Of a stretch of DNA of 64,000 nucleotides, positions 1-64,000 are shown piece after piece. Under the pieces are notes generated by a model. The model was not told the DNA's origin and searched no databases. It saw only the letters and a list, made by a program, of their open reading frames with translations. The stretch is from Streptantibioticus ferralitis (GTDB taxonomy: Bacteria; Actinomycetota; Actinomycetes; Streptomycetales; Streptomycetaceae): contig NZ_JARHTQ010000025.1 of NCBI RefSeq assembly GCF_029223525.1, positions 1 through 64,000 of the forward strand, read 5' to 3'. Within the stretch, counting starts at the first letter, position 1. Each line of letters begins with the position of its first letter. The position numbers and the translations under genes were made by a program.

Positions 1-147
<147 letters not shown>

Positions 148-230
148 CCTACGGGTCGTAAAGACGACAACCCCCTCCGGGGGTTGAAACAATTCCTCCG
201 GAATTGTTTATGAATTCCTCCGGAATTCAT
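148..230. repeat. Telomere-like array of abutting hairpins
   Basis: Three perfect inverted repeats follow each other with no spacer: 168-186 (8-bp stem), 187-209 (10-bp stem) and 210-230 (9-bp stem). Each encloses the same loop, TCC on the plus strand, which is GGA on the minus strand. A weaker 5-bp stem lies at 155-168. In linear Streptomyces replicons the single-stranded 3' overhang folds into hairpins with GNA-type trinucleotide loops closed by C:G; at a left end that overhang is the minus strand, where these loops read C-GGA-G. The sequence does not begin like the archetypal Streptomyces telomere as I remember it. The very last bases may be missing. Confidence 0.65.
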
Positions 231-577
231 GCAAGATGCTGGGGGGTGGTGCGGGCGGGTTCGGCATGTGCTGGCCTTCTTATGGTGATGGTTCAAGCTA
301 GCGGGCTGCAAGGAGAGGTGACGGTGAGTCGACTGCTGCCTGTCTGGAGCGGGTCCCGGTGATGCGGTGCCAGGTCCTGACCTGGTGTCACCGATGCCTA
401 CCTGGACTGACCTTGCGGTCCAGGTTCAAGGGCAACGATACCCTGAGTACCCTTTTCGTGTCTACCTTGCCGTTCCTGATGCATCACCCCATGATGCGGG
501 GTAGAGTCTGTGAAAATACAGCACCTCCCCCGGAGCCAGGAGGCCCGGGTAATTCCGATCACAGGAATGGCCACACC
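231..577. other. Subterminal non-coding region with further hairpins
   Basis: No convincing full-length gene is seen. Three more inverted repeats occur: 370-385 (7-bp stem, 2-base loop), 400-425 (8-bp stem, 10-base loop) and 486-502 (5-bp stem). Dense secondary structure over the first several hundred bases fits a subtelomere. It could instead be a structured leader for the gene at 578. Confidence 0.45.
318..362 (+). CDS. Possible 14-aa leader peptide
   Basis: A short GTG-started frame follows an AAGGAGA ribosome-binding sequence at 310-316 and ends just before the hairpin at 370-385. The spacing from Shine-Dalgarno to GTG is only a few bases. No regulatory amino-acid run is present. This may be chance. 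Confidence 0.15.
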   Translation: MTVSRLLPVWSGSR

Positions 578-841
578 ATGCAGGTTGAGGAATTCACCGC
601 ACGCGAAGTCATCCGCCAGTCCGTGCAGAAGAAAGCCACGGACATAGACCGGGAAGAGGCAGCCGCGGAGACCGATAAAACCCGAGACTGGGAACACCAG
701 GCAGAGCGCGGAATCAACGAGCCGGGACGTCTGGACACCCTGCGCTGTGCTGAGTGGAAGCACACCCAATACCGCTGCGTCGGTTACGTCATGACGCAGC
801 ATCACGAGGAAGACTCCCGCACTGATGACGGGGTGGTGTGA
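578..841 (+). CDS. Hypothetical protein, 87 aa
   Basis: A small, charged, probably soluble protein rich in Glu, Arg and Lys with a likely helical centre. ATG at 578 is chosen because the frame upstream (from 359) runs through the structured subtelomere and has odd composition. The stop overlaps the GTG of the next gene by 4 bases, indicating translational coupling. No family recognised. Confidence 0.5.
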   Translation: MQVEEFTAREVIRQSVQKKATDIDREEAAAETDKTRDWEHQAERGINEPGRLDTLRCAEWKHTQYRCVGYVMTQHHEEDSRTDDGVV

Positions 842-1548
842 CCATGCCCGAGTCCGAGCGGTGCAGCAGCGACCCGGTACGCCGGGTCTCGCAGTACCAG
901 ACCGCCGCGGTCAACGCCCGGCTGCGGCTGTTGGCCATCCTTGCCGCCTCGGGCCTGTCCGCGGACGAGGCGGACGAGTTGGTGGGCGCGTTGGAGGCCG
1001 GGGCCGTCGCGAGCGCCCACTGCGACGTAGTCGAGTTGGAGGGCAACGCTCCCGATGAGCGGGGCGAGGCGTACGAACACGGCTGGTTCGACGGCACCAC
1101 GAAGATGACCGGCCAGCTGGTGCAGATCGCCGACCGGACCTGGGAGCAGCGCGGCCGGGCCGCCGGGACGGCCGCGCTGTCCGTGCACCTTGCGGATGCC
1201 CGGCAGCAGGAGCGGGCGGAGTTGCTGCGGCTGCGGGCGTTCGTGGACCAGATGCTGGAGCAAACCCACCCGAACACCATGGAGCGGCGGCGGGTGTTGG
1301 AGGTGCTGGGTGAGGCTGGCGGTCTGTGTACCGCGCGCACCGTCGAGCACTCCACCGGGGATGTCATCGTCTGCACCCGGGAGGCCGGCCACTCCAACCC
1401 CGATGACAAACCTTCTTGGCAGGAGGGGAAGCCTGGCGGCTGGCACCACGCCAATGTCTCCATGTGGGACGACTCGTCCGCCTCCTCGCACCCGCACCAG
1501 CCGACTGGCGCCGGGGTCGAGGAGGCCAGTCGTGATCTGGAGCAGTGA
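838..1548 (+). CDS. Hypothetical protein, 236 aa
   Basis: Second gene of a three-gene coupled run, beginning at GTG 838 over the stop of the upstream gene. The N-terminal half is helical and acidic. The C-terminal part has a C-x(n)-C pair and a run GWHHANVSMWDD resembling small proteins encoded on Streptomyces plasmids and phages that describe cell-surface or zinc-site motifs of unknown role. No membrane segment. Function unknown. Confidence 0.6.
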   Translation: MTMPESERCSSDPVRRVSQYQTAAVNARLRLLAILAASGLSADEADELVGALEAGAVASAHCDVVELEGNAPDERGEAYEHGWFDGTTKMTGQLVQIADRTWEQRGRAAGTAALSVHLADARQQERAELLRLRAFVDQMLEQTHPNTMERRRVLEVLGEAGGLCTARTVEHSTGDVIVCTREAGHSNPDDKPSWQEGKPGGWHHANVSMWDDSSASSHPHQPTGAGVEEASRDLEQ

Positions 1549-2074
1549 GGACCTGGCGCGGGATGCCGTGCGGCGGCAGGGCAGGGGCATGTCCGCCGCG
1601 CGTGTGGCAGAGGCCGTCGCCGAGGCCGCTGTACGGGAGCGCGAGACGGCGGAGCCGTTGCGCTCTCCTGTCGGGGCGGAGCGGCCTTGGTGTGCGCCGG
1701 ATCCGGAGGAGCTCGCCGAGCTGTGGGCTGCCAAGCATGTCGAGTGGTGCCGGGTCCACGTCTTGATGGAGGTCTCGGGCTGGGAGACCTACGACCCGGA
1801 ACGTGACGGCAGAGGTTGTGCGTGGGCCGCCGAGCGGGAGGCGCGGCGCGCGCAGGCCCTGGCCGAGCACGCCGCTCAGCAGGAGCGGCGGCGGGAGGCG
1901 GCGGACGAACTGCGCACGGAGCTGTGGCTGTCCGCGGGCCCCAGTCGGCGGTTGCGGTCGGCCGCGGACTGGGCCGGCCTGACTGCGCAGGATGTCCTGG
2001 CGCAGTTGGCGGAGCGCGTGGTCGTCGGCGAGGACGGCATGGTATCGGTCGCGCCCTTCCTGCCGTCGCGATGA
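1532..2074 (+). CDS. Hypothetical Arg/Glu-rich protein, 180 aa
   Basis: GTG at 1532 lies inside the end of the preceding gene (17-base overlap) and opens a frame with a strongly helical middle rich in Ala, Arg and Glu (about residues 85-130), then a compact C-terminus that reads like a small winged-helix or hydrolase fragment. The longer upstream extension of this frame is unlikely because it would overlap most of the preceding gene. Function unknown. Confidence 0.55.
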   Translation: MIWSSEDLARDAVRRQGRGMSAARVAEAVAEAAVRERETAEPLRSPVGAERPWCAPDPEELAELWAAKHVEWCRVHVLMEVSGWETYDPERDGRGCAWAAEREARRAQALAEHAAQQERRREAADELRTELWLSAGPSRRLRSAADWAGLTAQDVLAQLAERVVVGEDGMVSVAPFLPSR

Positions 2075-2168
2075 TCCTCCGTTGCGAAGGACCGCTGTAG
2101 ATGCTTGGCATAAGCGTGGACAGCGAATTCGTTGGATTGCTGGGATTGTGGAGAATGGAGGGGTGCGA

Positions 2169-4838
2169 ATGAGTGAGATTCCGCTTTGGCGGCATCAGGC
2201 GGAGGCCTTGGACGCGATTATCCGGGGGCTCTCGGTGCCGCTGGACGGGGTGGTGCCTGCCCGGGGTCTGCGCGGGACGGTGGTGTCGTCCACGGGGTCG
2301 GGCAAGACGATCACGGCGGCCACGGCGGCGCTGCGGATGGTGCCCCGGGGGCTGGTGGGGGTGTTGGTGCCGACGCTGGATCTGCTGACACAGACCGCGG
2401 AGGCGTGGCGTGCGGTGGGGCACAAGGGCCCTGCGGTGGCGGTGTGTTCGTTGGGTGCTGACCCGCTGCTGGAGGCACTGGATCTGCGGTGCACGACCAA
2501 TCCGACGCAGTTGGCGTTGTGGGCGAGCAGCGGGCCGATGATCGTGTTCGCGACCTACGCCAGCTTGTCGCCGCAGGGCCTGGAGGACGACCAGGGCAGC
2601 GAGAGTGTGGCCGCGCCGGGCGTGCTGGAGCGGGCCATGCGCGGCAGCTACGGGCAGCGCATGGGCCCGTTCGACCTCCTGGTGGTCGATGAAGCCCACC
2701 GCTCTTCGGGGGACTTGGGCAAGGCGTGGGCGGCGGTGCACGACCAGGAGCGGATCCCGGCGGTGCGGCGGCTGTACATGACGGCGACACCACGCCTGTG
2801 GGCAGCCTCCCCCACCGCTGCCGCAGTAGCGGGCCAGGAGGGCGGGCAGAGCGGCTCGGGGGCCTTGGGTGGGCGTCTGGTGGCCTCCATGGATGACGTC
2901 GAACTCTACGGTCCCGTGCTGTACGAGCTTGGGCTGATGGAGAGTGTGGAGCGGGGCGTCCTAGCCTCGTTCGAGATCGACGTGCTGGAGATCCGGGATC
3001 CCGAGGCACCCGGCCCGGATGCCTCGGTGGAGGAGGTGCGCGGCCGGCGTCTGGCTTCCTTGCAAGCCGCGTTGCTCAAGCATGCTGGCACTATCGGTGC
3101 CCGCTCGTTGATGACGTTCCACAGCCGCACTCTCGATGCGATGGCGTTCGCCCGCGCACTGCCGGAGACGGCTGCCGAGCTGCACGAGACGGATCGGGCC
3201 ATCTACCCGAAGCGGGTGGGTGCGGAGTGGCTGTGCGGGGAGCACCCGGTGGCCCACCGGCGGGTGGTGCTGGACCGGTTCGCCGACGGCCTGGACGCCG
3301 AAGGGTGGGTGACCGACATGGGCATCCTGGCGAGTTGCCGGGTGCTGGGCGAGGGTGTCGACATCCGCGGCACACGAGGTGTCGGTGGCGTGGTGTTCGC
3401 CGATACCCGTAGTTCGCCGGTGGAGATCGTGCAGATCACCGGCCGGGGCCTGCGTCAGCATCCGGGCGAGGGGAAGGTGGCGCGGCTGATCGTGCCGATC
3501 TTCCTGCAGCCGGGCGAAGACCCGCAGGACATGATGGCGTCCGCGAGCTACCGCCCTCTTGTGGCCGTGTTGCAAGGACTTCGGGCTCATGACGAGCGGA
3601 TCATCGAGCGCATGGTGTTGCGGACCAGCACCGCCCGCGGGCAGGCCACTTCCGTGGTCGCCCTCGATCCCCAGCACGAAGAGGAGCAGGAAGCACAAGA
3701 AGAAGTCGACGGCGAGGGTGCGGGCGGCGAAGACGTCAGCGTGCCCGAGGGCGGGGGCGAGGGCGGCGAAGAGAGCGCCGTGCGCAGCGAGGCCGGTGGT
3801 GGCCAGGAGGAGGAGCCGGAGGCGGCCGGAGTGCCGTTGCTGCGGTTCTCCCTGCCGCGCAACCCCGACGTGATCGCCGATTTCCTGCGCACCCGGGTGC
3901 TTCGGCCGGACTCCGAGGTGTGGCTGGCGGGTCTCAACGCCCTGCGCAAGTGGGGTAAGGCCCACGGCGACGCGCAGGTGCCTTTGGACGCCGTTGTCCC
4001 GATCGGGGCGACCGAGAGTGACGGTGAAGACGGCAACGGCAACGGGACGTATGCGCTGGGGGCATGGGTCAGTGAGCAGCGGCGGGCTTTTCGTGCGGGG
4101 ACGCTCAAGGCGTGGCGCGTCGAGCTGTTGAATGAGCTGGGCATGGTCTGGTCGGTCGCGGACGCACGGTTCTACAAGAACCTCGCCGCGGCCCGGGCCT
4201 ACTTCACGGTGCACCACAGCCTCGCAGCACCCAAAGACGCGTCCATCGACGGGGTAGCGGTAGGCCAGTGGCTGGCCAACTGCCGCAAAACCGGGGGGCT
4301 TGGCACGGACGAAGAGCGCGCTGCTGACCGCCGCCGGGCGTTGGAGGCCATCGACCCCGACTGGAACCCACAGTGGCCGATCGACTGGCAGCGGCGGTAC
4401 GCCGCACTCGCCGCGGTGGTGGCCGACGGGGCGACGCTCGCGGAACTCCAGCCCGGCGTCACCATCGCCAGCCAGGACATCGGCGCGTGGCTGGAGGCGC
4501 AGCGTGAGGGCTGGGAGCAGTTGAGCGATGGGCAGCGCGAACGCCTGGCCGCACTCGGCGTCGAACCGCTACCCGCGCCGAAGGAGGACCCGGCGAAGGC
4601 CCGTAAGAGTGGCATGGGGGCCTTCGAACGAGGGGTTGCGGCCCTGCAGCAGTACAAAGCCCGCACGGGCTCTGTGACCGTTTCAAGGGGGCATGTTGAG
4701 ACCGTTGTCATCGGCGGCGAGGAGCACGCTGTGAAGCTGGGCGTCTTCCTGTCGAACAGCAGGTCGAGGCGTGCCAAGCTCACCTCCGACCGGCTCCGGG
4801 CGCTGGCCGAGTTGGGGCTGGAGTGGGCCGCGGTGTGA
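2169..4838 (+). CDS. Telomere-proximal superfamily II helicase with helicase-associated domains
   Basis: An 889-aa DEAD/DEAH-type ATP-dependent helicase. Walker A (STGSGKT) is near residue 44, the DEAH box (VVDEAH) near 173, a TAT motif III near 203, and motif VI (QITGRGLRQ) near 422. An acidic Gln/Glu/Gly-rich linker spans about 510-560. From about 575 to the end there are repeated units with W..L..L..y...hG...V and LG.W....R signatures, which match helicase-associated (HA) domains. ATG at 2169 follows GGAGGGG at 2157-2163. Helicases of this architecture sit next to Streptomyces chromosome and plasmid telomeres; TtrA, of SLP2 and related ends, has been linked to transfer. Location here, 2 kb from the end, fits. 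Confidence 0.85.
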   Translation: MSEIPLWRHQAEALDAIIRGLSVPLDGVVPARGLRGTVVSSTGSGKTITAATAALRMVPRGLVGVLVPTLDLLTQTAEAWRAVGHKGPAVAVCSLGADPLLEALDLRCTTNPTQLALWASSGPMIVFATYASLSPQGLEDDQGSESVAAPGVLERAMRGSYGQRMGPFDLLVVDEAHRSSGDLGKAWAAVHDQERIPAVRRLYMTATPRLWAASPTAAAVAGQEGGQSGSGALGGRLVASMDDVELYGPVLYELGLMESVERGVLASFEIDVLEIRDPEAPGPDASVEEVRGRRLASLQAALLKHAGTIGARSLMTFHSRTLDAMAFARALPETAAELHETDRAIYPKRVGAEWLCGEHPVAHRRVVLDRFADGLDAEGWVTDMGILASCRVLGEGVDIRGTRGVGGVVFADTRSSPVEIVQITGRGLRQHPGEGKVARLIVPIFLQPGEDPQDMMASASYRPLVAVLQGLRAHDERIIERMVLRTSTARGQATSVVALDPQHEEEQEAQEEVDGEGAGGEDVSVPEGGGEGGEESAVRSEAGGGQEEEPEAAGVPLLRFSLPRNPDVIADFLRTRVLRPDSEVWLAGLNALRKWGKAHGDAQVPLDAVVPIGATESDGEDGNGNGTYALGAWVSEQRRAFRAGTLKAWRVELLNELGMVWSVADARFYKNLAAARAYFTVHHSLAAPKDASIDGVAVGQWLANCRKTGGLGTDEERAADRRRALEAIDPDWNPQWPIDWQRRYAALAAVVADGATLAELQPGVTIASQDIGAWLEAQREGWEQLSDGQRERLAALGVEPLPAPKEDPAKARKSGMGAFERGVAALQQYKARTGSVTVSRGHVETVVIGGEEHAVKLGVFLSNSRSRRAKLTSDRLRALAELGLEWAAV

Positions 4839-5053
4839 CGTCGCCGTGCGCGGGAGCGGCCCCGGCCGTACTGCGTCCCGCCGTCAACGGGGACCGGGGC
4901 CTAACCCGCGCACTCCACACCGGCACGGGCCGAGGGGCAGCGTAGTCCGTGCGTGAGCGCGTCCCATCGGCCAGCCTCGGCCGTGAGCAGCGCGTCCAGT
5001 CCAGCCAACCAGTCGCTGGCCGAGTTGGGGCTGGACTGGGCATAGCGGGCTGG
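4801..5053. repeat. Scar of duplicated gene ends
   Basis: The last bases of the helicase gene (4801-4828) recur as a direct repeat at 5014-5041 with a single mismatch. Between them, 4951-5015 is a roughly 65-base copy, about 90 percent identical by eye, of the 3' end of the large minus-strand gene that ends at 7239 (7247-7311). On the minus strand the copy reads LAGLDALLTAEAGRWDAL, against LAGLDAMLTAEADRWDAL in the intact gene. This is a degraded rearrangement junction rather than a gene. Confidence 0.8.
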
Positions 5054-6289
5054 CTAGTCGACGAGATACGTCTTTTCGCTCATGAGGAGTGGGGCGTCGG
5101 CGGGGCCTTTGATGTAGGGGCCTCGCCAGATGATGCGGTGCTCGCCTGCCTTGGGGTACCACTGGCGGACCTTGTGCATCCTTACAGGCCACCGGTGGTG
5201 ATAAGCCCTCACCTGACGCCCCTCGTCAGCGGCAGCGGCCTGGGAGGCAGTCCTGGGCGCGGTCAGGCGAACGACGCGGACATCTTCCAGGCGGGGCCTG
5301 GGGGCACCAGATGAATGGGCCAGGTCCGGTTCGGGAGCGCCAAGACGGGTGACCTGGGTAGAGCCTTGAGCGGTCAGTCGCCAGAACGCGAAGATATACC
5401 GGCGGGTGAAGTCGTCGTGCTGGTCGTCGACCTGTCCGCCGGTCCACTCCCCCACGTCGGGGGTCGGCTCGGCCCGCCACTGCGCCTGCTCACGGATGTG
5501 CAACTGGCCCTGGCGTGCCAGGGCTGAGCGCTCGTGCAGTTCCTCGGTGGACAGGTTGCTGAGATAGCCGTCCCCGCGCATGCCCTCGAATCCGTCGGGG
5601 ACCAGGGGCGGGCAGGTCCACCCGGACACCTTGGACGCGGCCAGGAACTCCCGCCATGCCTCGTTCTGCACCGGCCCGTCACGGTCCATGAAACCGGCCA
5701 CCTGCACGCCGGGCGCGGCCTGAAGCGGGCTGCCGTTGTGCAGCTGGGCGAAGTGCCAGGCGTAGGCGCGGATGTCGGACAGCGCCCCGGTGCGGTTGAC
5801 CAGCACCACCGGTTCGGGGAGCACCAGCAGCCCGCAGGGCGCGGGCAGGTCGGTGTCGCGCTGGAGAGTGAGGGTGTCGGCGATTTCGAGGGTGGCGGCC
5901 GCGGCCATGGCGGCGGCGTGCGCTGCGGGCGAGACGATGAAGACCTCGGCCTGGCGCAGCATTTTCAGCGTCCGCTCGTACTGCCACTTGACGTGCCGGT
6001 CGAGGTCGTCGGAGAACGGGGGCTGCACCCCGATCCCGCCGAAGGCGATGGTTAAGGCGAACTGACGGGCCTCGGCATCGCTCATCCCGCTCGCCATGCC
6101 GGCGTTGTAGGCGTCGCTCAGCGCGGTGGCGGCATGCTGCTTCACCATGGCCCGCACCATCGGATGGCCGGGCAGATGCGTGAGCGTGTCACGGCGCAGC
6201 AGGTGCGCCTGACGCGCCGCGCTGGCCGCAGACCACTGTGCCCCCCTCTCCCGCGTCCGCTCCTTCTTCGCCCGGCTGGCCTTGCCCAT
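5054..6289 (-). CDS. Hypothetical protein, 411 aa
   Basis: The protein starts MGKASRAKKERTRERG, a basic N-terminus. The start at 6289 is supported by GGGAGGGG just upstream; the GTG six codons earlier lies in that ribosome-binding site. An Ala-rich helical stretch occurs near residues 115-130. The C-terminal 60 residues are rich in Arg, His and Trp and end with a WRGPYIKGP motif, which looks like the short C-terminal signature of proteins carried on Streptomyces plasmids. No catalytic motif recognised. It runs convergently with the helicase gene across the scar. Confidence 0.7.
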   Translation of the reverse strand: MGKASRAKKERTRERGAQWSAASAARQAHLLRRDTLTHLPGHPMVRAMVKQHAATALSDAYNAGMASGMSDAEARQFALTIAFGGIGVQPPFSDDLDRHVKWQYERTLKMLRQAEVFIVSPAAHAAAMAAAATLEIADTLTLQRDTDLPAPCGLLVLPEPVVLVNRTGALSDIRAYAWHFAQLHNGSPLQAAPGVQVAGFMDRDGPVQNEAWREFLAASKVSGWTCPPLVPDGFEGMRGDGYLSNLSTEELHERSALARQGQLHIREQAQWRAEPTPDVGEWTGGQVDDQHDDFTRRYIFAFWRLTAQGSTQVTRLGAPEPDLAHSSGAPRPRLEDVRVVRLTAPRTASQAAAADEGRQVRAYHHRWPVRMHKVRQWYPKAGEHRIIWRGPYIKGPADAPLLMSEKTYLVD

Positions 6290-6414
6290 AGCCGTCCCCT
6301 CCCGCACGGTGATCTCGATCTACCTGCGAGCATGCCCCGGCACAGGCCGGACGACAGGCAGATGCGGAAATCCGCGCACGGGTCCTCACCGGCTCGGGAC
6401 CGAACCGGTGGTGC

Positions 6415-6978
6415 TCAGTGCTCCTGTGGGCCGACTGCCGGCTTCTGCCAGCGGCTGGCCAGCAGGCCGTAGAGAAGGGTGTCGGTCCATTCGCCGGTGT
6501 TGATGTTCAAGGTGAACTCGGGGCGCCGGCCTTCGAGATCGAAGCCGACGCGTTCCAGCAGGCGGGCCGAGGGGGTGTTGCGGGCGTCGCATTCGGCGGA
6601 GACCCGGTGAAGTCCCCAGCGGAAGAGGTGGTCCAGCACGGCGCGGACAGCTTCGGTGGCGTATCCCTGGCCGTGCAAGCCCGGAGCGAGGGTGTAGCCA
6701 AGGTCGGCCTGCAGGCGGTTGGCGTGAAGGTTCACGCCGAGGTCACCGACCATGCTCCGGTCGGCTTTGAGTTCGATGGCGTACTGGAACCAGCCGGGCT
6801 GCTCGGGGTCCTGTTCGCTGTAGACCCGGGCCTGGTCGGTGGCAGCCTCTGGGGTGAGGGGCGAGGGCCATGCCTGGTAGCGGGCTATGTCCGGGTCATT
6901 GCGGTAGGCCGCCATGGGAGCCGCGTCGCGGATGCGGAAACGGCGCAGGACCAGGCGCTCGGTCTCGATCTCGATCAT
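6415..6978 (-). CDS. GNAT N-acetyltransferase (RimJ/RimL-like)
   Basis: A 187-aa single-domain protein of the RimJ/RimL branch of acetyl-CoA-dependent N-acetyltransferases. It opens with ETERLVLRRF, contains the acetyl-CoA pyrophosphate-binding loop LHGQGYATEA in the middle, and ends with the family's NTPSARLLERVGF segment. Substrate cannot be told: RimJ/RimL relatives act on protein N-termini, and plasmid-borne ones may act on small toxic molecules. ATG at 6978 is used; TTG at 6981 immediately precedes it. Confidence 0.85.
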   Translation of the reverse strand: MIEIETERLVLRRFRIRDAAPMAAYRNDPDIARYQAWPSPLTPEAATDQARVYSEQDPEQPGWFQYAIELKADRSMVGDLGVNLHANRLQADLGYTLAPGLHGQGYATEAVRAVLDHLFRWGLHRVSAECDARNTPSARLLERVGFDLEGRRPEFTLNINTGEWTDTLLYGLLASRWQKPAVGPQEH

Positions 6979-7238
6979 CAACGCAGTGTCACACGCAAGG
7001 GCGAGAGGACACTGGTCACCGAACGAAGGGGACTGCGGGCCTGGACAGCTACCTCCCGCCGCGTATGGCCGTCATGGCGCGGAAGGTAGCCGAAGTCCTA
7101 GAGGAACCGCAGCGGACTCCCCCGTGACACCTGCGGGTTCGGCGTCGTCGACGGCGCACCTCCGAAGACGGGCCCCAGGGGATGGCATGGCCGACCCCCT
7201 GGGCCCGTGCTGCGTTGTGGAGTTGCCGACTCGATCGG

Positions 7239-9746
7239 TCAGAACAGCGTGAGTGCGTCCCATCGGTCAGCCTCGGCCGTGAGCATCGCGTCCAATCCGG
7301 CCAACAGGTCGGCCGCCTCGGCGCTCACGTCGCGCTCCTCGGCCAGCAACGCTCCATCGGTGCCCGCCTCGGGCTCTTCGGCCGGCACCGGGCCACCGGG
7401 CAGAGCGGAATAGGCCGGCGCCGGATTCCCCTTGCAGATGCTGGCCAGTCGTGCCCGCTGCTCCCCGATCCCATGGGCCGCCGCTCGCTGCGCACGGCTG
7501 ATGCGGTCGCCGAGCTGCCCGTCAGTCACGACCGGAGCGGCTCCCGCCTCGGCCTGTGAGACGTCGTCCACCAAGGTCCGCCCGGTTGCGTTCCACTCCC
7601 TGCACTTCCCGCAGCGCGCCTCCACCGGGTACACCCCCGCGCACTCGGTGCACGGCGCCAACTCGGCCGCATGACGCGCCTCGCGGGCCTTCCGGGCCTG
7701 CTCTTCCTCGGCTTCCGCCGCCGCGATCCGCGCGTCACTCTCCGCCCGCATCCGCTCAAGCCGCACCGACCACGCGTCCATCTCCGCGTGCCACGCGGCC
7801 CGGCGACGCGCCTCCTCCGCCCCGCCCGGCAGTACCGGCAGGGACCTCGCACGGCCCTTGCAGTCCTCCTTGCCCGCCCGCCGGTCGGCACGCCGCGCCG
7901 CAGCGAACCGCGCCTCGAACGCCGCCCGGTCATCGGCGTGCAAACCTGCGCCACCGGCCAGGCGCACCATGCGCAGCGCCTCCCGCCCGTCCTTGGTCGC
8001 GGTGATCAGACCGCCGTTACCGGCGAGGAACCCGGCCGCCATCAGCAGCGCGACCCGCTCGGCCTTGACCAGCCGGCCCTTCCGGCCGACGGCCCCCACG
8101 GCACGGAACCGCCCGGTCTCCTCCGCGTACAGGCCACCGCCCGCCGCAATGTCCATCACGACCATCAACTGACGCGACCAGCCCAACGCGGGCACGACCT
8201 CAACCGCGCGGCCCTCATCCACGTACGCAGCCACATAGGCGGCCACCTGGTCGGCCTCGCGCCGGTCAGCGGCCACGTCCGGGCAGGCTCCGCCCTCTCC
8301 CTCCCACCCCTCGACCGTCCCCGGATCGGACACGACGTCCGGCGCGTACGCGGGCGCCTCCGCCTCCGGCTGCTCCTCGCCCTTGAAATAGCGGCCCTCG
8401 GACAACAGCGGGTACCCGCCGGAACGACGCTCCAGAGCGGGCAGACGCACATCCCGAGGCGCGTAGGAGAACATGCCCTGCCGCTTCGCACGGAAGATCA
8501 GCCGCCGCACCCTGCGACCCTCCTCGGACAGCCGGAACCGGCGCGCCCCCGGCCCGTTCCCGACCACGTCCAGCAGACCAGCAGCCCACAGCCCAGTCAC
8601 ACGGCCCTTGGCGACGCGCTTGTTCACGTCCCACTTGTCACAGACGACATCCAGGCCCCAGAAACCGTCAACGAATTCGTGCAGCATGTCGTCGCCAGCC
8701 CACCGAATGACCGTGTGTTGAGCATCCGAGAGCGACAGGGCATCCACCTCGTCCAACTCTTCGACGCTCAACGCGTCGTCGGCCGGACGGTGCTTCTCCT
8801 CGTAGTGCGCGCTCGCGGCGGCGTAGGCGTCGCCCTTGACGTCGTACTCACCCGGCAGAGACGCCCGGCCGCCGCCCTGGCACCGGCCGCACTCCACCCC
8901 CCACCAGTCCCGGTACCGGGTCGACGGCAGAGACACGATGTGCAGGCCCGGCGGACACCAGGGCACGCCCGTGTCCACATCGGCCACATCAAGCGCGGCG
9001 TTCGCCTCGACGCCGACCACGGGCAGGGCCTCAGGCGTGTCGGCCTGCTCCTGGTGCCCGTTGGCGGTGCTCACGGCCGTCTCGGACGGGGCCGGCCCTT
9101 CCCGGTCCGTGACGCTGAGCGTCCGTGCCCACCGGGTCACCAGACCTACCGCGCCCTTGCCGATCGTGTGCGTCTTGCCCGACAGGCCGATGAAGTCCCA
9201 GCGGCCGTCGTCGGCGCGCTGCACCGCGTAGCCGATGACCAGCGTGTCCTTGCTGCGGACCGTCCGTGCAACCACGTATCCGCCTGCACGCGCGGCAGTC
9301 TCCGCCTCCGATGTGATGTGGACCGCCCTGCCGTTGCTCTCCCGGTACGGCTCAGGCTCAGGCTCAGGCTCAGGCGCGGTCTCGGCGGTCTCGTTCTTCT
9401 CCGGCGCGGCAGCGACCGGCGCGACAGCGAACATGCCCGCGTCGACCCGCTCACCGCGCCCCGCCATGCGCGCCGACTCGCACACCATGAACGCTTCATC
9501 CAAGGACGCCTCGGCGCGCTCGCGATCGGCCTTGACCGTCTGGCACTTGCGGCACACGGTCAACTCACCTGAAGCGATCCCGAACGACGCCGCGTCAGCC
9601 GCACCGAACAGCGACTCTTGCCCCGACCCACCGGCCACGTCCGCCATGTCCACCTCGACCGGCGCCGTCTTCCCGCAGTACGCCCGGACCCCGTTGTCCA
9701 GCACGTGAACCGTGGTGTCCTTGGCGTTCACCTTGCCGTACCGCAT
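7239..9746 (-). CDS. Large multi-zinc-finger hypothetical protein, 835 aa
   Basis: Several separate Cys pairs suggest zinc-ribbon modules: VCRKCQ near the N-terminus, WGVECGRCQGG mid-protein, and CTECAGVYP followed by CGKC near the C-terminus. The first 20 residues include AYCGKT, possibly part of a further site. A tandem GGCTCA repeat at about 9350-9374 encodes an EPEPEPEP linker. The central region has Arg-rich HTH-like stretches (RVAKGRVTGLWAAGLL, near 8600), suggesting nucleic-acid binding. ATG at 9746 follows GAGAGAGGG; the long frame upstream overlaps the neighbouring gene and is rejected. The 3' end is partly duplicated at 4951-5015. Function unknown. Confidence 0.7.
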   Translation of the reverse strand: MRYGKVNAKDTTVHVLDNGVRAYCGKTAPVEVDMADVAGGSGQESLFGAADAASFGIASGELTVCRKCQTVKADRERAEASLDEAFMVCESARMAGRGERVDAGMFAVAPVAAAPEKNETAETAPEPEPEPEPYRESNGRAVHITSEAETAARAGGYVVARTVRSKDTLVIGYAVQRADDGRWDFIGLSGKTHTIGKGAVGLVTRWARTLSVTDREGPAPSETAVSTANGHQEQADTPEALPVVGVEANAALDVADVDTGVPWCPPGLHIVSLPSTRYRDWWGVECGRCQGGGRASLPGEYDVKGDAYAAASAHYEEKHRPADDALSVEELDEVDALSLSDAQHTVIRWAGDDMLHEFVDGFWGLDVVCDKWDVNKRVAKGRVTGLWAAGLLDVVGNGPGARRFRLSEEGRRVRRLIFRAKRQGMFSYAPRDVRLPALERRSGGYPLLSEGRYFKGEEQPEAEAPAYAPDVVSDPGTVEGWEGEGGACPDVAADRREADQVAAYVAAYVDEGRAVEVVPALGWSRQLMVVMDIAAGGGLYAEETGRFRAVGAVGRKGRLVKAERVALLMAAGFLAGNGGLITATKDGREALRMVRLAGGAGLHADDRAAFEARFAAARRADRRAGKEDCKGRARSLPVLPGGAEEARRRAAWHAEMDAWSVRLERMRAESDARIAAAEAEEEQARKAREARHAAELAPCTECAGVYPVEARCGKCREWNATGRTLVDDVSQAEAGAAPVVTDGQLGDRISRAQRAAAHGIGEQRARLASICKGNPAPAYSALPGGPVPAEEPEAGTDGALLAEERDVSAEAADLLAGLDAMLTAEADRWDALTLF

Positions 9747-9816
9747 GATCAAGCCCTCTCTCGTTGGTTGGGGTGCGCCCGGGGTGACCGGTCGGGCGCG
9801 GTCCGGTGAGTGCCCG

Positions 9817-10398
9817 TCAGGCAGCCGCAGCGCAGTCCCATGCCGCGTGCCGCGCGGTCTGCGCCGCCTGCGTCCACCGGCCCGACAGGTGAGCGGTGAA
9901 CTCCGTCTTGGTGAGGCGACGCTCAACCTCGCTCCAGAACGTGAGCAGTTCCTCGCTCGCCCGGGCGTAGGCAACGTGCGACGGGCCGGAGAACAGCGTT
10001 CGGGGGTCGATACCGGCCGCTGCGGCGCGGCGGTTGAGCAGCACACCGCGGCAGTAGTCCTCAGCGGCTAGGTATTGACGCTCGACGTGAGCGGCGTACT
10101 GCTCGGTGATCTCACCGCTGCTCATGGTGTGGGCGTTCGCGGCAGCGTCCGCCTCGCGGTCGGCGAGCCACTGCGTGTCCCGCTCGGCCTCGATAGCGTC
10201 GGCGAGCATCTGCTCGCCCTCCTCGCGCATCACACGCTCTTCGTCGGTCTCCAGCACGAAGACCGGCTCAACCGGCGCAGTCTCGGGGGCGTAGGCGGTC
10301 GCGGTCGCGTACAGCTCCTGCTGAGCGTGGGCACGCAGGACGCGAATGTCCATCACCAGATCGCTGATCTCGTTGCAGAGCTGCTGCATCGCGTCCAT
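9817..10398 (-). CDS. Hypothetical protein, 193 aa
   Basis: A soluble, acidic, predicted all-helical protein with charged heptad-like stretches around residues 60-110. ATG at 10398 follows GGGAG eight bases upstream. It lies 70 bases before the 835-aa gene, so the two are probably co-transcribed. A palindromic GTACT-type operator lies about 50-75 bases upstream, suggesting repressor control. No family recognised. Confidence 0.65.
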   Translation of the reverse strand: MDAMQQLCNEISDLVMDIRVLRAHAQQELYATATAYAPETAPVEPVFVLETDEERVMREEGEQMLADAIEAERDTQWLADREADAAANAHTMSSGEITEQYAAHVERQYLAAEDYCRGVLLNRRAAAAGIDPRTLFSGPSHVAYARASEELLTFWSEVERRLTKTEFTAHLSGRWTQAAQTARHAAWDCAAAA

Positions 10399-10446
10399 GT
10401 CGTCGTCTCCCGGCCTTTCGGTGTTGCGCGGTGATGCCACCACCTT

Positions 10447-10474
10447 AACGTACTCGGTACTAGTACGCAGTACC
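10447..10474. promoter_or_regulatory. Operator: two overlapping GTACT-N7-AGTAC sites
   Basis: A 24-bp palindrome at 10450-10473 pairs at 10 of 12 positions. It contains two interleaved copies of GTACT-N7-AGTAC (10450-10466 and 10457-10473). It sits upstream of the minus-strand gene starting at 10398. The same spaced motif, including the longer stretch AACGTACTCGGT, recurs upstream of the next gene. A dimeric repressor is inferred. Confidence 0.6.
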
Positions 10475-10583
10475 TTTTTGTGTGAGGCGAGTGACATTCA
10501 CACCATCGGGGGAAGATCGTCAGTCCTCGCCGCTGGCCCGCTCGACCGGACCGCGGCCCATCAGCCGCAGGGGGGCGCGGAAT

Positions 10584-10856
10584 TCACGCGTCAGGCTGTG
10601 CCTGGTGGTGCTTCGCGCGCTGCCGCTGGTTCTTCAGGCTCTGCTCCTTCACGCCGAGGTGAGCAGCCAGACGCCCCAAGCGTCCACGAGCCTCTCCACT
10701 CTGGGTGTCCATGGCGGCAGCGAACTTGTCAGCGCTGGCACGCGCGTCAGCCAGAGCCTTCTCCAAGCGCCGCACTTCCTCGGTGGCATTGAGGAAACCG
10801 ACGACGTCGAGGTCCACCTTGTCGGCATCGTTGAGGTGTTCGCTCCGGATCGACAT
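10584..10856 (-). CDS. Small coiled-coil protein, 90 aa
   Basis: The middle (about residues 20-60) is a continuous charged amphipathic helix with heptad character (NATEEVRRLEKALADARASADKF as separate turns), followed by a basic Gln/Arg-rich tail. ATG at 10856 is used. The GTACT-N7-AGTAC site lies directly upstream, overlapping the likely promoter. Such small helical proteins often serve as plasmid regulators or partners, but nothing identifies this one. Confidence 0.55.
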   Translation of the reverse strand: MSIRSEHLNDADKVDLDVVGFLNATEEVRRLEKALADARASADKFAAAMDTQSGEARGRLGRLAAHLGVKEQSLKNQRQRAKHHQAQPDA

Positions 10857-10863
10857 ACCGCAC

Positions 10864-10886
10864 ACCGTACTGCCACCGAGTACGTT
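10864..10886. promoter_or_regulatory. Operator: single GTACT-N7-AGTAC site
   Basis: GTACT at 10867-10871 and AGTAC at 10879-10883 are separated by 7 bases, and the flank reads AACGTACTCGGT on the minus strand, identical to the flank of the site at 10447. It begins 8 bases upstream of the start codon at 10856. Confidence 0.5.
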
Positions 10887-11628
10887 CCTACAATCTGCGC
10901 TGGCCACGTCGGCGCCGCCGACGTATGCACGCGGCGCGAGACGCCGGTGAGCCTTCCAGGCCGCCCCGCCAGCGCACGGGACAAGGAAAGGAGGTCTCTT
11001 CTTCCAGAGGAAGAAGAGGTGTCAACGCCGCTTCAGCGGTTGCGCAGTAGGCGCGACCTGGGACCTTCCGATGGATGACGCATGCCATCTCCCCCGCGCC
11101 GCTCCCCCAGCCGCACCCCACTCGGTTCCCCTAGCCGCTCCCCATACAGCTCCCCCTGCCGCTCTCCGCAGCACATCGGCCAAGGCTGCCGTGCACCGGC
11201 AGTCGCTCGCGGCCCACCTCTACGCCCTGGACGCGGCGACCGCGCAACATCACGCCTGGCCTGGCTCGCCGACATCAACGCCAAGGCCCCCAACCGGCTG
11301 GCGTGAGCCCTCGCCCCGGGCCTTCCTCTGGCCGGTGGCCGCAGCGGGACAAGCCGCTGCGTAGGGGGCCGTCACGGACAAGAGCCGGGCTGCCTGCTCC
11401 CCTTCCCGGCGGGGACGCCCGGCACTGCTGCGGGCCGGTTGACGGACGGTTGCTCGGCCGCATGCCGGGCCGTGGATTCCCCACGTGCAAGCGGTCACCC
11501 CTCGGCTCTTCCGCATTGAGCAAGCAGTTGAGCAAGCGCTGGCGAGCACAGTGCACCAGGTGAGCGGCCGCTGAGGTGCCGCCTATTGGACGCGACTGTC
11601 GCGGATGTCCCGACGGAAGGAAAAGGCC
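10887..11628. other. Non-coding stretch with hairpin and tandem repeat
   Basis: No protein gene is convincing here; candidate frames are low-complexity Pro/Arg/Ser or Gly/Glu/Arg readings. A perfect 10-bp stem with a 3-base loop lies at 10996-11018, preceded by AAAGGAGG. A degenerate tandem repeat follows at 11099-11170. The hairpin could be a terminator or a structured leader. Confidence 0.5.
11099..11170. repeat. Six-copy 12-bp degenerate tandem repeat
   Basis: Six units of exactly 12 bases (11099, 11111, 11123, 11135, 11147, 11159) share the core CCGCTCCCC with variation mainly in the last three or four bases. It is strongly strand-asymmetric (C-rich on plus). It could be an iteron array, a transcription-factor binding array or slippage-generated simple sequence. 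Confidence 0.7.
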
Positions 11629-11955
11629 ATGATGTCCTCACGCAGGTCGACCGCGCTGTATGTGGCAGCAGCTGGAGTGCTGATCGCCCTGTTGGTCCTG
11701 GTGTGGTCCCGCCCCGCCGTCGGTCTCGCTGCGGCCCCCCGATCGCACGCCGCGACCACTACCAACCGCGGAGGCGATGGGTGCAGTGCGGTCATCGGCC
11801 CGGCCAAGGAGTACTGCACCAGCAACGCATCGCCAACGGCTATGGCGCCCGTCGCCAACACGACATCGGGGCAGGGTGCTGTCCTGATGCTCGCCACCGC
11901 TGGCGTCGCAGTCGCTATCGGGCTGGCCATGCTCGCCGAGCGGCAGGCACGGTGA
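11629..11955 (+). CDS. Small membrane protein, 108 aa
   Basis: Two hydrophobic helices are evident: residues 10-30 (ALYVAAAGVLIALLVLV) and 80-100 (AVLMLATAGVAVAIGLAM), with a short Thr/Ser/Gly-rich loop carrying two Cys between them. The loop Cys pair could form a disulphide outside the cell. ATG at 11629 is preceded by GAAGG with 8 bases spacing. No family recognised. Confidence 0.6.
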   Translation: MMSSRRSTALYVAAAGVLIALLVLVWSRPAVGLAAAPRSHAATTTNRGGDGCSAVIGPAKEYCTSNASPTAMAPVANTTSGQGAVLMLATAGVAVAIGLAMLAERQAR

Positions 11956-12086
11956 ACAGGCTGACAGCGACTCCCCTGCCGTTCTCCGCACATCGGCACT
12001 CGCCCAGCGCACTGGCGCACGTCTGCCTCACGCGCCGTTTGCAATCGACGCATGGCCTCCCATCGGTGTGAGGGTGAGCCTCTCAC

Positions 12087-12425
12087 GTGTCGCAGCAAGC
12101 CTTGCCTGATCAGCTCGGGGACCCGGCATGTGGCGCTGCCTCCCGACCGGCCTCTGGCGCCGGCGAAGGGACAGTCCGGCTGATCCATACCCGTTCGGGG
12201 CACTGCCGGGAGCTGCTCCCCTGCGGCACACTGAAGCCCGTGGATGAGGAGACGGCTGCGTTTCTCACGTGGGCGGAAGGCTTGTCGGCCGACGAACTGG
12301 CCGCCGAGATCGCCTTGCTGGAGGCACGCGAGGCCCAGACCCTCCAGGATCTTGCGGACGTCACATGGGAGCTGGAGATGTTCCGGAGTTTCTCTGCGGC
12401 CCCGCCCCCACCCGGGATGGACTGA
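12087..12425 (+). CDS. Hypothetical protein, up to 112 aa
   Basis: The second half is a credible acidic helix (SADELAAEIALLEAREAQ) typical of small coiled-coil proteins; the first half is less protein-like. The start could be GTG 12087 or GTG 12240; neither has a good ribosome-binding site. It may be real with the shorter start. Confidence 0.35.
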   Translation: MSQQALPDQLGDPACGAASRPASGAGEGTVRLIHTRSGHCRELLPCGTLKPVDEETAAFLTWAEGLSADELAAEIALLEAREAQTLQDLADVTWELEMFRSFSAAPPPPGMD

Positions 12426-13406
12426 GGAAGGCCGCAGCGACTCCCGAACTGATCGATGTTGATCATGGGCGGGAGTCGTGAAGTGATTCCCGAAGTCGTC
12501 GACAAACCACTCCCGTTCCAGGCCTCAGGCCAGTTCATGGCGACCGTCGGGCAGGGCTGTCTCGGTCCACTCGCCGACGCCAGGCCAGTTCCACATCGGA
12601 CACGCTTAGTGAGCGTTGCCGGATTCCAGCGAGTTCCAGGTGCACCTGCTCGGAGTGGCGGACGCTGCGGCAACTGGGCCGTGGGATCGTGCACGGCGGA
12701 GCACAGACCAAGCGGCCTCCGGCGTGCTTCCACCGGCTTGAGAGCCGGTGGAACGGTGGTGGAACGCCGCGTGCCGGAGACGCGGGGGACGACGGAGGCG
12801 GGTTCGGGTTGGGCTAATGAGCTTGCGTTGCGAAGCGTCTGTGGTTCGCTGACAGGCCCGGTTGCGCAGATGCTTGCGCACTCGAATTATCGCTGTTCAA
12901 CACGGGTTCCGTCGTGGCGAAGTGGAGTGAGTCGGGAGCTTGCTGCAGCCATTGTCGACCGCTGTCGTGGCGCTGGGGGATGTCTGGCTTGGTACGCCAG
13001 CTTGGCGCGTGGGAGACGCGTGGGCGGCAGCGGGTTGGAAGGGGCAAGCGATCGCGTCAATGGGGCGGATTCCACCGATGGCGCGGGGCTGGAACGGCGA
13101 TTGGAACTGACCCGGTGACAGGGTGCTGGCGGCCACTTGCGCCGGGCGTCGGTTGCGCGGGTGATTGCACAGTGTGATGAGTGTGGGGTGCGTCGAGGCT
13201 GCTTTCGCGATCTTGGCGAGGCGGACCTTGGTGGCCGGCCGTGGCCATCGGGGCGGGCTGTGTCGGTCGGTTGCGCGAGTGCCAACCGTCCGGCTGGTCC
13301 CCGGTTGCTCGCCTATCCGTGGTGTGGCGGGTGGGTCTGAGCAAGCAGGTGCGCAAGGGGGTGTGCGGATGGTGAACGGCACGTTCGTTTCGAAAGGAAC
13401 CGTGCC
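12426..13406. other. 980-base non-coding region before the secretion operon
   Basis: No supported gene. The open frame across 12456-13118 has no ribosome-binding site and a composition unlike its neighbours. It holds a 23-base motif at 12858-12880, repeated near 52.2 kb, and several GGAAC/GTTCC and GATTCCACCGA elements, one of them (13065-13078) identical to a 14-mer at 52386-52399. It is a plausible place for promoters, an origin of transfer or a binding cluster. Confidence 0.5.
12858..12880 (+). promoter_or_regulatory. TGCGCA-N6-TGCGCA motif, copy 1
   Basis: Two palindromic hexamers TGCGCA are separated by GATGCT. Twenty-three bases including the CCGGT flank are identical to 52216-52238. 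It lies about 530 bases upstream of the first gene of the secretion region. Operator or site for a plasmid-encoded DNA-binding protein is inferred. Confidence 0.6.
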
Positions 13407-14303
13407 GTGTCCGCACCCTCTCTCACCGTCCCGTTCAAGGACGAGACCGCCTTTGACCGTTTGCACCACGACTGGCAGATGGTGTGTGCCGTCCCGGGTC
13501 ATGCCGAGTCGGTGATCGGCTGGCTAGTGGAGGCGGGTGTCGTCGTCGGCGAGCAAGCTCCAGCGGACTTGCCGGAGCTCCTGCGCACGCTGTCGCGCCT
13601 GCACCGCGCCGTCGGCCGTGTGGGGAGCGACGCCTGGCTGCGCGTGCTGTTGGAACGCGCACGGGCTGGTGGCGACGATGGTCGGCTCGCCGCCGCGGTA
13701 GTGGTGCAGGCGATGCTTCCGAGCGCCGTACGTACCGCTGGTCGGCTGCGTCGTGGCGGCCGCGGCTTCGCTGATGCTGCCCATGTTGTGGCCGGGTGCC
13801 TGTACGAGGCAGTGCTCACCTATCCGCTCGAGCGGTGTCCGCGCCGCATCGCGGCGAACATCTCGCTGAACACCTTGCGTGAGGCCCGCCGGGAGCTGGA
13901 CGGGGAGATCAGCAACGAGGCGTGCGAACCGCTCGATGGTGAGCTCGACGTCGCTCGTCGGGCTCCGGACGGGGTCGAGCCGGATGTGTTCGAGGAGGTC
14001 GCGGCCCGTCAGCTCGCGCAGGCGGCCGTCGCGGTGGGGATGGCACCAGGGGGTGATCCGGATGAGCAGCTGATCGGGGCGCGCCGTGAGCTGGTCGAGT
14101 TGCTGTTGTGGGCGCGGGAGCAGCAGTTGCTGGGCGCGGATGCCGTGGAGGCGATCTGTGACCACTACCGGGACGGTGCGCTGCCCGATGCGGTGGCCGC
14201 GTCGGCGGCGGGCGTCGGTATCGCGGCGTGGAAGAAGCGGCGCAGCCGGGCGGTGGGGCGGCTGAAGGGGGCGGCTGGCCTGTGGCTGGCTGAGGCGGCG
14301 TGA
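13407..14303 (+). CDS. Possible sigma-factor-like or HTH protein, 298 aa
   Basis: GTG at 13407 follows GAAAGGAACC. The C-terminal 70 residues (ADAVEAICDHYRDG ... WKKRRSRAVGRLK) resemble region 4 of sigma-70 factors, with a helix-turn-helix and the basic RSRAV-RL helix, while the N-terminal part is a helical domain without a clear region 2. Position ahead of the secretion operon suggests it regulates it. The match is weak; it could be a different helical DNA-binding family. Confidence 0.6.
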   Translation: MSAPSLTVPFKDETAFDRLHHDWQMVCAVPGHAESVIGWLVEAGVVVGEQAPADLPELLRTLSRLHRAVGRVGSDAWLRVLLERARAGGDDGRLAAAVVVQAMLPSAVRTAGRLRRGGRGFADAAHVVAGCLYEAVLTYPLERCPRRIAANISLNTLREARRELDGEISNEACEPLDGELDVARRAPDGVEPDVFEEVAARQLAQAAVAVGMAPGGDPDEQLIGARRELVELLLWAREQQLLGADAVEAICDHYRDGALPDAVAASAAGVGIAAWKKRRSRAVGRLKGAAGLWLAEAA

Positions 14304-14413
14304 GCGGGGTGTGTGGACGAGTTGGGCTGTGGGTGTCACTTGGGGGCTCCGGCGGCTGCTTCTACCAGGTGAGGGCCCGAGGTGCGGGCCGTGGGACGTG
14401 GAGGGGGTCTGCG

Positions 14414-14818
14414 GTGAGTGCAGGTCAGCGGTTGGGCGGTGGAGAAGAGTTCAGCGAGTCGGAGAGGTTGCTGGTTGCGGCGCGGCGGCGTGCGGGGATG
14501 TTGGCGGTCGCGTTGGTGAGCGATCCGTTCGCTGCGGCAACGGTGGATGCGTTGCGCTCCTACCTGCAGGAGGCGCCGGCGGCTGTCGAGGCGTGGGCGC
14601 GGCTGTGTGCCCAGCCAGAGAAGGTGTTGCGGGCGCGGATTGCCGAGGTGTTGGCGTCCGGTGCCGGGGATCAGGTGCCGGTAACTGAGCCCTTCGTCGG
14701 GCGTGTTGGTCGCGGCAAGTCCGTGGCGCTCAAGTCCGCTATAGCGGGGGTGCTCCGCGAGGGCGGGCGGTTGACGGTCATCGACCCGCGTGGTGACTCC
14801 TTCGGGGGGCAAGCATGA
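14414..14818 (+). CDS. P-loop mini-protein, 134 aa
   Basis: GTG at 14414 opens a short protein whose first 80 residues are helical and whose end carries GRVGRGKS, a perfect Walker A pattern (GxxxxGKS), followed by KSAIAGVLREGG and the strand LTVIDPRGDS. The same arrangement surrounds the P-loop of the VirB4 ATPase five genes downstream (GELGSGKSTAMKSA). The protein stops after the second strand, so an ordinary ATPase fold cannot be complete. It ends in a 4-base overlap with the TcpC gene. It may be a truncated VirB4/FtsK-like ATPase or a nucleotide-binding accessory subunit. Confidence 0.65.
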   Translation: MSAGQRLGGGEEFSESERLLVAARRRAGMLAVALVSDPFAAATVDALRSYLQEAPAAVEAWARLCAQPEKVLRARIAEVLASGAGDQVPVTEPFVGRVGRGKSVALKSAIAGVLREGGRLTVIDPRGDSFGGQA

Positions 14819-15849
14819 GGTGGGGCAAGCGCCGGTCAGACCAGGAGCAGTGGGAGCAGGTGGAGGCGGCGTGTGCCGCCGATGAGTGGGACGTCGGCGT
14901 GTGGCGCGTGGGTGCGTCGACCGGGGCGGTGGCGCAGGCGGCGGGGCTGGCTCGCAGGTTCGCGTGGCTGCTGCTGTTCTCCGGCCCGTTTCTGGGTGGG
15001 GCCGCGCTGCTGTCGCAGGCTATGGCGCCGGCCCACGCGGTCGAGCAAGGCACTGCGGCACAGCGCCCGGTGGCTGCCCCAGGCGATCAGGTCGGGCCGG
15101 CCGGGTGGGCGGACTTGTACGTCGACGCCTACGTCGCGGCGGGGCAGGGTGGCGAGCAGCAGCTGGCCGCCTACTACCCGGCGGCGGCGCAGCTGAGGCT
15201 GTCCGGCACGCCGGGAGCGCAGCATGCGGTGGCCACCGATGCGGTGCACGTCCAACAGGTGGGGGCGGGGTACTGGGCGGTGACGGTCGCCGTCCAGGTC
15301 GCCGACTTGGGCAAGGATTCGGGCGGGCCGTCGCAGCTGCGGTACTTCCAGGTTCCGGTGCGCAGCGCGGGCAAGGGGTTCGTGGCGGCGGCGCTGCCGG
15401 CCGCGGTGTCCGCTCCCGGCGGGGGTGCGGCGCCGACGTTGGCGTATGGGCAGTCGAAGCCCGCGACCTCGTCTGATCCTGCGACCGCCACGGTGAGCGA
15501 GTTCCTGTCCGCGTATCTGACCGGGAACGGGGATCTGACCCGGGACCTGTCGCCCGGCACCGTCATCTCCCCCATCTCGCCCGCGCCGTATGCGTCGGTG
15601 AGCGTCACCGACATCGCCCAGGTCGGCGGCGGCCAGGACGGTTCGTCGAGTACGGCGGTGCCTGCGGACGGTACACGCCGCCAGGTGCTCGTCGACGTCG
15701 AGGCGAGTGACACCAGCGGGGTCGCCCGCCCGCTGACCTACGCGATCGAACTGCGGGCCCGGGCCGGGCGATGGGAGGTCGACCAACTGCAGTCGGCCCC
15801 GCGGCTCGCCGGCAACGGGCCCGCCACAACGTCAGGAGCACAACAGTGA
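14815..15849 (+). CDS. TcpC-family conjugation protein (VirB8-like)
   Basis: A 344-aa bitopic protein with a cytoplasmic N-terminus, one transmembrane helix at about 45-68 and two extracytoplasmic domains of roughly 110 residues (about 95-195 and 220-325), each with the alternating strand pattern of NTF2/VirB8-like folds. This layout matches TcpC of Gram-positive conjugation systems (pCW3, Tn916 Orf13), a scaffold linking the inner channel to the wall side. ATG overlaps the previous stop. Confidence 0.7.
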   Translation: MRWGKRRSDQEQWEQVEAACAADEWDVGVWRVGASTGAVAQAAGLARRFAWLLLFSGPFLGGAALLSQAMAPAHAVEQGTAAQRPVAAPGDQVGPAGWADLYVDAYVAAGQGGEQQLAAYYPAAAQLRLSGTPGAQHAVATDAVHVQQVGAGYWAVTVAVQVADLGKDSGGPSQLRYFQVPVRSAGKGFVAAALPAAVSAPGGGAAPTLAYGQSKPATSSDPATATVSEFLSAYLTGNGDLTRDLSPGTVISPISPAPYASVSVTDIAQVGGGQDGSSSTAVPADGTRRQVLVDVEASDTSGVARPLTYAIELRARAGRWEVDQLQSAPRLAGNGPATTSGAQQ

Positions 15850-16148
15850 TGCACGCGGCGCACCTGGTCGTGATGGCCGGAATCATCAGCGACACCAGGA
15901 CCCTGGGCAATCAGATCAACGACCTGCTGCTGAACACCGTGATGCTCGTGATCACCTCGATGGTGGTGTTGGGCACCTACGCCACCACCCGATCAGTGAC
16001 CAAAGCCTTCTGGGCAGCGGTCGGGGCGGCCCTGTTGTGGGTCGTGGTGGCGAACATGGCGTGGTTTCGGGACCAGATCGGCCAGGACGTCCAGCACCCG
16101 TCCAGCGCGATCGTCATCACCCATGAGCGCGTGGACCGGCTGCCGTGA
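15849..16148 (+). CDS. Small membrane protein of the secretion channel, 99 aa
   Basis: Two transmembrane helices are visible, at about residues 25-45 (VMLVITSMVVLGTYA) and 53-72 (AFWAAVGAALLWVVVANMA). The ATG shares one base with the TcpC stop. By position between TcpC and TcpE it corresponds to the small hydrophobic subunit (TcpD/VirB2- or VirB3-like) in other Gram-positive clusters; sequence alone does not settle which. Confidence 0.6.
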   Translation: MHAAHLVVMAGIISDTRTLGNQINDLLLNTVMLVITSMVVLGTYATTRSVTKAFWAAVGAALLWVVVANMAWFRDQIGQDVQHPSSAIVITHERVDRLP

Positions 16149-16768
16149 GCACCACCGTGCCCGGCGCGGCGGCGGCCGATGCGCCGGAGTGGGTGGGCCG
16201 CACCTATACCAAGGCGCGGCGCCGCACGAAGGTGACCGGCCAGTGGCCCGGCGGCGGGTACCTGCCGTTCGGCCCGTACACGAACACGCAACTGGGCGTC
16301 ATGGTCGGCAGCTTCGCGCTGCTGGCAGTCGTGATGTATGTGGCCGACCCGTTCGGGTGGCTGGTCGACCTGGTGCTGCTGGTCGGTGTGCCGGTCGCTT
16401 TGGGGTTTGCGGTGCGCACCGTCCAGGTGCAAGGGCGCAATCCGCTGCTGGCCGCGGCGAGTGCCGTCCTGCTGCTGACCGCGCCTGAACGGGGGCGGCT
16501 GCACGGCAGGCCGGTCAAGCGGTTGCGACCCACGCGGCTGGAGGGCCTCGTCACGATCGGCTGCTGCCCTGTCGGCGAGCCCACCACGCCGCTGCCATCG
16601 GCGACCAGGCCGACGTCGCCGTCGACGACGGCGGCCTGGTCGCCGATGGCGACAGCGCCGATCCCCGCAGCTGACACCGGGCAGCCTGCGGCGGGGCGGG
16701 GCGGTGTGCAGACCTTGTTGAACCGGCGGCGCGCGCAGCTGACGGCAGCACCGAAGGGGGAGAACTGA
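16145..16768 (+). CDS. TcpE-family membrane protein
   Basis: A 207-aa protein with an RxYTKARRRTKV basic start, two closely spaced helices at about residues 55-75 and 78-95 (LLAVVMYVADPFGWLVDLVLLVGVPVALGF) and a Ser/Thr/Pro-rich cytoplasmic tail. Short length, paired helices and position directly before VirB4 match TcpE (VirB3-like) proteins. GTG start overlaps the preceding gene by 4 bases. Confidence 0.7.
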   Translation: MSTTVPGAAAADAPEWVGRTYTKARRRTKVTGQWPGGGYLPFGPYTNTQLGVMVGSFALLAVVMYVADPFGWLVDLVLLVGVPVALGFAVRTVQVQGRNPLLAAASAVLLLTAPERGRLHGRPVKRLRPTRLEGLVTIGCCPVGEPTTPLPSATRPTSPSTTAAWSPMATAPIPAADTGQPAAGRGGVQTLLNRRRAQLTAAPKGEN

Positions 16769-19365
16769 TGCGGCTTCCGATCCGGCACGTCGCCGGCAAC
16801 GTCATCTGGACCGTTCACGGCACCTGTTGGGGGATCTGGAAGGTCGAGGGCTCCGGCTCCGCACACGCTTCGCTCACCGCGAAGAAGCGCCGGCTGGCCA
16901 CGATCGAGGCGCTGGTCAAGGCGGTGCCCGGGGAAGCGATGCTGCTGAGCTTGTGCCCGCAGATCGACCCGGCCACGGTCGTGAAGCGGATGACCTGCGG
17001 GGTGGACCTGGAGCATCCCGGCTCCGAGCGCTACGTGGAGCTGTCGCTGCGGGTGCTCGACCAGCTCGAGGGCCTGGAGCTGACCGGCCGTACCGACTGG
17101 CTCGCCATCCCGCTGTCGACCGGCCGCCGCCTCGATGCGGTGCGCTCGGCGGTCTCGGCGGCACGGGCCGACCTGACACTGGCCCTCGGGCTACTGCCGG
17201 CACCCATCCCGGCCAGTGAAGAAGTCGCGCGGCTGGAGGAGGCCACGCGGCTGCGGGCGAAGTGGCCGATGGGGCTGCGGCTGCGCCCCGCCCGGGAAGC
17301 GGAGATCTTGTGGATCTACGGGCACGCCGCCCGCCGCGGTGTGCTCGAGCCGTTGCTGCCCGATCCCCGCGCGGCGCGCGAGGTGTTGGGGCGCGGCAGG
17401 AATGTTGCCGCGCTCGGCGAGGTGATCCTCGCCGAAGGCGCCCTGGCCGACGCCGACGAGGGCGGAGCGCCCAGTGGTGTGCGGGGCAGTGCCCGGCGGC
17501 AGGAGGCGCCTACGCGGTTTTCTCGGCGCTGGTTGAAGGTCTCGACCCAGTGGGGGGACTCCTATCAGGCGCTCTTGGGGCTGTCGGAGATGCCGCGCGC
17601 GTTTGCGTGGCCCGGCGCGGAGCTGCTCGCCTCGCTCGATGAGCACGCCTTCCCGGTCGACTGGGTGGTGCGGCTGACGACGACCGCTGGCCGTGTGGCC
17701 GAGGCGAAAAGTCGCCGGGCAGCCCGGGAGTTGGCGTCGCAGCCGGAGGAGTACGGCGCCGACCCGGCCGGCGTGCCGGACTCACTCGAGCAGGACAGCG
17801 AGGACCTGCGCGAGTACCGCACCCGGTTGACCGCGAACTCCACCGAGGTCGAGGTGTGCGTGATGGCGGCCATGTGCGTGTGGGGCGCCACACCCGACGA
17901 AGCAGTCGCGCGGGCGGATCAGCTCGCGCAGAACTACTCCGGCAGCGACTACGCGCTCACCCGCACCCTCGGCGAGCAGGAGGCGCTGTGGTACGGGATG
18001 TTGCCCGGCGCCCGCACCCCGAGCGTGCTGCTGTCCTACCGGCAGCACACCCTCGCCCGCGACTTCGCGATGACCGGCCCGTATTCCACCTCCGCCCTCG
18101 GTGACGAGAGTGGCCCGCTGTTCGGGTTGCAGCTGTGCGGTGGGGGGTTGCGGCCGGTGCATGTGGACTTCGCCGCCGCGCCGAGGAAGCAGAAGGCTTC
18201 TGCGGCGGCGGCGTTCCTGGGCGAGCTCGGCAGCGGCAAGAGCACCGCGATGAAGTCCGCCACCTACCTGACCTTGGCCTCCGGCCACCTGCTGGGGCGG
18301 CCCGGCTCGCGTTCGCGTGCCGTCATCGTCGACCGCACCCCGCAGCAGGAATGGGTGCGCTTCGCCCACGCCTGCCCTGGCACCCAGCAGGTCATCACCG
18401 TCGGCACCGCGGCGAAGGTCTCCCTCGACCCGCTGCGGGTCTTCCACGCTGATCCCAAGCAAGCCGCCCGGTTCACCGAGTCGTTCTTGACCTTGCTGCT
18501 CGGTGTGGCGCCGATGAGCGAGGAGGGCATCGCCTTGTCCGAGGCGATTGCGGCCGTCCTCGCCCGGCCGGGCGCCTCGATGAACGCCCTGCATGACGAG
18601 TTGGACGCCCGCGGCCGCGTCGACGCCACCTGCGGCCTGCTCGCGCGCAAGCTCGCCTCGCACCGCGCCAAGGACCTCGCCAAGACCCTGTTCGACCCCG
18701 CGCTGCCGATCCTCGACATGGCCAGTGCCGATGTCATCGTCTTCTCCGTCGCCAATTTGGAACTGCCCACCAAAGAAGAACTGACCGGCGCCCGATGGGA
18801 CCGGCTGGAATACGAGAAGGTCTTCGGCCGCGCCGTGCTGTATCTGGTGGGGGCCATCAGCCGGCAGATCGCCTTCAACCCGCAGCGTGCGGCCAACCCT
18901 CATCTGCCGCCGGAGTTCACCCTCGCCGTGTGGGACGAGTGCTGGTGGCTGACCTCCTCGCCCGAGGGCCTCAAGCTGCTGCTGGAACTGCTGCGCGACG
19001 GCCGCAAACACGACGCCGGCGTGCTGGTGGGCTCCCACGACGGCGAGGACATCGGCCCGTCCGACACCGAGATGGGCCAGGTGGTACGCGGCCTGATCAA
19101 ACGGTGGTTCCTCTTCCGCCAAACCGACGCCGAACTCGCGCGGCGCGGCCTGGCCGTCATGGGCCTGCCCGCCAGCGAGGAGTTGCTCACCACCGTCCAA
19201 ACCGAGCTCTCCCCAGTCAGTGAGGACCCCGAAGAGCAAAAGCTGCGGGCCGGCCAGTGCCTCCACCGCGACCTGTACGGACGCACCGGCGGCATGCAGG
19301 TCATCATCCCGCCGGACGAGAAGGTCGCCGCGGCCATCCACTCCGACCCCGTGCCCGCCTCATGA
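16768..19365 (+). CDS. VirB4-like conjugation ATPase
   Basis: An 865-aa ATPase that would energise the secretion channel at the cytoplasmic face of the membrane. The N-terminal 450 residues form the less conserved VirB4 N-domain; the ATPase domain has Walker A GELGSGKST near residues 486-494 and Walker B LAVWDECWW near 716-724, followed by RRRDGRK-type and GSHDGEDIG stretches typical of the family's arginine and Q/H motifs. The start shares one base with tcpE-like stop; the end overlaps the VirB6-like gene by 4 bases. Length is normal for the family. Confidence 0.85.
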   Translation: MRLPIRHVAGNVIWTVHGTCWGIWKVEGSGSAHASLTAKKRRLATIEALVKAVPGEAMLLSLCPQIDPATVVKRMTCGVDLEHPGSERYVELSLRVLDQLEGLELTGRTDWLAIPLSTGRRLDAVRSAVSAARADLTLALGLLPAPIPASEEVARLEEATRLRAKWPMGLRLRPAREAEILWIYGHAARRGVLEPLLPDPRAAREVLGRGRNVAALGEVILAEGALADADEGGAPSGVRGSARRQEAPTRFSRRWLKVSTQWGDSYQALLGLSEMPRAFAWPGAELLASLDEHAFPVDWVVRLTTTAGRVAEAKSRRAARELASQPEEYGADPAGVPDSLEQDSEDLREYRTRLTANSTEVEVCVMAAMCVWGATPDEAVARADQLAQNYSGSDYALTRTLGEQEALWYGMLPGARTPSVLLSYRQHTLARDFAMTGPYSTSALGDESGPLFGLQLCGGGLRPVHVDFAAAPRKQKASAAAAFLGELGSGKSTAMKSATYLTLASGHLLGRPGSRSRAVIVDRTPQQEWVRFAHACPGTQQVITVGTAAKVSLDPLRVFHADPKQAARFTESFLTLLLGVAPMSEEGIALSEAIAAVLARPGASMNALHDELDARGRVDATCGLLARKLASHRAKDLAKTLFDPALPILDMASADVIVFSVANLELPTKEELTGARWDRLEYEKVFGRAVLYLVGAISRQIAFNPQRAANPHLPPEFTLAVWDECWWLTSSPEGLKLLLELLRDGRKHDAGVLVGSHDGEDIGPSDTEMGQVVRGLIKRWFLFRQTDAELARRGLAVMGLPASEELLTTVQTELSPVSEDPEEQKLRAGQCLHRDLYGRTGGMQVIIPPDEKVAAAIHSDPVPAS

Positions 19366-21854
19366 CCCGGAAACCACCTCGCGCCGCGTCCCGGCGCGTC
19401 CGGATACCGCTGCCCGCGCGCCGCGCCGCCTGGTGGGCGCTGATCCTCGCAGCCTGCGCGGTCATGCTCTGGGCAGCCGCGCCCGCCACCGCCGCCCCGG
19501 CCCCCACGCCCACCCCGGGCCCCACGCCGACGCCTGGCGCCGCATCGACGGGGCCAGCGCCCGCGACGACGCCGTCGCTGGCCCCCTCGCCACTGCCCAC
19601 CGCAGCGCCGTCGACGTCCGCCACTCCGGCGGCCGGGGCATCGAAGTCCCCCTCGAAGAAGCAGCAGCAAGTCAACTGGCAAAAGGCGCTGGCGGCTTAC
19701 CAGAAGTCCAATCCCGGCGGTGTGCTGGGCACGTTCGGTGTCACCGACGCCCACCACATCCCCATCAGCGCCTACACCATCAACGAGGACACCGGCGGTG
19801 TCACCGACTGGGATCTGAAGCTCTACCATCTCGGCGCCAACGGGTTCTTCCTGGCCGCCCAGTGGTGCGTCGCGCTCGCCTGCTGGCTGCTGACCTGGGC
19901 GCTGTCCTTCTCGCTGGCCAAACTGCTGATCAAACCGGTGCTGTCGGTCTCCGACTCCCTCTACAGCCAGCTCATGCTCGCCATGGGCCTGCCGGGGCTG
20001 TTCCTCACCTTCGCCGGTGTCACCGCGGCCTGGCATTTCTTCTTCGGCAACCGCTCCCGCGGCTGGGGCGAACTGGCCGCCTCCCTCCTGATCTCCGCCC
20101 TGTCAGTCACCACCTTGGCCGCGCCCTCCCAACTGCTGCTGGGCAATGGCACCACGGGCGGCGCGGTCGGCTACGCCCAGCAGTTCAGCGTCGCCGTCGC
20201 CGACGTCATCCTCGGCCACAGCGACCCCGCCGGCGGCACTGACCAGGCAACCTCCGCCGTCGCACAGCCCATCACCGACGCGCTCACCCAAACCTTCGTC
20301 GTCGATCCGTCGATGCTGCTCAACTACGGGCAGACCTTCACCGGCCGGTGCGCCGATGAATACGCCTCCACCCGCATCTCCGAGGCCGTCTACCAGCAGC
20401 AGATCTCCGCCGCGAAGAACCAGATGTCAGGCGACCTCGCGAACAACCCGATCACCAACCCGCTGTACGGGGTCCCGGGCGGGCAAAGTCTCGACAAGGC
20501 GCTGAGCAAAGCGATCTTCGGGTGGGCTCAGTCCACCTTCGGCACCAGCGACCCCGACCAGCAGTTCGCAAAGGACTGCCACGCCGCAGCCACCCCGCCC
20601 TCGCTCGACAAGGTCATCGGCGCGTTCTTCTGCTTCCTGGCCACCGTCCTGGTCTGCCTCTTCGTCATCGCCGCGACCTGCACCTTCCTGTATGCACAAG
20701 GCACGGTCGCTCTCGAGGCGATGATCGCGCGGTGCGCCCTGGCCTACGGGGTGCTGCCCGGACCGGGGCGCGCGTGGCTGTGGGAGCGCGCCTGCTCGAT
20801 CGGCCGGGCCCTTTCGATGATGGTCGCCTCCATCGCCGGCCTGGCGGTCTTCATCGTCGTCGTCAACGCCGTCGTCGCCCTACCCGCCAGCGCCCTGCAG
20901 TCGGCGGCGCAAGCCGCCGGCACCACACCCACCGGCGGCAGCGCGTTGATCAGCCGGTTCGTCCTGATCGACGTGCTGTGCCTGGTCGCGCTCGTCAAGC
21001 GCAAGCGCCTGGTACGCCGCTCCCATACCGTCGCGCAACGGGTGCGCAACCGGCTCGGCACCAGCCCGCTCGGTGGCGGCCCCGCCACCATCCCCACCTC
21101 CGACCGGCGAAGCCGACTCGGGCGCATCGCCCGCGCCGGCCTGGTGATCGGCGCGCTCGCCGCCAGCGGTGGCGCGGCCGGCTTCGCCGCCGGCAGCTCG
21201 ACCGGCAAGCGCGCCGCATTCCGCGCGCTCACCTCCCGCCTCGGCGGCCTCGCCCGCTTCGGCGGCCGCACCGCCGGCGGCGTCGCCAAAGCCGGGGTCA
21301 AGGCCGGCAGGTTCGGCCTGAAGTACTCCGTCGGACTGCCGGTGTACGGGCCGCGCGCGGCGCGCGCCGCGCAGGCCGCAGCGCGCGCCATGCCCACCAC
21401 CGCCGCCGGGAAAGTCACTCAGCTGCGCGAGCGCCTCGAAGAGGTACAAGCCCGATACGCCCCGCCAGCACGGGACTTCGCAAACGAGTACTGGACCGGC
21501 GTCGGCGGCCGCTGGATCACCCGACGCCTGCGCGGCGCCAATCCAGCCCCCGCACCGGCCGCCCCAGCTCAGGCGCGGCGCACCCGGCCGGCGGGACCGG
21601 CCGCGCGCCCCTCCGGGCTGCGGCCGCAACCCGGCGGACGGACACGGGTCCGGCTCGCGGCACCGCGTCCCCCCAGCCACGCCACGGCCACCGGCCGCCA
21701 AGCCGAACTCCAGCAACGGCTGCACCGGGTGCGCGCCCGCCGCTACCAGCCACCGCCCACCACCTTCAACCCGCCCACCCCGCCGCCGCGTTCTGCCGGT
21801 AACCGAGGCGGTCGGGGCCGCGGCGGCGCAGGCGGCCCAAGGCGCAGGTCGTGA
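19362..21854 (+). CDS. VirB6-like polytopic channel protein
   Basis: An 830-aa protein with an N-terminal signal/transmembrane helix (about 20-45), a Pro/Thr/Ala-rich extracytoplasmic linker, then a cluster of hydrophobic segments between about 165 and 290 and again 425-560, and a long basic Arg/Ala/Pro-rich cytoplasmic tail. This organisation matches VirB6/TcpH-like channel proteins. The intermediate loop contains a FVVDPSMLLNYGQTFTGRC segment. ATG overlaps the VirB4 stop. Confidence 0.7.
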   Translation: MTRKPPRAASRRVRIPLPARRAAWWALILAACAVMLWAAAPATAAPAPTPTPGPTPTPGAASTGPAPATTPSLAPSPLPTAAPSTSATPAAGASKSPSKKQQQVNWQKALAAYQKSNPGGVLGTFGVTDAHHIPISAYTINEDTGGVTDWDLKLYHLGANGFFLAAQWCVALACWLLTWALSFSLAKLLIKPVLSVSDSLYSQLMLAMGLPGLFLTFAGVTAAWHFFFGNRSRGWGELAASLLISALSVTTLAAPSQLLLGNGTTGGAVGYAQQFSVAVADVILGHSDPAGGTDQATSAVAQPITDALTQTFVVDPSMLLNYGQTFTGRCADEYASTRISEAVYQQQISAAKNQMSGDLANNPITNPLYGVPGGQSLDKALSKAIFGWAQSTFGTSDPDQQFAKDCHAAATPPSLDKVIGAFFCFLATVLVCLFVIAATCTFLYAQGTVALEAMIARCALAYGVLPGPGRAWLWERACSIGRALSMMVASIAGLAVFIVVVNAVVALPASALQSAAQAAGTTPTGGSALISRFVLIDVLCLVALVKRKRLVRRSHTVAQRVRNRLGTSPLGGGPATIPTSDRRSRLGRIARAGLVIGALAASGGAAGFAAGSSTGKRAAFRALTSRLGGLARFGGRTAGGVAKAGVKAGRFGLKYSVGLPVYGPRAARAAQAAARAMPTTAAGKVTQLRERLEEVQARYAPPARDFANEYWTGVGGRWITRRLRGANPAPAPAAPAQARRTRPAGPAARPSGLRPQPGGRTRVRLAAPRPPSHATATGRQAELQQRLHRVRARRYQPPPTTFNPPTPPPRSAGNRGGRGRGGAGGPRRRS

Positions 21855-22891
21855 GCCGCAAGACGCTGCTGGGCTTGATGTGTTCGGGCCTGGTGATGGT
21901 GGCCTTCGCCATCACCGCGACCGTCGCGGCGATCGCCTCGGTCTCTTCCGGCCAGCAGGACAACAGCACCAGCGCGATGAACACCTCGCAGATGCTCACT
22001 CCCGGTGCGGTGCCACCCGCATACGCCGGGCTCGTACAGCAATGGGGCCATCGCTGTGCGGCGCTCACCCCTGCGATCCTTGCCGCCCAACTGCAGCAGG
22101 AATCCGGGTGGAACCCGACCGCGCGCAGTGACGCGGGCGCGGAGGGGATCGCACAGTTCCTGCCGAGCACGTGGGCCACCTACGGCATGGACGCCAACGG
22201 CGACGGAGTCGCCAACATCTGGGACCCAGCCGATGCCATCCCCAGCGCCGCGGTCTACGACTGCACGCTCGCTCAGCAGGTCGCGCGCGTGCCCGGGGAT
22301 CCGACCGCGAACATGCTCGCCGCCTACAACGCCGGCCCCGGCGCCGTCCTGGCAGCCCAAGGCGTCCCCCCGTTCCCCCAAACACAGGACTACGTACACA
22401 GCATCGAACAGACGGCCGCCCACTTCGCCGCCGCGCCGGTCGCCGGCTCGGCAGCAGCACAGACCGCGATCGCCGCCGCGCTCTCCCAACAGGGCGTCCC
22501 CTACTCCTGGGGCGGCGGCGGACCAAGCGGCCCCACCACCGGCTCCTGCTGCTCCCCCGGCGGCCACTCCGGCGAAGGCATCCGCGGCTTCGACTGCTCC
22601 GGCCTGACCCAATACGCCTACGCCCAGGCCGGGATCATGCTGCCACGCACCGCTGCCGAGCAGGCCGCCGTCGGCCAACGCATCCCCGCCTCCGCTGGCA
22701 TCGGCGCACTCCAGCCAGGCGACCTGGTGTTCTTCGCGACCCTGCCCGGCAGCGACGGCACGATCTTCCACGTCGGCATTTATCTGGGGAACGGACAAAT
22801 GATCAATGCGGCCCGCCCGGACACACCCGTCAAGATCGACCCGATCACCGCGATGGGTTCCAGCTTCGCGGGAGGTGCCCGGCTCGTATGA
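21851..22891 (+). CDS. Bifunctional lytic transglycosylase / NlpC-P60 peptidase
   Basis: A 346-aa membrane-anchored wall hydrolase of the TcpG/Orf14 type that would open peptidoglycan for the channel. One transmembrane helix spans 7-30. A lysozyme-like SLT domain follows: catalytic Glu near residue 83 in QQESGWNPTA, then AEGIAQFLPSTW and AAYNAGPGA. The NlpC/P60 domain has catalytic Cys near 248 (GFDCSGL), the LQPGDLVFF motif and His near 306 (FHVGIYLGN). GTG start overlaps the VirB6-like stop. Confidence 0.9.
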   Translation: MSRKTLLGLMCSGLVMVAFAITATVAAIASVSSGQQDNSTSAMNTSQMLTPGAVPPAYAGLVQQWGHRCAALTPAILAAQLQQESGWNPTARSDAGAEGIAQFLPSTWATYGMDANGDGVANIWDPADAIPSAAVYDCTLAQQVARVPGDPTANMLAAYNAGPGAVLAAQGVPPFPQTQDYVHSIEQTAAHFAAAPVAGSAAAQTAIAAALSQQGVPYSWGGGGPSGPTTGSCCSPGGHSGEGIRGFDCSGLTQYAYAQAGIMLPRTAAEQAAVGQRIPASAGIGALQPGDLVFFATLPGSDGTIFHVGIYLGNGQMINAARPDTPVKIDPITAMGSSFAGGARLV

Positions 22892-23502
22892 ACCGCATCC
22901 TGATCAGCCTCGGGCTCCTCGCCGCCTCGAGCCTGCTGGCCGTCGCCGGCCTGTTCATCCTCATCGAGGCGGGGCACATCACCAGCGCCCGCCCGCCGCG
23001 CTCGCCAGCACGGTCTACCCTTTCGGCTGCGCAGCCGACAACCTCACCAACTCCCGGCAACGCCAGGCCCGCCGGTGACGGCGCGCCATCCATGATGTTC
23101 ACCTTGGCGCCGAGTACGACAGCGACGCCGCCCGCGGTGGTCGCTGCGGGCGACGGACCGGCCGGCGACCACGCCCTCCAGCAGGTCCTGGATGCCTCCT
23201 CCCACCCCAACCTTCCACCGCGCCAAGCCCAGCAATTGGTGGCACTCGGCGACCAGGTCTGGCTCGCCCAAATCACCGGCATCGGGCGCGGCCAGTGGCC
23301 GACCTACTTTCACGGCGTCAGGAGCGGGTTCGTGTATCACGCCGTACGGATCCAGGCCGCGATCGCCCGCGCCAGCGGCAGCGGCCAGGTGACCGTTCAC
23401 CTCGTGTGGGCCGGAACCGACCCGGCCGGACAGCCCCTCACTGACCAACCCGCCACCATCCGCCTGCAACACAGCGGCACCAACTGGCAACCAGTGCACT
23501 GA
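22888..23502 (+). CDS. Secreted or anchored protein ending the secretion operon, 204 aa
   Basis: An N-terminal signal-anchor (residues 5-28, ISLGLLAASSLLAVAGLFILI) is followed by a Ser/Thr/Pro-rich linker and a compact C-terminal beta-rich domain of about 110 residues. ATG overlaps the previous stop. A helical terminator lies 140 bases after the stop, marking the operon end. The domain resembles the small extracytoplasmic subunits of Gram-positive transfer systems but no family was identified. Confidence 0.65.
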   Translation: MNRILISLGLLAASSLLAVAGLFILIEAGHITSARPPRSPARSTLSAAQPTTSPTPGNARPAGDGAPSMMFTLAPSTTATPPAVVAAGDGPAGDHALQQVLDASSHPNLPPRQAQQLVALGDQVWLAQITGIGRGQWPTYFHGVRSGFVYHAVRIQAAIARASGSGQVTVHLVWAGTDPAGQPLTDQPATIRLQHSGTNWQPVH

Positions 23503-23641
23503 GACCGCCAGGCACGAGCGACATCAAAGAACGCGGCCGCCCCGTCAGGGCCGCACCCCGGTCCCCCTGATGCCTGCCCCAGATGGCATGCGCCTGTCCG
23601 TCCGGCTTACGGTGACCACGCCTACCGGCAGGACGGAAGGC

Positions 23642-23690
23642 CGGACGGATGGGTCCGTGCCAGGCGCACGTTGACGGGCCCATCCGTCTG
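23642..23690. terminator. Strong stem-loop, operon end
   Basis: A 17-bp stem (23642-23658 with 23674-23690, two mismatches) encloses a 15-base loop. It lies between the plus-strand secretion operon and the converging minus-strand gene at 23898, so it can act in both directions. There is no U-tract, as usual in actinomycetes. Confidence 0.7.
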
Positions 23691-23897
23691 AAGTTCGCCG
23701 GGGTCGAGGGGCTGAAGGCCGCGCAGCGCGGTGCGACGAAGCCGCAGTCCACTTGCGTTGAGCGTCCGGTGCGATGAGGCTCCAGTGACTACGATCGGGC
23801 GCATGGTCGATGAGCTGGAGACAGCGTTCGGCGGGACCGTGCCACCGCTCGGCCAGGAAGAGTGCTCTGGGCGTGCGGGGCGTTCATGGGCGGTGGG

Positions 23898-24296
23898 CTA
23901 CACCAGCGGCGGAATCATCTGGGCATCCGGGATAATGACTTGGCCGCGCACGCCGTAGACCAGTGCGGCCACGGTGTCGGCGTCGAGTTGGCGCATGAGC
24001 GACGCGGCCCACTCACGCAACCGGTCGGCGTACTCGGGCGACGGAGCCACCGGGACGTAGTACGACGTCAGCTCTTCCGGCGTCGTGGGCGTCGCTCCTT
24101 GGCGCTGCCAGTGCGCGCGGGCGGTGTGGACCCGGTCCAGGTAGAGGATGCACGGTCCGCACGCCTCGACCAGGGCCATAGTGCCCGTCCAAAACGAGTG
24201 GCTGGACCCGCATACCGTGACGTAGGCCACCTGACCGCAGCGCCAGCAAATCCCCGGTGACCATGCGTAGGACTGCCATAGCGTCAGCGTCCTCAT
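23898..24296 (-). CDS. Hypothetical protein, 132 aa
   Basis: The N-terminal region carries CWRCGQ and a CGPC pair about 25 residues later, suggesting a zinc-binding site; the rest is helical. ATG overlaps the stop of the ATP-binding gene by 4 bases (ATGA), so it is translationally coupled to it. Genes of this kind follow RsbW-like ATPases in Streptomyces regulatory clusters. Function unknown. Confidence 0.65.
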   Translation of the reverse strand: MRTLTLWQSYAWSPGICWRCGQVAYVTVCGSSHSFWTGTMALVEACGPCILYLDRVHTARAHWQRQGATPTTPEELTSYYVPVAPSPEYADRLREWAASLMRQLDADTVAALVYGVRGQVIIPDAQMIPPLV

Positions 24297-24841
24297 GCCG
24301 CGCCCCCGCCGGGCCCGTCAGCCGGTCGCCGCCTGCTGCGACCGTTGCTGCCTTGAGTAGCCGAGCGCGGGAGGTTGACCCTCGCCCAGACCAGCGCACG
24401 CTGCGTGCCGTAGGCGCGGTAGCCCCACCCGTCGGCGCACCCGGCCACGACGGCGAGGCCGCGCCCGCATTCAGCCTCAGCCCCCGGCACGACCGCTCGT
24501 AGAGTCTGTGGCGCGGCGGGACCGATGACGGCGATCGTGACCGCATACCGCTGATGCGACACCACTACGGCGATTCGCGGACTGGGGGCGTGGGTCACGG
24601 TGTTCGTCGTCAACTCGCTGGCAATCGTGACGATGTCGTCAGCCGTCGCTGTGGTTACCTGCCAGTCGTTCAGTACTGTGCGCACCACAACTCGGGCACG
24701 CTTGGGCGTGGCGAGGCTGGAGCCGTCCAGGTCAAAGACCCGGCGGCGGCCGCGGCAGATGCGGCGCGCAATGGCGCGGGAGGCGAGGTCTGCGGGGATC
24801 GGATAGGGCTCCCCGGCGTGCGCTGTGCGTGTGGAGGGCAT
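24293..24841 (-). CDS. RsbW-like anti-sigma ATPase
   Basis: A 182-aa GHKL-type ATPase. The N-box region reads DDIVTIASELTTNTVTHA (about residues 65-85), matching the E..TNA.kHg pattern of anti-sigma serine kinases, and the G1 box is CGRGLAVVAGCADGWGY. Such small ATPases are numerous in Streptomyces and occur beside XRE/DUF397 pairs, controlling sigma factors or acting as signalling adaptors. The N-terminal 35 residues are basic and unrelated to the fold. ATG at 24841 follows AAGGAG. Confidence 0.85.
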   Translation of the reverse strand: MPSTRTAHAGEPYPIPADLASRAIARRICRGRRRVFDLDGSSLATPKRARVVVRTVLNDWQVTTATADDIVTIASELTTNTVTHAPSPRIAVVVSHQRYAVTIAVIGPAAPQTLRAVVPGAEAECGRGLAVVAGCADGWGYRAYGTQRALVWARVNLPRSATQGSNGRSRRRPADGPGGGAA

Positions 24842-24868
24842 GGCGCGGCGACTCCTTGGCGGTGGGGG

Positions 24869-25441
24869 TTATTGGGAGGCAAGCGTCAGGCGGCGGGCGC
24901 CGTGGTAGCGCTCTCGCTCCTCATCCGGATCGTCCGGGACGTGCCTGCGGCGGTAGCGGTCCCGGGCAGTGGCTACCGCTTCGTGTAGGGCTTCGGCGTC
25001 GGTGTATGCGATGGCGCTGGGGGCAAAGGCCCACACCCGCTCGTCAACCGGGATGCTGCGCGCCGTGATCGTGGGGGGTGGGCACCGTAGACGTCCCTGG
25101 TTTACGGCCACGCACACGGTGTGATCTATCAGCGGCCAATCGGCCGCCGCAGCAGGTGGGATGACCACCTCCAGCATCGGGTGGGAGAGGACCTCGACCA
25201 CCGGCCCGAAGTGATGCCCCTCGGCGCGCATGATGGCCAGCGCGGCCCAGCCGACGGGAGCGATCACCCGCAGGACGTCGAACGTGGGGCCGATCGGGAC
25301 ATCAACTAGGTGGTCGGAGTGCCAGGCGTGCAGAACGTCTCCAACCGCCAACCCCGGAGCGGTTGCCCACTTCACTGCCTCTTGCGGCATCATCACGCTC
25401 GCCTGTCCAACACGCAGATCAGCGGAAGTGTGTACGGCCAT
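24869..25441 (-). CDS. Hypothetical protein, 190 aa (primase/polymerase-region-like)
   Basis: The protein begins MAVHTSADLRVGQAS and contains GDVLHAWHSDHLVDVPIGPTFDVLRV and an LIDHTVCVAVNQGRLRCPPPT-type core (given in parts), features shared with a widespread Streptomyces family related to the N-terminal part of bifunctional primase/polymerases; catalytic residues are not evident. The start at 25441 is preceded by GGAG. It faces the XRE regulator divergently. Confidence 0.6.
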   Translation of the reverse strand: MAVHTSADLRVGQASVMMPQEAVKWATAPGLAVGDVLHAWHSDHLVDVPIGPTFDVLRVIAPVGWAALAIMRAEGHHFGPVVEVLSHPMLEVVIPPAAAADWPLIDHTVCVAVNQGRLRCPPPTITARSIPVDERVWAFAPSAIAYTDAEALHEAVATARDRYRRRHVPDDPDEERERYHGARRLTLASQ

Positions 25442-25492
25442 AGGAGCCGCTCCTCGGACGCCGTCCCGGACCCCTGGACCACGCAAAGTGAT

Positions 25493-25506
25493 CATGCAAT
25501 TGCATG
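25493..25506. promoter_or_regulatory. Perfect 14-bp palindrome in divergent promoter region
   Basis: CATGCAATTGCATG is a perfect inverted repeat, A+T-rich against its surroundings. It lies in the 247-base gap between the minus-strand gene starting at 25441 and the plus-strand regulator starting at 25689. An operator for the adjacent XRE regulator is a reasonable guess. Confidence 0.5.
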
Positions 25507-25688
25507 GGGTGCCTTACGGTCACAGAATGCCATTGGATTCCAACAGCTGGAAGCCGAACGGAGGGATTCCAACCAGCAGAGTGACTAAGGGCTGGACGGG
25601 CATGGGGTGAGCAAGTGCCGCGTACGCTCACCGTGTTGGTCCGTCACCGGCTGGTCTGGTGACCGTGCGCATGGGAGGGCTGGTCTCC

Positions 25689-26558
25689 GTGACCTCGGGA
25701 TTCGCGGGTGCTGCGGGGCGGATGCAGATCGCTCGCGGTCTACAGTCGCTGCGAAATCGGGCTGGTCTGACGCTGGCACAGGTCGCCGACCGCTCAGGGT
25801 TCAGCAAGTCCACGGTTGCCCGATACGAAGGCTGGCAGGACCGTGCCCAGATCCGCTGGTCGACCGTGAAGAACATCGCCGAGGCCTGCGGCGGAAAGCC
25901 CGAGGAGATTGCCCTCCTCGTCAAGATCGCCCAAGCGCCCGACGAAGGCTGGTGGGTGGGCAACTCGGCAGTGCCCGAGTGGATGGACCCGCTCGTCAGC
26001 TTCGAACAGGAGGCGGATTACGAGCACGTTTACGCGAACACAATCGTGCCGGGCCTCCTCCAGACCCCTGCCTACGCCCTCGCCACCCACCAGGCGCAGG
26101 AAGTCCGCATCCCCGCGGAGGAGATCGAGCGCAAGGTGAACGCCCGCATGCAACGGCAGGACATCCTCAAACGCCAACCGCCGCTGCACCTGTGGGTAGT
26201 GCTCGACGAAGCGGTACTGCGACGAGTCGTCGGCAACACCGCGGTGATGGCGGATCAGCTCGATCACCTACGCCACATGGCACGGCAGCCCAACATCGAC
26301 CTACAAGTGCTCCCGTTCACCGTCGGCGCACACGCCGCAGGCAGCGGCGGGCACTTCGTACTCCTCGGCAGAGATGACGAGCGGCACCCGCTCAACAGCA
26401 TGGCGGTCGCCTACATCGAGATGCACCGGCGCGGCCTCTACCTCGATCACCCCGATGACCTGCGGTCATATAAGGTCACGTTCGCCTACCTGCGCTCTCA
26501 GGCCCTCAATGTTTCAGCCTCGGAGCAACTGCTGGCCGACGTACGCAAGGAGTACTGA
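25689..26558 (+). CDS. Scr1/DUF5753-type XRE transcriptional regulator
   Basis: A 289-aa regulator with an N-terminal XRE helix-turn-helix (about residues 12-70; GLTLAQVADRSGFSKSTVARYEG) and a C-terminal DUF5753 sensor domain (about 95-285) with the conserved ANTIVPGLLQTPAYALA entry and QVLPF, GAHAAGSGGHFVLL strands. These proteins pair with DUF397 partners and control morphogenesis or antibiotic production in Streptomyces. GTG at 25689 is chosen because GGGAGGG lies 10 bases upstream; GTG 25659 and ATG 25671 are in frame too. It is coupled to the next gene by a one-base overlap. Confidence 0.9.
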   Translation: MTSGFAGAAGRMQIARGLQSLRNRAGLTLAQVADRSGFSKSTVARYEGWQDRAQIRWSTVKNIAEACGGKPEEIALLVKIAQAPDEGWWVGNSAVPEWMDPLVSFEQEADYEHVYANTIVPGLLQTPAYALATHQAQEVRIPAEEIERKVNARMQRQDILKRQPPLHLWVVLDEAVLRRVVGNTAVMADQLDHLRHMARQPNIDLQVLPFTVGAHAAGSGGHFVLLGRDDERHPLNSMAVAYIEMHRRGLYLDHPDDLRSYKVTFAYLRSQALNVSASEQLLADVRKEY

Positions 26559-26782
26559 TGACCCGACCGTCCGCTGACCAGCTCGCGAGCGCGAACTGGT
26601 TCAAGAGCACTCACAGCGCCGCCAACAACGAGTGTGTAGAGGTGGCCATGGCCGGCGCTTGGGTCTGTGTACGTGACTCCACAGATCCCCATGGTCCGAT
26701 GCTCAGCTTCACAGCCAGCGCCTTCGCGTCGTTCGTCGAGGACGTACAGCGCAACAACATCGCCTCCGGGATCGGCGCGTGA
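26558..26782 (+). CDS. DUF397 domain protein
   Basis: A 74-aa protein with the family signature: W.KS.HS..NN.CVEV near the N-terminus, VCVRDSTDP..P and a final aromatic region FTASAFASFVEDV. It is the usual partner of DUF5753 regulators and likely binds or modulates the upstream protein. Length is typical. Confidence 0.92.
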   Translation: MTRPSADQLASANWFKSTHSAANNECVEVAMAGAWVCVRDSTDPHGPMLSFTASAFASFVEDVQRNNIASGIGA

Positions 26783-26803
26783 ACGAAGGCCGACCTGATG
26801 ACA

Positions 26804-26853
26804 GACGGTGAAGGCGGTCGTCGCCCGAACTCGGGGTGACCGCCTTCACCGTC
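26804..26853. terminator. Perfect 16-bp stem-loop terminator
   Basis: 26804-26819 and 26838-26853 form a perfect 16-bp stem around an 18-base loop. It stands just after the DUF397 gene and before the converging GNAT gene, where it can serve both. Confidence 0.75.
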
Positions 26854-26952
26854 AACGTGCCGGACCTGGCCCTGGCCGCCGTGGCAGATCGCTCGGGTAA
26901 AGCGGGCGGCGGACCGCTCACCCCCGGGTCTGACCGCTCTCCTCACCCGGTG

Positions 26953-27414
26953 TTACTTCTGGGGCTGCCAGACGTAGCGGACGTCTGGCTCTCGCTCCTC
27001 GTTGCGCAGCCCGTCTGTTCGCTCGACTGCTATGAAGCCGTGCCGTTCGTAGAACCGTTGTGCCGCTTTGTTGATCTGGAACGTCCACAGCGCCAGCCCG
27101 TCTGGCTGGCGCTGCTTGGCCAGGGAGATGAACCGATCGCCCAGCCCCCGCCCGCGCCATGTTGGATCGAGGTAGAGCTGCTTCAGCTCCTCGCCGTTGA
27201 GTACCAAGAGCCCCACCACGCTGTTTTCGGTGACCGCCACCCAGGTCTCGTACTGCGGCACGAGTACGTGTGAGAACCAGTTCCGCACTTCGGCATCGTC
27301 GTGCGCACACCGCACCGATGGCAGCGCGGCGGTGAAGGAACGCAGCCATACGTCGGCCGCGGGGAGCGCGTCGGCGTCGTCCGCACGACGGAGTACAACG
27401 TCGTCACTGTTCAC
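26953..27414 (-). CDS. GNAT N-acetyltransferase
   Basis: A 153-aa acetyl-CoA-dependent acetyltransferase. The acetyl-CoA loop reads LYLDPTWRGRGLGDRFI (about residues 79-95), followed by LWTFQINKAAQRFYERHGF, the conserved motif B. The N-terminus (VVLRRADDADA) is the usual first strand and helix. Substrate unknown. GTG start at 27414. Confidence 0.88.
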   Translation of the reverse strand: MNSDDVVLRRADDADALPAADVWLRSFTAALPSVRCAHDDAEVRNWFSHVLVPQYETWVAVTENSVVGLLVLNGEELKQLYLDPTWRGRGLGDRFISLAKQRQPDGLALWTFQINKAAQRFYERHGFIAVERTDGLRNEEREPDVRYVWQPQK

Positions 27415-27475
27415 AGCGCGAGTCCTCCAACCTTCCAGGGATGACGTCTTGCGGCTTCCCTACTCGGGGGTGGTG

Positions 27476-28798
27476 CTACTTTCCGGGTCGTCCGAGCTGG
27501 TGGACGGTCCAGCCCGTCGTGCGCCAGGGCGCGGGGTCCAAAGTCGTGCGGCAGTCGACGAGCAGGGGGCTGGCGGGGCGGTCCACGAGGGCCTGGGGGG
27601 TGGCCTGCTGGTACTCGGGCCATTCGGTGGCCAGGACGACGAGATCGGCGCCGTCGAGGGAGGCGGGCAGGTCGTCGGTGTAGTCGAATTCGGGGTTGCG
27701 GATCATGGCCGTGGCCACGGCCTGCGGGTCGTGAATGGTGATGGTGGCACCGGCCTGCTGGAGGGCGTGGGCGAGGGCGAGGGCCGGGGATTCACGGACG
27801 TCGTTGGTCCCTGGTTTGAACGCGGCGCCCCATACGGTGATCCGGGCGCGCTCGATGGGGCGGTCGCCCAGGGCGCGGGTGATGAGGTCCATGGCGACGT
27901 CGGTGCGGCCCTCGTTGATCTGCTCGGCCGCGCGCAGGAGGGCAGCGGCCTGTTCGGCGCCGAGTTGCCGGGCGGAGGCGGTGAAGGCGCGGACGTCCTT
28001 GGGGAGGCAGCCGCCGCCGTAGCCGATGCCGGGCCTCATGCCGCCGCTGCCGATGCGGGGGTCGATGCCGAGGATGTCCACGATCTGGGAGACGTCGCCT
28101 CCGGCGGCCTCGCACATGTCGGCGACGGCGTTGATGTAGCTGATTTTCAGGCCGAGGAAGGTGTTCGCCGCGCCCTTGGCGAGTTCGGCGGTCTGCGGGT
28201 CGGTGACGAACAGGGGGACACCGGCGTCCAGGATGGGGGCGTAGACGGCGCGGATCGTCTTCTCGGCCTCGGCGGTGGTCAGACCGGCGATGAGACGGTC
28301 CGGGCGCAGGGTGTCTTGCACCGCGTGCCCCTCGCGCAGGAACTCCGGGTTCCACACGACGTCGACGCGTTCACCGGCGGGGGCCAGGCGCTGGGCGAGG
28401 GCGGTGACCTGGCGCGTGGTGCCGACGGTGACGGTGGACTTCCCGACGATCGTGCACGGCCGGTCCAGGTGGGGGGCAAGTTGACGGATGGCGCCGTAGA
28501 CCTGTCCGGTGTCGTAGGAGCGGCCATCGGCATCGATCGGCGTGCCGACGCCAATGAAGTGCACCTCGGCGAAGGCGGCAGCCTCGGAGATGCTGGTGGT
28601 GAACCGCAGGCGCCCGTCCGCGGTGTGACGGGCGAGCAGCTCGGGAAGCCCGATCTCGTAGATGGGGCATTCGCCGGCGTTGAGCCGGTCGACCTTGGCC
28701 TGGTCGACGTCTACGCCGATGACCTCGTGGCCGAGTTCGGCCATTGCCGCCGCGTGCGGGATGCCAAGGTGACCACAGCCGATCACGGAAACGCGCAT
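27476..28798 (-). CDS. UDP-glucose/GDP-mannose dehydrogenase family protein
   Basis: A 440-aa NAD-dependent nucleotide-sugar dehydrogenase, likely oxidising UDP-glucose (or a relative) to the uronate. The N-terminal Rossmann motif is VIGCGHLGIPHAA; the catalytic Cys is near residue 264 in GYGGGCLPKD, with the conserved GSGGMRPG just before. NDVRESPALALA marks the C-terminal NAD/UDP-binding domain. ATG at 28798 follows GAAGGA. It lies in a minus-strand run with a SIR2-like gene and an aminotransferase, which together suggest modified-sugar or small-molecule chemistry. Confidence 0.9.
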   Translation of the reverse strand: MRVSVIGCGHLGIPHAAAMAELGHEVIGVDVDQAKVDRLNAGECPIYEIGLPELLARHTADGRLRFTTSISEAAAFAEVHFIGVGTPIDADGRSYDTGQVYGAIRQLAPHLDRPCTIVGKSTVTVGTTRQVTALAQRLAPAGERVDVVWNPEFLREGHAVQDTLRPDRLIAGLTTAEAEKTIRAVYAPILDAGVPLFVTDPQTAELAKGAANTFLGLKISYINAVADMCEAAGGDVSQIVDILGIDPRIGSGGMRPGIGYGGGCLPKDVRAFTASARQLGAEQAAALLRAAEQINEGRTDVAMDLITRALGDRPIERARITVWGAAFKPGTNDVRESPALALAHALQQAGATITIHDPQAVATAMIRNPEFDYTDDLPASLDGADLVVLATEWPEYQQATPQALVDRPASPLLVDCRTTLDPAPWRTTGWTVHQLGRPGK

Positions 28799-28899
28799 GC
28801 TTGCTGTCCTTCTCGGTTGATGCCGGGGGCCGCACCGAGTGTGCGGCCCCACGACGCTATCGCCCTGGAACAGGGCCAGTTGGGCCTTGCGGAGGTCTG

Positions 28900-30138
28900 T
28901 TACGCGGTCACGTTGAGGAGTTCGCACAGGCGCCCGAGTGCCGGGATCGCCGATGCCCGGACCACCGTGTCCCCGTCCCGGGCCCCCTCGATCGGGTATT
29001 CCTTGAAGACGTTGTTCTCCACCAGCCCTTCCGGGTCCATGTAGAAGATCTTCATCCCTTTGGCGCGGGCACGCGCCTGCACCGCGCGCCGGTCGGCGTG
29101 AAGGCCGATCACCAGCAGGGACCGGGCCTCATCGAGCAGGGGCACGGGCGGGATCTTCTGGTCGTACCGGCGGACGAACACCTCCGGCAGCCCCGCCCGC
29201 GCGGAGAGCACGTCGAAGTTGTGGGTGATGACCGGCCCGATCATGTGTCCGGCATCATGCAGCGCCTTCAACGCCCGGTGAGCGGAGGTGGGCTGCGCGA
29301 CGAAACATGCGGCGAACATCCGTGTCAGATCCCGGGCCTTGGCCGGGGCGTCCAGCAGGAGTTCCTGCACCAGGGTGTCGGCCTGGGGGGAGAGGGTGAA
29401 CGCGTGCGCCTGCGTGAGCGCGTTGTCCTTTCGCGCGGTCACCCGGTACACCTCGTGCAGGTAGTGCAGCGGCGGGATCCCCGCCTCGATCGAGGTGCCG
29501 CACCCCACCTCCACCTGGAACGGCAGGAAGTCCAAGATCCCGGCGAGGTCTTCGGCAATGGCCGGGTTGCCCCGCTGCTCCTTGACGCGGATACCGCCGG
29601 CCAGCACGTCCCAGGGAAGGTTCCGCAGAGTGCGCGCCGGGCTGCTGTAGCCCTCGGAGGTGAATAGAACGTCCAACGAGCGGAACCCTGCGGGCGTGGC
29701 CCGGTCGGCGCGCTCGTCCTGCGGGTGCACGTCGAACTCGCAGACGGATACCGCCAGGTCGCGGCGCTGCCAGATACCCGGCTGCCGCGGTTTCCATCGG
29801 CCTTCACCGAGCCACTCCTGGACGGACTTGGCGTAGGCGCTGATCTCCTCGGTCGGCGCGGTGTACGACACGTACAGGTACATCTCGGCCAGTACCAGCC
29901 TGGGGACCGGGTGGGTGTAGTCCAGCGTGTAGTCGTTCCGGTAGTGCACAACTCGCCGACGGCCTGAGGCGTCCTCGGTCCAGCCGGATTGCTCCGCGTT
30001 GGCCGGGTCCTGGGTACGCCGCCAGATCCCCTCCTCCACGCTGCGGGGCCGCTCGTGGCCGTCGCCGACGAAGTGCCGGTTCCACATCGCCACCTGCTCG
30101 TCGGACAGTTGCTCAATGACGGGATGGGGCAGGAACAC
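28900..30138 (-). CDS. SIR2-like protein, 412 aa
   Basis: The first 200 residues are unrecognised. The C-terminal half has spaced motifs of a SIR2 Rossmann fold: VGCGTSIEAGIPPL (about 208-223; compare GAGxSxxSGIP), ITHNFDVLSARAG (about 302-315; compare TQNxDxLHxxAG) and LLVIGLHADRRAVQ (about 339-352; compare LLVIGTSL). Zinc-site Cys residues are absent and the usual HG with the catalytic His after the AG is not seen; only about 25 residues separate the second and third motifs. NAD or a related nucleotide may be bound, but deacylase activity is doubtful. GTG at 30138 follows AAGGAGGAC. Confidence 0.7.
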   Translation of the reverse strand: MFLPHPVIEQLSDEQVAMWNRHFVGDGHERPRSVEEGIWRRTQDPANAEQSGWTEDASGRRRVVHYRNDYTLDYTHPVPRLVLAEMYLYVSYTAPTEEISAYAKSVQEWLGEGRWKPRQPGIWQRRDLAVSVCEFDVHPQDERADRATPAGFRSLDVLFTSEGYSSPARTLRNLPWDVLAGGIRVKEQRGNPAIAEDLAGILDFLPFQVEVGCGTSIEAGIPPLHYLHEVYRVTARKDNALTQAHAFTLSPQADTLVQELLLDAPAKARDLTRMFAACFVAQPTSAHRALKALHDAGHMIGPVITHNFDVLSARAGLPEVFVRRYDQKIPPVPLLDEARSLLVIGLHADRRAVQARARAKGMKIFYMDPEGLVENNVFKEYPIEGARDGDTVVRASAIPALGRLCELLNVTA

Positions 30139-30174
30139 GATGTCCTCCTTGATTCAGTCGATTGGTGGTACGGC

Positions 30175-31476
30175 TCAGCCGTTTGGGTCCAGGGCGGTCA
30201 CCGCGTCGCGGAGCGCCGCGGCCATAAAGTCGATGTCCTCGTCCGTCGAGATCAGCGGAGGGGCGACGACCAGACCCTCGCTCCTCGGGGCACCAGCTCC
30301 GGTGAACGGGTAGAAGAACACGCCCCGCTTCTCGGCCTCCTCCATCAGGGGCCAGAGCAGTCCGGGCGCGAGTTCCACTGCGTACAGATGGCCAAGACCC
30401 CGGACGTCCCGTACGCACGACCGGTCGGTCAGGGTCCGCAGGAGTGCCCCGAGCCGTTCTCCGCGAGCCTGGAAGGCGTCGGTATCCATGGAGTCCAGTT
30501 CGTCCAGGACACCGAGGCAGGCCGCCGCCTGGAGGGGGTGGGCGGCCATGGTGCCCATCGCAGGCAGCGGGTCCGCGTCTTCGTGCCGTAGCAGCGGCGC
30601 GATCTCGGCAGACACCAGCACCGCGGCCACACTGGTGTAGCCGGCGCCCAGCCCCTTGGACAGGATGCACAGGTCCGGCTCGGCGCCGTCCCAGTGGTTG
30701 CTGGCCAGGGGCGTGCCGGTGCGCCACAGCCCGGTTAGGACCTCGTCGTGGATGACGAGCACGTTCCGCTCCCGGCAGATCTGCGACACGCGCCGCAGGT
30801 ACCCGTCAGGCGGCACATAGGCGCCGCCGGTGGTGCCGTTGACGGGTTCCAGCAGGACGGCGGCCACGTTCTGCGCGCCCCTGGTGTCGATCGCCTTCGC
30901 CACCTCGTCGGCACACGAGGCATCACACGCACGCTCTGCGTGGTCGTGGACCGGTGGGTAGGGCGCCGGGAAGGCCGGACCGAGGCCGAACGCGTCCTCC
31001 GGGCGCGGGCGCCGGGCGCCGTTGCCGCCGAGCGCGAGGGTCAGCGCGCTCATCCCGTGATAGCTCAGGTTGGACGTCAGGATATCCCCGCGCCGCTTTT
31101 CGCCACGGACACGCGCGATGTTGCGGGCCAGCTGGACGGCGACCTCTACGCCGAGCGTTCCGCACGTGACCAGCGCGACGGAGTCCTGCGGACGTCCCAC
31201 GGCGTGGCACAGGCGGTCCATCAGCTCCATCTGGACGTGGGGCCGCACGACAGCGGCGCCGGCGAACGAGGCGCTGTGGAACTGCTCCTCGATGCGGGAG
31301 AAGACCGCGGGGCTGCCTTGGCCCACGTTCACGCAGATGAGTCCGCTCGATCCGTCGAAGAGCTTGCGGCCGTCAGCGCAGTGGAGCCAGGGCCCACTCG
31401 CAGCCACGACATCGAAGTCCGGCAAGGGCCTGCTGGAGGTCAGCAGCCGGTTGCGACGGGCCACGTACCGATCCAC
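30175..31476 (-). CDS. Class III pyridoxal-phosphate aminotransferase
   Basis: A 433-aa PLP enzyme of the class III (ornithine/diaminobutyrate/4-aminobutyrate) group. Visible hallmarks are the EAV-type C-term of the large domain (GTLGVEVAVQLARN), HIDDEVLTG-like IHDEVLTGL, and the PLP lysine in ILSKGLGAGYTS; GTMAAHPLQAAACL follows as in the family. GTG at 31476 has AGGAAGGGAG upstream, better than the longer frame. It ends 36 bases before the SIR2-like gene and so shares its operon. Substrate unknown. Confidence 0.88.
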   Translation of the reverse strand: MDRYVARRNRLLTSSRPLPDFDVVAASGPWLHCADGRKLFDGSSGLICVNVGQGSPAVFSRIEEQFHSASFAGAAVVRPHVQMELMDRLCHAVGRPQDSVALVTCGTLGVEVAVQLARNIARVRGEKRRGDILTSNLSYHGMSALTLALGGNGARRPRPEDAFGLGPAFPAPYPPVHDHAERACDASCADEVAKAIDTRGAQNVAAVLLEPVNGTTGGAYVPPDGYLRRVSQICRERNVLVIHDEVLTGLWRTGTPLASNHWDGAEPDLCILSKGLGAGYTSVAAVLVSAEIAPLLRHEDADPLPAMGTMAAHPLQAAACLGVLDELDSMDTDAFQARGERLGALLRTLTDRSCVRDVRGLGHLYAVELAPGLLWPLMEEAEKRGVFFYPFTGAGAPRSEGLVVAPPLISTDEDIDFMAAALRDAVTALDPNG

Positions 31477-31700
31477 AGAGAACTCCCTTCCTGGGTTGCA
31501 CTCATTGGGGGCAAGCTGACGCAGCACCAGAACACCAGGGCTTGCGGACGCGAGGAATTCGGCGGTGGTCGGCGGTCGGCGGCGCTTGCCTCGGCGGGAA
31601 TCGGCGACCGGTTCGGCGAATTACGGCGAAGAACGCGATGGCGCCCCCAGCCCCTGGCACTCCTCCTACGCTGGGAAGTTCAGCGGCAGATGGAGGATCC

Positions 31701-33143
31701 ATGGGCAGGCCCCGGCTCACGCGGCGGCCCAATGAGCTGCTGGCGCACTGGCTCGCGCGCTCGGGGATGTCCCGCGTTCAGCTCGCCCGCGCCGTAGCCG
31801 ACCGTGCCAGGGTCCGCGGCCTGCGAGGCATCCACCCGGACGAGAGCCGCGTCAGGCGGTGGCTCGCTGGAGAGATCCCCCGCGATCCGGTCCCCGTGCT
31901 GATCACGGAGGTCTTAAGTGGGCGCCTCGAGTTGGCTCTTACCTGCGCGGACCTTGGCTTTCCCAGCCCTTCGCATCCGGTCCCCAACGACGGCCCCGAT
32001 CTCCCGTGGCAGTCCGCCAGCACCATCGACGCCATCGCCTATCTCACCCGGAGCGAAGCCATGCTGCCGCACACCCGCACCAGCGCGGATGCCGTACACA
32101 TCCACTGCGGCGACGATCTACTCGGCCCCTTGCAGATGTGGCCCGCCGCCAAGCCCTCCGCCCTGATCGAACGCCCCGGCGAGCACACCGCATCCGGACG
32201 CATCGGCACGAGAGAAGTAGAGGGCATCCGGGCCATCACCAGCATGTACCGCGATGCCGACAACCGATTCGGCGGAATGCTCTCCCGACGAGCCGTGATC
32301 GCCCAGATGGCCGATGCCAACACGATGTTGGACTCCTGCTCGTACAGCGAGGCAACCGGCCGCGCACTGTTCTCCGCCGTCGCCGACCTCGGCTCAGTCG
32401 CCGGCTGGATGAGCTTCGACGCCGGCCTCCACAAGACCGCCCAAAGGCTCTTCATCACCGCCCTCCACGCGGCCAACGAAGGAGGTGACAAGGCGTTGGG
32501 CGCCCACATCCTTCAGTGCATGGCGCGCCAGATGAGCCACCTCGGCCACTACGAGGACGCCCTCGAACTTGTCCAGCTGGCCCAGTACGGAGCACGGCGC
32601 CAGGCCAGCCCCGCCACCCGCTCCATGCTGGCCGCCCTCGAAGCCCGGTTCCAGGCCATCCTGGGCAGCCTCGACGACAGCGAACGCAGCGCCGGACAGG
32701 CCGAAGAGACCTTCACCCGCGTCGCCTTCGCGGACGAACCGTCATACATGACCTTCTTCGACGAGGCCGAACTGTCCGCAACCCTCGGCGTAGCCCACCA
32801 GATCGCGGCCAAACACGACGACGACGCCACCCGCCGAGCACGCCGCGCCGACAAGGCGCTCAGTCGGCTCGGCACAGCCCTAAGCCTCCGGCCCGAGCAC
32901 CGCGTACGGTCCCAAGTCTTCGACCACATCGGCCTGGCACGCACACACCTGACCGTCGGAGCCCTCGACGGCGCCCTTCAGGAAACCGCCACCGCGGTGA
33001 GCTACATCGACAGCATCGGCTCCAAACGCGTCGCCGACCGGCTCATCGAACTCCACGACGAAGCAGAACCCTTCGCACGCAGCGCCGACGCGGCAGCCCT
33101 TCGCACGCAGATCAAACACGCCGTAACCGGCTCAGTCGCCTGA
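31701..33143 (+). CDS. XRE-type regulator with TPR-like C-terminus
   Basis: A 480-aa protein with an N-terminal XRE domain (about 12-60; SRVQLARAVADRA followed by DESRVRRWLAGEIPRD) and a long C-terminal array of helix pairs (about 180-450) of tetratricopeptide type, as in NsdA-like and other Streptomyces developmental regulators. ATG at 31701 follows TGGAGGA. It is divergent from the aminotransferase operon across a 224-base gap that presumably holds both promoters, so it probably controls that operon. Confidence 0.85.
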   Translation: MGRPRLTRRPNELLAHWLARSGMSRVQLARAVADRARVRGLRGIHPDESRVRRWLAGEIPRDPVPVLITEVLSGRLELALTCADLGFPSPSHPVPNDGPDLPWQSASTIDAIAYLTRSEAMLPHTRTSADAVHIHCGDDLLGPLQMWPAAKPSALIERPGEHTASGRIGTREVEGIRAITSMYRDADNRFGGMLSRRAVIAQMADANTMLDSCSYSEATGRALFSAVADLGSVAGWMSFDAGLHKTAQRLFITALHAANEGGDKALGAHILQCMARQMSHLGHYEDALELVQLAQYGARRQASPATRSMLAALEARFQAILGSLDDSERSAGQAEETFTRVAFADEPSYMTFFDEAELSATLGVAHQIAAKHDDDATRRARRADKALSRLGTALSLRPEHRVRSQVFDHIGLARTHLTVGALDGALQETATAVSYIDSIGSKRVADRLIELHDEAEPFARSADAAALRTQIKHAVTGSVA

Positions 33144-33148
33144 CGCCG

Positions 33149-33322
33149 ATGGCCGCCGCCCCGACCTCCGGCTCTACCGCCTTCGCCCTGGAGCCCTTCC
33201 CCACGCTCCAGCCCGGCGACGACCTGGCCAGCGCCATCACCGACGTCCTCATCATCCTCGGGTAGCGCGGCCGCGGCGCTCCCGTCGCCGTCCTGCGCGG
33301 CATCGCCTACACCAGCGACTAG
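33149..33322 (+). pseudogene. Remnant of F420-0:gamma-glutamyl ligase (fbiB/cofE)
   Basis: The first part reads FALEPFPTLQPGDDLASAI, matching the CofE/FbiB N-terminus (LPEVRPGDDLA). After a TAG at 33263 the same frame continues with GAPVAVLRGIAY, matching the family's C-terminal PVAVVRG segment. More than 150 residues of the enzyme's middle are missing, so this is a deletion relic. Confidence 0.6.
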
Positions 33323-33351
33323 GGAGTTTCAGCGATGCTCCACCACCGTCC

Positions 33352-33770
33352 GTGACGCACCCGAGCACGTCCGCGGCCCGGCAACTCGCCATCCTCGGCT
33401 CACCCGTCGCACAGGCCCTCTCCCCGGTGCTGCACCGCGCCGCCTACACCGCGCTCGGGCTCGACTGCCACTGGACATACCGCGCCATCGACTGCACCCT
33501 CGAACGCCTCCCGTCCTTCCTCGCCGGCTTGGACGACGGCTGGGCGGGGCTGTCGCTGACCATGCCGCTCAAGCGGGCCGCCGTTCCTCTGCTCGACGAG
33601 GTCTCCGCGACCGTGCGGGCCACCGGCACCGGCACCGCCAACACCGTCACGTCCGCGGCGGCCGCCTCCTCGGCGAGAACACCGACGTCGACGGCATGCG
33701 CCGGGCCCTCCGCGACGCCGGGATCACCCGGGTCGAGTCGGCCTGCGTGCTCGGCGCGGGTCCTGCTCGA
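33352..33770 (+). pseudogene. Frameshifted, truncated shikimate dehydrogenase (aroE)
   Basis: The N-terminal substrate domain is clear: LAILGSPVAQALSPVLHRAAY (split here: GSPVAQALSPVLH), GWAGLSLTMPLKRA, then TGTGTANTV. Near 33655 the homology moves to another frame with GENTDVDGMRRAL, the family's conserved NTDxxG motif, and stops at VLGAG, before the NADP domain. About 60 percent of the gene is missing. Bases 33771-33900 after it read, on the minus strand, like the WATDYNTAQVHRTIARC end of a transposase, which is suggestive only. Confidence 0.65.
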
Positions 33771-33996
33771 TGCACCGGGCGATCGTGCGGTGGACCTGGG
33801 CGGTGTTGTAGTCGGTGGCCCACTGCTCGACGCGGTCGACGGCCCGGCGCCGCCGGTTCGAGCAACTTCTTCGGCCGGTGCGGTCACCTGACGGCCTCAT
33901 CGGGTGCTTATCCCAGGTAGATACGGCGTGCTGTGCGCCGCATGGCCGGGATAGGGAGGGCTCGATGGTGAAGTCTCGTGGGTGCGGGGGGCTGCG

Positions 33997-34509
33997 ATGA
34001 GGCTCGTGCTGCCGGGATTGGTGGATGGCGTGTGGGATCTGCCGCGCTGGTTGGGCGCCCGCATCGCGGAGAACGGATGGTGGCTCGCTGCCGGCTCCGT
34101 GGCCGTGGGCGCCGGTGTAGTTGCGGTGCACGTGTGGTGGCGCCGGCAGGCGCAGGCGGCCTTGCGGGAGCGGTGCGCGGTGGAGCTGGTGCCCTCGGTC
34201 ACGTTCGATCCGGCGGATGCGGAGGTGGAGTGGTTCGCCGGGCAGGTGGCGTCGGTGCGCTCCGCCGCAGGTGCGCTTCCGGTGCGGGCGGCGGCGACCC
34301 GGGTGCGGCTGACGTGTACGGCCGGGGAGATGCACTACCTGTTGGAGGGGCCAGCGCGGGCGGCGAGCCTGTTGCGGATGCCGGGGTTCGAACAGGTTGA
34401 GGTCGTCGCGGCGTCCGCGGGTGCGCCGTCGACGGTGGGGCGGATCCGGTTCGAGGGGGCTCCCCCGCTGCCCGCAGACACAGCGTCGCTGCTGGGTGGT
34501 GTGCGGTGA
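33997..34509 (+). CDS. Small membrane protein before the coupling ATPase, 170 aa
   Basis: One transmembrane helix lies at about residues 28-50 (WWLAAGSVAVGAGVVAVHVWW), followed by a 120-residue cytoplasmic domain of strand-helix character. ATG at 33997 is preceded by GGGGGG. The GTG of the coupling ATPase overlaps its stop by 4 bases. This pairing suggests a membrane anchor for the ATPase, which itself lacks clear transmembrane segments. Confidence 0.65.
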   Translation: MRLVLPGLVDGVWDLPRWLGARIAENGWWLAAGSVAVGAGVVAVHVWWRRQAQAALRERCAVELVPSVTFDPADAEVEWFAGQVASVRSAAGALPVRAAATRVRLTCTAGEMHYLLEGPARAASLLRMPGFEQVEVVAASAGAPSTVGRIRFEGAPPLPADTASLLGGVR

Positions 34510-36770
34510 GCCCGGTCGAGTTGCGGAAGACCACGGTGTCGTCGGCTTGCCAGGGGCCGGAGCGGCGGCTGTATACGGCGCGGGCCGAGCTGGTGCTGGC
34601 CATGCCTGACCATCGTCCTTTGGCTCAGGCGGCTGGCTTTGCTCCCGATCCGCTGCAGCGTGTGGCTGCGGCGATGGCCGGGGTGCGCAGTGAGGAGGGC
34701 GAGCAGGCCGATGTGGTCCTCGATGTGATCCCCGTCTCGGCCGGGGCGGTCGCTCGTCGGCGGCGGGTGTTGATGCGGCGGGCGAAGCAGCGTGGTCCCC
34801 AAGCCTTCGGTGAGCAGTTGGGCGGCGGGCTGGGCTGGTGGGAGGCGCTGGTGGAGGGGTTGAACGGCGGCCGACGCCCGGGTGTGCGTGGGCGGGCGGA
34901 GCGGGTTCCGCGGCAGGTCGACGTCAAGGAGGGGGTGGGCAAGTTCACTCCCGGGCAGCAGGTCTTCGCGGTGCAGCTGCTGGTGCGGGTGATCGCGACG
35001 CATCCGGTGCGGGCCAGGGCGAGGCTCAATCAGCTGCTGGCGGCTGTGGAGGTGTTCGCGGGGGAGAACCGGTTTCGCCCGGTCGGGCCGCGGTTGCCGT
35101 GGTGGCGGCCGTACTCGAATGTGTGGTGGCGTCGGCGGTCGTTTGACCGGCGGCTGGAGTCCGGCGAGTTCGCTCCGGCACGTCGGCAGTGGGTCACTGT
35201 GCCGGAGATCGCTGGCCTGCTCAAGCCGCCGACGATCGGGTGCACGGCAGTGAATGTGGCGCGCTGTGGTGGGGTCGTTCCGGCTGCGCCGGTGGGGCTT
35301 CCCACGTTCACCGGGCAGAAGGACGTTGTGCCGCTGGGGCTGGTTACCGGTGCGGACGGGCGGGTGACGTTCGGGGGCGTGCCGGAGGCCGGGTTGCTGT
35401 TCGGGGCGTTCTTCGGGAAGTCGGGTTTCGGTAAGACCGAGTTGGGGCTGCTGCAGGCGATCTGCCGGGCGTATGCCGGGGCCGGGGTGTGGTTCCTCGA
35501 TCCGCATGGTGAGGCGTTGGCGCGGGCGAAGCCGTATTTGGCGCATCCGGCGATCGCCTCACGCATGTGGGAGATCAACCTGGCCACGCCGAAGATGTCG
35601 GATCGGGTGGCGTCGTGGAATCCGTTGGCGATGGAGGGCCGACGGAGCGAGCAGGTCCAGGAGGTGATCGCCGCGATCGTCGGGGGGTTGGCGGCTGCGC
35701 AGGAGTGGGGGGCCTATCCCCGAGCGCGGAGCATCTTGTCGAACGCGGTGCGCACTTTGGCTGAGCTGTCGTTGCTCCTGGTCGCCGACGGCCGGCCGGA
35801 CCTGCAGCCGACGGTGTTCCAGATCAAGTCGCTGCTGATGAATGACGCGTGGCGCGAGGTGGTCATTGAGCACCTGCCGCCGGAGATCGCAGGGTTTTGG
35901 ACCACCACGTTCCTGGACTACTCCCGGGACGCGCTGCCGACCGTGGTGCAGGCGCTGGACCGGCTGGACAACTCGCTGTCCCTGCGCGCGTTCCTCGGCT
36001 CGCCGCGCAGCTCCTACAACGTGCGGCGCGCCATGGATGACGGGCGTGTGGCGTTCGTCTGTCCGGCGGGCAGCGGTGAGGACGAACTGATCTGCAGCCT
36101 GCTCATCTTCGATCTGTTCCTCGCGGGCCTCTCCCGCAAGGACACCCCGCCGGGGCTGCGGCGTGCGCTGTGGGGATTCATCGATGAGGTCGCTGCCATC
36201 GACCGGGCCGCGCGCGACTACTTGGCGAAGATCCTCGAGCAGTTGCGCAAGTACCAGGTGCGGTTGATGGCGATGACGCAGATGGCGATGCGGTTGTCGG
36301 AGGTGACGCGCTACGCGCTGATGCAGAACCAGTCGATCCTCTCCTCGACCGCAGCGGACATCGACGAAGCGAAGTTCGTCACCTCCCGCTTCTCCCACGT
36401 GGGGCCGCAGACCATCAACCATTTGCGGCAGTTCGAGTACGTGATGAGCGTGCGGCTGAAGGGGCAGGCCAGCTCGCCGTTCAAGGTCCGTGGCGTGCCG
36501 ATCGACCAGGCCTTGGCCGACTACTACAACCCGCGCGGCGTACCGGCCCTGGAGGCGGCGATCGACACCAACCTCGAGCGCCGTTCCGTCGCCGAGATCG
36601 TCGATCGGTTGCGCACGCTCGATGACGACATCGCCGCGCACCTCGCCGTCCGGGGCCGCCCCGGCACGTCCGCCACGGGACCGGTGGACCGTACTCCCGG
36701 GCCGCGGCCGGGAGGTGAGGTCGTCCACTCCTGGCCCGACGCCCCACACACCGAAACGGACGTGGCCTGA
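34506..36770 (+). CDS. VirD4/TraG-like type IV coupling ATPase
   Basis: A 754-aa ATPase that would pass DNA to the secretion channel. Walker A is FGKSGFGKTELG near residues 304-312; the strand VWFLDPHGEALA follows; Walker B is WGFIDEVAAI near 553-562; a QMAMRLSE and FVTSRFSH region matches the later VirD4/HerA motifs. The N-terminal 230 residues show no obvious transmembrane pair. It is coupled at both ends to neighbours by 1-4 base overlaps. FtsK/TraB-type single-protein transfer is less likely because there is no gamma-like winged-helix end. Confidence 0.8.
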   Translation: MSPVELRKTTVSSACQGPERRLYTARAELVLAMPDHRPLAQAAGFAPDPLQRVAAAMAGVRSEEGEQADVVLDVIPVSAGAVARRRRVLMRRAKQRGPQAFGEQLGGGLGWWEALVEGLNGGRRPGVRGRAERVPRQVDVKEGVGKFTPGQQVFAVQLLVRVIATHPVRARARLNQLLAAVEVFAGENRFRPVGPRLPWWRPYSNVWWRRRSFDRRLESGEFAPARRQWVTVPEIAGLLKPPTIGCTAVNVARCGGVVPAAPVGLPTFTGQKDVVPLGLVTGADGRVTFGGVPEAGLLFGAFFGKSGFGKTELGLLQAICRAYAGAGVWFLDPHGEALARAKPYLAHPAIASRMWEINLATPKMSDRVASWNPLAMEGRRSEQVQEVIAAIVGGLAAAQEWGAYPRARSILSNAVRTLAELSLLLVADGRPDLQPTVFQIKSLLMNDAWREVVIEHLPPEIAGFWTTTFLDYSRDALPTVVQALDRLDNSLSLRAFLGSPRSSYNVRRAMDDGRVAFVCPAGSGEDELICSLLIFDLFLAGLSRKDTPPGLRRALWGFIDEVAAIDRAARDYLAKILEQLRKYQVRLMAMTQMAMRLSEVTRYALMQNQSILSSTAADIDEAKFVTSRFSHVGPQTINHLRQFEYVMSVRLKGQASSPFKVRGVPIDQALADYYNPRGVPALEAAIDTNLERRSVAEIVDRLRTLDDDIAAHLAVRGRPGTSATGPVDRTPGPRPGGEVVHSWPDAPHTETDVA

Positions 36771-37723
36771 TGCCCTACCCCAGCTGGCTGTCTCCCCGCG
36801 CCCACGGGTTGTCGCCCCTGGCAGCTGAGGTGCTGCCCGTTCTCTACCAGCACCGGCTACTGAGTCTGCGTCAGCTCCATCGGCTGCTGACCGCTCACCG
36901 CAAGCGGCCGGAGTACCTGCGCACCCAGCTCGCCCGACTGCGTGAGCTGGGGCTAGCCACCGCGACGGTGCGGCACCGCAGCGGACAGGGCGAACTGCTG
37001 TGGTACGTCACCGGGCTCGGCGCCGAGGTCGTCGAGGCCAGCGGCGAAGTCGCCGTGCGGACGCACCGGATGAGCGATCAGGCGGCCGCCAGCCTGCTGC
37101 AGGAACACACCCTCGCCGTCAACGACGTTGGGGTTGCCTTCGTCGAGGCGGCGCGACGGCTAGGTCACGAGTGCGGACCGCTGGATTGGGAGCCGGAGCG
37201 GGCCCACCGCGTCCGCGACGGCGACCGGCACGGTGACGACGCCGTCGTCATCGCCGACGCCGTGCTGTCCTACATCCACCAGCACGCCGACCGCCGGCGC
37301 GTGCTCACGTATTTCATTGAGGTCGACCGGCATACCGAGACCGTGGTGCGCCTCGCCTCCAAACTCCGCGGATACGCCCGCTACCTGACCTACATCCCCA
37401 CTCCCCCACCCGGCCGCGGCCGCCCCAGCCGACCAGCGCACGGAGAAGCGTGGCGAGACCGATACACCACCTTCCCGCGCCTCCTGGTCGTCCTGGACGG
37501 CAAGACACCCGCCGCCCTGGAGCGCCGCACCGCCGACCTGCGCGCCATCGCCCAAGCCGACCTGCGGCTGCGGCACGTCGCCGACCGGCTGATCAGCGGC
37601 GTCACCACCTTGGAGCTGCTGCAGACCCGCGGCCCATGGGACCGCGTCATCACCCCTATTTTCGGCGACCCCACCCCGACCGACGCCCTCCTGCAACTCG
37701 ACGGCCAGACGAGGGCCGCGTGA
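36770..37723 (+). CDS. Replication-relaxation family protein
   Basis: A 317-aa protein with an N-terminal winged-helix (about 18-75; LLSLRQLHRLL ... RTQLARLRELGLAT) and the family's later features: EHTLAVNDVGVAFVEAAR, a charged middle with PDAVV-like DDAVVIADAVL, and FIEVDRHTETVVRLASKLRGY, then RFPRLLVVL-like FPRLLVVLDG. Replication-relaxation proteins are encoded next to coupling ATPases on actinobacterial and firmicute plasmids and are thought to act on DNA at replication or transfer. Shares one base with the ATPase stop. Confidence 0.85.
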   Translation: MPYPSWLSPRAHGLSPLAAEVLPVLYQHRLLSLRQLHRLLTAHRKRPEYLRTQLARLRELGLATATVRHRSGQGELLWYVTGLGAEVVEASGEVAVRTHRMSDQAAASLLQEHTLAVNDVGVAFVEAARRLGHECGPLDWEPERAHRVRDGDRHGDDAVVIADAVLSYIHQHADRRRVLTYFIEVDRHTETVVRLASKLRGYARYLTYIPTPPPGRGRPSRPAHGEAWRDRYTTFPRLLVVLDGKTPAALERRTADLRAIAQADLRLRHVADRLISGVTTLELLQTRGPWDRVITPIFGDPTPTDALLQLDGQTRAA

Positions 37724-37854
37724 CCGCGGGCGAGCAGGTGTCGAGGGCGCGGCGTCATGCAGCGAGGTGGCAGGAAATGTCTTACGGGCAGCCGGGTGCC
37801 GGTGCGGTGTGCAAAGGTTCACGATCACGGATCGCACGGGAGGGGATCGAATGA
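37720..37854 (+). CDS. 44-aa coupled small protein
   Basis: GTG at 37720 overlaps the stop of the replication-relaxation gene by 4 bases, and its own stop overlaps the ATG of the CPBP gene by 4 bases (ATGA). This two-sided overlap is the same pattern as the rest of the operon and argues that the frame is translated. The peptide is basic (VSRARRHAARWQEMSYG). A pure coupling device is an alternative. Confidence 0.45.
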   Translation: MTAGEQVSRARRHAARWQEMSYGQPGAGAVCKGSRSRIAREGIE

Positions 37855-38843
37855 GGGGGTACGCCGGGATAGTCGAGCCGTTCGAGCAGGCGCTGCCACG
37901 GCGCGGGCCACTGCAAGTGCTGCGGGGGTCTTTGCGGCGCCGCGCGTTCTGCTACATAGTCGCGTGCTATTCCGCCGGGTTGTATCTGACGATCGCGGTC
38001 TTAAGCGCGTGGCCTTTGGCGCAGGCTCCTGCATCGGGTCACGGCAGTGGGTACTCGTCCATCCCCGTGAGCCATGAACTGGAGACGGGGCTGGCGCTGG
38101 CCTTCTGCGCCGCGATGACCCTGTTCATGCTGAGCTGGGTTGAACAGCCTGCGGCGTACGGCATGATGCACTGGCCGGCGCGGCGGCTGCTGGCGGCGAC
38201 GTGTGCGGTCTTCTGCCTCGCCGACCTGCCCAATTTTGTCCTCGGAGCGTTGTGGAACGTGGCCCAGGACCATTCCGCGTCCCTGGCCTCGCACTCGTCC
38301 GGATCGCAGCACAGCGTGCTGTGGGCCGATCTCCTCTCCTCCGCTTTCGCCGGGTTCGGGGAAGAGGTCGTCGTCATCGTGTTCCCGGCACTGTTGGCGT
38401 GGCGGATCGCTCGGTACGTCGCCAATCCCCGCCTGCGCCGGGCGTGCTTGACGATCCTGGTCATCGCCATGGTGGGGGCGCGGCTCTCGTATCACATCTA
38501 CTACGGTCTGTCGGCGCTGACTTTGGTGCCGTGGGCGCTGATCTGTGTCCTGATCTACGTGCGTACGCGCGCCGCCATCCCCCTGATGCTCTCCCACACC
38601 CTCTACGACGCCATGCTCGCCGTGGACAACCGGGTCGGCGCTCGCTACGGGTACACGGCCTACATCACCCTCGGCGCTCTCGTCTTCGTCGCAGCAGCCG
38701 CGCTGCTCATCGGCCTTGGCAAGCGCGGCCGATCCGGCTCCCACCAGCGGGAGGCCGAGCATCCGCACAGCACACCCGTCGAGGTGGAGCGCAATCCTGC
38801 GACGCTGACCGCCGGGGCCACCGAAGTGAGGACGAACCGATGA
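37851..38843 (+). CDS. CPBP-family intramembrane metalloprotease
   Basis: A 330-aa polytopic membrane protein with about seven hydrophobic segments. The Abi/CPBP catalytic signature is present: FGEEVVVIVFPALLAWR (EExxxR-like with glutamates), LSYHIYYG (HxxxG-like second motif) and LSHTLYDA (third, His). Such proteases process prenylated or membrane proteins and are linked to immunity and secretion. ATG at 37851 follows GGGAGGGG. It is coupled to the lipoprotein gene. In this operon it may mature a transfer component. Confidence 0.75.
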   Translation: MRGYAGIVEPFEQALPRRGPLQVLRGSLRRRAFCYIVACYSAGLYLTIAVLSAWPLAQAPASGHGSGYSSIPVSHELETGLALAFCAAMTLFMLSWVEQPAAYGMMHWPARRLLAATCAVFCLADLPNFVLGALWNVAQDHSASLASHSSGSQHSVLWADLLSSAFAGFGEEVVVIVFPALLAWRIARYVANPRLRRACLTILVIAMVGARLSYHIYYGLSALTLVPWALICVLIYVRTRAAIPLMLSHTLYDAMLAVDNRVGARYGYTAYITLGALVFVAAAALLIGLGKRGRSGSHQREAEHPHSTPVEVERNPATLTAGATEVRTNR

Positions 38844-39946
38844 TCGAACGGTCGATGAGCCAGCACGCCACGTCGGCTCTCGCACGGAAGGGATCGAGGA
38901 GGAACGCGGCGACCTGGCTGGTGTGCGGGGCAGCCGTGATGCTGCTCGCCGGATGCTCCAGCGCCCCGCGCCAGTTGGCCCACGCTCCGGACACCTCCGC
39001 CCGACCTCACGTCATGGCGCAGGCCCTGCCTGCCTGGATCCATCCGCTTGGCGCGAGCGTCCAGGTTCCCGGTGCGGTCAACGGACAGGACGCCACCGCC
39101 TGGAGCATCCGGTTATCGCAGCTGACCTCGACGACCCCCAGCGACCGCGCGGCCGGTCTTCCGCATGGGTGGCGGGCGGCGAAAGCGCAGGTGACGTTCA
39201 CCAATGCCACCGACCAGATCCAGTCCCTACCGCGGGTCGAGCTCACAGCCCGCTACGGCGCTGCCGGTCGGCCAGCCGTGGAGTTCACGGATCCGCAAAC
39301 GGGCATCAATGGCATCCCCCAACAGGACCCGGCCAGCGGCGATACGCCTCGGGCGGCACCGCAGGGATCGCTCACCGCCACCATCGGCGTCGCCCTGCCC
39401 GCCAGCACTGAACCGAGCGATGCCACCGTCACTTTCACCCTCCATGCCTGGATCGCTGGAGAGGGCTCTTCGCGGGCACCGCTGTTCTTCGAAGGCGGCT
39501 TCCCCGGTGCCACCCGCTCCATCGCCCAGCCGCTGCAAACTCGCGTGGCACGCAAGACCGTCTTGGCGCTGGGTGAGTGGAACGACGACGGCGATACGCG
39601 CCTGCGCCTAGCCCCGGTGCACGTCGACGGTCCCTCAGCAGGCGGTCAGCGCGCCTGCTCGATGGATCTGACCGTCATCAACGACGCCTCCGACGACAGC
39701 CTGACCACCTCGATGAGCACCATCGTCAATATCTCTTATGGCCAGGCGCTCACTCAGGGGCCGAGTATCGGCCCGGGCCCCGGTCCGGACTCCTATGCGG
39801 ATGCGCCGATCGCTCCAGGCCGGGCCGCCACCGAAACCCTTCACTTCACGTTGCCGGCATCCGCGATCCCCGGTCCCGTCACGATCGACGTCGGCGACGG
39901 TGAGGGTTCCGCTCACCGCGTCACCTACGAAGGAACCGTCGAGTAG
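38840..39946 (+). CDS. Lipoprotein, 368 aa
   Basis: The N-terminus has a hydrophobic segment and a lipobox VMLLAGC, with Cys near residue 39, so the mature protein is lipid-anchored outside the membrane. The body is beta-rich with immunoglobulin-like or DUF4352-like strands (QVTFTNATDQIQSLPRVEL). It overlaps the CPBP gene by 4 bases and ends the operon. Role unknown; a surface component of the transfer apparatus is inferred from context. Confidence 0.75.
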   Translation: MIERSMSQHATSALARKGSRRNAATWLVCGAAVMLLAGCSSAPRQLAHAPDTSARPHVMAQALPAWIHPLGASVQVPGAVNGQDATAWSIRLSQLTSTTPSDRAAGLPHGWRAAKAQVTFTNATDQIQSLPRVELTARYGAAGRPAVEFTDPQTGINGIPQQDPASGDTPRAAPQGSLTATIGVALPASTEPSDATVTFTLHAWIAGEGSSRAPLFFEGGFPGATRSIAQPLQTRVARKTVLALGEWNDDGDTRLRLAPVHVDGPSAGGQRACSMDLTVINDASDDSLTTSMSTIVNISYGQALTQGPSIGPGPGPDSYADAPIAPGRAATETLHFTLPASAIPGPVTIDVGDGEGSAHRVTYEGTVE

Positions 39947-40243
39947 AGGAAAGACGGGGCAACTACATTCATGATTCAATAAATTCCGCGGGCGACCGCA
40001 TCCCCTGCTTCACACGAAGAGGATGATCAACCCTCAATAAACCTACCGTCCGCCCGGATTATTGTGACCAAAGTGATGCAGGTTGCGAACAGATACCTGT
40101 ACATAACCAGTGTCATGTTGGCCAGAATCTAGCTAGTCTCTGTGCCCCGAGTTGTGTGCAGGTCGCTGACCTGGTGACTCGCTCGGGTGAGCACCACAGC
40201 GGGGGAAGCTACCACCAGCCTTAACGCACATGGGGGGACTGCC
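39947..40243. promoter_or_regulatory. A+T-rich leader ahead of the pilus operon
   Basis: This 297-base gap has visibly lower G+C than the rest of the window, especially 39960-40140 (for example ATTCATGATTCAATAAATT). No gene is seen. It precedes the first gene of the Tad operon and is the obvious place for its promoter; TTGCGA at 40084-40089 is a possible -35 element but no matching -10 is clear. Confidence 0.5.
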
Positions 40244-40828
40244 GTGGAGCCGTCAACTCCGCTCCGAAACAATCGAATCATCCGGTATCCCAAGGCCCTC
40301 GTCGTCGGGCTCGTGGGGGCAACGCTTCTGATGGCCGGCTGCGGATCCAGCAGTTCAAAGCCCGGACAGAGCGTTTCTCCCACAGTGAGCGATACGCCGT
40401 CACCGAATCCGACCGCGCAGGCCCAGCAACAGGTCCTCAGCTCCTACCAGAAGATGTGGACCGCCACCGAGAAGGTCTACGCGAGCGGGTCCTACCAGGG
40501 CGTCAACTTGAACCTGTACCTGCAGGACAAGGCCTTGGAGAACGTCAAGCTGACCGAGGCGTACCTTCAGCAGAACGGGATCGTCATCCCCGGCCAGCCG
40601 AAGCTGGCCCCGACGGTTACGGCGATCAACTTGGGCGCCCAGCCGCCCACAGCCACGATCAAGGACTGCGTCGACAGCACCAACTTCGTCGGCGTGTACA
40701 AGGTGACGAACAAACCCGTTCAGACCGCTGATAACAACCGCCGCCACGTCAACACCTTCACCGCGCAGAAGTACGGCGATCAGTGGTACTTCACCAACTC
40801 GGTGATTGATCGGACCGGGACATGCTGA
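40244..40828 (+). CDS. Lipoprotein of the pilus operon, 194 aa
   Basis: A lipobox LLMAGC at about residues 27-32 follows a basic start and hydrophobic helix. The mature part has a Ser/Thr/Pro linker, then a helical-beta domain ending with W-containing strands (KYGDQWYFTNS) characteristic of NTF2-like secreted proteins. GTG 40244 is chosen because GGGGGGA lies just upstream; GTG 40187 would place the hydrophobic segment too deep. It overlaps the next gene by 7 bases. Confidence 0.75.
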   Translation: MEPSTPLRNNRIIRYPKALVVGLVGATLLMAGCGSSSSKPGQSVSPTVSDTPSPNPTAQAQQQVLSSYQKMWTATEKVYASGSYQGVNLNLYLQDKALENVKLTEAYLQQNGIVIPGQPKLAPTVTAINLGAQPPTATIKDCVDSTNFVGVYKVTNKPVQTADNNRRHVNTFTAQKYGDQWYFTNSVIDRTGTC

Positions 40829-41784
40829 CCCGACGGGCAGCACGTTCCCTTACGGTGGCCGGCGTGATGACGATGGCCGCACTCATACCGGGTGCGGCCA
40901 TGGCAGACGGCTCTCCGGGTTCTGGTGGTGTGAACTGTCCACCCGGCCTGCCTAACTGCTACGTGCACGTCACGGGCCCCGGCAGCGGCGGAGGTAGCCA
41001 AAAGAGCGGCGGCGGAAGTACAGGCGGCGGGGGCGGCGGCGCAGCGACCTGCACGATGAACCCACCCAGCGGCGACGGCTCTGCCCAGACCGTGCCCTGC
41101 TACCGCTCGGACCTGGGCTGGTTCAACTCCCAGGACAACTGCTACTGGCAGCGCGACGACCCACAGCCGGCGGCGAACGATCCAGCGTGGAATGGCCACA
41201 AACCCGGTGATGGCGCCTTGTACAACGTCAGCTGCACGTACAACGGCGGGCAGATCAATGGCGGGACGACCTGGGCCCAGAACCCGCCACCTGGCATGGG
41301 CGGTGGGGTGAACGTCGCGCAGTTGGCGCAGCAGGCGATGAAGAAGCTGCCCTTGCTGCCTCCGCAGATCGACATCAATCCGCAGCCCGGTGGCAAGGGG
41401 CTGGTCGGGATGCCGGTGTGGATGGCGGTCACCCGCACTGCTGGGGACTGGGGTCCGCAGACGGCGTCGGCGTCGGCTGGCGGGGTGACGGTGACGGCGA
41501 CCGGCACGGTGCAGCAGGTGGTGTGGTCGATGGGGGATGGCCAGTCGGTGACGTGCACGGGCCCGGGCACGCCCTACAACCCGAGCTATGGCAAGGCGTC
41601 CTCGCCGGACTGTGGCTACAGCTATGCGCAGGACTCCAGCACGCAGCCGGGCGGGAAGTACACCGTTTCCGCGACGGCGACCTGGGACGTTCGCTGGGCG
41701 GGTGCCGGGCAGCAGGGGGACATCACCACCAGCCGCACCTCGACGGTGCAGATCACCATCACGCAACTGCAGGTCGTCAACTGA
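40822..41784 (+). CDS. Secreted Gly-rich protein of the pilus operon, 320 aa
   Basis: A Sec signal peptide ends near AMA-DG (residue 28). A Gly/Ser-rich linker (about 50-75) precedes a Cys-containing domain (CTMNPPSG ... CYRSDLG ... CYWQRDD ... VSCTYNG) and a beta-rich C-terminus. Proteins like this accompany Tad loci in Streptomyces and may be surface or secretin-substitute components in an organism without an outer membrane. Function unproven. Confidence 0.7.
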   Translation: MLTRRAARSLTVAGVMTMAALIPGAAMADGSPGSGGVNCPPGLPNCYVHVTGPGSGGGSQKSGGGSTGGGGGGAATCTMNPPSGDGSAQTVPCYRSDLGWFNSQDNCYWQRDDPQPAANDPAWNGHKPGDGALYNVSCTYNGGQINGGTTWAQNPPPGMGGGVNVAQLAQQAMKKLPLLPPQIDINPQPGGKGLVGMPVWMAVTRTAGDWGPQTASASAGGVTVTATGTVQQVVWSMGDGQSVTCTGPGTPYNPSYGKASSPDCGYSYAQDSSTQPGGKYTVSATATWDVRWAGAGQQGDITTSRTSTVQITITQLQVVN

Positions 41785-41808
41785 CATCAGGGAAAGGGCA
41801 CGCGCTCG

Positions 41809-42483
41809 ATGAGTACCTCCACCCCCTCGCTGCCGCCGCAGGCCCAGCCGGGCGGCCGCTTTACCGCGCAGTTGCCGTCGAGCGAGGGTGCGCCCAAGCG
41901 TCAGCGACGGTTGGGCTCCGCGGCGCTGCTGATCCTCTTGGCGCTGGTGGGGGCGTTGGGGGCGGCCATGCTGGTCTCGCGTGCTGGCCATCGGGTCAAC
42001 GTGTTGGCGGTCGCGAAGGATGTGCCGGCGGGTCAGGCGCTGCAGGCAAGTGACTTGACGCAGGCGGCGATCCCTGCGGATCCGGCGCTGTCGCCGGTGT
42101 CGGCCTCGGATGAGTCCAGTGTGGTGGGGCAGCGCACGTCGGTGGATTTGAAGAAGGGCTCGCTGCTGACCCGCTCGGAGTTGACGGCGGGTGGCGGGGT
42201 GGGCGCTAGCCAGGCGCTGGTGGGGGTCGAGGTCAAGCCCGGGCAGGCTCCGCAGGGCGAGTTGGCGCCGGGCGACAAGGTGTGGGCGGTCAGCGTGCCG
42301 GCTGCCGGTCAAGGAACGCCGAGCGGGACGTCGCCGATTGAGGGACAGGTGGTGTCGGTCGGCACCTTGGATTCGACCGGTGCGATGGTGGTCAACCTCG
42401 CGGTGGCGCCGTCGGAGGCGACCGCGCTGGCGCAGCGGGCCGGGACCGGGGCGGTAGCGCTGGTGCGCGAGCCGAGGTCGTAG
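41809..42483 (+). CDS. SAF-domain protein (RcpC/CpaB-like)
   Basis: A 224-aa protein with one transmembrane helix at about 38-58 (AALLILLALVGALGAAMLV), then a SAF domain with VLAVAKDVPAGQALQASDLTQ and SSVVGQRTSVDLKKGSLLT. RcpC/CpaB proteins of Tad systems have this layout and in Gram-negatives stabilise the secretin; in actinobacteria they probably align the pilus through the wall. Start ATG 41809. Confidence 0.82.
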   Translation: MSTSTPSLPPQAQPGGRFTAQLPSSEGAPKRQRRLGSAALLILLALVGALGAAMLVSRAGHRVNVLAVAKDVPAGQALQASDLTQAAIPADPALSPVSASDESSVVGQRTSVDLKKGSLLTRSELTAGGGVGASQALVGVEVKPGQAPQGELAPGDKVWAVSVPAAGQGTPSGTSPIEGQVVSVGTLDSTGAMVVNLAVAPSEATALAQRAGTGAVALVREPRS

Positions 42484-42487
42484 CCCG

Positions 42488-43351
42488 ATGTCCGTGATCA
42501 GTTTGGTGTCGGCGAAGTCCGACGGTGTGACGACCTCGGCGTTGGCGTTGGCGTTGGCGAGCCCGAGGAAAGTGCTGCTGGCGGAATGCGATCTGGCCGG
42601 TGGCACGATCCGGATGGGGCTGCGCCGCGGTGAGCTGGGGGATGAGGTGGGGCTGCACCAGTTGGCGCTCGCCGACCGTGAAGAGGCTCTCGCGCGGGGG
42701 CTGGATGAGAACCTCGTGCCGTTGGACGATTCCGGCGCCCGCTTTCTGCTGCCGGGGCTGATCGATCCGCGGCAGGCTGCGGCGCTTGCGTCGACGTGGC
42801 CGCAGCTGGCTCAGCTGCTGCAGGCGGCTGACGAGCAGGCCGAGTGTGATGTGGTCATCGACGCCGGCCGGGTGCTGGTGGACTCCGGGCGGGTCCATCC
42901 GGTGTTGTCCCCGGCGACGCTGCTGCACCGCAGCGACCTGGTGCTGCTCGTGGTGCGCTCCAGCGGACCGTCGCTGAAGCTCGCGCTGCCCATGGTGCAG
43001 GTCCTGGCCGGCGATCTGGCCGAGCGCGGGACGGGGGCGGATGCGTTGGGGCTGCTGCTGATCGAGGAACCGGGTGGCTTCCGGGCCCATCAGGTCAGTC
43101 AGGCGCTGGGGGTGCCAGTAGCGGCCGCGCTGCCCTGGGATACGGCGACGGCCTCGTACCTGGCCACCGGGGAGCGCAAGCCGCGTATGTTCAGCCGGAC
43201 TGCGCTGCAGCGGGCCTCACGCACGGCAGCGGATCCGCTGCGTGAATGGTCGACCCGCCGGCGGATCCATCAGGAGTCGCCGCGTGCGCTGTCGCCGGCG
43301 GCGGTCGGCATGGTGCAGCGGCTGGCCCGAGCACGGCAGGCGGCACGATGA
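42488..43351 (+). CDS. TadZ/CpaE-like MinD-family protein
   Basis: A 287-aa MinD/ParA-related localisation protein. The P-loop region reads SAKSDGVTTSALALALA: the signature Lys is kept but the GKT/S core is GVTT, as in other Streptomyces TadZ-like proteins, so ATP binding may be altered. Later motifs DLAGG and DVVIDAGR correspond to switch I and Walker B. It is coupled to TadA by a 4-base overlap. Confidence 0.75.
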   Translation: MSVISLVSAKSDGVTTSALALALASPRKVLLAECDLAGGTIRMGLRRGELGDEVGLHQLALADREEALARGLDENLVPLDDSGARFLLPGLIDPRQAAALASTWPQLAQLLQAADEQAECDVVIDAGRVLVDSGRVHPVLSPATLLHRSDLVLLVVRSSGPSLKLALPMVQVLAGDLAERGTGADALGLLLIEEPGGFRAHQVSQALGVPVAAALPWDTATASYLATGERKPRMFSRTALQRASRTAADPLREWSTRRRIHQESPRALSPAAVGMVQRLARARQAAR

Positions 43352-44910
43352 CACCCAACGGGCAGCCGAGCAACGGCCACGCCGGGCATGTCCCGCGCAC
43401 TCCCTTGGGGCACGCGTTCTTCAACGCCCAGCCGGCCCGCCCCGAGCCTGTCGGCCCGCCCGTGCCCGAGGCACCCGCGCCCGCATCTCGGGTAGCGGCC
43501 GGAAGCGTGAGCGCGACGGACGTGAGCGGGTTGCCGGGGGCGTTGCCGGTGCCGTGGGCGGTGATCCAGGACCTGCGCCGGCAGGTCTCGGACGATGTGA
43601 CCGAGGAGCAGGAGCGGCGCGCGCAGCTGGGTCAACGGCTCGTCGGGCAGGCTGAGGAGGCCTTCAGTCGCTCGGCGATCGCCCGCCGGGTCGCGGCGTG
43701 GGCCGCGCAGTACGCCCAGGCGCACGAGCCGTTGACGCGCGGGCAGGAGACTACGGTGCAAACGGCGGTCTTCGACGCGATGCACCGGGCCGGGCCCGTG
43801 CAGCGGTACCTGGATGACCCGTCGGTGGAGAACATCGCGATCGACGGCTGGGACTTGGTGTTCGTCCAGTACAACAACAAGTCCCGGCAGCGGGTGCCCG
43901 GCTTCTTCAGCACCGACCAGGAGCTGATCGACTGGGTCAACCTGATGGCAGCCCAGTCCGGTTACGGGGAGCGGGCGTTGTCGCCGGCGACGCCGGAGGT
44001 GGAGTTCCGGCTGCCGGACGGCTCTCGGGCTACTGCCACGCTGCTGACCACCAGGCCGACGGTGGCGATCCGTCGGCACGGGTTGATGCGGCACGGCCTG
44101 GAGCAGTTGGTGAAGTGGGGCACGATCGACTCGGTGCTGTCGACCTTCCTGCAGTGCTGTGTGCTGGCGCAGAAGAACATCCTGATCGCCGGCCCGATGG
44201 ACGCCGGGAAGACCACGCTGCTGCGGGCGCTGGCGCGCTGCGTGCCGGCTGAGGAGCGGATCGCGACGCTGGAGTCGGATCGGGAGCTGTTCCTCGATGA
44301 CCGGCAAGCGTTCGGGATCGAGCCGCACGTGCTGGCCTTCGAGGCGCGCAAGAGCAACGGCGAGCGCGACCGGTCCGGCAATCTGATCGGTGAGGTGAGC
44401 GTCGGGGACATGGTGCCGATGACGCTGCGGTTCAACGCGACCCGTGTGATCGTCGGTGAGGTCCGCTCGATCGAGGCGTTCGCGATGTTGGATGCGATGG
44501 CCTCCGGCGGTCTGGGAGGCATGTGCACCATCCACGCCCGGCAACCGTCGGTGGTTCTTCCCCGCCTGGTGCAGTTGTGCACGCGTACGGGGATGACCGT
44601 GGAGTCGGCGCACATGCTCGTGTCGCAGACCATCGACCTGGTCGTGTACATCAAGCGGGTCGACCGCACCCGGCTCGGCGGGCGGGTGCAGCGGTTCGTC
44701 ACCGAGGTCAACCAGGTCGATGGGCTGACCGAGAACGGCCGCCCGGCCTTGGTCCCGTTGTTCGGCCCGCGTGCGGATGATCCGCGCGCTTATCCGCAGC
44801 ACTCCCCGTCTCCGGAGTTTATAGAGGACCTGAGCAACGTCGGTTTCGATCCCCGCTGGCTGCAGATCGGCGGCCAGTGGGGCGAGTTGGAGCAGGAGAA
44901 GGCGCAGTGA
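43348..44910 (+). CDS. tadA: TadA/CpaF pilus assembly ATPase
   Basis: A 520-aa secretion ATPase that powers Flp pilus assembly. An N-terminal helical domain runs to about 180, then the ATPase with Walker A AGPMDAGKTTLLRA near 281-292, the Asp box, Walker B VIVGEVRSIEAF near 366-377 and the His box GGMCTIHARQP near 389-399. A longer frame upstream is ignored because ATG 43348 overlaps the TadZ stop (ATGA). Confidence 0.92.
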   Translation: MTPNGQPSNGHAGHVPRTPLGHAFFNAQPARPEPVGPPVPEAPAPASRVAAGSVSATDVSGLPGALPVPWAVIQDLRRQVSDDVTEEQERRAQLGQRLVGQAEEAFSRSAIARRVAAWAAQYAQAHEPLTRGQETTVQTAVFDAMHRAGPVQRYLDDPSVENIAIDGWDLVFVQYNNKSRQRVPGFFSTDQELIDWVNLMAAQSGYGERALSPATPEVEFRLPDGSRATATLLTTRPTVAIRRHGLMRHGLEQLVKWGTIDSVLSTFLQCCVLAQKNILIAGPMDAGKTTLLRALARCVPAEERIATLESDRELFLDDRQAFGIEPHVLAFEARKSNGERDRSGNLIGEVSVGDMVPMTLRFNATRVIVGEVRSIEAFAMLDAMASGGLGGMCTIHARQPSVVLPRLVQLCTRTGMTVESAHMLVSQTIDLVVYIKRVDRTRLGGRVQRFVTEVNQVDGLTENGRPALVPLFGPRADDPRAYPQHSPSPEFIEDLSNVGFDPRWLQIGGQWGELEQEKAQ

Positions 44911-45842
44911 GTACGGGGTCGGATGCGACGCTGGCGGCGGTGTGCGGGCTGGCGGTCGCGCTCGGTGGAGCGGGGGCGGTGCTGGCAGTCCGCGGCAGGA
45001 TCGTCGAGCCTGGCCGGCCGGCTCGGATCAGTCGTTGGCAGCGGGTGCGGGCCGAACTGCCGGCCTCCTGGCGCCAGCGGGGCCGCTGGCACGCCGCAGC
45101 CATCGCCGTGGCGGTGGTCGCTACCTGGGCGTATACGGGCTATCCGATGCAGGGGCTGATCGCCGGGCTAGCCATGGTCGGCCTGCCGTTCCTGCTGCAT
45201 CCGGAAGGCGCGGCCGGTGCGCGGCCGCGGATCGAGCGGCTGGAGGCGCTGGCGCAGATGCTCAATCAGCTGGCGGCCGTGCACAAGGCGGGCTCAACCT
45301 CGCTGGACCGGTCCTTGATCGCCGCGGTGCCCAACGTGCCACCCGTGATTCGTGCGGACATTGGCCGGCTCGCCGCGCGACTGGAGGCGGGCTGGTCTCC
45401 GCCGAACGCCTACCGGGCGTTCGCCGACGAGCAGGCCGACGGGGTGATCGACCACGTGATGCTGCTGTTCCAGTCCCACTGGCGCAACAAGGGCTCCGGG
45501 CTCGCCGCGGCGCTGGAGGCTCTCGCGACAGGCATCGCCCAGCAGGCGGCCGGTCTGCGCGATGAGGAAGCACGGCGGGCGGGGACGCGGAAGGAAGCCC
45601 GCCTGGTGAGCTTGATCTTCCTGGGGATCGTGGCCGTCTGCACGATCAACGGGCAGTGGGTCGGCCCGTATGACACCTGGTACGGGCAGATCCTGCTGGG
45701 CGTCTTCGCCGTGATGTTCGTCGGCGCGTTCGCGTGGCTGCGGCGCATGGCCCGTCCCGAACCGGAACCGCGGCTGTTCGCGCCCGCCCAGCCGGCCCCA
45801 GGGCGCACCACGCATCCGGCGTCTGAGGGAGGGGTTCAGTGA
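44907..45842 (+). CDS. tadB: TadB-like pilus assembly membrane protein
   Basis: A 311-aa inner-membrane protein of the GspF/TadB class. Helices lie at about 12-30, 70-90, 95-110 and two near the C-terminus (LVSLIFLGIVAVCTI and GQILLGVFAVMFVGAFAWL). The cytoplasmic loop has the four-helix arrangement of the family (DRSLIAAVPNVPPVIRADI). GTG start overlaps the TadA stop. Confidence 0.85.
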   Translation: MSTGSDATLAAVCGLAVALGGAGAVLAVRGRIVEPGRPARISRWQRVRAELPASWRQRGRWHAAAIAVAVVATWAYTGYPMQGLIAGLAMVGLPFLLHPEGAAGARPRIERLEALAQMLNQLAAVHKAGSTSLDRSLIAAVPNVPPVIRADIGRLAARLEAGWSPPNAYRAFADEQADGVIDHVMLLFQSHWRNKGSGLAAALEALATGIAQQAAGLRDEEARRAGTRKEARLVSLIFLGIVAVCTINGQWVGPYDTWYGQILLGVFAVMFVGAFAWLRRMARPEPEPRLFAPAQPAPGRTTHPASEGGVQ

Positions 45843-46735
45843 TCTCGACGCTTGCGTTGGTCTGCGGGGGCGTTGCGGGGGCGACCCTGGGGCTGGGGGT
45901 GCGCCAACTGCGGCCCAAGCGCCAAGACTTGGACGAGCTGCTGCACCCGAGTACCAGCCGGGCTCGGCGCACCCCGACCGTCGAGCAGGCACCGGGCGCC
46001 GGGCAGTGGTCGCAGCGGCTCGGGCAACGGCTGCTGGCCAGCCCGCTGGCGGATGTGGCACGGCTGCGCCGGGCGGACCTTGCCCTGCTGCAGATCAGCC
46101 CGGCCCAGCAGATGGGCAAGCAGGCCGGTGCCGCGCTCGCCGGCCTGATGATCCCGGCATGCCTCGCCGCGCTGCTGGCGCTGGTCGGCATCACCCCACC
46201 GCTGGCTCCCCCAGCCGCCGCCGGCGTGCTGTTCGCCATCTTCCTGTGGACCAGGGCCGCGGCCGAGACGCGGACCCAAGCCCAGCAGGCCCGGGCCGGC
46301 TGGCGGTATGAGGTCGAATCATTCCTCGAGCGCGCGGCGCTGGCACGGCTGGCCGACGCCGGCGGCGCGGAGACCCTCTACCGGACCGCCGAGGTCGGCG
46401 ACGGGCCAGCCATGGTGCGCATCCGCGCCGCCCTGGAGCATGCGCGGCTGGCCGCCATCGACCCATGGGAAGCGCTGCGCACGCTCGCCGACGACGTCGA
46501 CATCCCCGAACTCGCGCGCCCGGCCGAGGCGCTCGCGCTCGCCGGTAAGCAATCCGCCCCCATCTACATCACCTTGCAAGGCCAAGTCGCGCAGCTGCGC
46601 AGCGCCCGCGTGGCGGACATGCAGGCCAGGGCCAGCGAGGCCTCACACAAGATGGGCGTGCCCGTCGTGGTCCTCGGCCTGGTCACCTTGCTGTATGTGG
46701 CCTACCCGGCCTTCTCCCGGATCTTGTCCGTCTGA
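45839..46735 (+). CDS. tadC: TadC-like pilus assembly membrane protein
   Basis: A 298-aa partner of TadB with transmembrane helices at about 5-22, 100-120, 123-140 and 275-295 and the family's EVESFLERAALARLADAGG and RSARVADMQARASEASHKMGVPVV stretches (in the last cytoplasmic segment). The final helix carries VLGLVTLLYVAYPAF. GTG overlaps the TadB stop. Confidence 0.85.
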   Translation: MISTLALVCGGVAGATLGLGVRQLRPKRQDLDELLHPSTSRARRTPTVEQAPGAGQWSQRLGQRLLASPLADVARLRRADLALLQISPAQQMGKQAGAALAGLMIPACLAALLALVGITPPLAPPAAAGVLFAIFLWTRAAAETRTQAQQARAGWRYEVESFLERAALARLADAGGAETLYRTAEVGDGPAMVRIRAALEHARLAAIDPWEALRTLADDVDIPELARPAEALALAGKQSAPIYITLQGQVAQLRSARVADMQARASEASHKMGVPVVVLGLVTLLYVAYPAFSRILSV

Positions 46736-46781
46736 TCAATCACCCGAGCCCGCAAGTGGATTCGGAAGGTAAGGAGCCCTC

Positions 46782-46985
46782 GTGAAGCACACGCGACAGC
46801 GGCTGTGTGTCGCCCTACTGCGCCGCTGGATCACCCTGCGCGACGCGACCACGGAAAGAGACCGGGGACAGTCCACCGCCGAGTGGGTCATCATCCTCGC
46901 CGCGGTCGCCGTCTTGATCGGCCTGGTCTACGCCGCCGTCCACGCCAAGGTCCTCCAGAAGATCGGCATCATCAACGGGGCCTGA
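46782..46985 (+). CDS. Flp-type pilin, 67 aa
   Basis: A short protein with a basic cytoplasmic N-terminus and one hydrophobic helix preceded by RGQSTAEWVIILAAVAVL, the Flp prepilin pattern (G|xxxxE around GQSTAEW). It would be the major pilin processed after Gly. GTG at 46782 follows AAGGAG. Its position right after TadC is typical. Confidence 0.85.
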   Translation: MKHTRQRLCVALLRRWITLRDATTERDRGQSTAEWVIILAAVAVLIGLVYAAVHAKVLQKIGIINGA

Positions 46986-47029
46986 CCAACCGGGAGAAGA
47001 GGGGAGAGGGGCGTGGGGGAGTGAGGGCG

Positions 47030-47440
47030 ATGCTGGCGTTGATCCGTCGCCGACTGCGTACGGCCGCGGCATCGGGTGATCGGGGTGCGATGGCGCTGGA
47101 GCTGTCCGTCATCGCACCCGTGGTCATCCTGCTGCTGTTCGCGACGATTCAGGCTGGCCTGTTCTTCCACGCCCGCGAAGTCGCCCACCGCGCGGCGCAA
47201 CTCGGCGTCGACGCCGGCAGGTCGATCAACGCCGCGCCGGGCGACGGCCCGCGCGCCGCGACTTCGTTCCTGGACCGCATGGGCGGCTCCCTGCAGCACC
47301 CGCACGTCTCCCCCGCCGGTTCCAGCGCGACGGAGACCGTCATCACCGTGGCTGGCGATGTGGCCACCCTCGTCCCGGGCTTGACCTGGCACGTGGTCCA
47401 GCGCGTGCAGGCCCCCCACGAACGATGGATCAACCGATGA
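47030..47440 (+). CDS. TadE-like pseudopilin 1
   Basis: A 136-aa protein with a short basic start, a processing-site-like GAMALELSVIAPVVILLLF hydrophobic helix at about 20-40 and an extracytoplasmic domain containing AREVAHRAAQLGVDAGRS, the TadE hallmark of a helix following the membrane segment. ATG 47030 is used because GGGGAG lies 8 bases before it. Confidence 0.8.
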   Translation: MLALIRRRLRTAAASGDRGAMALELSVIAPVVILLLFATIQAGLFFHAREVAHRAAQLGVDAGRSINAAPGDGPRAATSFLDRMGGSLQHPHVSPAGSSATETVITVAGDVATLVPGLTWHVVQRVQAPHERWINR

Positions 47441-47558
47441 CCCAAGCTCCCGAAGATTCTTCCCTGCTGGAGGTCACCTCGGGCCGCCGGGGGCGGCTTG
47501 ATACAGGTAGCGGCCCCTTCATGCCGCGGTGGGGACGAAGGAGAAGGGCCATCACGCG

Positions 47559-48173
47559 ATGACCAACCGGTGCACAGCAGCGCGGCCGGGCGTTGCGGCA
47601 GGCATGCGTGGCATACGCCGCAGGCTGCGCCCCGATCAGCCCCATCCCCCCAGGCGGCGCCCGGGATGGTGGGGGCGCGACAACGGTGGGATCGCGCTGG
47701 AGACTGCGGTGATGTCCGTGGTCTTCATCCTGCTCCTCGGCCTGCTCGTGGCAGCAGGAAGGATCATGCTCGCCCGCGGCGTCGCGGACAACGCCGCCCA
47801 CGCCGCAGCCCGCGAAGCCTCCCTCGCCCTCACCCCCGACACCGGGCAGCAAGCCGCGCAAGCCGCAGCCCGCACCTCGCTGCAGGACTCCGGATTCCAC
47901 TGCTCCAACATGCAGGTGACCGTCAACTCCCAAGGTGTGGCCTCCCCCGTGGGACAAGCCGCCACCGTGACGGCCACCGTCTCGTGCACGGTCGCCCTCT
48001 CCGACATCGCCCTGCCAGGCCTGCCCGGATCCAGGACACTGACCGGCCACTTCACCTCGGTCGTCGACCCCTACCGGACCAGAGCTCTTGGATTCACGAA
48101 TTCTGAAGGGACCTCGGCCGCACCGACGTTGCCGTCCCTGGCAGCGGCTGAGAGCGGGGTGGGGGTGCTGTGA
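47559..48173 (+). CDS. TadE-like pseudopilin 2
   Basis: A 204-aa protein with a long basic N-terminus (about 40 residues), hydrophobic helix ALETAVMSVVFILLLGLL preceded by GGIALE (TadE processing pattern) and then ARGVADNAAHAAAREASLAL. Two Cys residues in the outer domain could pair. It overlaps the TadG-like gene by 4 bases. Confidence 0.8.
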   Translation: MTNRCTAARPGVAAGMRGIRRRLRPDQPHPPRRRPGWWGRDNGGIALETAVMSVVFILLLGLLVAAGRIMLARGVADNAAHAAAREASLALTPDTGQQAAQAAARTSLQDSGFHCSNMQVTVNSQGVASPVGQAATVTATVSCTVALSDIALPGLPGSRTLTGHFTSVVDPYRTRALGFTNSEGTSAAPTLPSLAAAESGVGVL

Positions 48174-48622
48174 GGACGCTACGCACGCGCGCCAGCCGCC
48201 ATCTGTTGCGTGTCTTGCGGCGGGATGACGGCGCCATGACCGTCTTCTACACGGTCATGGCCTTGTGCTTGTTCGTGGTCGTGGGGCTGGTCTGGGACGG
48301 CGGAGCGGCCCTGGACGCAGCCTCGCGCGCCGATGAGGTCGCCCAGGAGGCGGCCCGCGCCGGCGGCGAGCAGATCGACCCCACCCAAGCCATTCCCGGC
48401 AAGGCGATCGTGGTCTCCCCAACCGCCGCCGAGTCGGCCGCCCGCTCCTACCTGAGCCAGGCAGGGGTGAACGGCACGGTGAGCATCGCCCCCGACGGAC
48501 AGACCCTCACCGTCGAGGTCACCAGCAGCTACCAACCGGTGTTCGCCACCTTGTTGGGGATCACCAGCATGCCGATCCACGGACACGGCACCGCCCATCT
48601 GCTCCACCAGGCCGGAGGCTGA
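48170..48622 (+). CDS. TadG-like pilus protein, 150 aa
   Basis: A cytoplasmic basic N-terminus, a RRDDGAMTVFYTVMALCLFVV helix (given in part: GAMTVFYTVMALCLFV) and an outer domain with ASRADEVAQEAARAG match the third pseudopilin of Streptomyces Tad loci. The domain is shorter than Gram-negative TadG and lacks a von Willebrand region. GTG overlaps the previous stop. Confidence 0.75.
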   Translation: MRTLRTRASRHLLRVLRRDDGAMTVFYTVMALCLFVVVGLVWDGGAALDAASRADEVAQEAARAGGEQIDPTQAIPGKAIVVSPTAAESAARSYLSQAGVNGTVSIAPDGQTLTVEVTSSYQPVFATLLGITSMPIHGHGTAHLLHQAGG

Positions 48623-48629
48623 TTCCACG

Positions 48630-51600
48630 ATGTCCCCCGCCCGCACCCGTCCTGCCATGCAGCGCCGCATGCGGCCCGCCGCCCTCGCCCGCGCCGCGGT
48701 CTGCCTGATCGGACTGGCCGCGCTGCTCGCCGGCGTGCCCTACCTGCTGTGGCACTGGGGCACCCTGCCCACCCACGCGCCCACCTTGAGCCAGGTACGC
48801 GCCGCGCTGACCCAACCCGACGACGGCAGCCTGCTGTTCACCGTGCTGACGATCGCCGCATGGGTCGCATGGGTCTGGTGCCTCGTGCCGGTACTCATCG
48901 AGATCATCGCTGTCCTGGCCCGGCGCACCACACCCCGCCTGCCCGGACTGGCCGCACCCCAAAGGCTCGCAGGCTTCCTCGTCGGGGGCATCCTGCTGAT
49001 CGCTACCCCGGCCACCGCCATGGCCGCTACCGCTCCCACTGCCGCCGCGGCCCCCGCCACCGCAACCGCTCCACAGCGCACCGCACCTGCTACCACTCCG
49101 GCCGCCGCCGCGGCGCACGCACCGACCGCTGGCCCGACGCACACCGTTCGGCACGGCGACACCTTGTGGGACCTGGCCGAGCGGTACCTCGGCGACGGGA
49201 TGCGCTGGAAAGACATCGCCGACCTCAACCCGGGTACGCAGGCCGGCGCCCTGGTCGACGGCAGCGAGCTGAGGCTGCCGGCCGACGCCCACTCCCCCGC
49301 CACGGCGACCGGCCCGGACACCAGCAACACCCAGGCGGCACGTCCCGACCGGGCGGCATACACCGTCCGCAGCGGCGACAACCTCTCGGGCATCGCCCAC
49401 GACCAGCTGCACGACGCGTCCGCATGGCCAGCCATCTACAACCTCAACAAGGGCGAAGCCCTCCCCGACGGCGGCCAGTTCGACAGCCCGGACCTGATCG
49501 AGCCCGGGCAACAGCTCGCCCTCCCGGCACAACCAGCAGGCGATGGCACCGCATCGCACCCCACCAGCACACCCACCCCACCCCCAACACACTCAGCCGG
49601 CGGCCAGGCCACCACGCAACCGGTGACACCGTCGGCACCCGCCACCGCGGTGCCGACTACACCGTCGCCGACCTCCACACCAACGCGGGCAACGCCCGCA
49701 CCGGCCCAGCAGACCACCCCTGCCGCACCCACCAAGCCGCCCACACCACAGCAGACACCAGCCCCCACCACGCACTCCCCCACACCGACCACTATCGCGC
49801 CGGCCGGGACCACACACCCGGTCAACCGCAGCATCCTGGTCATGCTCGGCGGCGGGCTACTGGCCTCATCCCTGCTCACCGCCCTTGCAGCACGCCGCAT
49901 CTGGCAGCAGCGCGCCCGACGCCCCGGCCACCGCATCGCCATGCCCACCGGCAGCACCGCCGCAACCGAACACGCACTACGCGCCACCGAAGACCCCGAT
50001 GGCACCACCCTCATCGAGGGCGCGCTGCGTACCGCCGCCGTGTACCTGGCCCAGGCCGCGCGGCCCCTGCCGCACCTGATCGCCGCACTCCACGGAGACG
50101 ACGGGCTCACCCTCTATCTGGCCGATCCCGCCCCGCCGGTGGCCCCCTTCACCACCAACGACGGCGATCTGACCCGCTGGCACTGCCCGGCGGACACCAG
50201 CGAGCTCCTCGGACCAGACCACACCGGCGACGTCGACGCCCCCTACCCGTTGCTCCTGCCCATCGGCGGCGACGGCGACGGCCGCTCCGTGCTGGTCGAC
50301 CTCGAGCACTTCGGGCTCATCCGACTCACCGGCCCGCGGCGCGAGCAGGTGCTGCGCACCCTCGCCATCGAGGTGGCCACCAGCCCGTTCGCGGACTGCC
50401 TCACCGCCCACATCCTCGGCCCCGCCTGTCCCGGGCTGACCGAACTGGTCCCCGAACGGCTCACAACAACCCCCGATCCGACCGCCGCCGTCCATGGTCT
50501 GGCCGCCTGGCACCGCGACCAGCAGACCGCACTGGAAGCGGTCGACGCCGACAGCATGCGCCACGCCCGCGCCGGCGGCGACAACCTGGCCTCCTGGACC
50601 CCCCATGTGCTCCTGGCCGCCCACGACTTCACCGAGGACCACTGGAACGATCTGCAGGAGGCCGTCACTGCGCGGCCGCGCAGCGCCACCGCGCTGATCA
50701 CCACCAGCGCCCCACACCCCACCCTCGAGAGCGGATGGGAGCTGGCCACCGACGAGCGCGCCGTGGCGATCCCCGGGACCGACCTGACCTGCATCCCGTT
50801 GAGCCTGGCCGACGAGGACTACCACGACATCATCGACTCGCTCGCCACCACCGGGCAGCCAGACCACCTCGCGCCGGCCCGCCCAGCCGAAGGGCATCCC
50901 AGCGACGGGCAGGACGAGGCCGCGTGGTCCAGCGACCAACCGTCCACCCCTGTGGAACCACAGGTGGAACCACAGGTGGAACCGGTCGGCTCCCCGCTGG
51001 AACTGCAGTTGGAACCCGCCGCCTCTGCGTTGGAATGGGACTGGGAACCGACACCGGATGAGGACGAACCCGACGCGCCGCGCGGACTGCAGGAGTCTGC
51101 CGTCGACGACGAGCCGGCCGAGCCTGGCGCAGCGATGGACGCGGGCGCGCCCGAGCGCAGTGATACGGAAGGCGGCGACGCGGGCACTGATGCGCTCATC
51201 TCGCAACTCGCTGGCCTCGATGCCGACAGCCCCGGGCAGGCGCAGCTGGAGGACACGCCAGCCCCACACGACGAGCCACGTCACGCGCCGAGTCCCACGT
51301 CCCCCGCGGACATCAGCGCGGTGATCATCCCGGCCGTACTGCCCGCAGGGCTCCCCTCCCCCACCATGGCCCCGCCCCCAGCGTTGGCAGCCGAACACCC
51401 CGCACAACCGGCACCGGCAAGGGCCACGGAGCCCCCACACAACCCAGAGCCCACTGGCCCGGTCATCCGCGTCCTCGGCCCCGTCGAGATCACCGGAGCC
51501 CGCGGCGAACTCGACCGCTACCAGCGCCCCTCAACCGAGATCGCCGCCTGGATAGCGCTCCACCCCGGACGCGACCACCATGCCCTCGACGAGGCGATCT

Positions 51601-52181
51601 GGCCGGGCAAGAACGTCTCCCGCCAATCCCGGAACTCAGCCATCAGCCGCCTGCGCGCCTGGCTCGGCGTCGACGAGCACAACCACCCCTACCTGCCACA
51701 CGTCAGCGACACCGTCGATGCCCGCTACCGCCTGGCCGACGCAGTCACCTGCGACTGGGCCGTCTTCCAACGACTGGCCAGCCATGGGATGCGCACCAGC
51801 GGACCCGACGGCGACCAAGCGCTGCGTGAGGCACTGGAATGGGTCCGCAGCCGGCCCTTCGCCGGCGTTCCACCCCGCCGCTACACCTGGGCCGAACACT
51901 GGATCCAGGAAATGATCTCCACCATCGTCGACGTCGCCACCGAGCTCGGCGACCGCCGACTACAGGTCTGCGATCCGCGCGGCGCCCTGTGGGCGGCAAC
52001 CAAGGGACTGGACGCCGCACCCGAGATGGAACAACTCCACCGGATCGCATTCCGCGCCCACCACGACCTCGGCGACCACCACGGTCTCGAGCGCGCCGTC
52101 CAGCGCCTCGAAGACCTCCTGATGGAACTACAGGTAGACATGGACGAGGAGACCTCAGACCTCCTGCACACGCTCGCCTGA
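48630..52181 (+). CDS. Membrane-bound LysM protein with C-terminal BTAD regulator domain
   Basis: An 1183-aa protein. Three hydrophobic helices lie at about 20-40, 70-92 and 112-130. Two LysM peptidoglycan-binding domains follow (about 169-215, TVRHGDTLWDLAERYLGDG, and 243-296, TVRSGDNLSGIAHDQLHDA), then a Pro/Thr linker, another helix at 400-424, a long variable domain with an acidic repeat (VEPQVEPQVEP) and, from about 945, a winged-helix domain (PVIRVLGPVEITGA) followed by a BTAD helical domain to the end. The LysM part would face the wall and the DNA-binding part the cytoplasm, as a surface-to-gene sensor. It is the last gene of the pilus operon; GGAGG precedes ATG 48630. Confidence 0.88.
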   Translation: MSPARTRPAMQRRMRPAALARAAVCLIGLAALLAGVPYLLWHWGTLPTHAPTLSQVRAALTQPDDGSLLFTVLTIAAWVAWVWCLVPVLIEIIAVLARRTTPRLPGLAAPQRLAGFLVGGILLIATPATAMAATAPTAAAAPATATAPQRTAPATTPAAAAAHAPTAGPTHTVRHGDTLWDLAERYLGDGMRWKDIADLNPGTQAGALVDGSELRLPADAHSPATATGPDTSNTQAARPDRAAYTVRSGDNLSGIAHDQLHDASAWPAIYNLNKGEALPDGGQFDSPDLIEPGQQLALPAQPAGDGTASHPTSTPTPPPTHSAGGQATTQPVTPSAPATAVPTTPSPTSTPTRATPAPAQQTTPAAPTKPPTPQQTPAPTTHSPTPTTIAPAGTTHPVNRSILVMLGGGLLASSLLTALAARRIWQQRARRPGHRIAMPTGSTAATEHALRATEDPDGTTLIEGALRTAAVYLAQAARPLPHLIAALHGDDGLTLYLADPAPPVAPFTTNDGDLTRWHCPADTSELLGPDHTGDVDAPYPLLLPIGGDGDGRSVLVDLEHFGLIRLTGPRREQVLRTLAIEVATSPFADCLTAHILGPACPGLTELVPERLTTTPDPTAAVHGLAAWHRDQQTALEAVDADSMRHARAGGDNLASWTPHVLLAAHDFTEDHWNDLQEAVTARPRSATALITTSAPHPTLESGWELATDERAVAIPGTDLTCIPLSLADEDYHDIIDSLATTGQPDHLAPARPAEGHPSDGQDEAAWSSDQPSTPVEPQVEPQVEPVGSPLELQLEPAASALEWDWEPTPDEDEPDAPRGLQESAVDDEPAEPGAAMDAGAPERSDTEGGDAGTDALISQLAGLDADSPGQAQLEDTPAPHDEPRHAPSPTSPADISAVIIPAVLPAGLPSPTMAPPPALAAEHPAQPAPARATEPPHNPEPTGPVIRVLGPVEITGARGELDRYQRPSTEIAAWIALHPGRDHHALDEAIWPGKNVSRQSRNSAISRLRAWLGVDEHNHPYLPHVSDTVDARYRLADAVTCDWAVFQRLASHGMRTSGPDGDQALREALEWVRSRPFAGVPPRRYTWAEHWIQEMISTIVDVATELGDRRLQVCDPRGALWAATKGLDAAPEMEQLHRIAFRAHHDLGDHHGLERAVQRLEDLLMELQVDMDEETSDLLHTLA

Positions 52182-52213
52182 CCGCCCGCCGGCCAGCCGA
52201 TCGAACAGCTACC

Positions 52214-52245
52214 GGCCGGTTGCGCAGATGCTTGCGCAACCGGCC
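52214..52245. promoter_or_regulatory. TGCGCA-N6-TGCGCA motif, copy 2, in a larger inverted repeat
   Basis: Thirteen-base arms (52214-52226 and 52233-52245) flank GATGCT; each arm ends in TGCGCA. Bases 52216-52238 equal 12858-12880. It lies 33 bases after the LysM-BTAD stop, so it may also act as a terminator. Confidence 0.65.
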
Positions 52246-52350
52246 AACGCCTGCAGCCATGCTCGAACTCCGCCGACTCCGACCACCTACCCGCCACCGG
52301 GGTACGCACCAGACCGCTCACCCGGGAAGGCCCCAAGCCCAGGCATCACC

Positions 52351-52372
52351 GCGCAAGCATCTGCGCAACCGG
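52351..52372 (-). promoter_or_regulatory. TGCGCA-N6-TGCGCA motif, copy 3, inverted
   Basis: The same 22-base sequence as copy 2 in the opposite orientation, 105 bases further on, with one outer base of the second hexamer changed. Bases 52386-52399 beyond it match 13065-13078. Both copies sit in the 315-base gap between the converging LysM-BTAD and DUF2637 genes, where no protein gene is seen. Confidence 0.6.
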
Positions 52373-52496
52373 CACGATGTACGGCGCGGATTCCACCGAC
52401 GGGCGACACCCGTTCCAACTCCGGCCACAGCCGTTCCACACACGACGCCCCTGGGATTCCACCGAGCCCCGCCGGGTTGGAACCACACAGACGACG

Positions 52497-53804
52497 TCAG
52501 CCCCGCGTCCGCTCCTGCCGAACCTCACCGATGTACTTGCGAGTGGTGCCCACCGACAGATCCAGCACGGGCGCCAGATGGGGCGCAAGGGAATTCGCCG
52601 ACCGACCCCGCAACTCACCAGGCAAGCACTTCAAGAGGGCCTCCACCGCCTCACGCCCCTGCAGCCCGTCGACTCCCGCGACACTCACGGTGTGGCCATC
52701 GATGAGCGCCACCGGGTCCAACCCGTCCGGCTCCAACCCATGGTCCGGTTCCAACTCGCCGTCCGGTTCCGCGTCCTGCAGTTCCCCTTCAATGGACAGG
52801 TCATCGAGAGGGAGCCGAGCGTGCACAATCGGCACACGGTCGGCCTGGGTGCGAGCTGGAGGCGCTCCCGCGTAGGCGACCTCTCGCTCCACCCGCCCCT
52901 GGACTGCCCCTTCCAACCGGTCATCTGCAGTGTCGCCGTGCACGTTGTTCCATCCGCCGGCAGGTTCCAACGCCTCCCCGCCAGCAGAGCGAGCGGCCGC
53001 AGAATCGGCCTCGACGGTCGGCGCCGGTTCCAACCCTTCCAACCCGGCGGCGCCAGGGACCGCGTTCACCTCAGGGCCGGCGAACCAACTGCCTACCGGC
53101 GCCTCGATGCTGGCCGCCGCGAGACCGGCCGCCGCCGTCTCGGTGAGGGGGACGCCGTACCGGGCCAGCCGTAGCGGCATCAGCGACTCGACCGGGGCCT
53201 TGCGCCGCCAGCCCCGCCCGAATCGCGAATGCAGCCGCGCCTGATACACGAGCCGCTCCTGCTCCAGCCTGATGACCTGGTCGTAGGAGCGCAGCTCCCA
53301 CAGCTTCATACGCCGCCACAGCAGGAACGTCGGGACCGGCGCCAGCAGCCAGCGCGTGATGCGCACGCCTTCCATGTGCTTGTCGGCGGTGATGTCGGCG
53401 ATGCGCCCGATCGCGTGCCGGGCGGCCTCGACGGAGACCACGAAGAGCACCGGGATCACCGCGTGCATCCCCATGCCCAGCGGGTCGGAGGCCGCTGCGG
53501 CGTTGAACGCCACGGTCGCGATGGTCAGCAACCACGCCGTCTGCCGCAGCAGCGGGAACGGAATCCGGAACCAGGTCAGCAGCAGATCGAGAGCGAGCAG
53601 TACGACGATCCCGGCATCGACGCCTATCGGAAAGACGTTCGCGAAAATACCGAAGCCTTTGCGTAGGGCGAGTTCGCGCACCGCTGCGTAGGAGCCAGCG
53701 AACCCGATCGTGGCGATCGCCAGAACGCCGATCGCGACCACGCTGATCAGGATCCGGTGAGCACGCGTCAACTGCGCGGGCCCTCCCGACGTCACCGATG
53801 CCAC
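52497..53804 (-). CDS. DUF2637 domain protein, 435 aa
   Basis: The N-terminal 130 residues hold four closely packed transmembrane helices with the conserved GSY.AVRELAL and P(I/L)GVDAGIVVLLALDLLL motifs of DUF2637, a family found on Streptomyces plasmids beside spread (Spd-like) and transfer genes. The C-terminal 250 residues are cytoplasmic, variable and end in a possible helix-turn-helix (LAPVLDLSVGTTRKYIGEVR). It may link membrane and DNA during plasmid spread. GTG start at 53804. Confidence 0.85.
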   Translation of the reverse strand: MASVTSGGPAQLTRAHRILISVVAIGVLAIATIGFAGSYAAVRELALRKGFGIFANVFPIGVDAGIVVLLALDLLLTWFRIPFPLLRQTAWLLTIATVAFNAAAASDPLGMGMHAVIPVLFVVSVEAARHAIGRIADITADKHMEGVRITRWLLAPVPTFLLWRRMKLWELRSYDQVIRLEQERLVYQARLHSRFGRGWRRKAPVESLMPLRLARYGVPLTETAAAGLAAASIEAPVGSWFAGPEVNAVPGAAGLEGLEPAPTVEADSAAARSAGGEALEPAGGWNNVHGDTADDRLEGAVQGRVEREVAYAGAPPARTQADRVPIVHARLPLDDLSIEGELQDAEPDGELEPDHGLEPDGLDPVALIDGHTVSVAGVDGLQGREAVEALLKCLPGELRGRSANSLAPHLAPVLDLSVGTTRKYIGEVRQERTRG

Positions 53805-53889
53805 GGCCCCCTACCCCTCCCGTTGTGCATGATCTCAGGAACGCGCCCAAGACTCTCACGCGGATCGAGCAGATAGCACGGCGGCGAAC

Positions 53890-54181
53890 ATGCCCCTGGT
53901 GGTGAGCAGTGACGTTCGCAGTACCAGCGGCAGTGCCGCTGATCAGGCGAGCCCGCTGGCGCCCGGCATCTATGAACTCACCTGGGCCGGGAACGGCCGC
54001 GCCACATGGCAGTACGGCCCGGAGATAGTTCGCGGTGCCCAGCACATCATCTGGCGCCGCATCGGCACTGGTCCGGCGCAGCGAGGGATTCGCCAAGCTC
54101 GGCGACACGCTGGAGCAGTCCGACGTGCGTCCCGCGAACCCGTCGTTCTACGGGGTGCGGAGCACTGAGTTCCAGAGCTAG
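53890..54181 (+). pseudogene. Frameshifted small gene relic
   Basis: The first frame gives a convincing stretch (LAPGIYELTWAGNGRATWQ, then HIIWRRIGT) and after about 54075 the coherent sequence moves to another frame (EGFAKLGDTLEQSD, then PSFYGVRSTEFQS and a stop at 54179-54181). The two parts look like one ancestral protein of unknown function. It is either inactivated, read by frameshifting, or affected by a sequence error. Confidence 0.5.
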
Positions 54182-54256
54182 GCCACCAGCACAACGTTCC
54201 TCAACTCACGGGATCTTGTGGTCTGTCGGCGAGTAGGGTGCGTTTGTATACGCGGC

Positions 54257-54291
54257 GGGGCGCCCGGCCACCACCTTTGGCCGGGCGCCCC
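54257..54291. terminator. 14-bp GC-rich stem-loop terminator
   Basis: 54257-54270 and 54278-54291 form a perfect 14-bp stem with a 7-base loop. It lies 16 bases beyond the stop of the minus-strand partition partner gene. Confidence 0.85.
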
Positions 54292-54307
54292 ATCGTGTGT
54301 TCGGTCT

Positions 54308-55219
54308 TCAGCTGTTGCTGGTCTTCATCCGCTCGAAGACGACGTCGAAGACTCGCGAGTCCCTTTCGTCGGCGAAGGCGGCCAGGAGGTGAGTTAGGAC
54401 CTCGTTGCGGGGGATGCGCCCACGGTCCAGCCGGTCGGCGAGCGCCACGGAGCGCCGGTCGACCTCACGCTTGAGTTCGGTGGGCAGGGCCGTCGACGGC
54501 TTGGGGGCTGGCGGTGTCGCTCCCTCTATGGCTCCGGCCAGGGACTGCGCGATGACGTTGACGTCATCCTCGTCGCTGAGCGCCAGGTCGCCGGGGAACA
54601 ACTTCACGGTTTCGCGTAGGCGCTTGGCCGTGACCTTGTCCGCGCCAATGGCCTGGACGACCATCTCGTACACGCCGACCGCGGCCTTGAGGCCATGCCG
54701 GTTGAAGAACGGCACGAGCTCGCGCACCTGCCCCTCTGGGGCTTTGTAGCCGCGGGCGTTGAGGACCTCGCCGATCTGCCAGCCGTCGCGGAGTTGGCTG
54801 CACCGGGAACGGCTGATGCCGTGCTCGATCTCCGCCCACTCTTCGATCGTCGTGTAGCAGCGCTCCGGTTCCAGTTTGTGTACGAGCTTGCGGAACAGGC
54901 GGCCGGTGGCGACGGTGTCGAGGGACTTGCCCGCGACCCAGGTTGCGGTGGACAGCAGCTCGATGCCGGCCACGCAGGCATCGAGGCGTTCCTGTTCGTC
55001 GGCGGTGAGGTTTCCGGTGCCTGCCGGGTCGACGGGGTCGGGGATCTTGTCGACTCCGGGGCGGGCGGCGTTGACGGCGGCGGTGATCCGTTCAGCAAGG
55101 GCCTGCTCGGTCAGCGCCTGGCGCTCCTCTTCGACCCGCGCAGCGGTTCGGGTCAGGCTGGTGGCGGCGTCGGTGGACGCCTCTTCGTCGTCCCAGCCGT
55201 CCAGTTCGAAGTCTTTCAT
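54308..55219 (-). CDS. ParA partner with helix-turn-helix, non-canonical ParB role
   Basis: A 303-aa protein, coupled to parA by a 4-base overlap. Residues about 120-150 (WAEIEHGISRSRCSQLRDG) form a helix-turn-helix like those of plasmid regulators with SRSRxYQL. No ParB N-terminal arginine box (GERR) or CTP-binding motif is seen. The Thr/Ala-rich N-terminus is a likely ParA-stimulating segment and the C-terminus a helical dimerisation part. By position it is the centromere-binding member of the partition pair. Confidence 0.75.
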   Translation of the reverse strand: MKDFELDGWDDEEASTDAATSLTRTAARVEEERQALTEQALAERITAAVNAARPGVDKIPDPVDPAGTGNLTADEQERLDACVAGIELLSTATWVAGKSLDTVATGRLFRKLVHKLEPERCYTTIEEWAEIEHGISRSRCSQLRDGWQIGEVLNARGYKAPEGQVRELVPFFNRHGLKAAVGVYEMVVQAIGADKVTAKRLRETVKLFPGDLALSDEDDVNVIAQSLAGAIEGATPPAPKPSTALPTELKREVDRRSVALADRLDRGRIPRNEVLTHLLAAFADERDSRVFDVVFERMKTSNS

Positions 55220-56073
55220 GCTGCGGTCACCAGCTTGGCGTTGACGGCGATGGTGCGGAAGAAGCCGGCGGTGTCGGTCTTGGGCCGGTAGAACACAACG
55301 GGCAGGCCCTTGTTGCGGGCTTCCTTGAGGTCGGCGGAGCGGACGGGGATCTCGCCCAGGAGCGGGATGCGCGGGTGGTTTCGCAGCTGCTTGTAGACGG
55401 CGGCGTCGAAGTCACCCATGGGCTTCATGACGCGGCCGATGACCATACCGATGACGTCCAGGTCGTCGGCAGGACGCCCGAGGTTGGTCATGATCTTCTT
55501 GTGCTGGGCGACCTGCATCTTGACGGCCTTCATTGCCCATTCGTCGACGTCGACCATGATGATCGCGCCGGTTGCAGCGGCGGTCTGGGAGTCGGTGTCC
55601 GTGTCCAGGGCGGGGCGCATGTCGAGCAGGATGTCGTCGTACTCGCCTTGGAAGTGCCCCAACATCCGGGCGTAGAACTGGAGCGCAGCCCCTGTCTCGC
55701 GCAGCCGGGACGGCAGGAAGGCCATGTCCATGCTGGCGGGCAGGACGTCGATGTTCTCGACCTTGGTCTTGGCAACCAGGGGGTGCGGGTCGGACATGTC
55801 GATGACGACGGTGGCCTGAGTGGGGCCCTTTTCGTCGTCCAGCATGGGCACCTTGAAGGCGGTGGTGGAGTTGCCCTGGGGGTCGCAGTCGCACACCAGG
55901 ACGCGCCGACCGTACTCGGCAAGCGCCCCGGCGAGGTTGATGGTGGTGGTGGTCTTGCCGACCCCACCCTTCTGGTTGCACATGGCGATGATGCGGGTCT
56001 GCCCGCCCTCACTGATGCGAGGTGCTGGCAGCCCGAGGGCACCGGAGAGCGGGCCCGAAGCGGTCTCTGTCAT
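55216..56073 (-). CDS. parA: ParA-family partition ATPase
   Basis: A 285-aa Walker-type ATPase. The deviant Walker A KGGVGKTTTTINLAGAL starts near residue 35; VLVCDCDPQGNST is the A' motif, YDDILLDMRPALD Walker B. The family's C-terminal VVFYRP... segment ends the protein. The first 25 residues are an extension without own DNA-binding domain. ATG 56073 is chosen; an in-frame ATG at 56085 is possible. Ribosome-binding site is weak. Confidence 0.92.
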   Translation of the reverse strand: MTETASGPLSGALGLPAPRISEGGQTRIIAMCNQKGGVGKTTTTINLAGALAEYGRRVLVCDCDPQGNSTTAFKVPMLDDEKGPTQATVVIDMSDPHPLVAKTKVENIDVLPASMDMAFLPSRLRETGAALQFYARMLGHFQGEYDDILLDMRPALDTDTDSQTAAATGAIIMVDVDEWAMKAVKMQVAQHKKIMTNLGRPADDLDVIGMVIGRVMKPMGDFDAAVYKQLRNHPRIPLLGEIPVRSADLKEARNKGLPVVFYRPKTDTAGFFRTIAVNAKLVTAA

Positions 56074-56159
56074 GGCAGGGACCATATCCAGGGCGTTGAG
56101 GTTCTTAGCCCAGCACACCCAGATGCAACCCCTACTGGCAGCCCTTCCGGAGCATCGAA

Positions 56160-56221
56160 CCACCCTCCGACCAAGATCATTCTTCCACAATTGTAGAAGA
56201 ATGATCTTGATCGGAGGGTGG
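56160..56221. repeat. 62-bp near-perfect palindrome, candidate centromere/operator
   Basis: Arms 56160-56185 and 56196-56221 are inverted repeats with a single mismatch, and the 10-base centre (56186-56195) contains the palindrome ACAATTGT. It is A+T-rich in the middle, unlike the surroundings. It lies 86 bases upstream of parA. Best guess is the partition site and autoregulatory operator; a terminator role is possible. Confidence 0.75.
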
Positions 56222-56237
56222 GCCTGAAAACGCAAAA

Positions 56238-56279
56238 AGGCCCCGCACTCCCCGGAGAACGTCGGGGAGTGCGGGGCCT
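56238..56279. terminator. 17-bp perfect stem-loop terminator
   Basis: 56238-56254 and 56263-56279 form a perfect 17-bp stem with an 8-base loop, preceded by AAAAA (a T-run for minus-strand transcription). It ends the long minus-strand operon whose last gene stops at 56295. Confidence 0.92.
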
Positions 56280-56294
56280 CGATATAGCTGCCGC

Positions 56295-56513
56295 CTACGC
56301 AGCGGGCCGGGAGACGGCGAGCAGGCCGTGTCCGTAGGACAGCATCCACGCCTCGAAGAGGGTGTACTGGGGGTTGGTCGGCGGGGTGGGCCAGATACGC
56401 CGCCAGGTCAGATGCCGCCCTCCCAACGCGACTTGGTCCAGGCGGTCGTGCGGCCCACCCGGGTGTCGGAGTCTCTGGGCGTCGGGGCGGCCGGGCAGGG
56501 GGCCGGCGATCAC
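56295..56513 (-). CDS. Hypothetical protein, 72 aa
   Basis: GTG at 56513; last gene before the terminator. The C-terminal half (WRRIWPTPPTNPQYTLFEAWM) looks like a folded peptide end, while the first 30 residues are rich in Pro, Gly and Arg. A minor or chance frame cannot be excluded. Confidence 0.4.
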   Translation of the reverse strand: MIAGPLPGRPDAQRLRHPGGPHDRLDQVALGGRHLTWRRIWPTPPTNPQYTLFEAWMLSYGHGLLAVSRPAA

Positions 56514-56541
56514 CCCGGGCTAGTCAAGGTCCGGGCGCCGC

Positions 56542-57093
56542 TCAGCAGCGGCTGCCCTGGTGTCGGGGGGCGAAGGTCGCAGGGACCTGCCCGTGGTCGG
56601 GGTTGGGGATGGTGGCGGCTGCCGCTCGCGCGGCCGGGTGACGCATGGCGGTGACCGGGATGGCGCCGGGCTCGGTGGGCGGGGCCCAGACCAGGCGCCA
56701 GGTGTCGTCCCACTCGCAGCCGCAGGGGTGGTCTGGGTGCGGGTGGTACAGGACCACGGCGTGCGTGTGGACGGCGCGCGGGATGCGGGGGTCGAGCTCC
56801 GCTGGGTCGTCGCCGGGGTAGAGGTGGAGGTTCCGCCAGCCGTGAACGCGGTCCATGTAGGCGGTCGCTGCCTCGATGACGGCGAACCACCGGTGGTGCC
56901 CGAGCACGAGGAACGCGACCGGGTAGAGGTGATCGTCGGCGGAGCCGTCGAGCCCGGTGACGTGCAGGGCGCGGTGGGCGAGGAAGCCGTTCTCCACCGC
57001 GTCCTCGCCCGGCGTCCAGATCTGTTCGGCGGGGTGTGGGGTGCCGTCGTCGCCCTCGCTGGTCTCGATCTCGTACAGGGCCGGGGCGGTCAC
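56542..57093 (-). CDS. Hypothetical protein, 183 aa
   Basis: A soluble protein with aromatic-rich strands (FLVLGHHRWFAVIEAATAYM) and a HTHAVVLYHPHPDHPCGCEW segment containing clustered His and Cys that could hold a metal. GTG overlaps the stop of the upstream gene by 4 bases. No family recognised. Confidence 0.65.
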   Translation of the reverse strand: MTAPALYEIETSEGDDGTPHPAEQIWTPGEDAVENGFLAHRALHVTGLDGSADDHLYPVAFLVLGHHRWFAVIEAATAYMDRVHGWRNLHLYPGDDPAELDPRIPRAVHTHAVVLYHPHPDHPCGCEWDDTWRLVWAPPTEPGAIPVTAMRHPAARAAAATIPNPDHGQVPATFAPRHQGSRC

Positions 57094-57773
57094 GCGCTCA
57101 CCCCCGTGACGGCGGCGTCCAGGAGCGCCACGGCGTCGGCCTCGTACGGGTCGGCGAACAGCCGGTGGTCGCTGACGTCGAACGGCCCGAACCTCGCGGA
57201 GACGCGGTGTCCGGGCACGAGGGTGGTCTCGCGTCCGTCCAGCGCGGCGGTGAGCCGGTCGTAGTCCTGCTGAGCGTGCCGGGTCTGGGTGTACGGGCCG
57301 AGGCGCAACAGGGTGAAGCCGTCCAGGCTGCCGTCTTCGCGATTGCGGGCCTCGATGTAGAGGGCGTAGTGCGCGGGTTCCATGCCGACGTCGTCGGGCA
57401 GGGGCAGCCCGGCGGCGGCGTGGGTGAGCATCGCGTAACCCGGCTGCCAGAAGCCCAGGATCGACGTCGTCTCGCAGCGCAGCCAGCCGCGGTTGGCGTA
57501 GCCGAGCTGGCGGCCGTGGAGGTAGGCGCTGGCGTGCGGGGTGTCGGGGTGGACCAGGGCGACGGCGATCAGGTCGTGGTCGTCGCCGGGCCGGGTGTGC
57601 GCGCGCTCGATGAACGGGCCGATCCGTACGGCGATGTCCTGGGCACTGCCGGGTGTCCAGGGCTGCGGGTTGCGCAGGGCGGTGAGCGTCGCGCGGAACT
57701 GGTCGACGACGGCCTGGTCCTCGGGGGAGAGGGCGCCAGCGTTGCCGCAGCGGCGGAAGGAGGGTCGCTTCAT
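57090..57773 (-). CDS. Hypothetical protein, 227 aa
   Basis: ATG 57773 is preceded by GGAAGGAGG and overlaps the NUDIX stop by 4 bases. The protein is alpha/beta with no transmembrane segment; motifs such as GDDHDLIAVALVHPDTPHASA and ADPYEADAVALLDAAV are of unknown meaning. Context is a plasmid operon of unknowns. Confidence 0.65.
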   Translation of the reverse strand: MKRPSFRRCGNAGALSPEDQAVVDQFRATLTALRNPQPWTPGSAQDIAVRIGPFIERAHTRPGDDHDLIAVALVHPDTPHASAYLHGRQLGYANRGWLRCETTSILGFWQPGYAMLTHAAAGLPLPDDVGMEPAHYALYIEARNREDGSLDGFTLLRLGPYTQTRHAQQDYDRLTAALDGRETTLVPGHRVSARFGPFDVSDHRLFADPYEADAVALLDAAVTGVSA

Positions 57774-58228
57774 CGGGTGGACTCCTGCTCGGGGGTGAGG
57801 TGGGCGGTGAGGGCCACGGCCGCGCTGAGGATCTGGGCGTGGTCGAACGCCAGCCGGTCCGGCAGGCCGTTCAGGGGCCACCAGCAGGCGGTGCGGGCAT
57901 CGTCCCCGGCGACGATCGGGGTGTCGGCAGGGACGACAGCCAGGTACGCGACGGTGACGTACCGGCCGCGCGGGTCGCGGCCGGGCTGGTCCCAGACGCC
58001 GATCTGGTGCAGGTCGCCGGCGGCCACGTGGACCCCGGTCTCCTCAGCGAGCTCCCGAGCGCCGGCCTCGCGGCTCGTCTCCCCCTGGTCGACGTGACCA
58101 CCGGCGCAGGCCCAGTGGCCTTCGAACGGCGGCCAGTCGCGCTCGATCAGCAGGACGTCGCCGCCGGGCGTCAGGACGACGACGTCGGCGGTATAGCGGA
58201 TGGTCTCGTACGTCTCGGTGTCGGTCAT
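57770..58228 (-). CDS. NUDIX hydrolase
   Basis: A 152-aa pyrophosphohydrolase. The Nudix box is intact: GGHVDQGETSREAGARELAEETG (G-x5-E-x7-REUxEExGU; pieces HVDQGET and RELAEETG visible), around residues 44-66. Members cleave nucleoside diphosphates linked to X such as ADP-ribose or damaged nucleotides. ATG 58228 follows GAGAGG. It is unlike an RNA-capping-type NudC because no zinc ribbon is present. Confidence 0.92.
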   Translation of the reverse strand: MTDTETYETIRYTADVVVLTPGGDVLLIERDWPPFEGHWACAGGHVDQGETSREAGARELAEETGVHVAAGDLHQIGVWDQPGRDPRGRYVTVAYLAVVPADTPIVAGDDARTACWWPLNGLPDRLAFDHAQILSAAVALTAHLTPEQESTR

Positions 58229-58250
58229 GTGCACCTCTCGGTGGGGTGGG

Positions 58251-58427
58251 CTAGTGGGTGGTGGTGCCGGTGACCACGAGGAACTGGTCGCTGTGGAGGT
58301 CCATGACGACGTGGGCGTCGTGGCCCTGGGCGCGCTGGGCGGCGGCGTATTCGTCGGCGGGCCAGGAGCCGCGGGGGTGGCCGGCGGGGAACCGCTCCAG
58401 GACGGTGCGGGGCGCAGCGGTGGTCAT
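58251..58427 (-). CDS. Small protein, 58 aa
   Basis: The frame from ATG 58427 to the stop at 58251 reads TVLERFPAGHPRGSWPADEY, then HDAHVVMDLHSDQFLVV, with normal amino-acid usage. The ATG overlaps the stop of the upstream gene as ATGA. Alternative frames through the region are Arg/Pro-rich and artefactual. Function unknown. Confidence 0.65.
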   Translation of the reverse strand: MTTAAPRTVLERFPAGHPRGSWPADEYAAAQRAQGHDAHVVMDLHSDQFLVVTGTTTH

Positions 58428-58909
58428 CGGTCGTCACCGCCGTGCACGCGCTCGTGGATGTCGATCAGGGTGGCGATGGCGTCGGGGTTGTCGGCGAGAC
58501 CGACCCACTGCCCTTGCGCGGTGAAGACGGGAACGGCGTCGGTGTCCGCGTCGAAGATGACGACGTAGTCGCCGTACCGGTCGATGACCATCTCGCGCAG
58601 GGCGGGGACCAGCGCGGTGTCGAGGACCTCCAGGACGTCCACGGTGAGCCGGGCGCGCTCGCCGGGCGTCGCGGGCTGGGCCAGGGTGCCGGTGACGCGC
58701 AGCAGGTCGCTGGGCTGTATGCCGGTCAGCAGGTTGTGGACGATCCCGGCGTCCTTGGCGGTGCAGGAGACGACGGTGTCGGGGGCGTCCTCGGGGAGGG
58801 TGTCCGCGTCGGCGGGTCGGATGGTCAGGTCGAAAGTGGCGGTGCCGTGCGGGCCGGGGGCGGGGATCGCGTCGACCCATCCGTCGACGGCGCAGTGCTT
58901 GGTGTCCAT
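58424..58909 (-). CDS. Hypothetical protein, 161 aa
   Basis: A soluble, acidic protein of about 160 residues with OB-like strand spacing (ATFDLTIRPADA, VVSCTAKDAGIVHNLLTG, DLLRVTGTLAQPA). It shares one base with the stop of the 68-aa gene before it. A single-strand DNA-binding or OB-fold role would be a guess. Confidence 0.7.
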   Translation of the reverse strand: MDTKHCAVDGWVDAIPAPGPHGTATFDLTIRPADADTLPEDAPDTVVSCTAKDAGIVHNLLTGIQPSDLLRVTGTLAQPATPGERARLTVDVLEVLDTALVPALREMVIDRYGDYVVIFDADTDAVPVFTAQGQWVGLADNPDAIATLIDIHERVHGGDDR

Positions 58910-59115
58910 CAGCTGGCCTCCGCCAGGGTCTGGGTGGGGCGAGGGATGCGAGGTCGGGGGGTGCGCTGCGCGAGCAGCAGGAGTTCGCAGTTGCGCTTCT
59001 GCTGCGCGGGGGTGAGGGGCCGGGCCGTCGCGCCGCCGTGGCGGTGCCAGAGCGGGGAGGCCGGCGGCTCGGGGTAGGCGAGAGCGTGGTCGACGTCGCG
59101 GTCGGTGCTGCTCAT
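58909..59115 (-). CDS. Hypothetical protein, 68 aa
   Basis: A small basic protein with a helical QQKRNCELLLLAQRT segment. ATG 59115 is preceded by GGAGG. It is coupled to the 161-aa gene by a one-base overlap. No family. Confidence 0.6.
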   Translation of the reverse strand: MSSTDRDVDHALAYPEPPASPLWHRHGGATARPLTPAQQKRNCELLLLAQRTPRPRIPRPTQTLAEAS

Positions 59116-59138
59116 GGGGACCTCCGAGGGGGAGGGGT

Positions 59139-59424
59139 TCAGGCGTGGGTGGCGCGCTTGGTGCTCTTGGACTGGGTGTCGGAGGCGAACCGGCCCTCGC
59201 GGCGTGCCTCAACGGGGTTCGCGGCGATCCAGTCCTCAGCGCACGCCTTGTGGACGGGCTCCCCGGCGTGGGAGCGCATCGGCGTGGGCTTGTTGCACAG
59301 CACGCAGGGGCGGTCCTGCCAGCGGTCGAAGTGCTGGCTGTCGCGCCATTCGAGGCACGCGCCGGGAGCCGGGACCAGGCCCGGGTTCGAACGGCTGCTT
59401 CTTCTTGCCTCGGGCGCTGGTCAC
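59139..59424 (-). pseudogene. Small zinc-type protein with a frameshift as sequenced
   Basis: GTG at 59422-59424 overlaps the ASCH stop and opens MTSARGKKKQPFEPGPG (start in frame 0). The downstream sequence is protein-like only in the +1 frame: CLEWRDSQHFDRWQDRPC, then CNKPTPMRSHAGEPVHKAC with four Cys and His residues that could bind zinc. A one-base change in the C/G-rich stretch near 59350-59375 would join them. Either a sequence error or recent inactivation. Confidence 0.55.
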
Positions 59425-59861
59425 GGCCGGAAGTCGGGCAGCTGCTGGAACACGCGCTCCAGCAGGTCCGGCGTCGGCTTCCACGGGACGACCTGCCCGC
59501 GCGCGGGGACGGGCAGGGGCAGCTCCTGGACGTCGGCGAGCACCAGGTGCCAGGCCCCGGGGTGTGCCCACTGAGAGCAGAGCGGCGCTCCCTCGAGGTC
59601 CTGGTGGCAGTCGGTGACCCGGGCGATGCCGACGACCGCGCCGGTGACCAGCTCGCGGTCGCGGATCGTGCGGCCGATCAGCGGGAGGCGCAGGGCGGGC
59701 CGGTCGATGGTCTTGCTCGTGTGCAGCAGCACCCAGCCGGTCCGCCACCGGCCGGGCCGGTTCTCCACGTCCTTGGCACCGGCGAGGATGCAGGCCGCGT
59801 ACGGCTGCCGGATGCTGATGCCGCGGATCCAGTCGCCCTCGGGCAGGGTCACGGCGCTCAT
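59421..59861 (-). CDS. ASCH-domain protein
   Basis: A 146-aa protein with the ASCH pattern: SIRQPYAACILAGAKDVENR (binding loop around GxKxxExR) and GWVLLHTSKTID. ASCH domains bind RNA or modified nucleosides and some cleave or deaminate N4-acetylcytidine. ATG 59861 overlaps the GGDEF stop by 4 bases. Confidence 0.88.
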   Translation of the reverse strand: MSAVTLPEGDWIRGISIRQPYAACILAGAKDVENRPGRWRTGWVLLHTSKTIDRPALRLPLIGRTIRDRELVTGAVVGIARVTDCHQDLEGAPLCSQWAHPGAWHLVLADVQELPLPVPARGQVVPWKPTPDLLERVFQQLPDFRP

Positions 59862-60535
59862 GCGGCCCGCCCCCACACGCTGGTGCCCGGACGGCCGGCC
59901 CGGCGCCCGTTGATGGACGCCACGGTGACGTGCTGCGCCGTCGCGAGGACCGCCCGGCCGGAGTGCTTGCCGTCGTAGAGGGCGGCATCGGCGGCCCTCT
60001 GCAGCCGGGTCAGGTCGCGGGAGCCGACCGAGGCCGGGGCCGCGGCACCTACCGAGGCGCCGACGTCGACGGTGCGGCCGTCGTCCAGGGTGACCGGCGT
60101 GTGCAGCATCCGGACCAGCTGCTCCAGGCGCTGCTCGCGGCGGTCGGCCTTCAGCTCCAGGACCACGGCGAACTCATCGCCCCCGAGCCTGCCGATCGCT
60201 GCGCGCGGGCCCGCCCAGGCGGTGAGCCGGGCGCCGAACGATGCGAGGACGGTGTCGCCCGCCGCGTGTCCGAGGCCGTCGTTGATGCCTTTGAAGTGAT
60301 CGGCGTCGACCATGACCACGGTCGTGTCGTCGCCGTGGCGGGACAGGAGCCGGCGGGCGCGGGCGGTGTAGGTGTCGCGGCGCAGCAGGCCCGTCAGCGA
60401 GTCCTTCTCCTTGGCGGCGATCTGCTTGTACAGGGCGACGGCGTGGACCGCCCAGCCGGTCAGCGGGACGGCTGCGGCGGTGATCAGGAGGGTGCGCGGG
60501 CCGAACCGGCCCGTCGTGTGCAGGACGGAGTCCAT
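59858..60535 (-). CDS. GGDEF diguanylate cyclase
   Basis: A 225-aa protein with one transmembrane helix at about 13-35 and a GGDEF domain from 45 on. The active-site loop GGDEF is intact at 118-122, with D-x-DHFKGINDGLGH upstream at 76-90 for metal and guanine binding. The RxxD inhibitory site five residues before the motif is missing. It would make cyclic di-GMP, which controls BldD and development in Streptomyces. ATG 60535 follows AGAGGGAGA. Confidence 0.92.
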   Translation of the reverse strand: MDSVLHTTGRFGPRTLLITAAAVPLTGWAVHAVALYKQIAAKEKDSLTGLLRRDTYTARARRLLSRHGDDTTVVMVDADHFKGINDGLGHAAGDTVLASFGARLTAWAGPRAAIGRLGGDEFAVVLELKADRREQRLEQLVRMLHTPVTLDDGRTVDVGASVGAAAPASVGSRDLTRLQRAADAALYDGKHSGRAVLATAQHVTVASINGRRAGRPGTSVWGRAA

Positions 60536-60623
60536 ACTGGTGTCTCCCTCTCGTCTCGTACGGGATGGGGAACCCGGGGCAGGCGACGGTTTCGACGCCT
60601 AGAGCGCCTGTCCCGGGGCGAAT

Positions 60624-60900
60624 TCACATCAGGTTGTTGGGGTTGACCCACGCCGTGGTGGTGGCGTTGGGCCAGTCCAGGACCCAGTCGGGGCGCAGGC
60701 CGTGCGCGGCCCATCCGTCGCTGGAGTCGTCGGGGGGCCGGGCGGCCTGCGGACATCTGCTGCACGGCCCGGTAGTAGGCGTTGTGCGCGGCGGCCAGGG
60801 CCTCGCTCTCTCCGGCGGCGTAGCCGGTGAAGACGTGAAGACCTCGCCGTTCCTGGTCCGTTGCGTGGTGTATCGGGACGTCGACCTCGTATCGGCGCAT
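60624..60900 (-). pseudogene. Small gene with a frameshift as sequenced
   Basis: ATG 60900 opens MRRYEVDVPIHH, then VFTGYAAGESEALAAAH, NAYYRAVQQMS; near 60735-60745, at a GGGGGG run on the plus strand, the coherent reading moves by one base to PDDSSDGWAAHGLRPDWVL and ends NPNNLM at 60624. An indel in the homopolymer explains it. The intact protein would have about 91 residues; function unknown. Confidence 0.6.
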
Positions 60901-60936
60901 GACGTCCAACTCCTTCCGTGTTGAGGGACCACCGCG

Positions 60937-60973
60937 GCCGCCCCGGCTTCCGTCGTGCGGAGACCGGGGCGGC
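60937..60973. terminator. 10-bp GC stem-loop
   Basis: 60937-60946 pairs with 60964-60973 around a 17-base loop. It lies just after the stop of the minus-strand gene ending at 60986, and may attenuate the operon here. Confidence 0.5.
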
Positions 60974-60985
60974 ACGGAGCGTCCG

Positions 60986-61831
60986 TCAGGCGCGGTAGGT
61001 GGGCGGGCGGACTCCGGCACGGAGTTCGCGGATGATCGAGCAGGGGCCCTTGGTGGCGCAGTACGCGTCGTCGGTGTCCGGAAGGGCGTTGCCCGTGTTG
61101 CCCCACATCTCGCGGGCGGCCGCGTTCACGGCGCGCAGCATCTCGCCGTTGTTGGGGCGGCAGGGGCTGTTCGTGTCGCCGACGCCGTGCCAGTGGGCGC
61201 TGATGAGGTGCTGGCGGGCCTGGCGGGCGGCCCAGCGGCGGCTGCTGGGGCCGGTGTTCTCGTGCACGTGCCCGCAGTCGTGGAAGGTGTCCATGTGGCA
61301 GCCGGTGCAGTGGTAGGTGACCAGCTGCTGCGGCTCGCTGTCGGGAAGCCACTTGCCTTCGAACTCGTAGACGATGACCTCCGCGCCCGGGATCTCGGTG
61401 TGCGCGAAGGCGGTGACGAGGCCGACGCCGTCCGCGATGCCGCCGCGCGCCTGCACGTTCCAGAAGACGCGGGGGAGGAAGTCGTCCCAGCCCTTGCCGT
61501 GGGGCCACTGGGCGTACATGACTCCCTGGGAGGCGTCGAAGGTCGCGTTGCCGTCGGCGTTCTCGCGCTGGTACTGCTCGATCTGTGCGATCGACCCGAA
61601 GTACGTGGCGCTGAACTCCTCGGACTCCAGGAAGATCAGCCCGTACCCCTCGGGGCGGGTGTCGTGGCCGTTGTCCTTGAGGATCTCGACCATGTCCTCG
61701 TAGCCGGGGTTCCCCGGGGCGATGGTGCCGACAAGCGGTAACCGGTAGCGGTCGCAGCTGGTGACGTGGGCCGGGTTGGTCTCGCTGACGTTGTGCGCGG
61801 TGCCGTACGTGTTCGTGATCGTGATGCTCAT
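60986..61831 (-). CDS. Hypothetical protein, 281 aa
   Basis: A soluble protein with a possible metal site near residues 170-190 (YHCTGCHMDTFHDCGHVH: three Cys and four His). The N-terminal half has alternating strands and helices (DGHDTRPEGYGLIFLES). ATG 61831. No family recognised. Confidence 0.7.
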   Translation of the reverse strand: MSITITNTYGTAHNVSETNPAHVTSCDRYRLPLVGTIAPGNPGYEDMVEILKDNGHDTRPEGYGLIFLESEEFSATYFGSIAQIEQYQRENADGNATFDASQGVMYAQWPHGKGWDDFLPRVFWNVQARGGIADGVGLVTAFAHTEIPGAEVIVYEFEGKWLPDSEPQQLVTYHCTGCHMDTFHDCGHVHENTGPSSRRWAARQARQHLISAHWHGVGDTNSPCRPNNGEMLRAVNAAAREMWGNTGNALPDTDDAYCATKGPCSIIRELRAGVRPPTYRA

Positions 61832-61923
61832 GCGTGGGTGTCCTTCCCGGGGAAGCAGCGGGTGCCCGGCGTGGCCGGGTCGCGGCGGGTTGTGACTGTT
61901 CGGCGAAGCGTCGGCGGCACGAC

Positions 61924-62433
61924 TCACTCGCGGACCGCGTCCGCGTACTGCGCTTCCAGGTCGGCGCGGCCCTCGGGGTCGTCCTCCTGGTCCTCGTCGG
62001 TGTTCGGGCCGTGGACGGTGCAGACGATGTCCTCGTCGTCGTCCAGGTCGCCATTCAGCGCCCGGAACAGGCAGGTGACGCTGTAGGCGGGCACCCAGGC
62101 GCGGCCGGTGCATTCGTCGTCGTGCGGACACGGCACCATCACGTCGAACCCGATGTCGCCCTCGCCGTCCACGTCGGTGCGCAGGGCGAGGGTGAGGTAC
62201 TGCTGACCGAGGCGGATCTCCGCGACGCGGTCGCCGCCGGCGACGTTCGAGCCCGGCTTCCACCGCCACAGCGGCAGGATGTCCTCGCCGAACACCCGGC
62301 GTACGAGGTTCAGGTCACCGAGGCCGGCGCCACCGTCCAGTCCGAGGTCGGCCTGCCGGGTCTCGCTCAGGCGCTCCAGATACGGCAGGAGCCGGTAGAG
62401 GCTGTCCAGACGGGTCCGGGAGCGGCCGGTCAC
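61924..62433 (-). CDS. Hypothetical acidic protein, 169 aa
   Basis: GTG 62433 overlaps the upstream stop by 4 bases. The C-terminal 40 residues are very acidic (GPNTDEDQEDDPEGRADL), and CPHDDEC suggests a small metal or disulphide site. Function unknown. Confidence 0.65.
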   Translation of the reverse strand: MTGRSRTRLDSLYRLLPYLERLSETRQADLGLDGGAGLGDLNLVRRVFGEDILPLWRWKPGSNVAGGDRVAEIRLGQQYLTLALRTDVDGEGDIGFDVMVPCPHDDECTGRAWVPAYSVTCLFRALNGDLDDDEDIVCTVHGPNTDEDQEDDPEGRADLEAQYADAVRE

Positions 62434-62939
62434 CGCGTGGTGGCCTTGGTCGTGGCGATCAGCGCGGCGACGGTCTCCCAGCCGTGGTGCCAGGCGGAGT
62501 CCAGGTGGAACGCCCCGTTGATTCCGAAATCGGCCAGCTTGTAGAAGCCGCCCTTGCCGGTCTTGGTGGCGATCTTCTCCAGCAAGCCCTTGCCGGGAAC
62601 CCTGCGATCCGCGGCGTAGTGCGTTCCGAACGAGAGGGCGAGCGCGGCCGCGGCGGCGGCCGGGTGAACCCGGATGCCGAGCACCCGGGCGCCGGCCCCG
62701 GCCACGATCGCCTGCGTGGCCGTGTACGTCAGGCAGTGGTGGAGGCATGCCATGCGGCCGTCGGCCGTGCCGTGGACCGTCTTCTCCTCGGTGACCGGGT
62801 CCTGGTAGGTGACCGGGTGGTCGTCGGAGGCGCCCTTCACGCGGGCGCAGAAGTCGTCCTGGATCCAAAAATCTCCGAGGGCGCTGGCGGCGCGGGTCAG
62901 TCCGAGCAGGGCGGCGAAGGTGGCGGGGCGATGCGTCAT
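62430..62939 (-). CDS. Membrane-associated protein, possibly DUF3307-like, 169 aa
   Basis: Begins with MTHRPATFAALLGLTRAAS and continues GDFWIQDDFCARVKG, then CLHHCLTYTATQAIV, VHPAAAAAALALSFGTHYAADR, with two or three hydrophobic helices, and ends AWHHGWE. The GDFWxQ, ACLHHxLTY, THYAADR and WHHG pieces follow the order seen in DUF3307-type membrane proteins. Function unknown. Confidence 0.65.
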   Translation of the reverse strand: MTHRPATFAALLGLTRAASALGDFWIQDDFCARVKGASDDHPVTYQDPVTEEKTVHGTADGRMACLHHCLTYTATQAIVAGAGARVLGIRVHPAAAAAALALSFGTHYAADRRVPGKGLLEKIATKTGKGGFYKLADFGINGAFHLDSAWHHGWETVAALIATTKATTR

Positions 62940-63021
62940 CCTGGAGTTCTCCTGATCTCGATTCGGGTGATGGGAGCGGGACGACCGGCCTCTTTGCCGA
63001 TGCTGCGGTCGACCCCGTGCG

Positions 63022-63054
63022 CCTCCGCCCCGGCCTGTGTGGCCGGGGCGGAGG
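63022..63054. terminator. 14-bp perfect GC stem-loop
   Basis: 63022-63035 and 63041-63054 form a perfect 14-bp stem with a 5-base loop. It stands between two minus-strand genes (63059 and 62939), so it would separate an upstream transcript from the long downstream operon. Confidence 0.88.
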
Positions 63055-63058
63055 TCGT

Positions 63059-63325
63059 TCAGAACGGCGGTTCGTCCGGCCAGGCCGGGACACGCAAGAG
63101 CCGGATGCGGAGCTCGCGCCGCTCGGACCAGCAGCCGCACGCCTCCATCTCCGGGAACGGTCCGCCGGTCCACCAGCCGCCCGCGCCCCGGCAGTCGGGG
63201 CAAGAGCGGCGGGCGACGGGCGTGAGGTGGATCCGGTGCCGGTCGGCGTACAGCTCCCAGTGGCCGGCCTTGAGGACGGCGGCGGCCGCGGCGGCCGCGA
63301 CCAGCACGGCGGTTCGGGCGCGCAT
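63059..63325 (-). CDS. Small protein with zinc-type Cys motif, 88 aa
   Basis: An N-terminal hydrophobic helix (residues 5-20, AVLVAAAAAAAVL) precedes CPDCRGAGGW and CGCW, a DnaJ-like Cys pattern. It could be anchored in the membrane. ATG 63325. Confidence 0.6.
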   Translation of the reverse strand: MRARTAVLVAAAAAAAVLKAGHWELYADRHRIHLTPVARRSCPDCRGAGGWWTGGPFPEMEACGCWSERRELRIRLLRVPAWPDEPPF

Positions 63326-63327
63326 GG

Positions 63328-63858
63328 TCAGGGCCGGGCGAAGGGCTGGACGGTGAAGCGGGTGCCCTGTCCGGAGCTGGTGGGCGTCGCGGCGAGGAAG
63401 CCGGGGTCGGACCGCGCGAGATCGGTCAGCAGCGCCTTGATCCAGTCGGTGGTCCGCTGGAGGTCGACCCGGATCGCGTTGAAGTCGGAGATGTGCACCG
63501 GGTGCGGGGTCTTGCCATAGCGGCGAGCCCACAGCCGGGTGCGGATCATTTCGGCGGCCTCGGCGTAGTCGGGCCCGGCGGGCACACCGCGCGGCATCGC
63601 CCGGCATCCGGCCGCGTGCGCGTTGGCGGCCTTGGCGGCGTCCGTCTCGGACATCGAGTTGTGCGCAGCGTTCGTCGCGGCGCGGTAGGTGCAGCCGAGG
63701 CAGGCGACGGCGTACCTGGCGGAGCCCCGGTCGGCGTCGGCGGTGTAGACGAGCACGATCGCGCCCTCCAGCGCCCGGTAGCGCTGGGAGACGAGCGTGC
63801 CCTCCGGCGTCCAGGTCTCGGGCACGAGAGCGGGGGCGGGGCGTGTGAACAGAGCCAC
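63328..63858 (-). CDS. Hypothetical protein, 176 aa
   Basis: It contains ACLGCTYRAATNAAHNSM and HAAGC, a Cys2-His-Cys type pattern near residues 50-90, with a variable N-terminus. Similar small Cys/His proteins occur in Streptomyces plasmid accessory runs. Ends 3 bases before the next gene. Confidence 0.6.
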   Translation of the reverse strand: MALFTRPAPALVPETWTPEGTLVSQRYRALEGAIVLVYTADADRGSARYAVACLGCTYRAATNAAHNSMSETDAAKAANAHAAGCRAMPRGVPAGPDYAEAAEMIRTRLWARRYGKTPHPVHISDFNAIRVDLQRTTDWIKALLTDLARSDPGFLAATPTSSGQGTRFTVQPFARP

Positions 63859-63886
63859 GGTGACTCTCCTTCGAGGGGTTCGTTGA

Positions 63887-64000
63887 TCAGGCGGCCAGCC
63901 GGTGGACGACCGGGGCCGTGGAGGCGAAGTAGGTGTCGGGGCTGGGCTCGTAGCCCCGGGCGCAGGGGTCGCAGCAGCCCTGGGTGCGCAGCGGGAGGCA
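63887..64000 (-). CDS. Partial hypothetical protein, C-terminal 37 aa
   Basis: The frame runs off the window edge. It reads TQGCCDPCARGYEPSPDTYF, then a hydrophobic end VVHRLAA and a stop at 63887-63889. The CCDPC cluster resembles the other Cys-rich proteins of this operon. Confidence 0.5.
   Translation of the reverse strand, partial: CLPLRTQGCCDPCARGYEPSPDTYFASTAPVVHRLAA

Follow-up and report, generated by a model that had tools for sequence, protein, structure and literature searches.

The left edge of contig C28 (110,335 bp), one of the 110 contigs in the draft genome of a Streptomyces relative, raises two questions: whether the row of small hairpins lying there is the end of a linear replicon and, if it is, which proteins fill that end after replication. 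The window analysed here is the stretch of DNA from base 1 to base 64,000 of this contig. The features of its left part are as follows.

1–147, no strand: sequencing artefact, a poly-C run with letters that we take to be P7/Nextera adapter, outside the replicon sequence
148–159, minus strand: truncated outer hairpin with a GTA loop, 12 of 17 nt present (whole at the right contig end, and also included in alignment A6, described below)
148–557, no strand: left terminal inverted repeat, partner at C28 109898–110307 on the minus strand, 91% identical
168–186, minus strand: telomere hairpin, 8 bp stem, GGA loop, exact
187–209, minus strand: telomere hairpin, 10 bp stem, GGA loop; the stem covaries (helix 2, both-sided changes in 4 of 10 pairs)
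210–230, minus strand: telomere hairpin, 9 bp stem, GGA loop; the stem covaries (helix 1, both-sided changes in 4 of 9 pairs)
578–841, plus strand: small subterminal ORF, 87 aa, without Pfam match
2169–4838, plus strand: DEAD/ResIII helicase with helicase-associated (HA) domains, transcribed inward (HA 5e-43, ResIII 7.5e-18)

The three hairpins at 168–186, 187–209 and 210–230 abut one another exactly as the initial annotation described, with perfect stems and with loops that read TCC on the plus strand and GGA on the minus strand, and the observation is confirmed. Six perfect triloop hairpins with stems of at least 8 bp are present between 148 and 64000; three of them are the telomere hairpins, which form the only abutting chain, and in 100 first-order Markov sequences there are a mean of 3.0 such hairpins and the longest chain is 1, so that a chain of three occurs in 0 of 100. 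Folded as DNA, positions 149–260 of the minus strand reach −26.6 kcal/mol (z −5.95). Replicon sequence begins at 148, where the match with the contig's right end sets in, and this position lies within a further GTA-loop hairpin. Some 2 kb inside, the helicase that had been pointed to is present and carries the helicase-associated domains; it has homologues in contig C72 of the same genome and in L011 and L012. No tRNAs were found in the window. Untrimmed adapter likewise stands at the end of contig C26, and letters that we take to be sequencing adapters lie next to a telomere tip in one public plasmid record (L135 1–26) and at the end of L207, from a draft genome.

The first question is answered by the other end of the contig. 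An inverted copy there had been set as a check beforehand, and it is present: the minus strand of C28 109898–110307 repeats 148–557 at 91% identity over 410 bp, and C28 is therefore a linear plasmid. The right-hand copy extends 28 nt beyond the left, to 110335, and its extra part contains the whole GTA-loop hairpin together with a terminal GGA-loop hairpin; as DNA, the right end folds at −38.1 kcal/mol (z −5.8). The contig edge thus marks the end of a replicon, as had been supposed, but it is not the exact tip, since tagmentation joined adapter to replicon within the outermost hairpin, leaving the left copy 28 nt shorter than the right. Because GCGCGCG precedes the matching TCC in both pSGZL and the S. 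rimosus plasmid pPZG101, about six nucleotides may still be absent from C28. A linear plasmid of about 110 kb has its left telomere, in truncated form, at positions 148–230. Contig C72 (L010; 13,629 bp) has the same end type at its start, followed by a related helicase and the same operon as that described below, and the strain therefore seems, by these sequence features, to hold a second such element; the DNA at 455–793 is related to the subterminal DNA of C72 (69% identity).

Comparison of the terminal 111 nt with PLSDB by blastn returns 40 records, of which 34 cover at least 80% of the query, and none of these 34 matches is more than 33 nt away from the end of its record. The motif CGACGCRCGNNNCTACGNNNCGYNAAG also stands at both ends of the G238 chromosome, a single contig of 8,078,361 bp. 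These positions, together with the inverted copy, speak for a GNA-loop telomere of a linear replicon, as initially suggested, and make it scarcely credible that the hairpins are an internal repeat, a terminator cluster or an assembly artefact, a reading to which the untrimmed adapter at the edge and the draft state of so divided an assembly would otherwise lend some colour.

A match to a described telomere decides the class. Plasmid pSGZL matches the terminal query at 90.1% over 111 nt (record position 7–116), and the S. rimosus R6-500 plasmid pPZG101 matches at 80.9%. In a 2021 paper, pSGZL is Sg2247-type telomere number 13, in a class that also includes S. griseus 2247 and S. rimosus ATCC 10970 (PMC8743542). 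From the match to pSGZL and the published placing of that plasmid, the C28 end is, as far as sequence can tell, a new member of the Sg2247 class. Its right end contains five hairpins with GGA or GTA loops throughout, the class trait being GGA/GAA/GTA stem-loops in the terminal 150 nt. The proposal of a possible new telomere type accordingly falls. A genuinely new class could appeal to the strong conservation being confined to about 110 nt and to a hairpin number that varies between replicons, and is nonetheless very improbable given the match to a published class member. Both pPZG101 (L135) and pSGZL (L136) are recorded as circular, yet both start with an Sg2247-class telomere.

The putative folding of the 3′ overhang into hairpins with GTA and GGA triloops is supported by covariation. 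In alignment A6, composed of 18 replicon ends in which the three stems contribute 26 pairs, 98.1% of the 463 cells are paired, and both-sided changes are found in 11 pairs (36 cells); none of 500 shuffles is as high, and slid partners are 25–56% paired. Ends that differ in hairpin number, spacing or type (C72, L011, L013–L016, CP108282, G372 and G359) are omitted from A6, as are ends of other types and the second ends of replicons already in it.

The second question, that of the proteins, has been recognised for some time. End-patching proteins of the Sg2247 class were called elusive in 2021 (PMC8743542), and the proteins for such ends had likewise been stated to be unknown in 2014 (PMC3937824). 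In a literature that excludes most subscription journals and bioRxiv, and in those parts of it that are accessible, no working end-patching proteins are identified for Sg2247 telomeres and no polymerase domain is reported in Tap. Three small linear plasmids (32.5, 36.1 and 28.1 kb) have 102 annotated proteins between them; when these are compared by tblastn with C28, with C72 (a 13.6 kb contig) and among the plasmids themselves, one adjacent gene pair proves common to all five replicons, and only one. It consists of a 450–523-aa HTH protein followed by a 191–195-aa protein (200 aa on C28), annotated as an HTH protein and as a transcriptional regulator or hypothetical protein, respectively. The most diverged pair is that of the 28.1 kb plasmid, whose telomere is diverged as well. 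The C28 copies of both genes lie beyond the 64,000 bases of the window.

C28 101707–103263, plus strand: Tap-like gene, 518 aa
C28 103263–103865, plus strand: Tpg-like gene, 200 aa

The large protein resembles Tap at its start. Its N-terminal region of about 190 residues matches the NCBIfam Tap model (NF047542) at 4e-19 and 2.5e-22 (residues 6–187 for the latter), with scores of 68.7 and 79.4 bits that miss the 600-bit cut-off and take in only profile positions 4–146 of 695; the L013 protein has no NCBIfam Tap match at all. The C-terminal part contains three conserved blocks, LDxN(A/G)AYLSA (46 of 46 sequences), K(A/S)MYSKF(I/V)ST (43 of 46) and GTDELH (44 of 46), with a conserved RPDWM-containing helix between the second and the third. 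The sequence of phi29 polymerase has DVNSLYP, NSLYGKF and DTDSIHL, and with these as landmarks we take the three blocks to come in the same order as motifs A, B and C of family B polymerases. A moderately confident AlphaFold2 model (pLDDT 70.4, pTM 0.48), computed with 46 rows for a 515-aa relative of 82% identity, has motif A in a strand, motif B in a helix and motif C across a strand-turn-strand. Foldseek comparison of the model with the PDB places phi29 polymerase first (E 5.8e-4) and the phi29 polymerase–terminal protein complex next (1.7e-3, probability 1.00); numerous further polymerases of family B come below these, along with HTH proteins. A single hit has E ≤ 0.001, and TM-scores are only about 0.2 (about 0.22). 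Among viral models, two DNA polymerases are at the top (3.2e-4 and 4.6e-4), the second being that of the Streptomyces tectivirus WheeHeim, whose family has protein-primed polymerases according to PMC6950372. By predicted structure, then, the C-terminal domain best matches protein-primed DNA polymerases.

A link between this domain and phi29 polymerase drawn from sequence comparison only is rejected as not significant: against a phi29-like profile the HMM-HMM score is 20.6, less than the 22.4 reached by the highest of 60 shuffles, and merging the Tap and Tap-like profiles brings no gain. Pfam gives no polymerase for the first member, and none is found among the matches listed (best 25 of 41 families) for the 46 members. 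Searches for the Tap-like protein in phages give no match in 50,697 records and none that is confirmed in IMG/VR. On two linear plasmids of 15–17 kb, the polymerase-like domain is fused behind an N-terminal part of about 750 aa (L014 1880–5098 and L015 10852–14040); both also carry ssb, traA and traB, and have ends with GAA-loop hairpins of another type.

Archetypal Tap appears to share the domain distantly. When 24 Tap sequences are aligned (a 25th, shortened by a stop, was dropped), their C-terminal part aligns with the Tap-like domain over 205 columns (E 9.8e-5, probability 58; 0 of 100 column shuffles as high), and the alignment takes in the DxN.AF of Tap. KGGIGKL and SDCVVY are the counterparts by eye of motifs B and C, and strict patterns for motifs A, B and C are present in 18, 19 and 15 of the 24 Taps; the Tap profile finds no match to the phi29-like profile. 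According to a 2015 study, Tap and Tac have no polymerase motif, yet make protein-linked DNA, and the activity of Tap was credited to a new polymerase class without any known motif (PMC4513846). We incline, by a little, to the reading that the Tap-like family and archetypal Tap are miniature protein-primed family B DNA polymerases without an exonuclease. If true, this reading has three consequences. First, it explains why Tap and Tpg alone start DNA on a protein. Second, it supplies the enzyme that is missing for Sg2247 telomeres and for some others that are not archetypal. Third, the end-patching of linear chromosomes in bacteria joins the phi29/tectivirus way of protein-primed replication, as opposed to the separate invention proposed in 2015 (PMC4513846).

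The similarity of the small protein to Tpg is weak. Three Tpg-like proteins have no NCBIfam match up to E 1, and so none reaches the cut-off of the Tpg model (NF047541), and a structure model (pLDDT 89.5) finds no PDB match at E ≤ 0.001. When compared with 13 Tpg sequences (those found by a motif filter beside the 25 Taps), the Tpg-like protein aligns in the HTH region only (probability 15.5, E 0.0017; 0 of 100 shuffles as high), and its later strands and helices resemble those of Tpg in order, by eye. Residue T114 of Tpg, described as DNA-linked in PMC3572947, has no clear counterpart in the Tpg-like protein.

The own genome, a draft, has no Tap that reaches the cut-off, and its two best Tap hits are the N-termini of Tap-like genes. 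The Tpg model is passed there by a 120-aa Tap–Tpg chimera (122.7 bits, positions 100–183) and also finds a 27-bit fragment. The chimera (L025 1393–1755; G000 C33:330609–330968) has a Tap-like start, for which Tap gives 53% identity over 34 aa (E 2e-4) and the Tap-like family 42% over 43 aa (E 7e-6), joined to the second half of Tpg, with 65% identity over 81 aa. It looks like what an in-frame deletion would leave of a two-gene telomere-protein operon; no other protein spanning its residues 1–120 is found among the matches listed for 150 genomes of the family. A gene in S. albus J1074, XNR_5804, known here by its published description alone, may well be a member of the Tap-like family. In PMC3937824 it is a Tap-domain gene that stands at the right chromosome end and is followed downstream by a DNA-binding-protein pseudogene; it was judged non-functional, and a yet unidentified Tap/Tpg pair was assumed for J1074. 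That chromosome is counted as Sg2247-ended (PMC8743542).

If the pair serves this telomere, the two should be found together. Among 394 genomes of the family searched for CGACGCRCGNNNCTACGNNNCGYNAAG with at most one mismatch, the motif is present in nine and its stem is intact in eight, and all eight belong to the 17 genomes that have a close Tpg-like protein, defined as at least 61% identity over at least 185 residues by a line drawn after the list was seen (just outside it are G165, at 60% with one stop, and G092, at 61% but partial). The ninth motif genome, G391, has a broken stem and is without the pair. By the hypergeometric test P is 1.8e-12; leaving out the own genome gives 4.2e-11, and counting G391 as a hit gives 1.6e-11. 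In the other nine of the 17 the motif does not show; among the three of these whose ends were read, G372 and G359 have related ends that it missed, and G162 has a left end of a different kind. The reversed pattern is matched in 11 of the 394 genomes, so single motif hits prove little and the weight is carried by the stem and the association. G238 has the pair about 17 kb from its right end and is without a full Tap; indeed, a full Tap is found in three of 16 close-pair genomes (G342, G352 and G386) as opposed to 95 of 150 in the family. Co-inheritance can also produce such a co-occurrence.

More distant members are widespread, with Tpg-like proteins in 111 of 394 genomes at E ≤ 1e-10 and in 162 plasmid records at E ≤ 0.01. 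Copies lie 3–11 kb from both chromosome ends in G385, G314, G166, G249 and G162, genomes chosen since their copies looked terminal, other copies being more internal, such as a third one in G385 at 312 kb from an end. Pairs of 45–61% identity are present in genomes with other end sequences. G314, G166 and G237 (L200, L201 and L204, positions 1–80) share another chromosome-end hairpin sequence, TGACGCGCCGTCA, and have more distant pair members; the family may therefore serve several telomere types.

The plasmid records show the same association with clear exceptions. Among the best 60 of the 162 hits, a Tpg-like protein of at least 60% identity is carried by 24 of the 34 telomere records; the same best 60 contain 32 records at this level in all, namely these 24, CP086103, whose telomere match spans only 37%, and seven unmatched records. 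Ten of the 34 are without the pair on this count (CP109406, CP108662, CP109414, pPZG101, CP109269, CP109284, CP107900, CP108453, CP109263 and CP108371), one of which, CP107900, has the same strain name as a pair carrier, CP107901. A scan of five telomere records for the Tap-like protein is positive for pSGZL and finds nothing in pPZG101 and CP109414, a broken N-terminal piece in CP109406 and N-terminal hits only in CP108371; the Tap-like match of CP108282 is in four pieces. CP108371 has an archetypal tap-tpg operon (Tap 1019.5 bits, Tpg 280.8 bits; L213 432–3191, corresponding to CP108371 13431–16190), in which one of its N-terminal Tap-like hits lies. Since it combines an Sg2247-like right end with a left end that, in the record, does not belong to this type, it may be a hybrid plasmid, or its Tap/Tpg may serve an Sg2247-like end; PMC8743542 reports hybrids in which an Sg2247 end is paired with an archetypal one. 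If the pair serves the class, the records without it would have to be supplied in trans, be hybrid replicons or make use of Tap/Tpg.

These exceptions bear directly on the possibility that the telomere is of the Sg2247 class and the operon a co-travelling regulator or maintenance module, the ends being patched by archetypal Tap/Tpg in trans or by another protein. The annotations of the two genes agree with it, as do the ten records without a close copy, the archetypal operon of CP108371 in place of a Tap-like C-terminal domain, and a relative of the CP108371 Tap on CP109405, which has the same strain name as telomere record CP109406. We consider this unlikely, although by no means negligible, for several reasons. 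First, neither the own genome nor 13 of the 16 close-pair genomes has a Tap over the cut-off. Second, this is the sole gene pair that the five replicons share. Third, its gene order and N-terminus are those of tap-tpg, and its predicted fold is polymerase-like. Finally, the pair accompanies the intact motif in eight of eight genomes, and copies lie near both chromosome ends in the five genomes named above.

We therefore favor, with a probability of roughly two in three, an Sg2247-class left telomere whose overhang forms hairpins and whose end is filled by the plasmid-coded Tap-like/Tpg-like pair with its polymerase-like domain. Bidirectional replication would leave a 3′ overhang, which would fold into the row of GTA and GGA triloop hairpins, and the pair would then fill the end. 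The Tap-like protein would bind the hairpins through its HTH/N-terminal domain, and its C-terminal domain, resembling a reduced protein-primed family B polymerase, would add the first nucleotides to the Tpg-like terminal protein of about 195 aa, which would presumably stay on the 5′ end. Catalysis, covalent capping and this division of labour are what we infer for the pair, which would take the place of Tap/Tpg on the majority of replicons in the class but not on every one. The class itself was already known; what this analysis adds is a candidate pair of proteins with a polymerase-like core, and real exceptions to it remain. The operon travelling with the Sg2247 telomere may be the end-replication machinery, and naming it makes the question of the Sg2247 end-replication proteins directly testable in laboratory Streptomyces.

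Comparison with known systems places the locus as follows. With the Sg2247 class it shares the terminal sequence, the GGA/GTA hairpins and an occurrence at plasmid and chromosome ends, while stem sequences and hairpin number vary (four to six seen, the tip being absent from some records). The helicase is likened to TtrA by position alone. XNR_5804 is alike by description, as a Tap-domain gene at the end of an Sg2247-ended chromosome, and unlike in that its authors deemed it non-functional (PMC3937824 and PMC8743542). The Tap-like C-terminal domain is like the protein-primed family B polymerases in its predicted fold and in the order of motif A (DxN..Y), motif B (Y.KF), a helix and motif C (a TD hairpin), and unlike them in the Gly at the position of the first motif-C Asp, in the lack of a significant sequence match, and in its length of only about 330 aa, which therefore leaves no room for an exonuclease domain. 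From archetypal Tap/Tpg the pair differs in matching neither the Tap cut-off nor the Tpg model and in the size of its large protein (518 aa on C28 versus about 700–760), and it is alike in being a two-gene operon of a large HTH protein followed by a protein of about 190 aa, in the Tap N-terminal domain and in the distant similarity of the C-terminal part of Tap to the Tap-like domain. Finally, by its published description, Tac/Tpc of SCP1 offers a parallel, being a pair that belongs to a non-archetypal telomere of its own (PMC4513846, PMC8743542).
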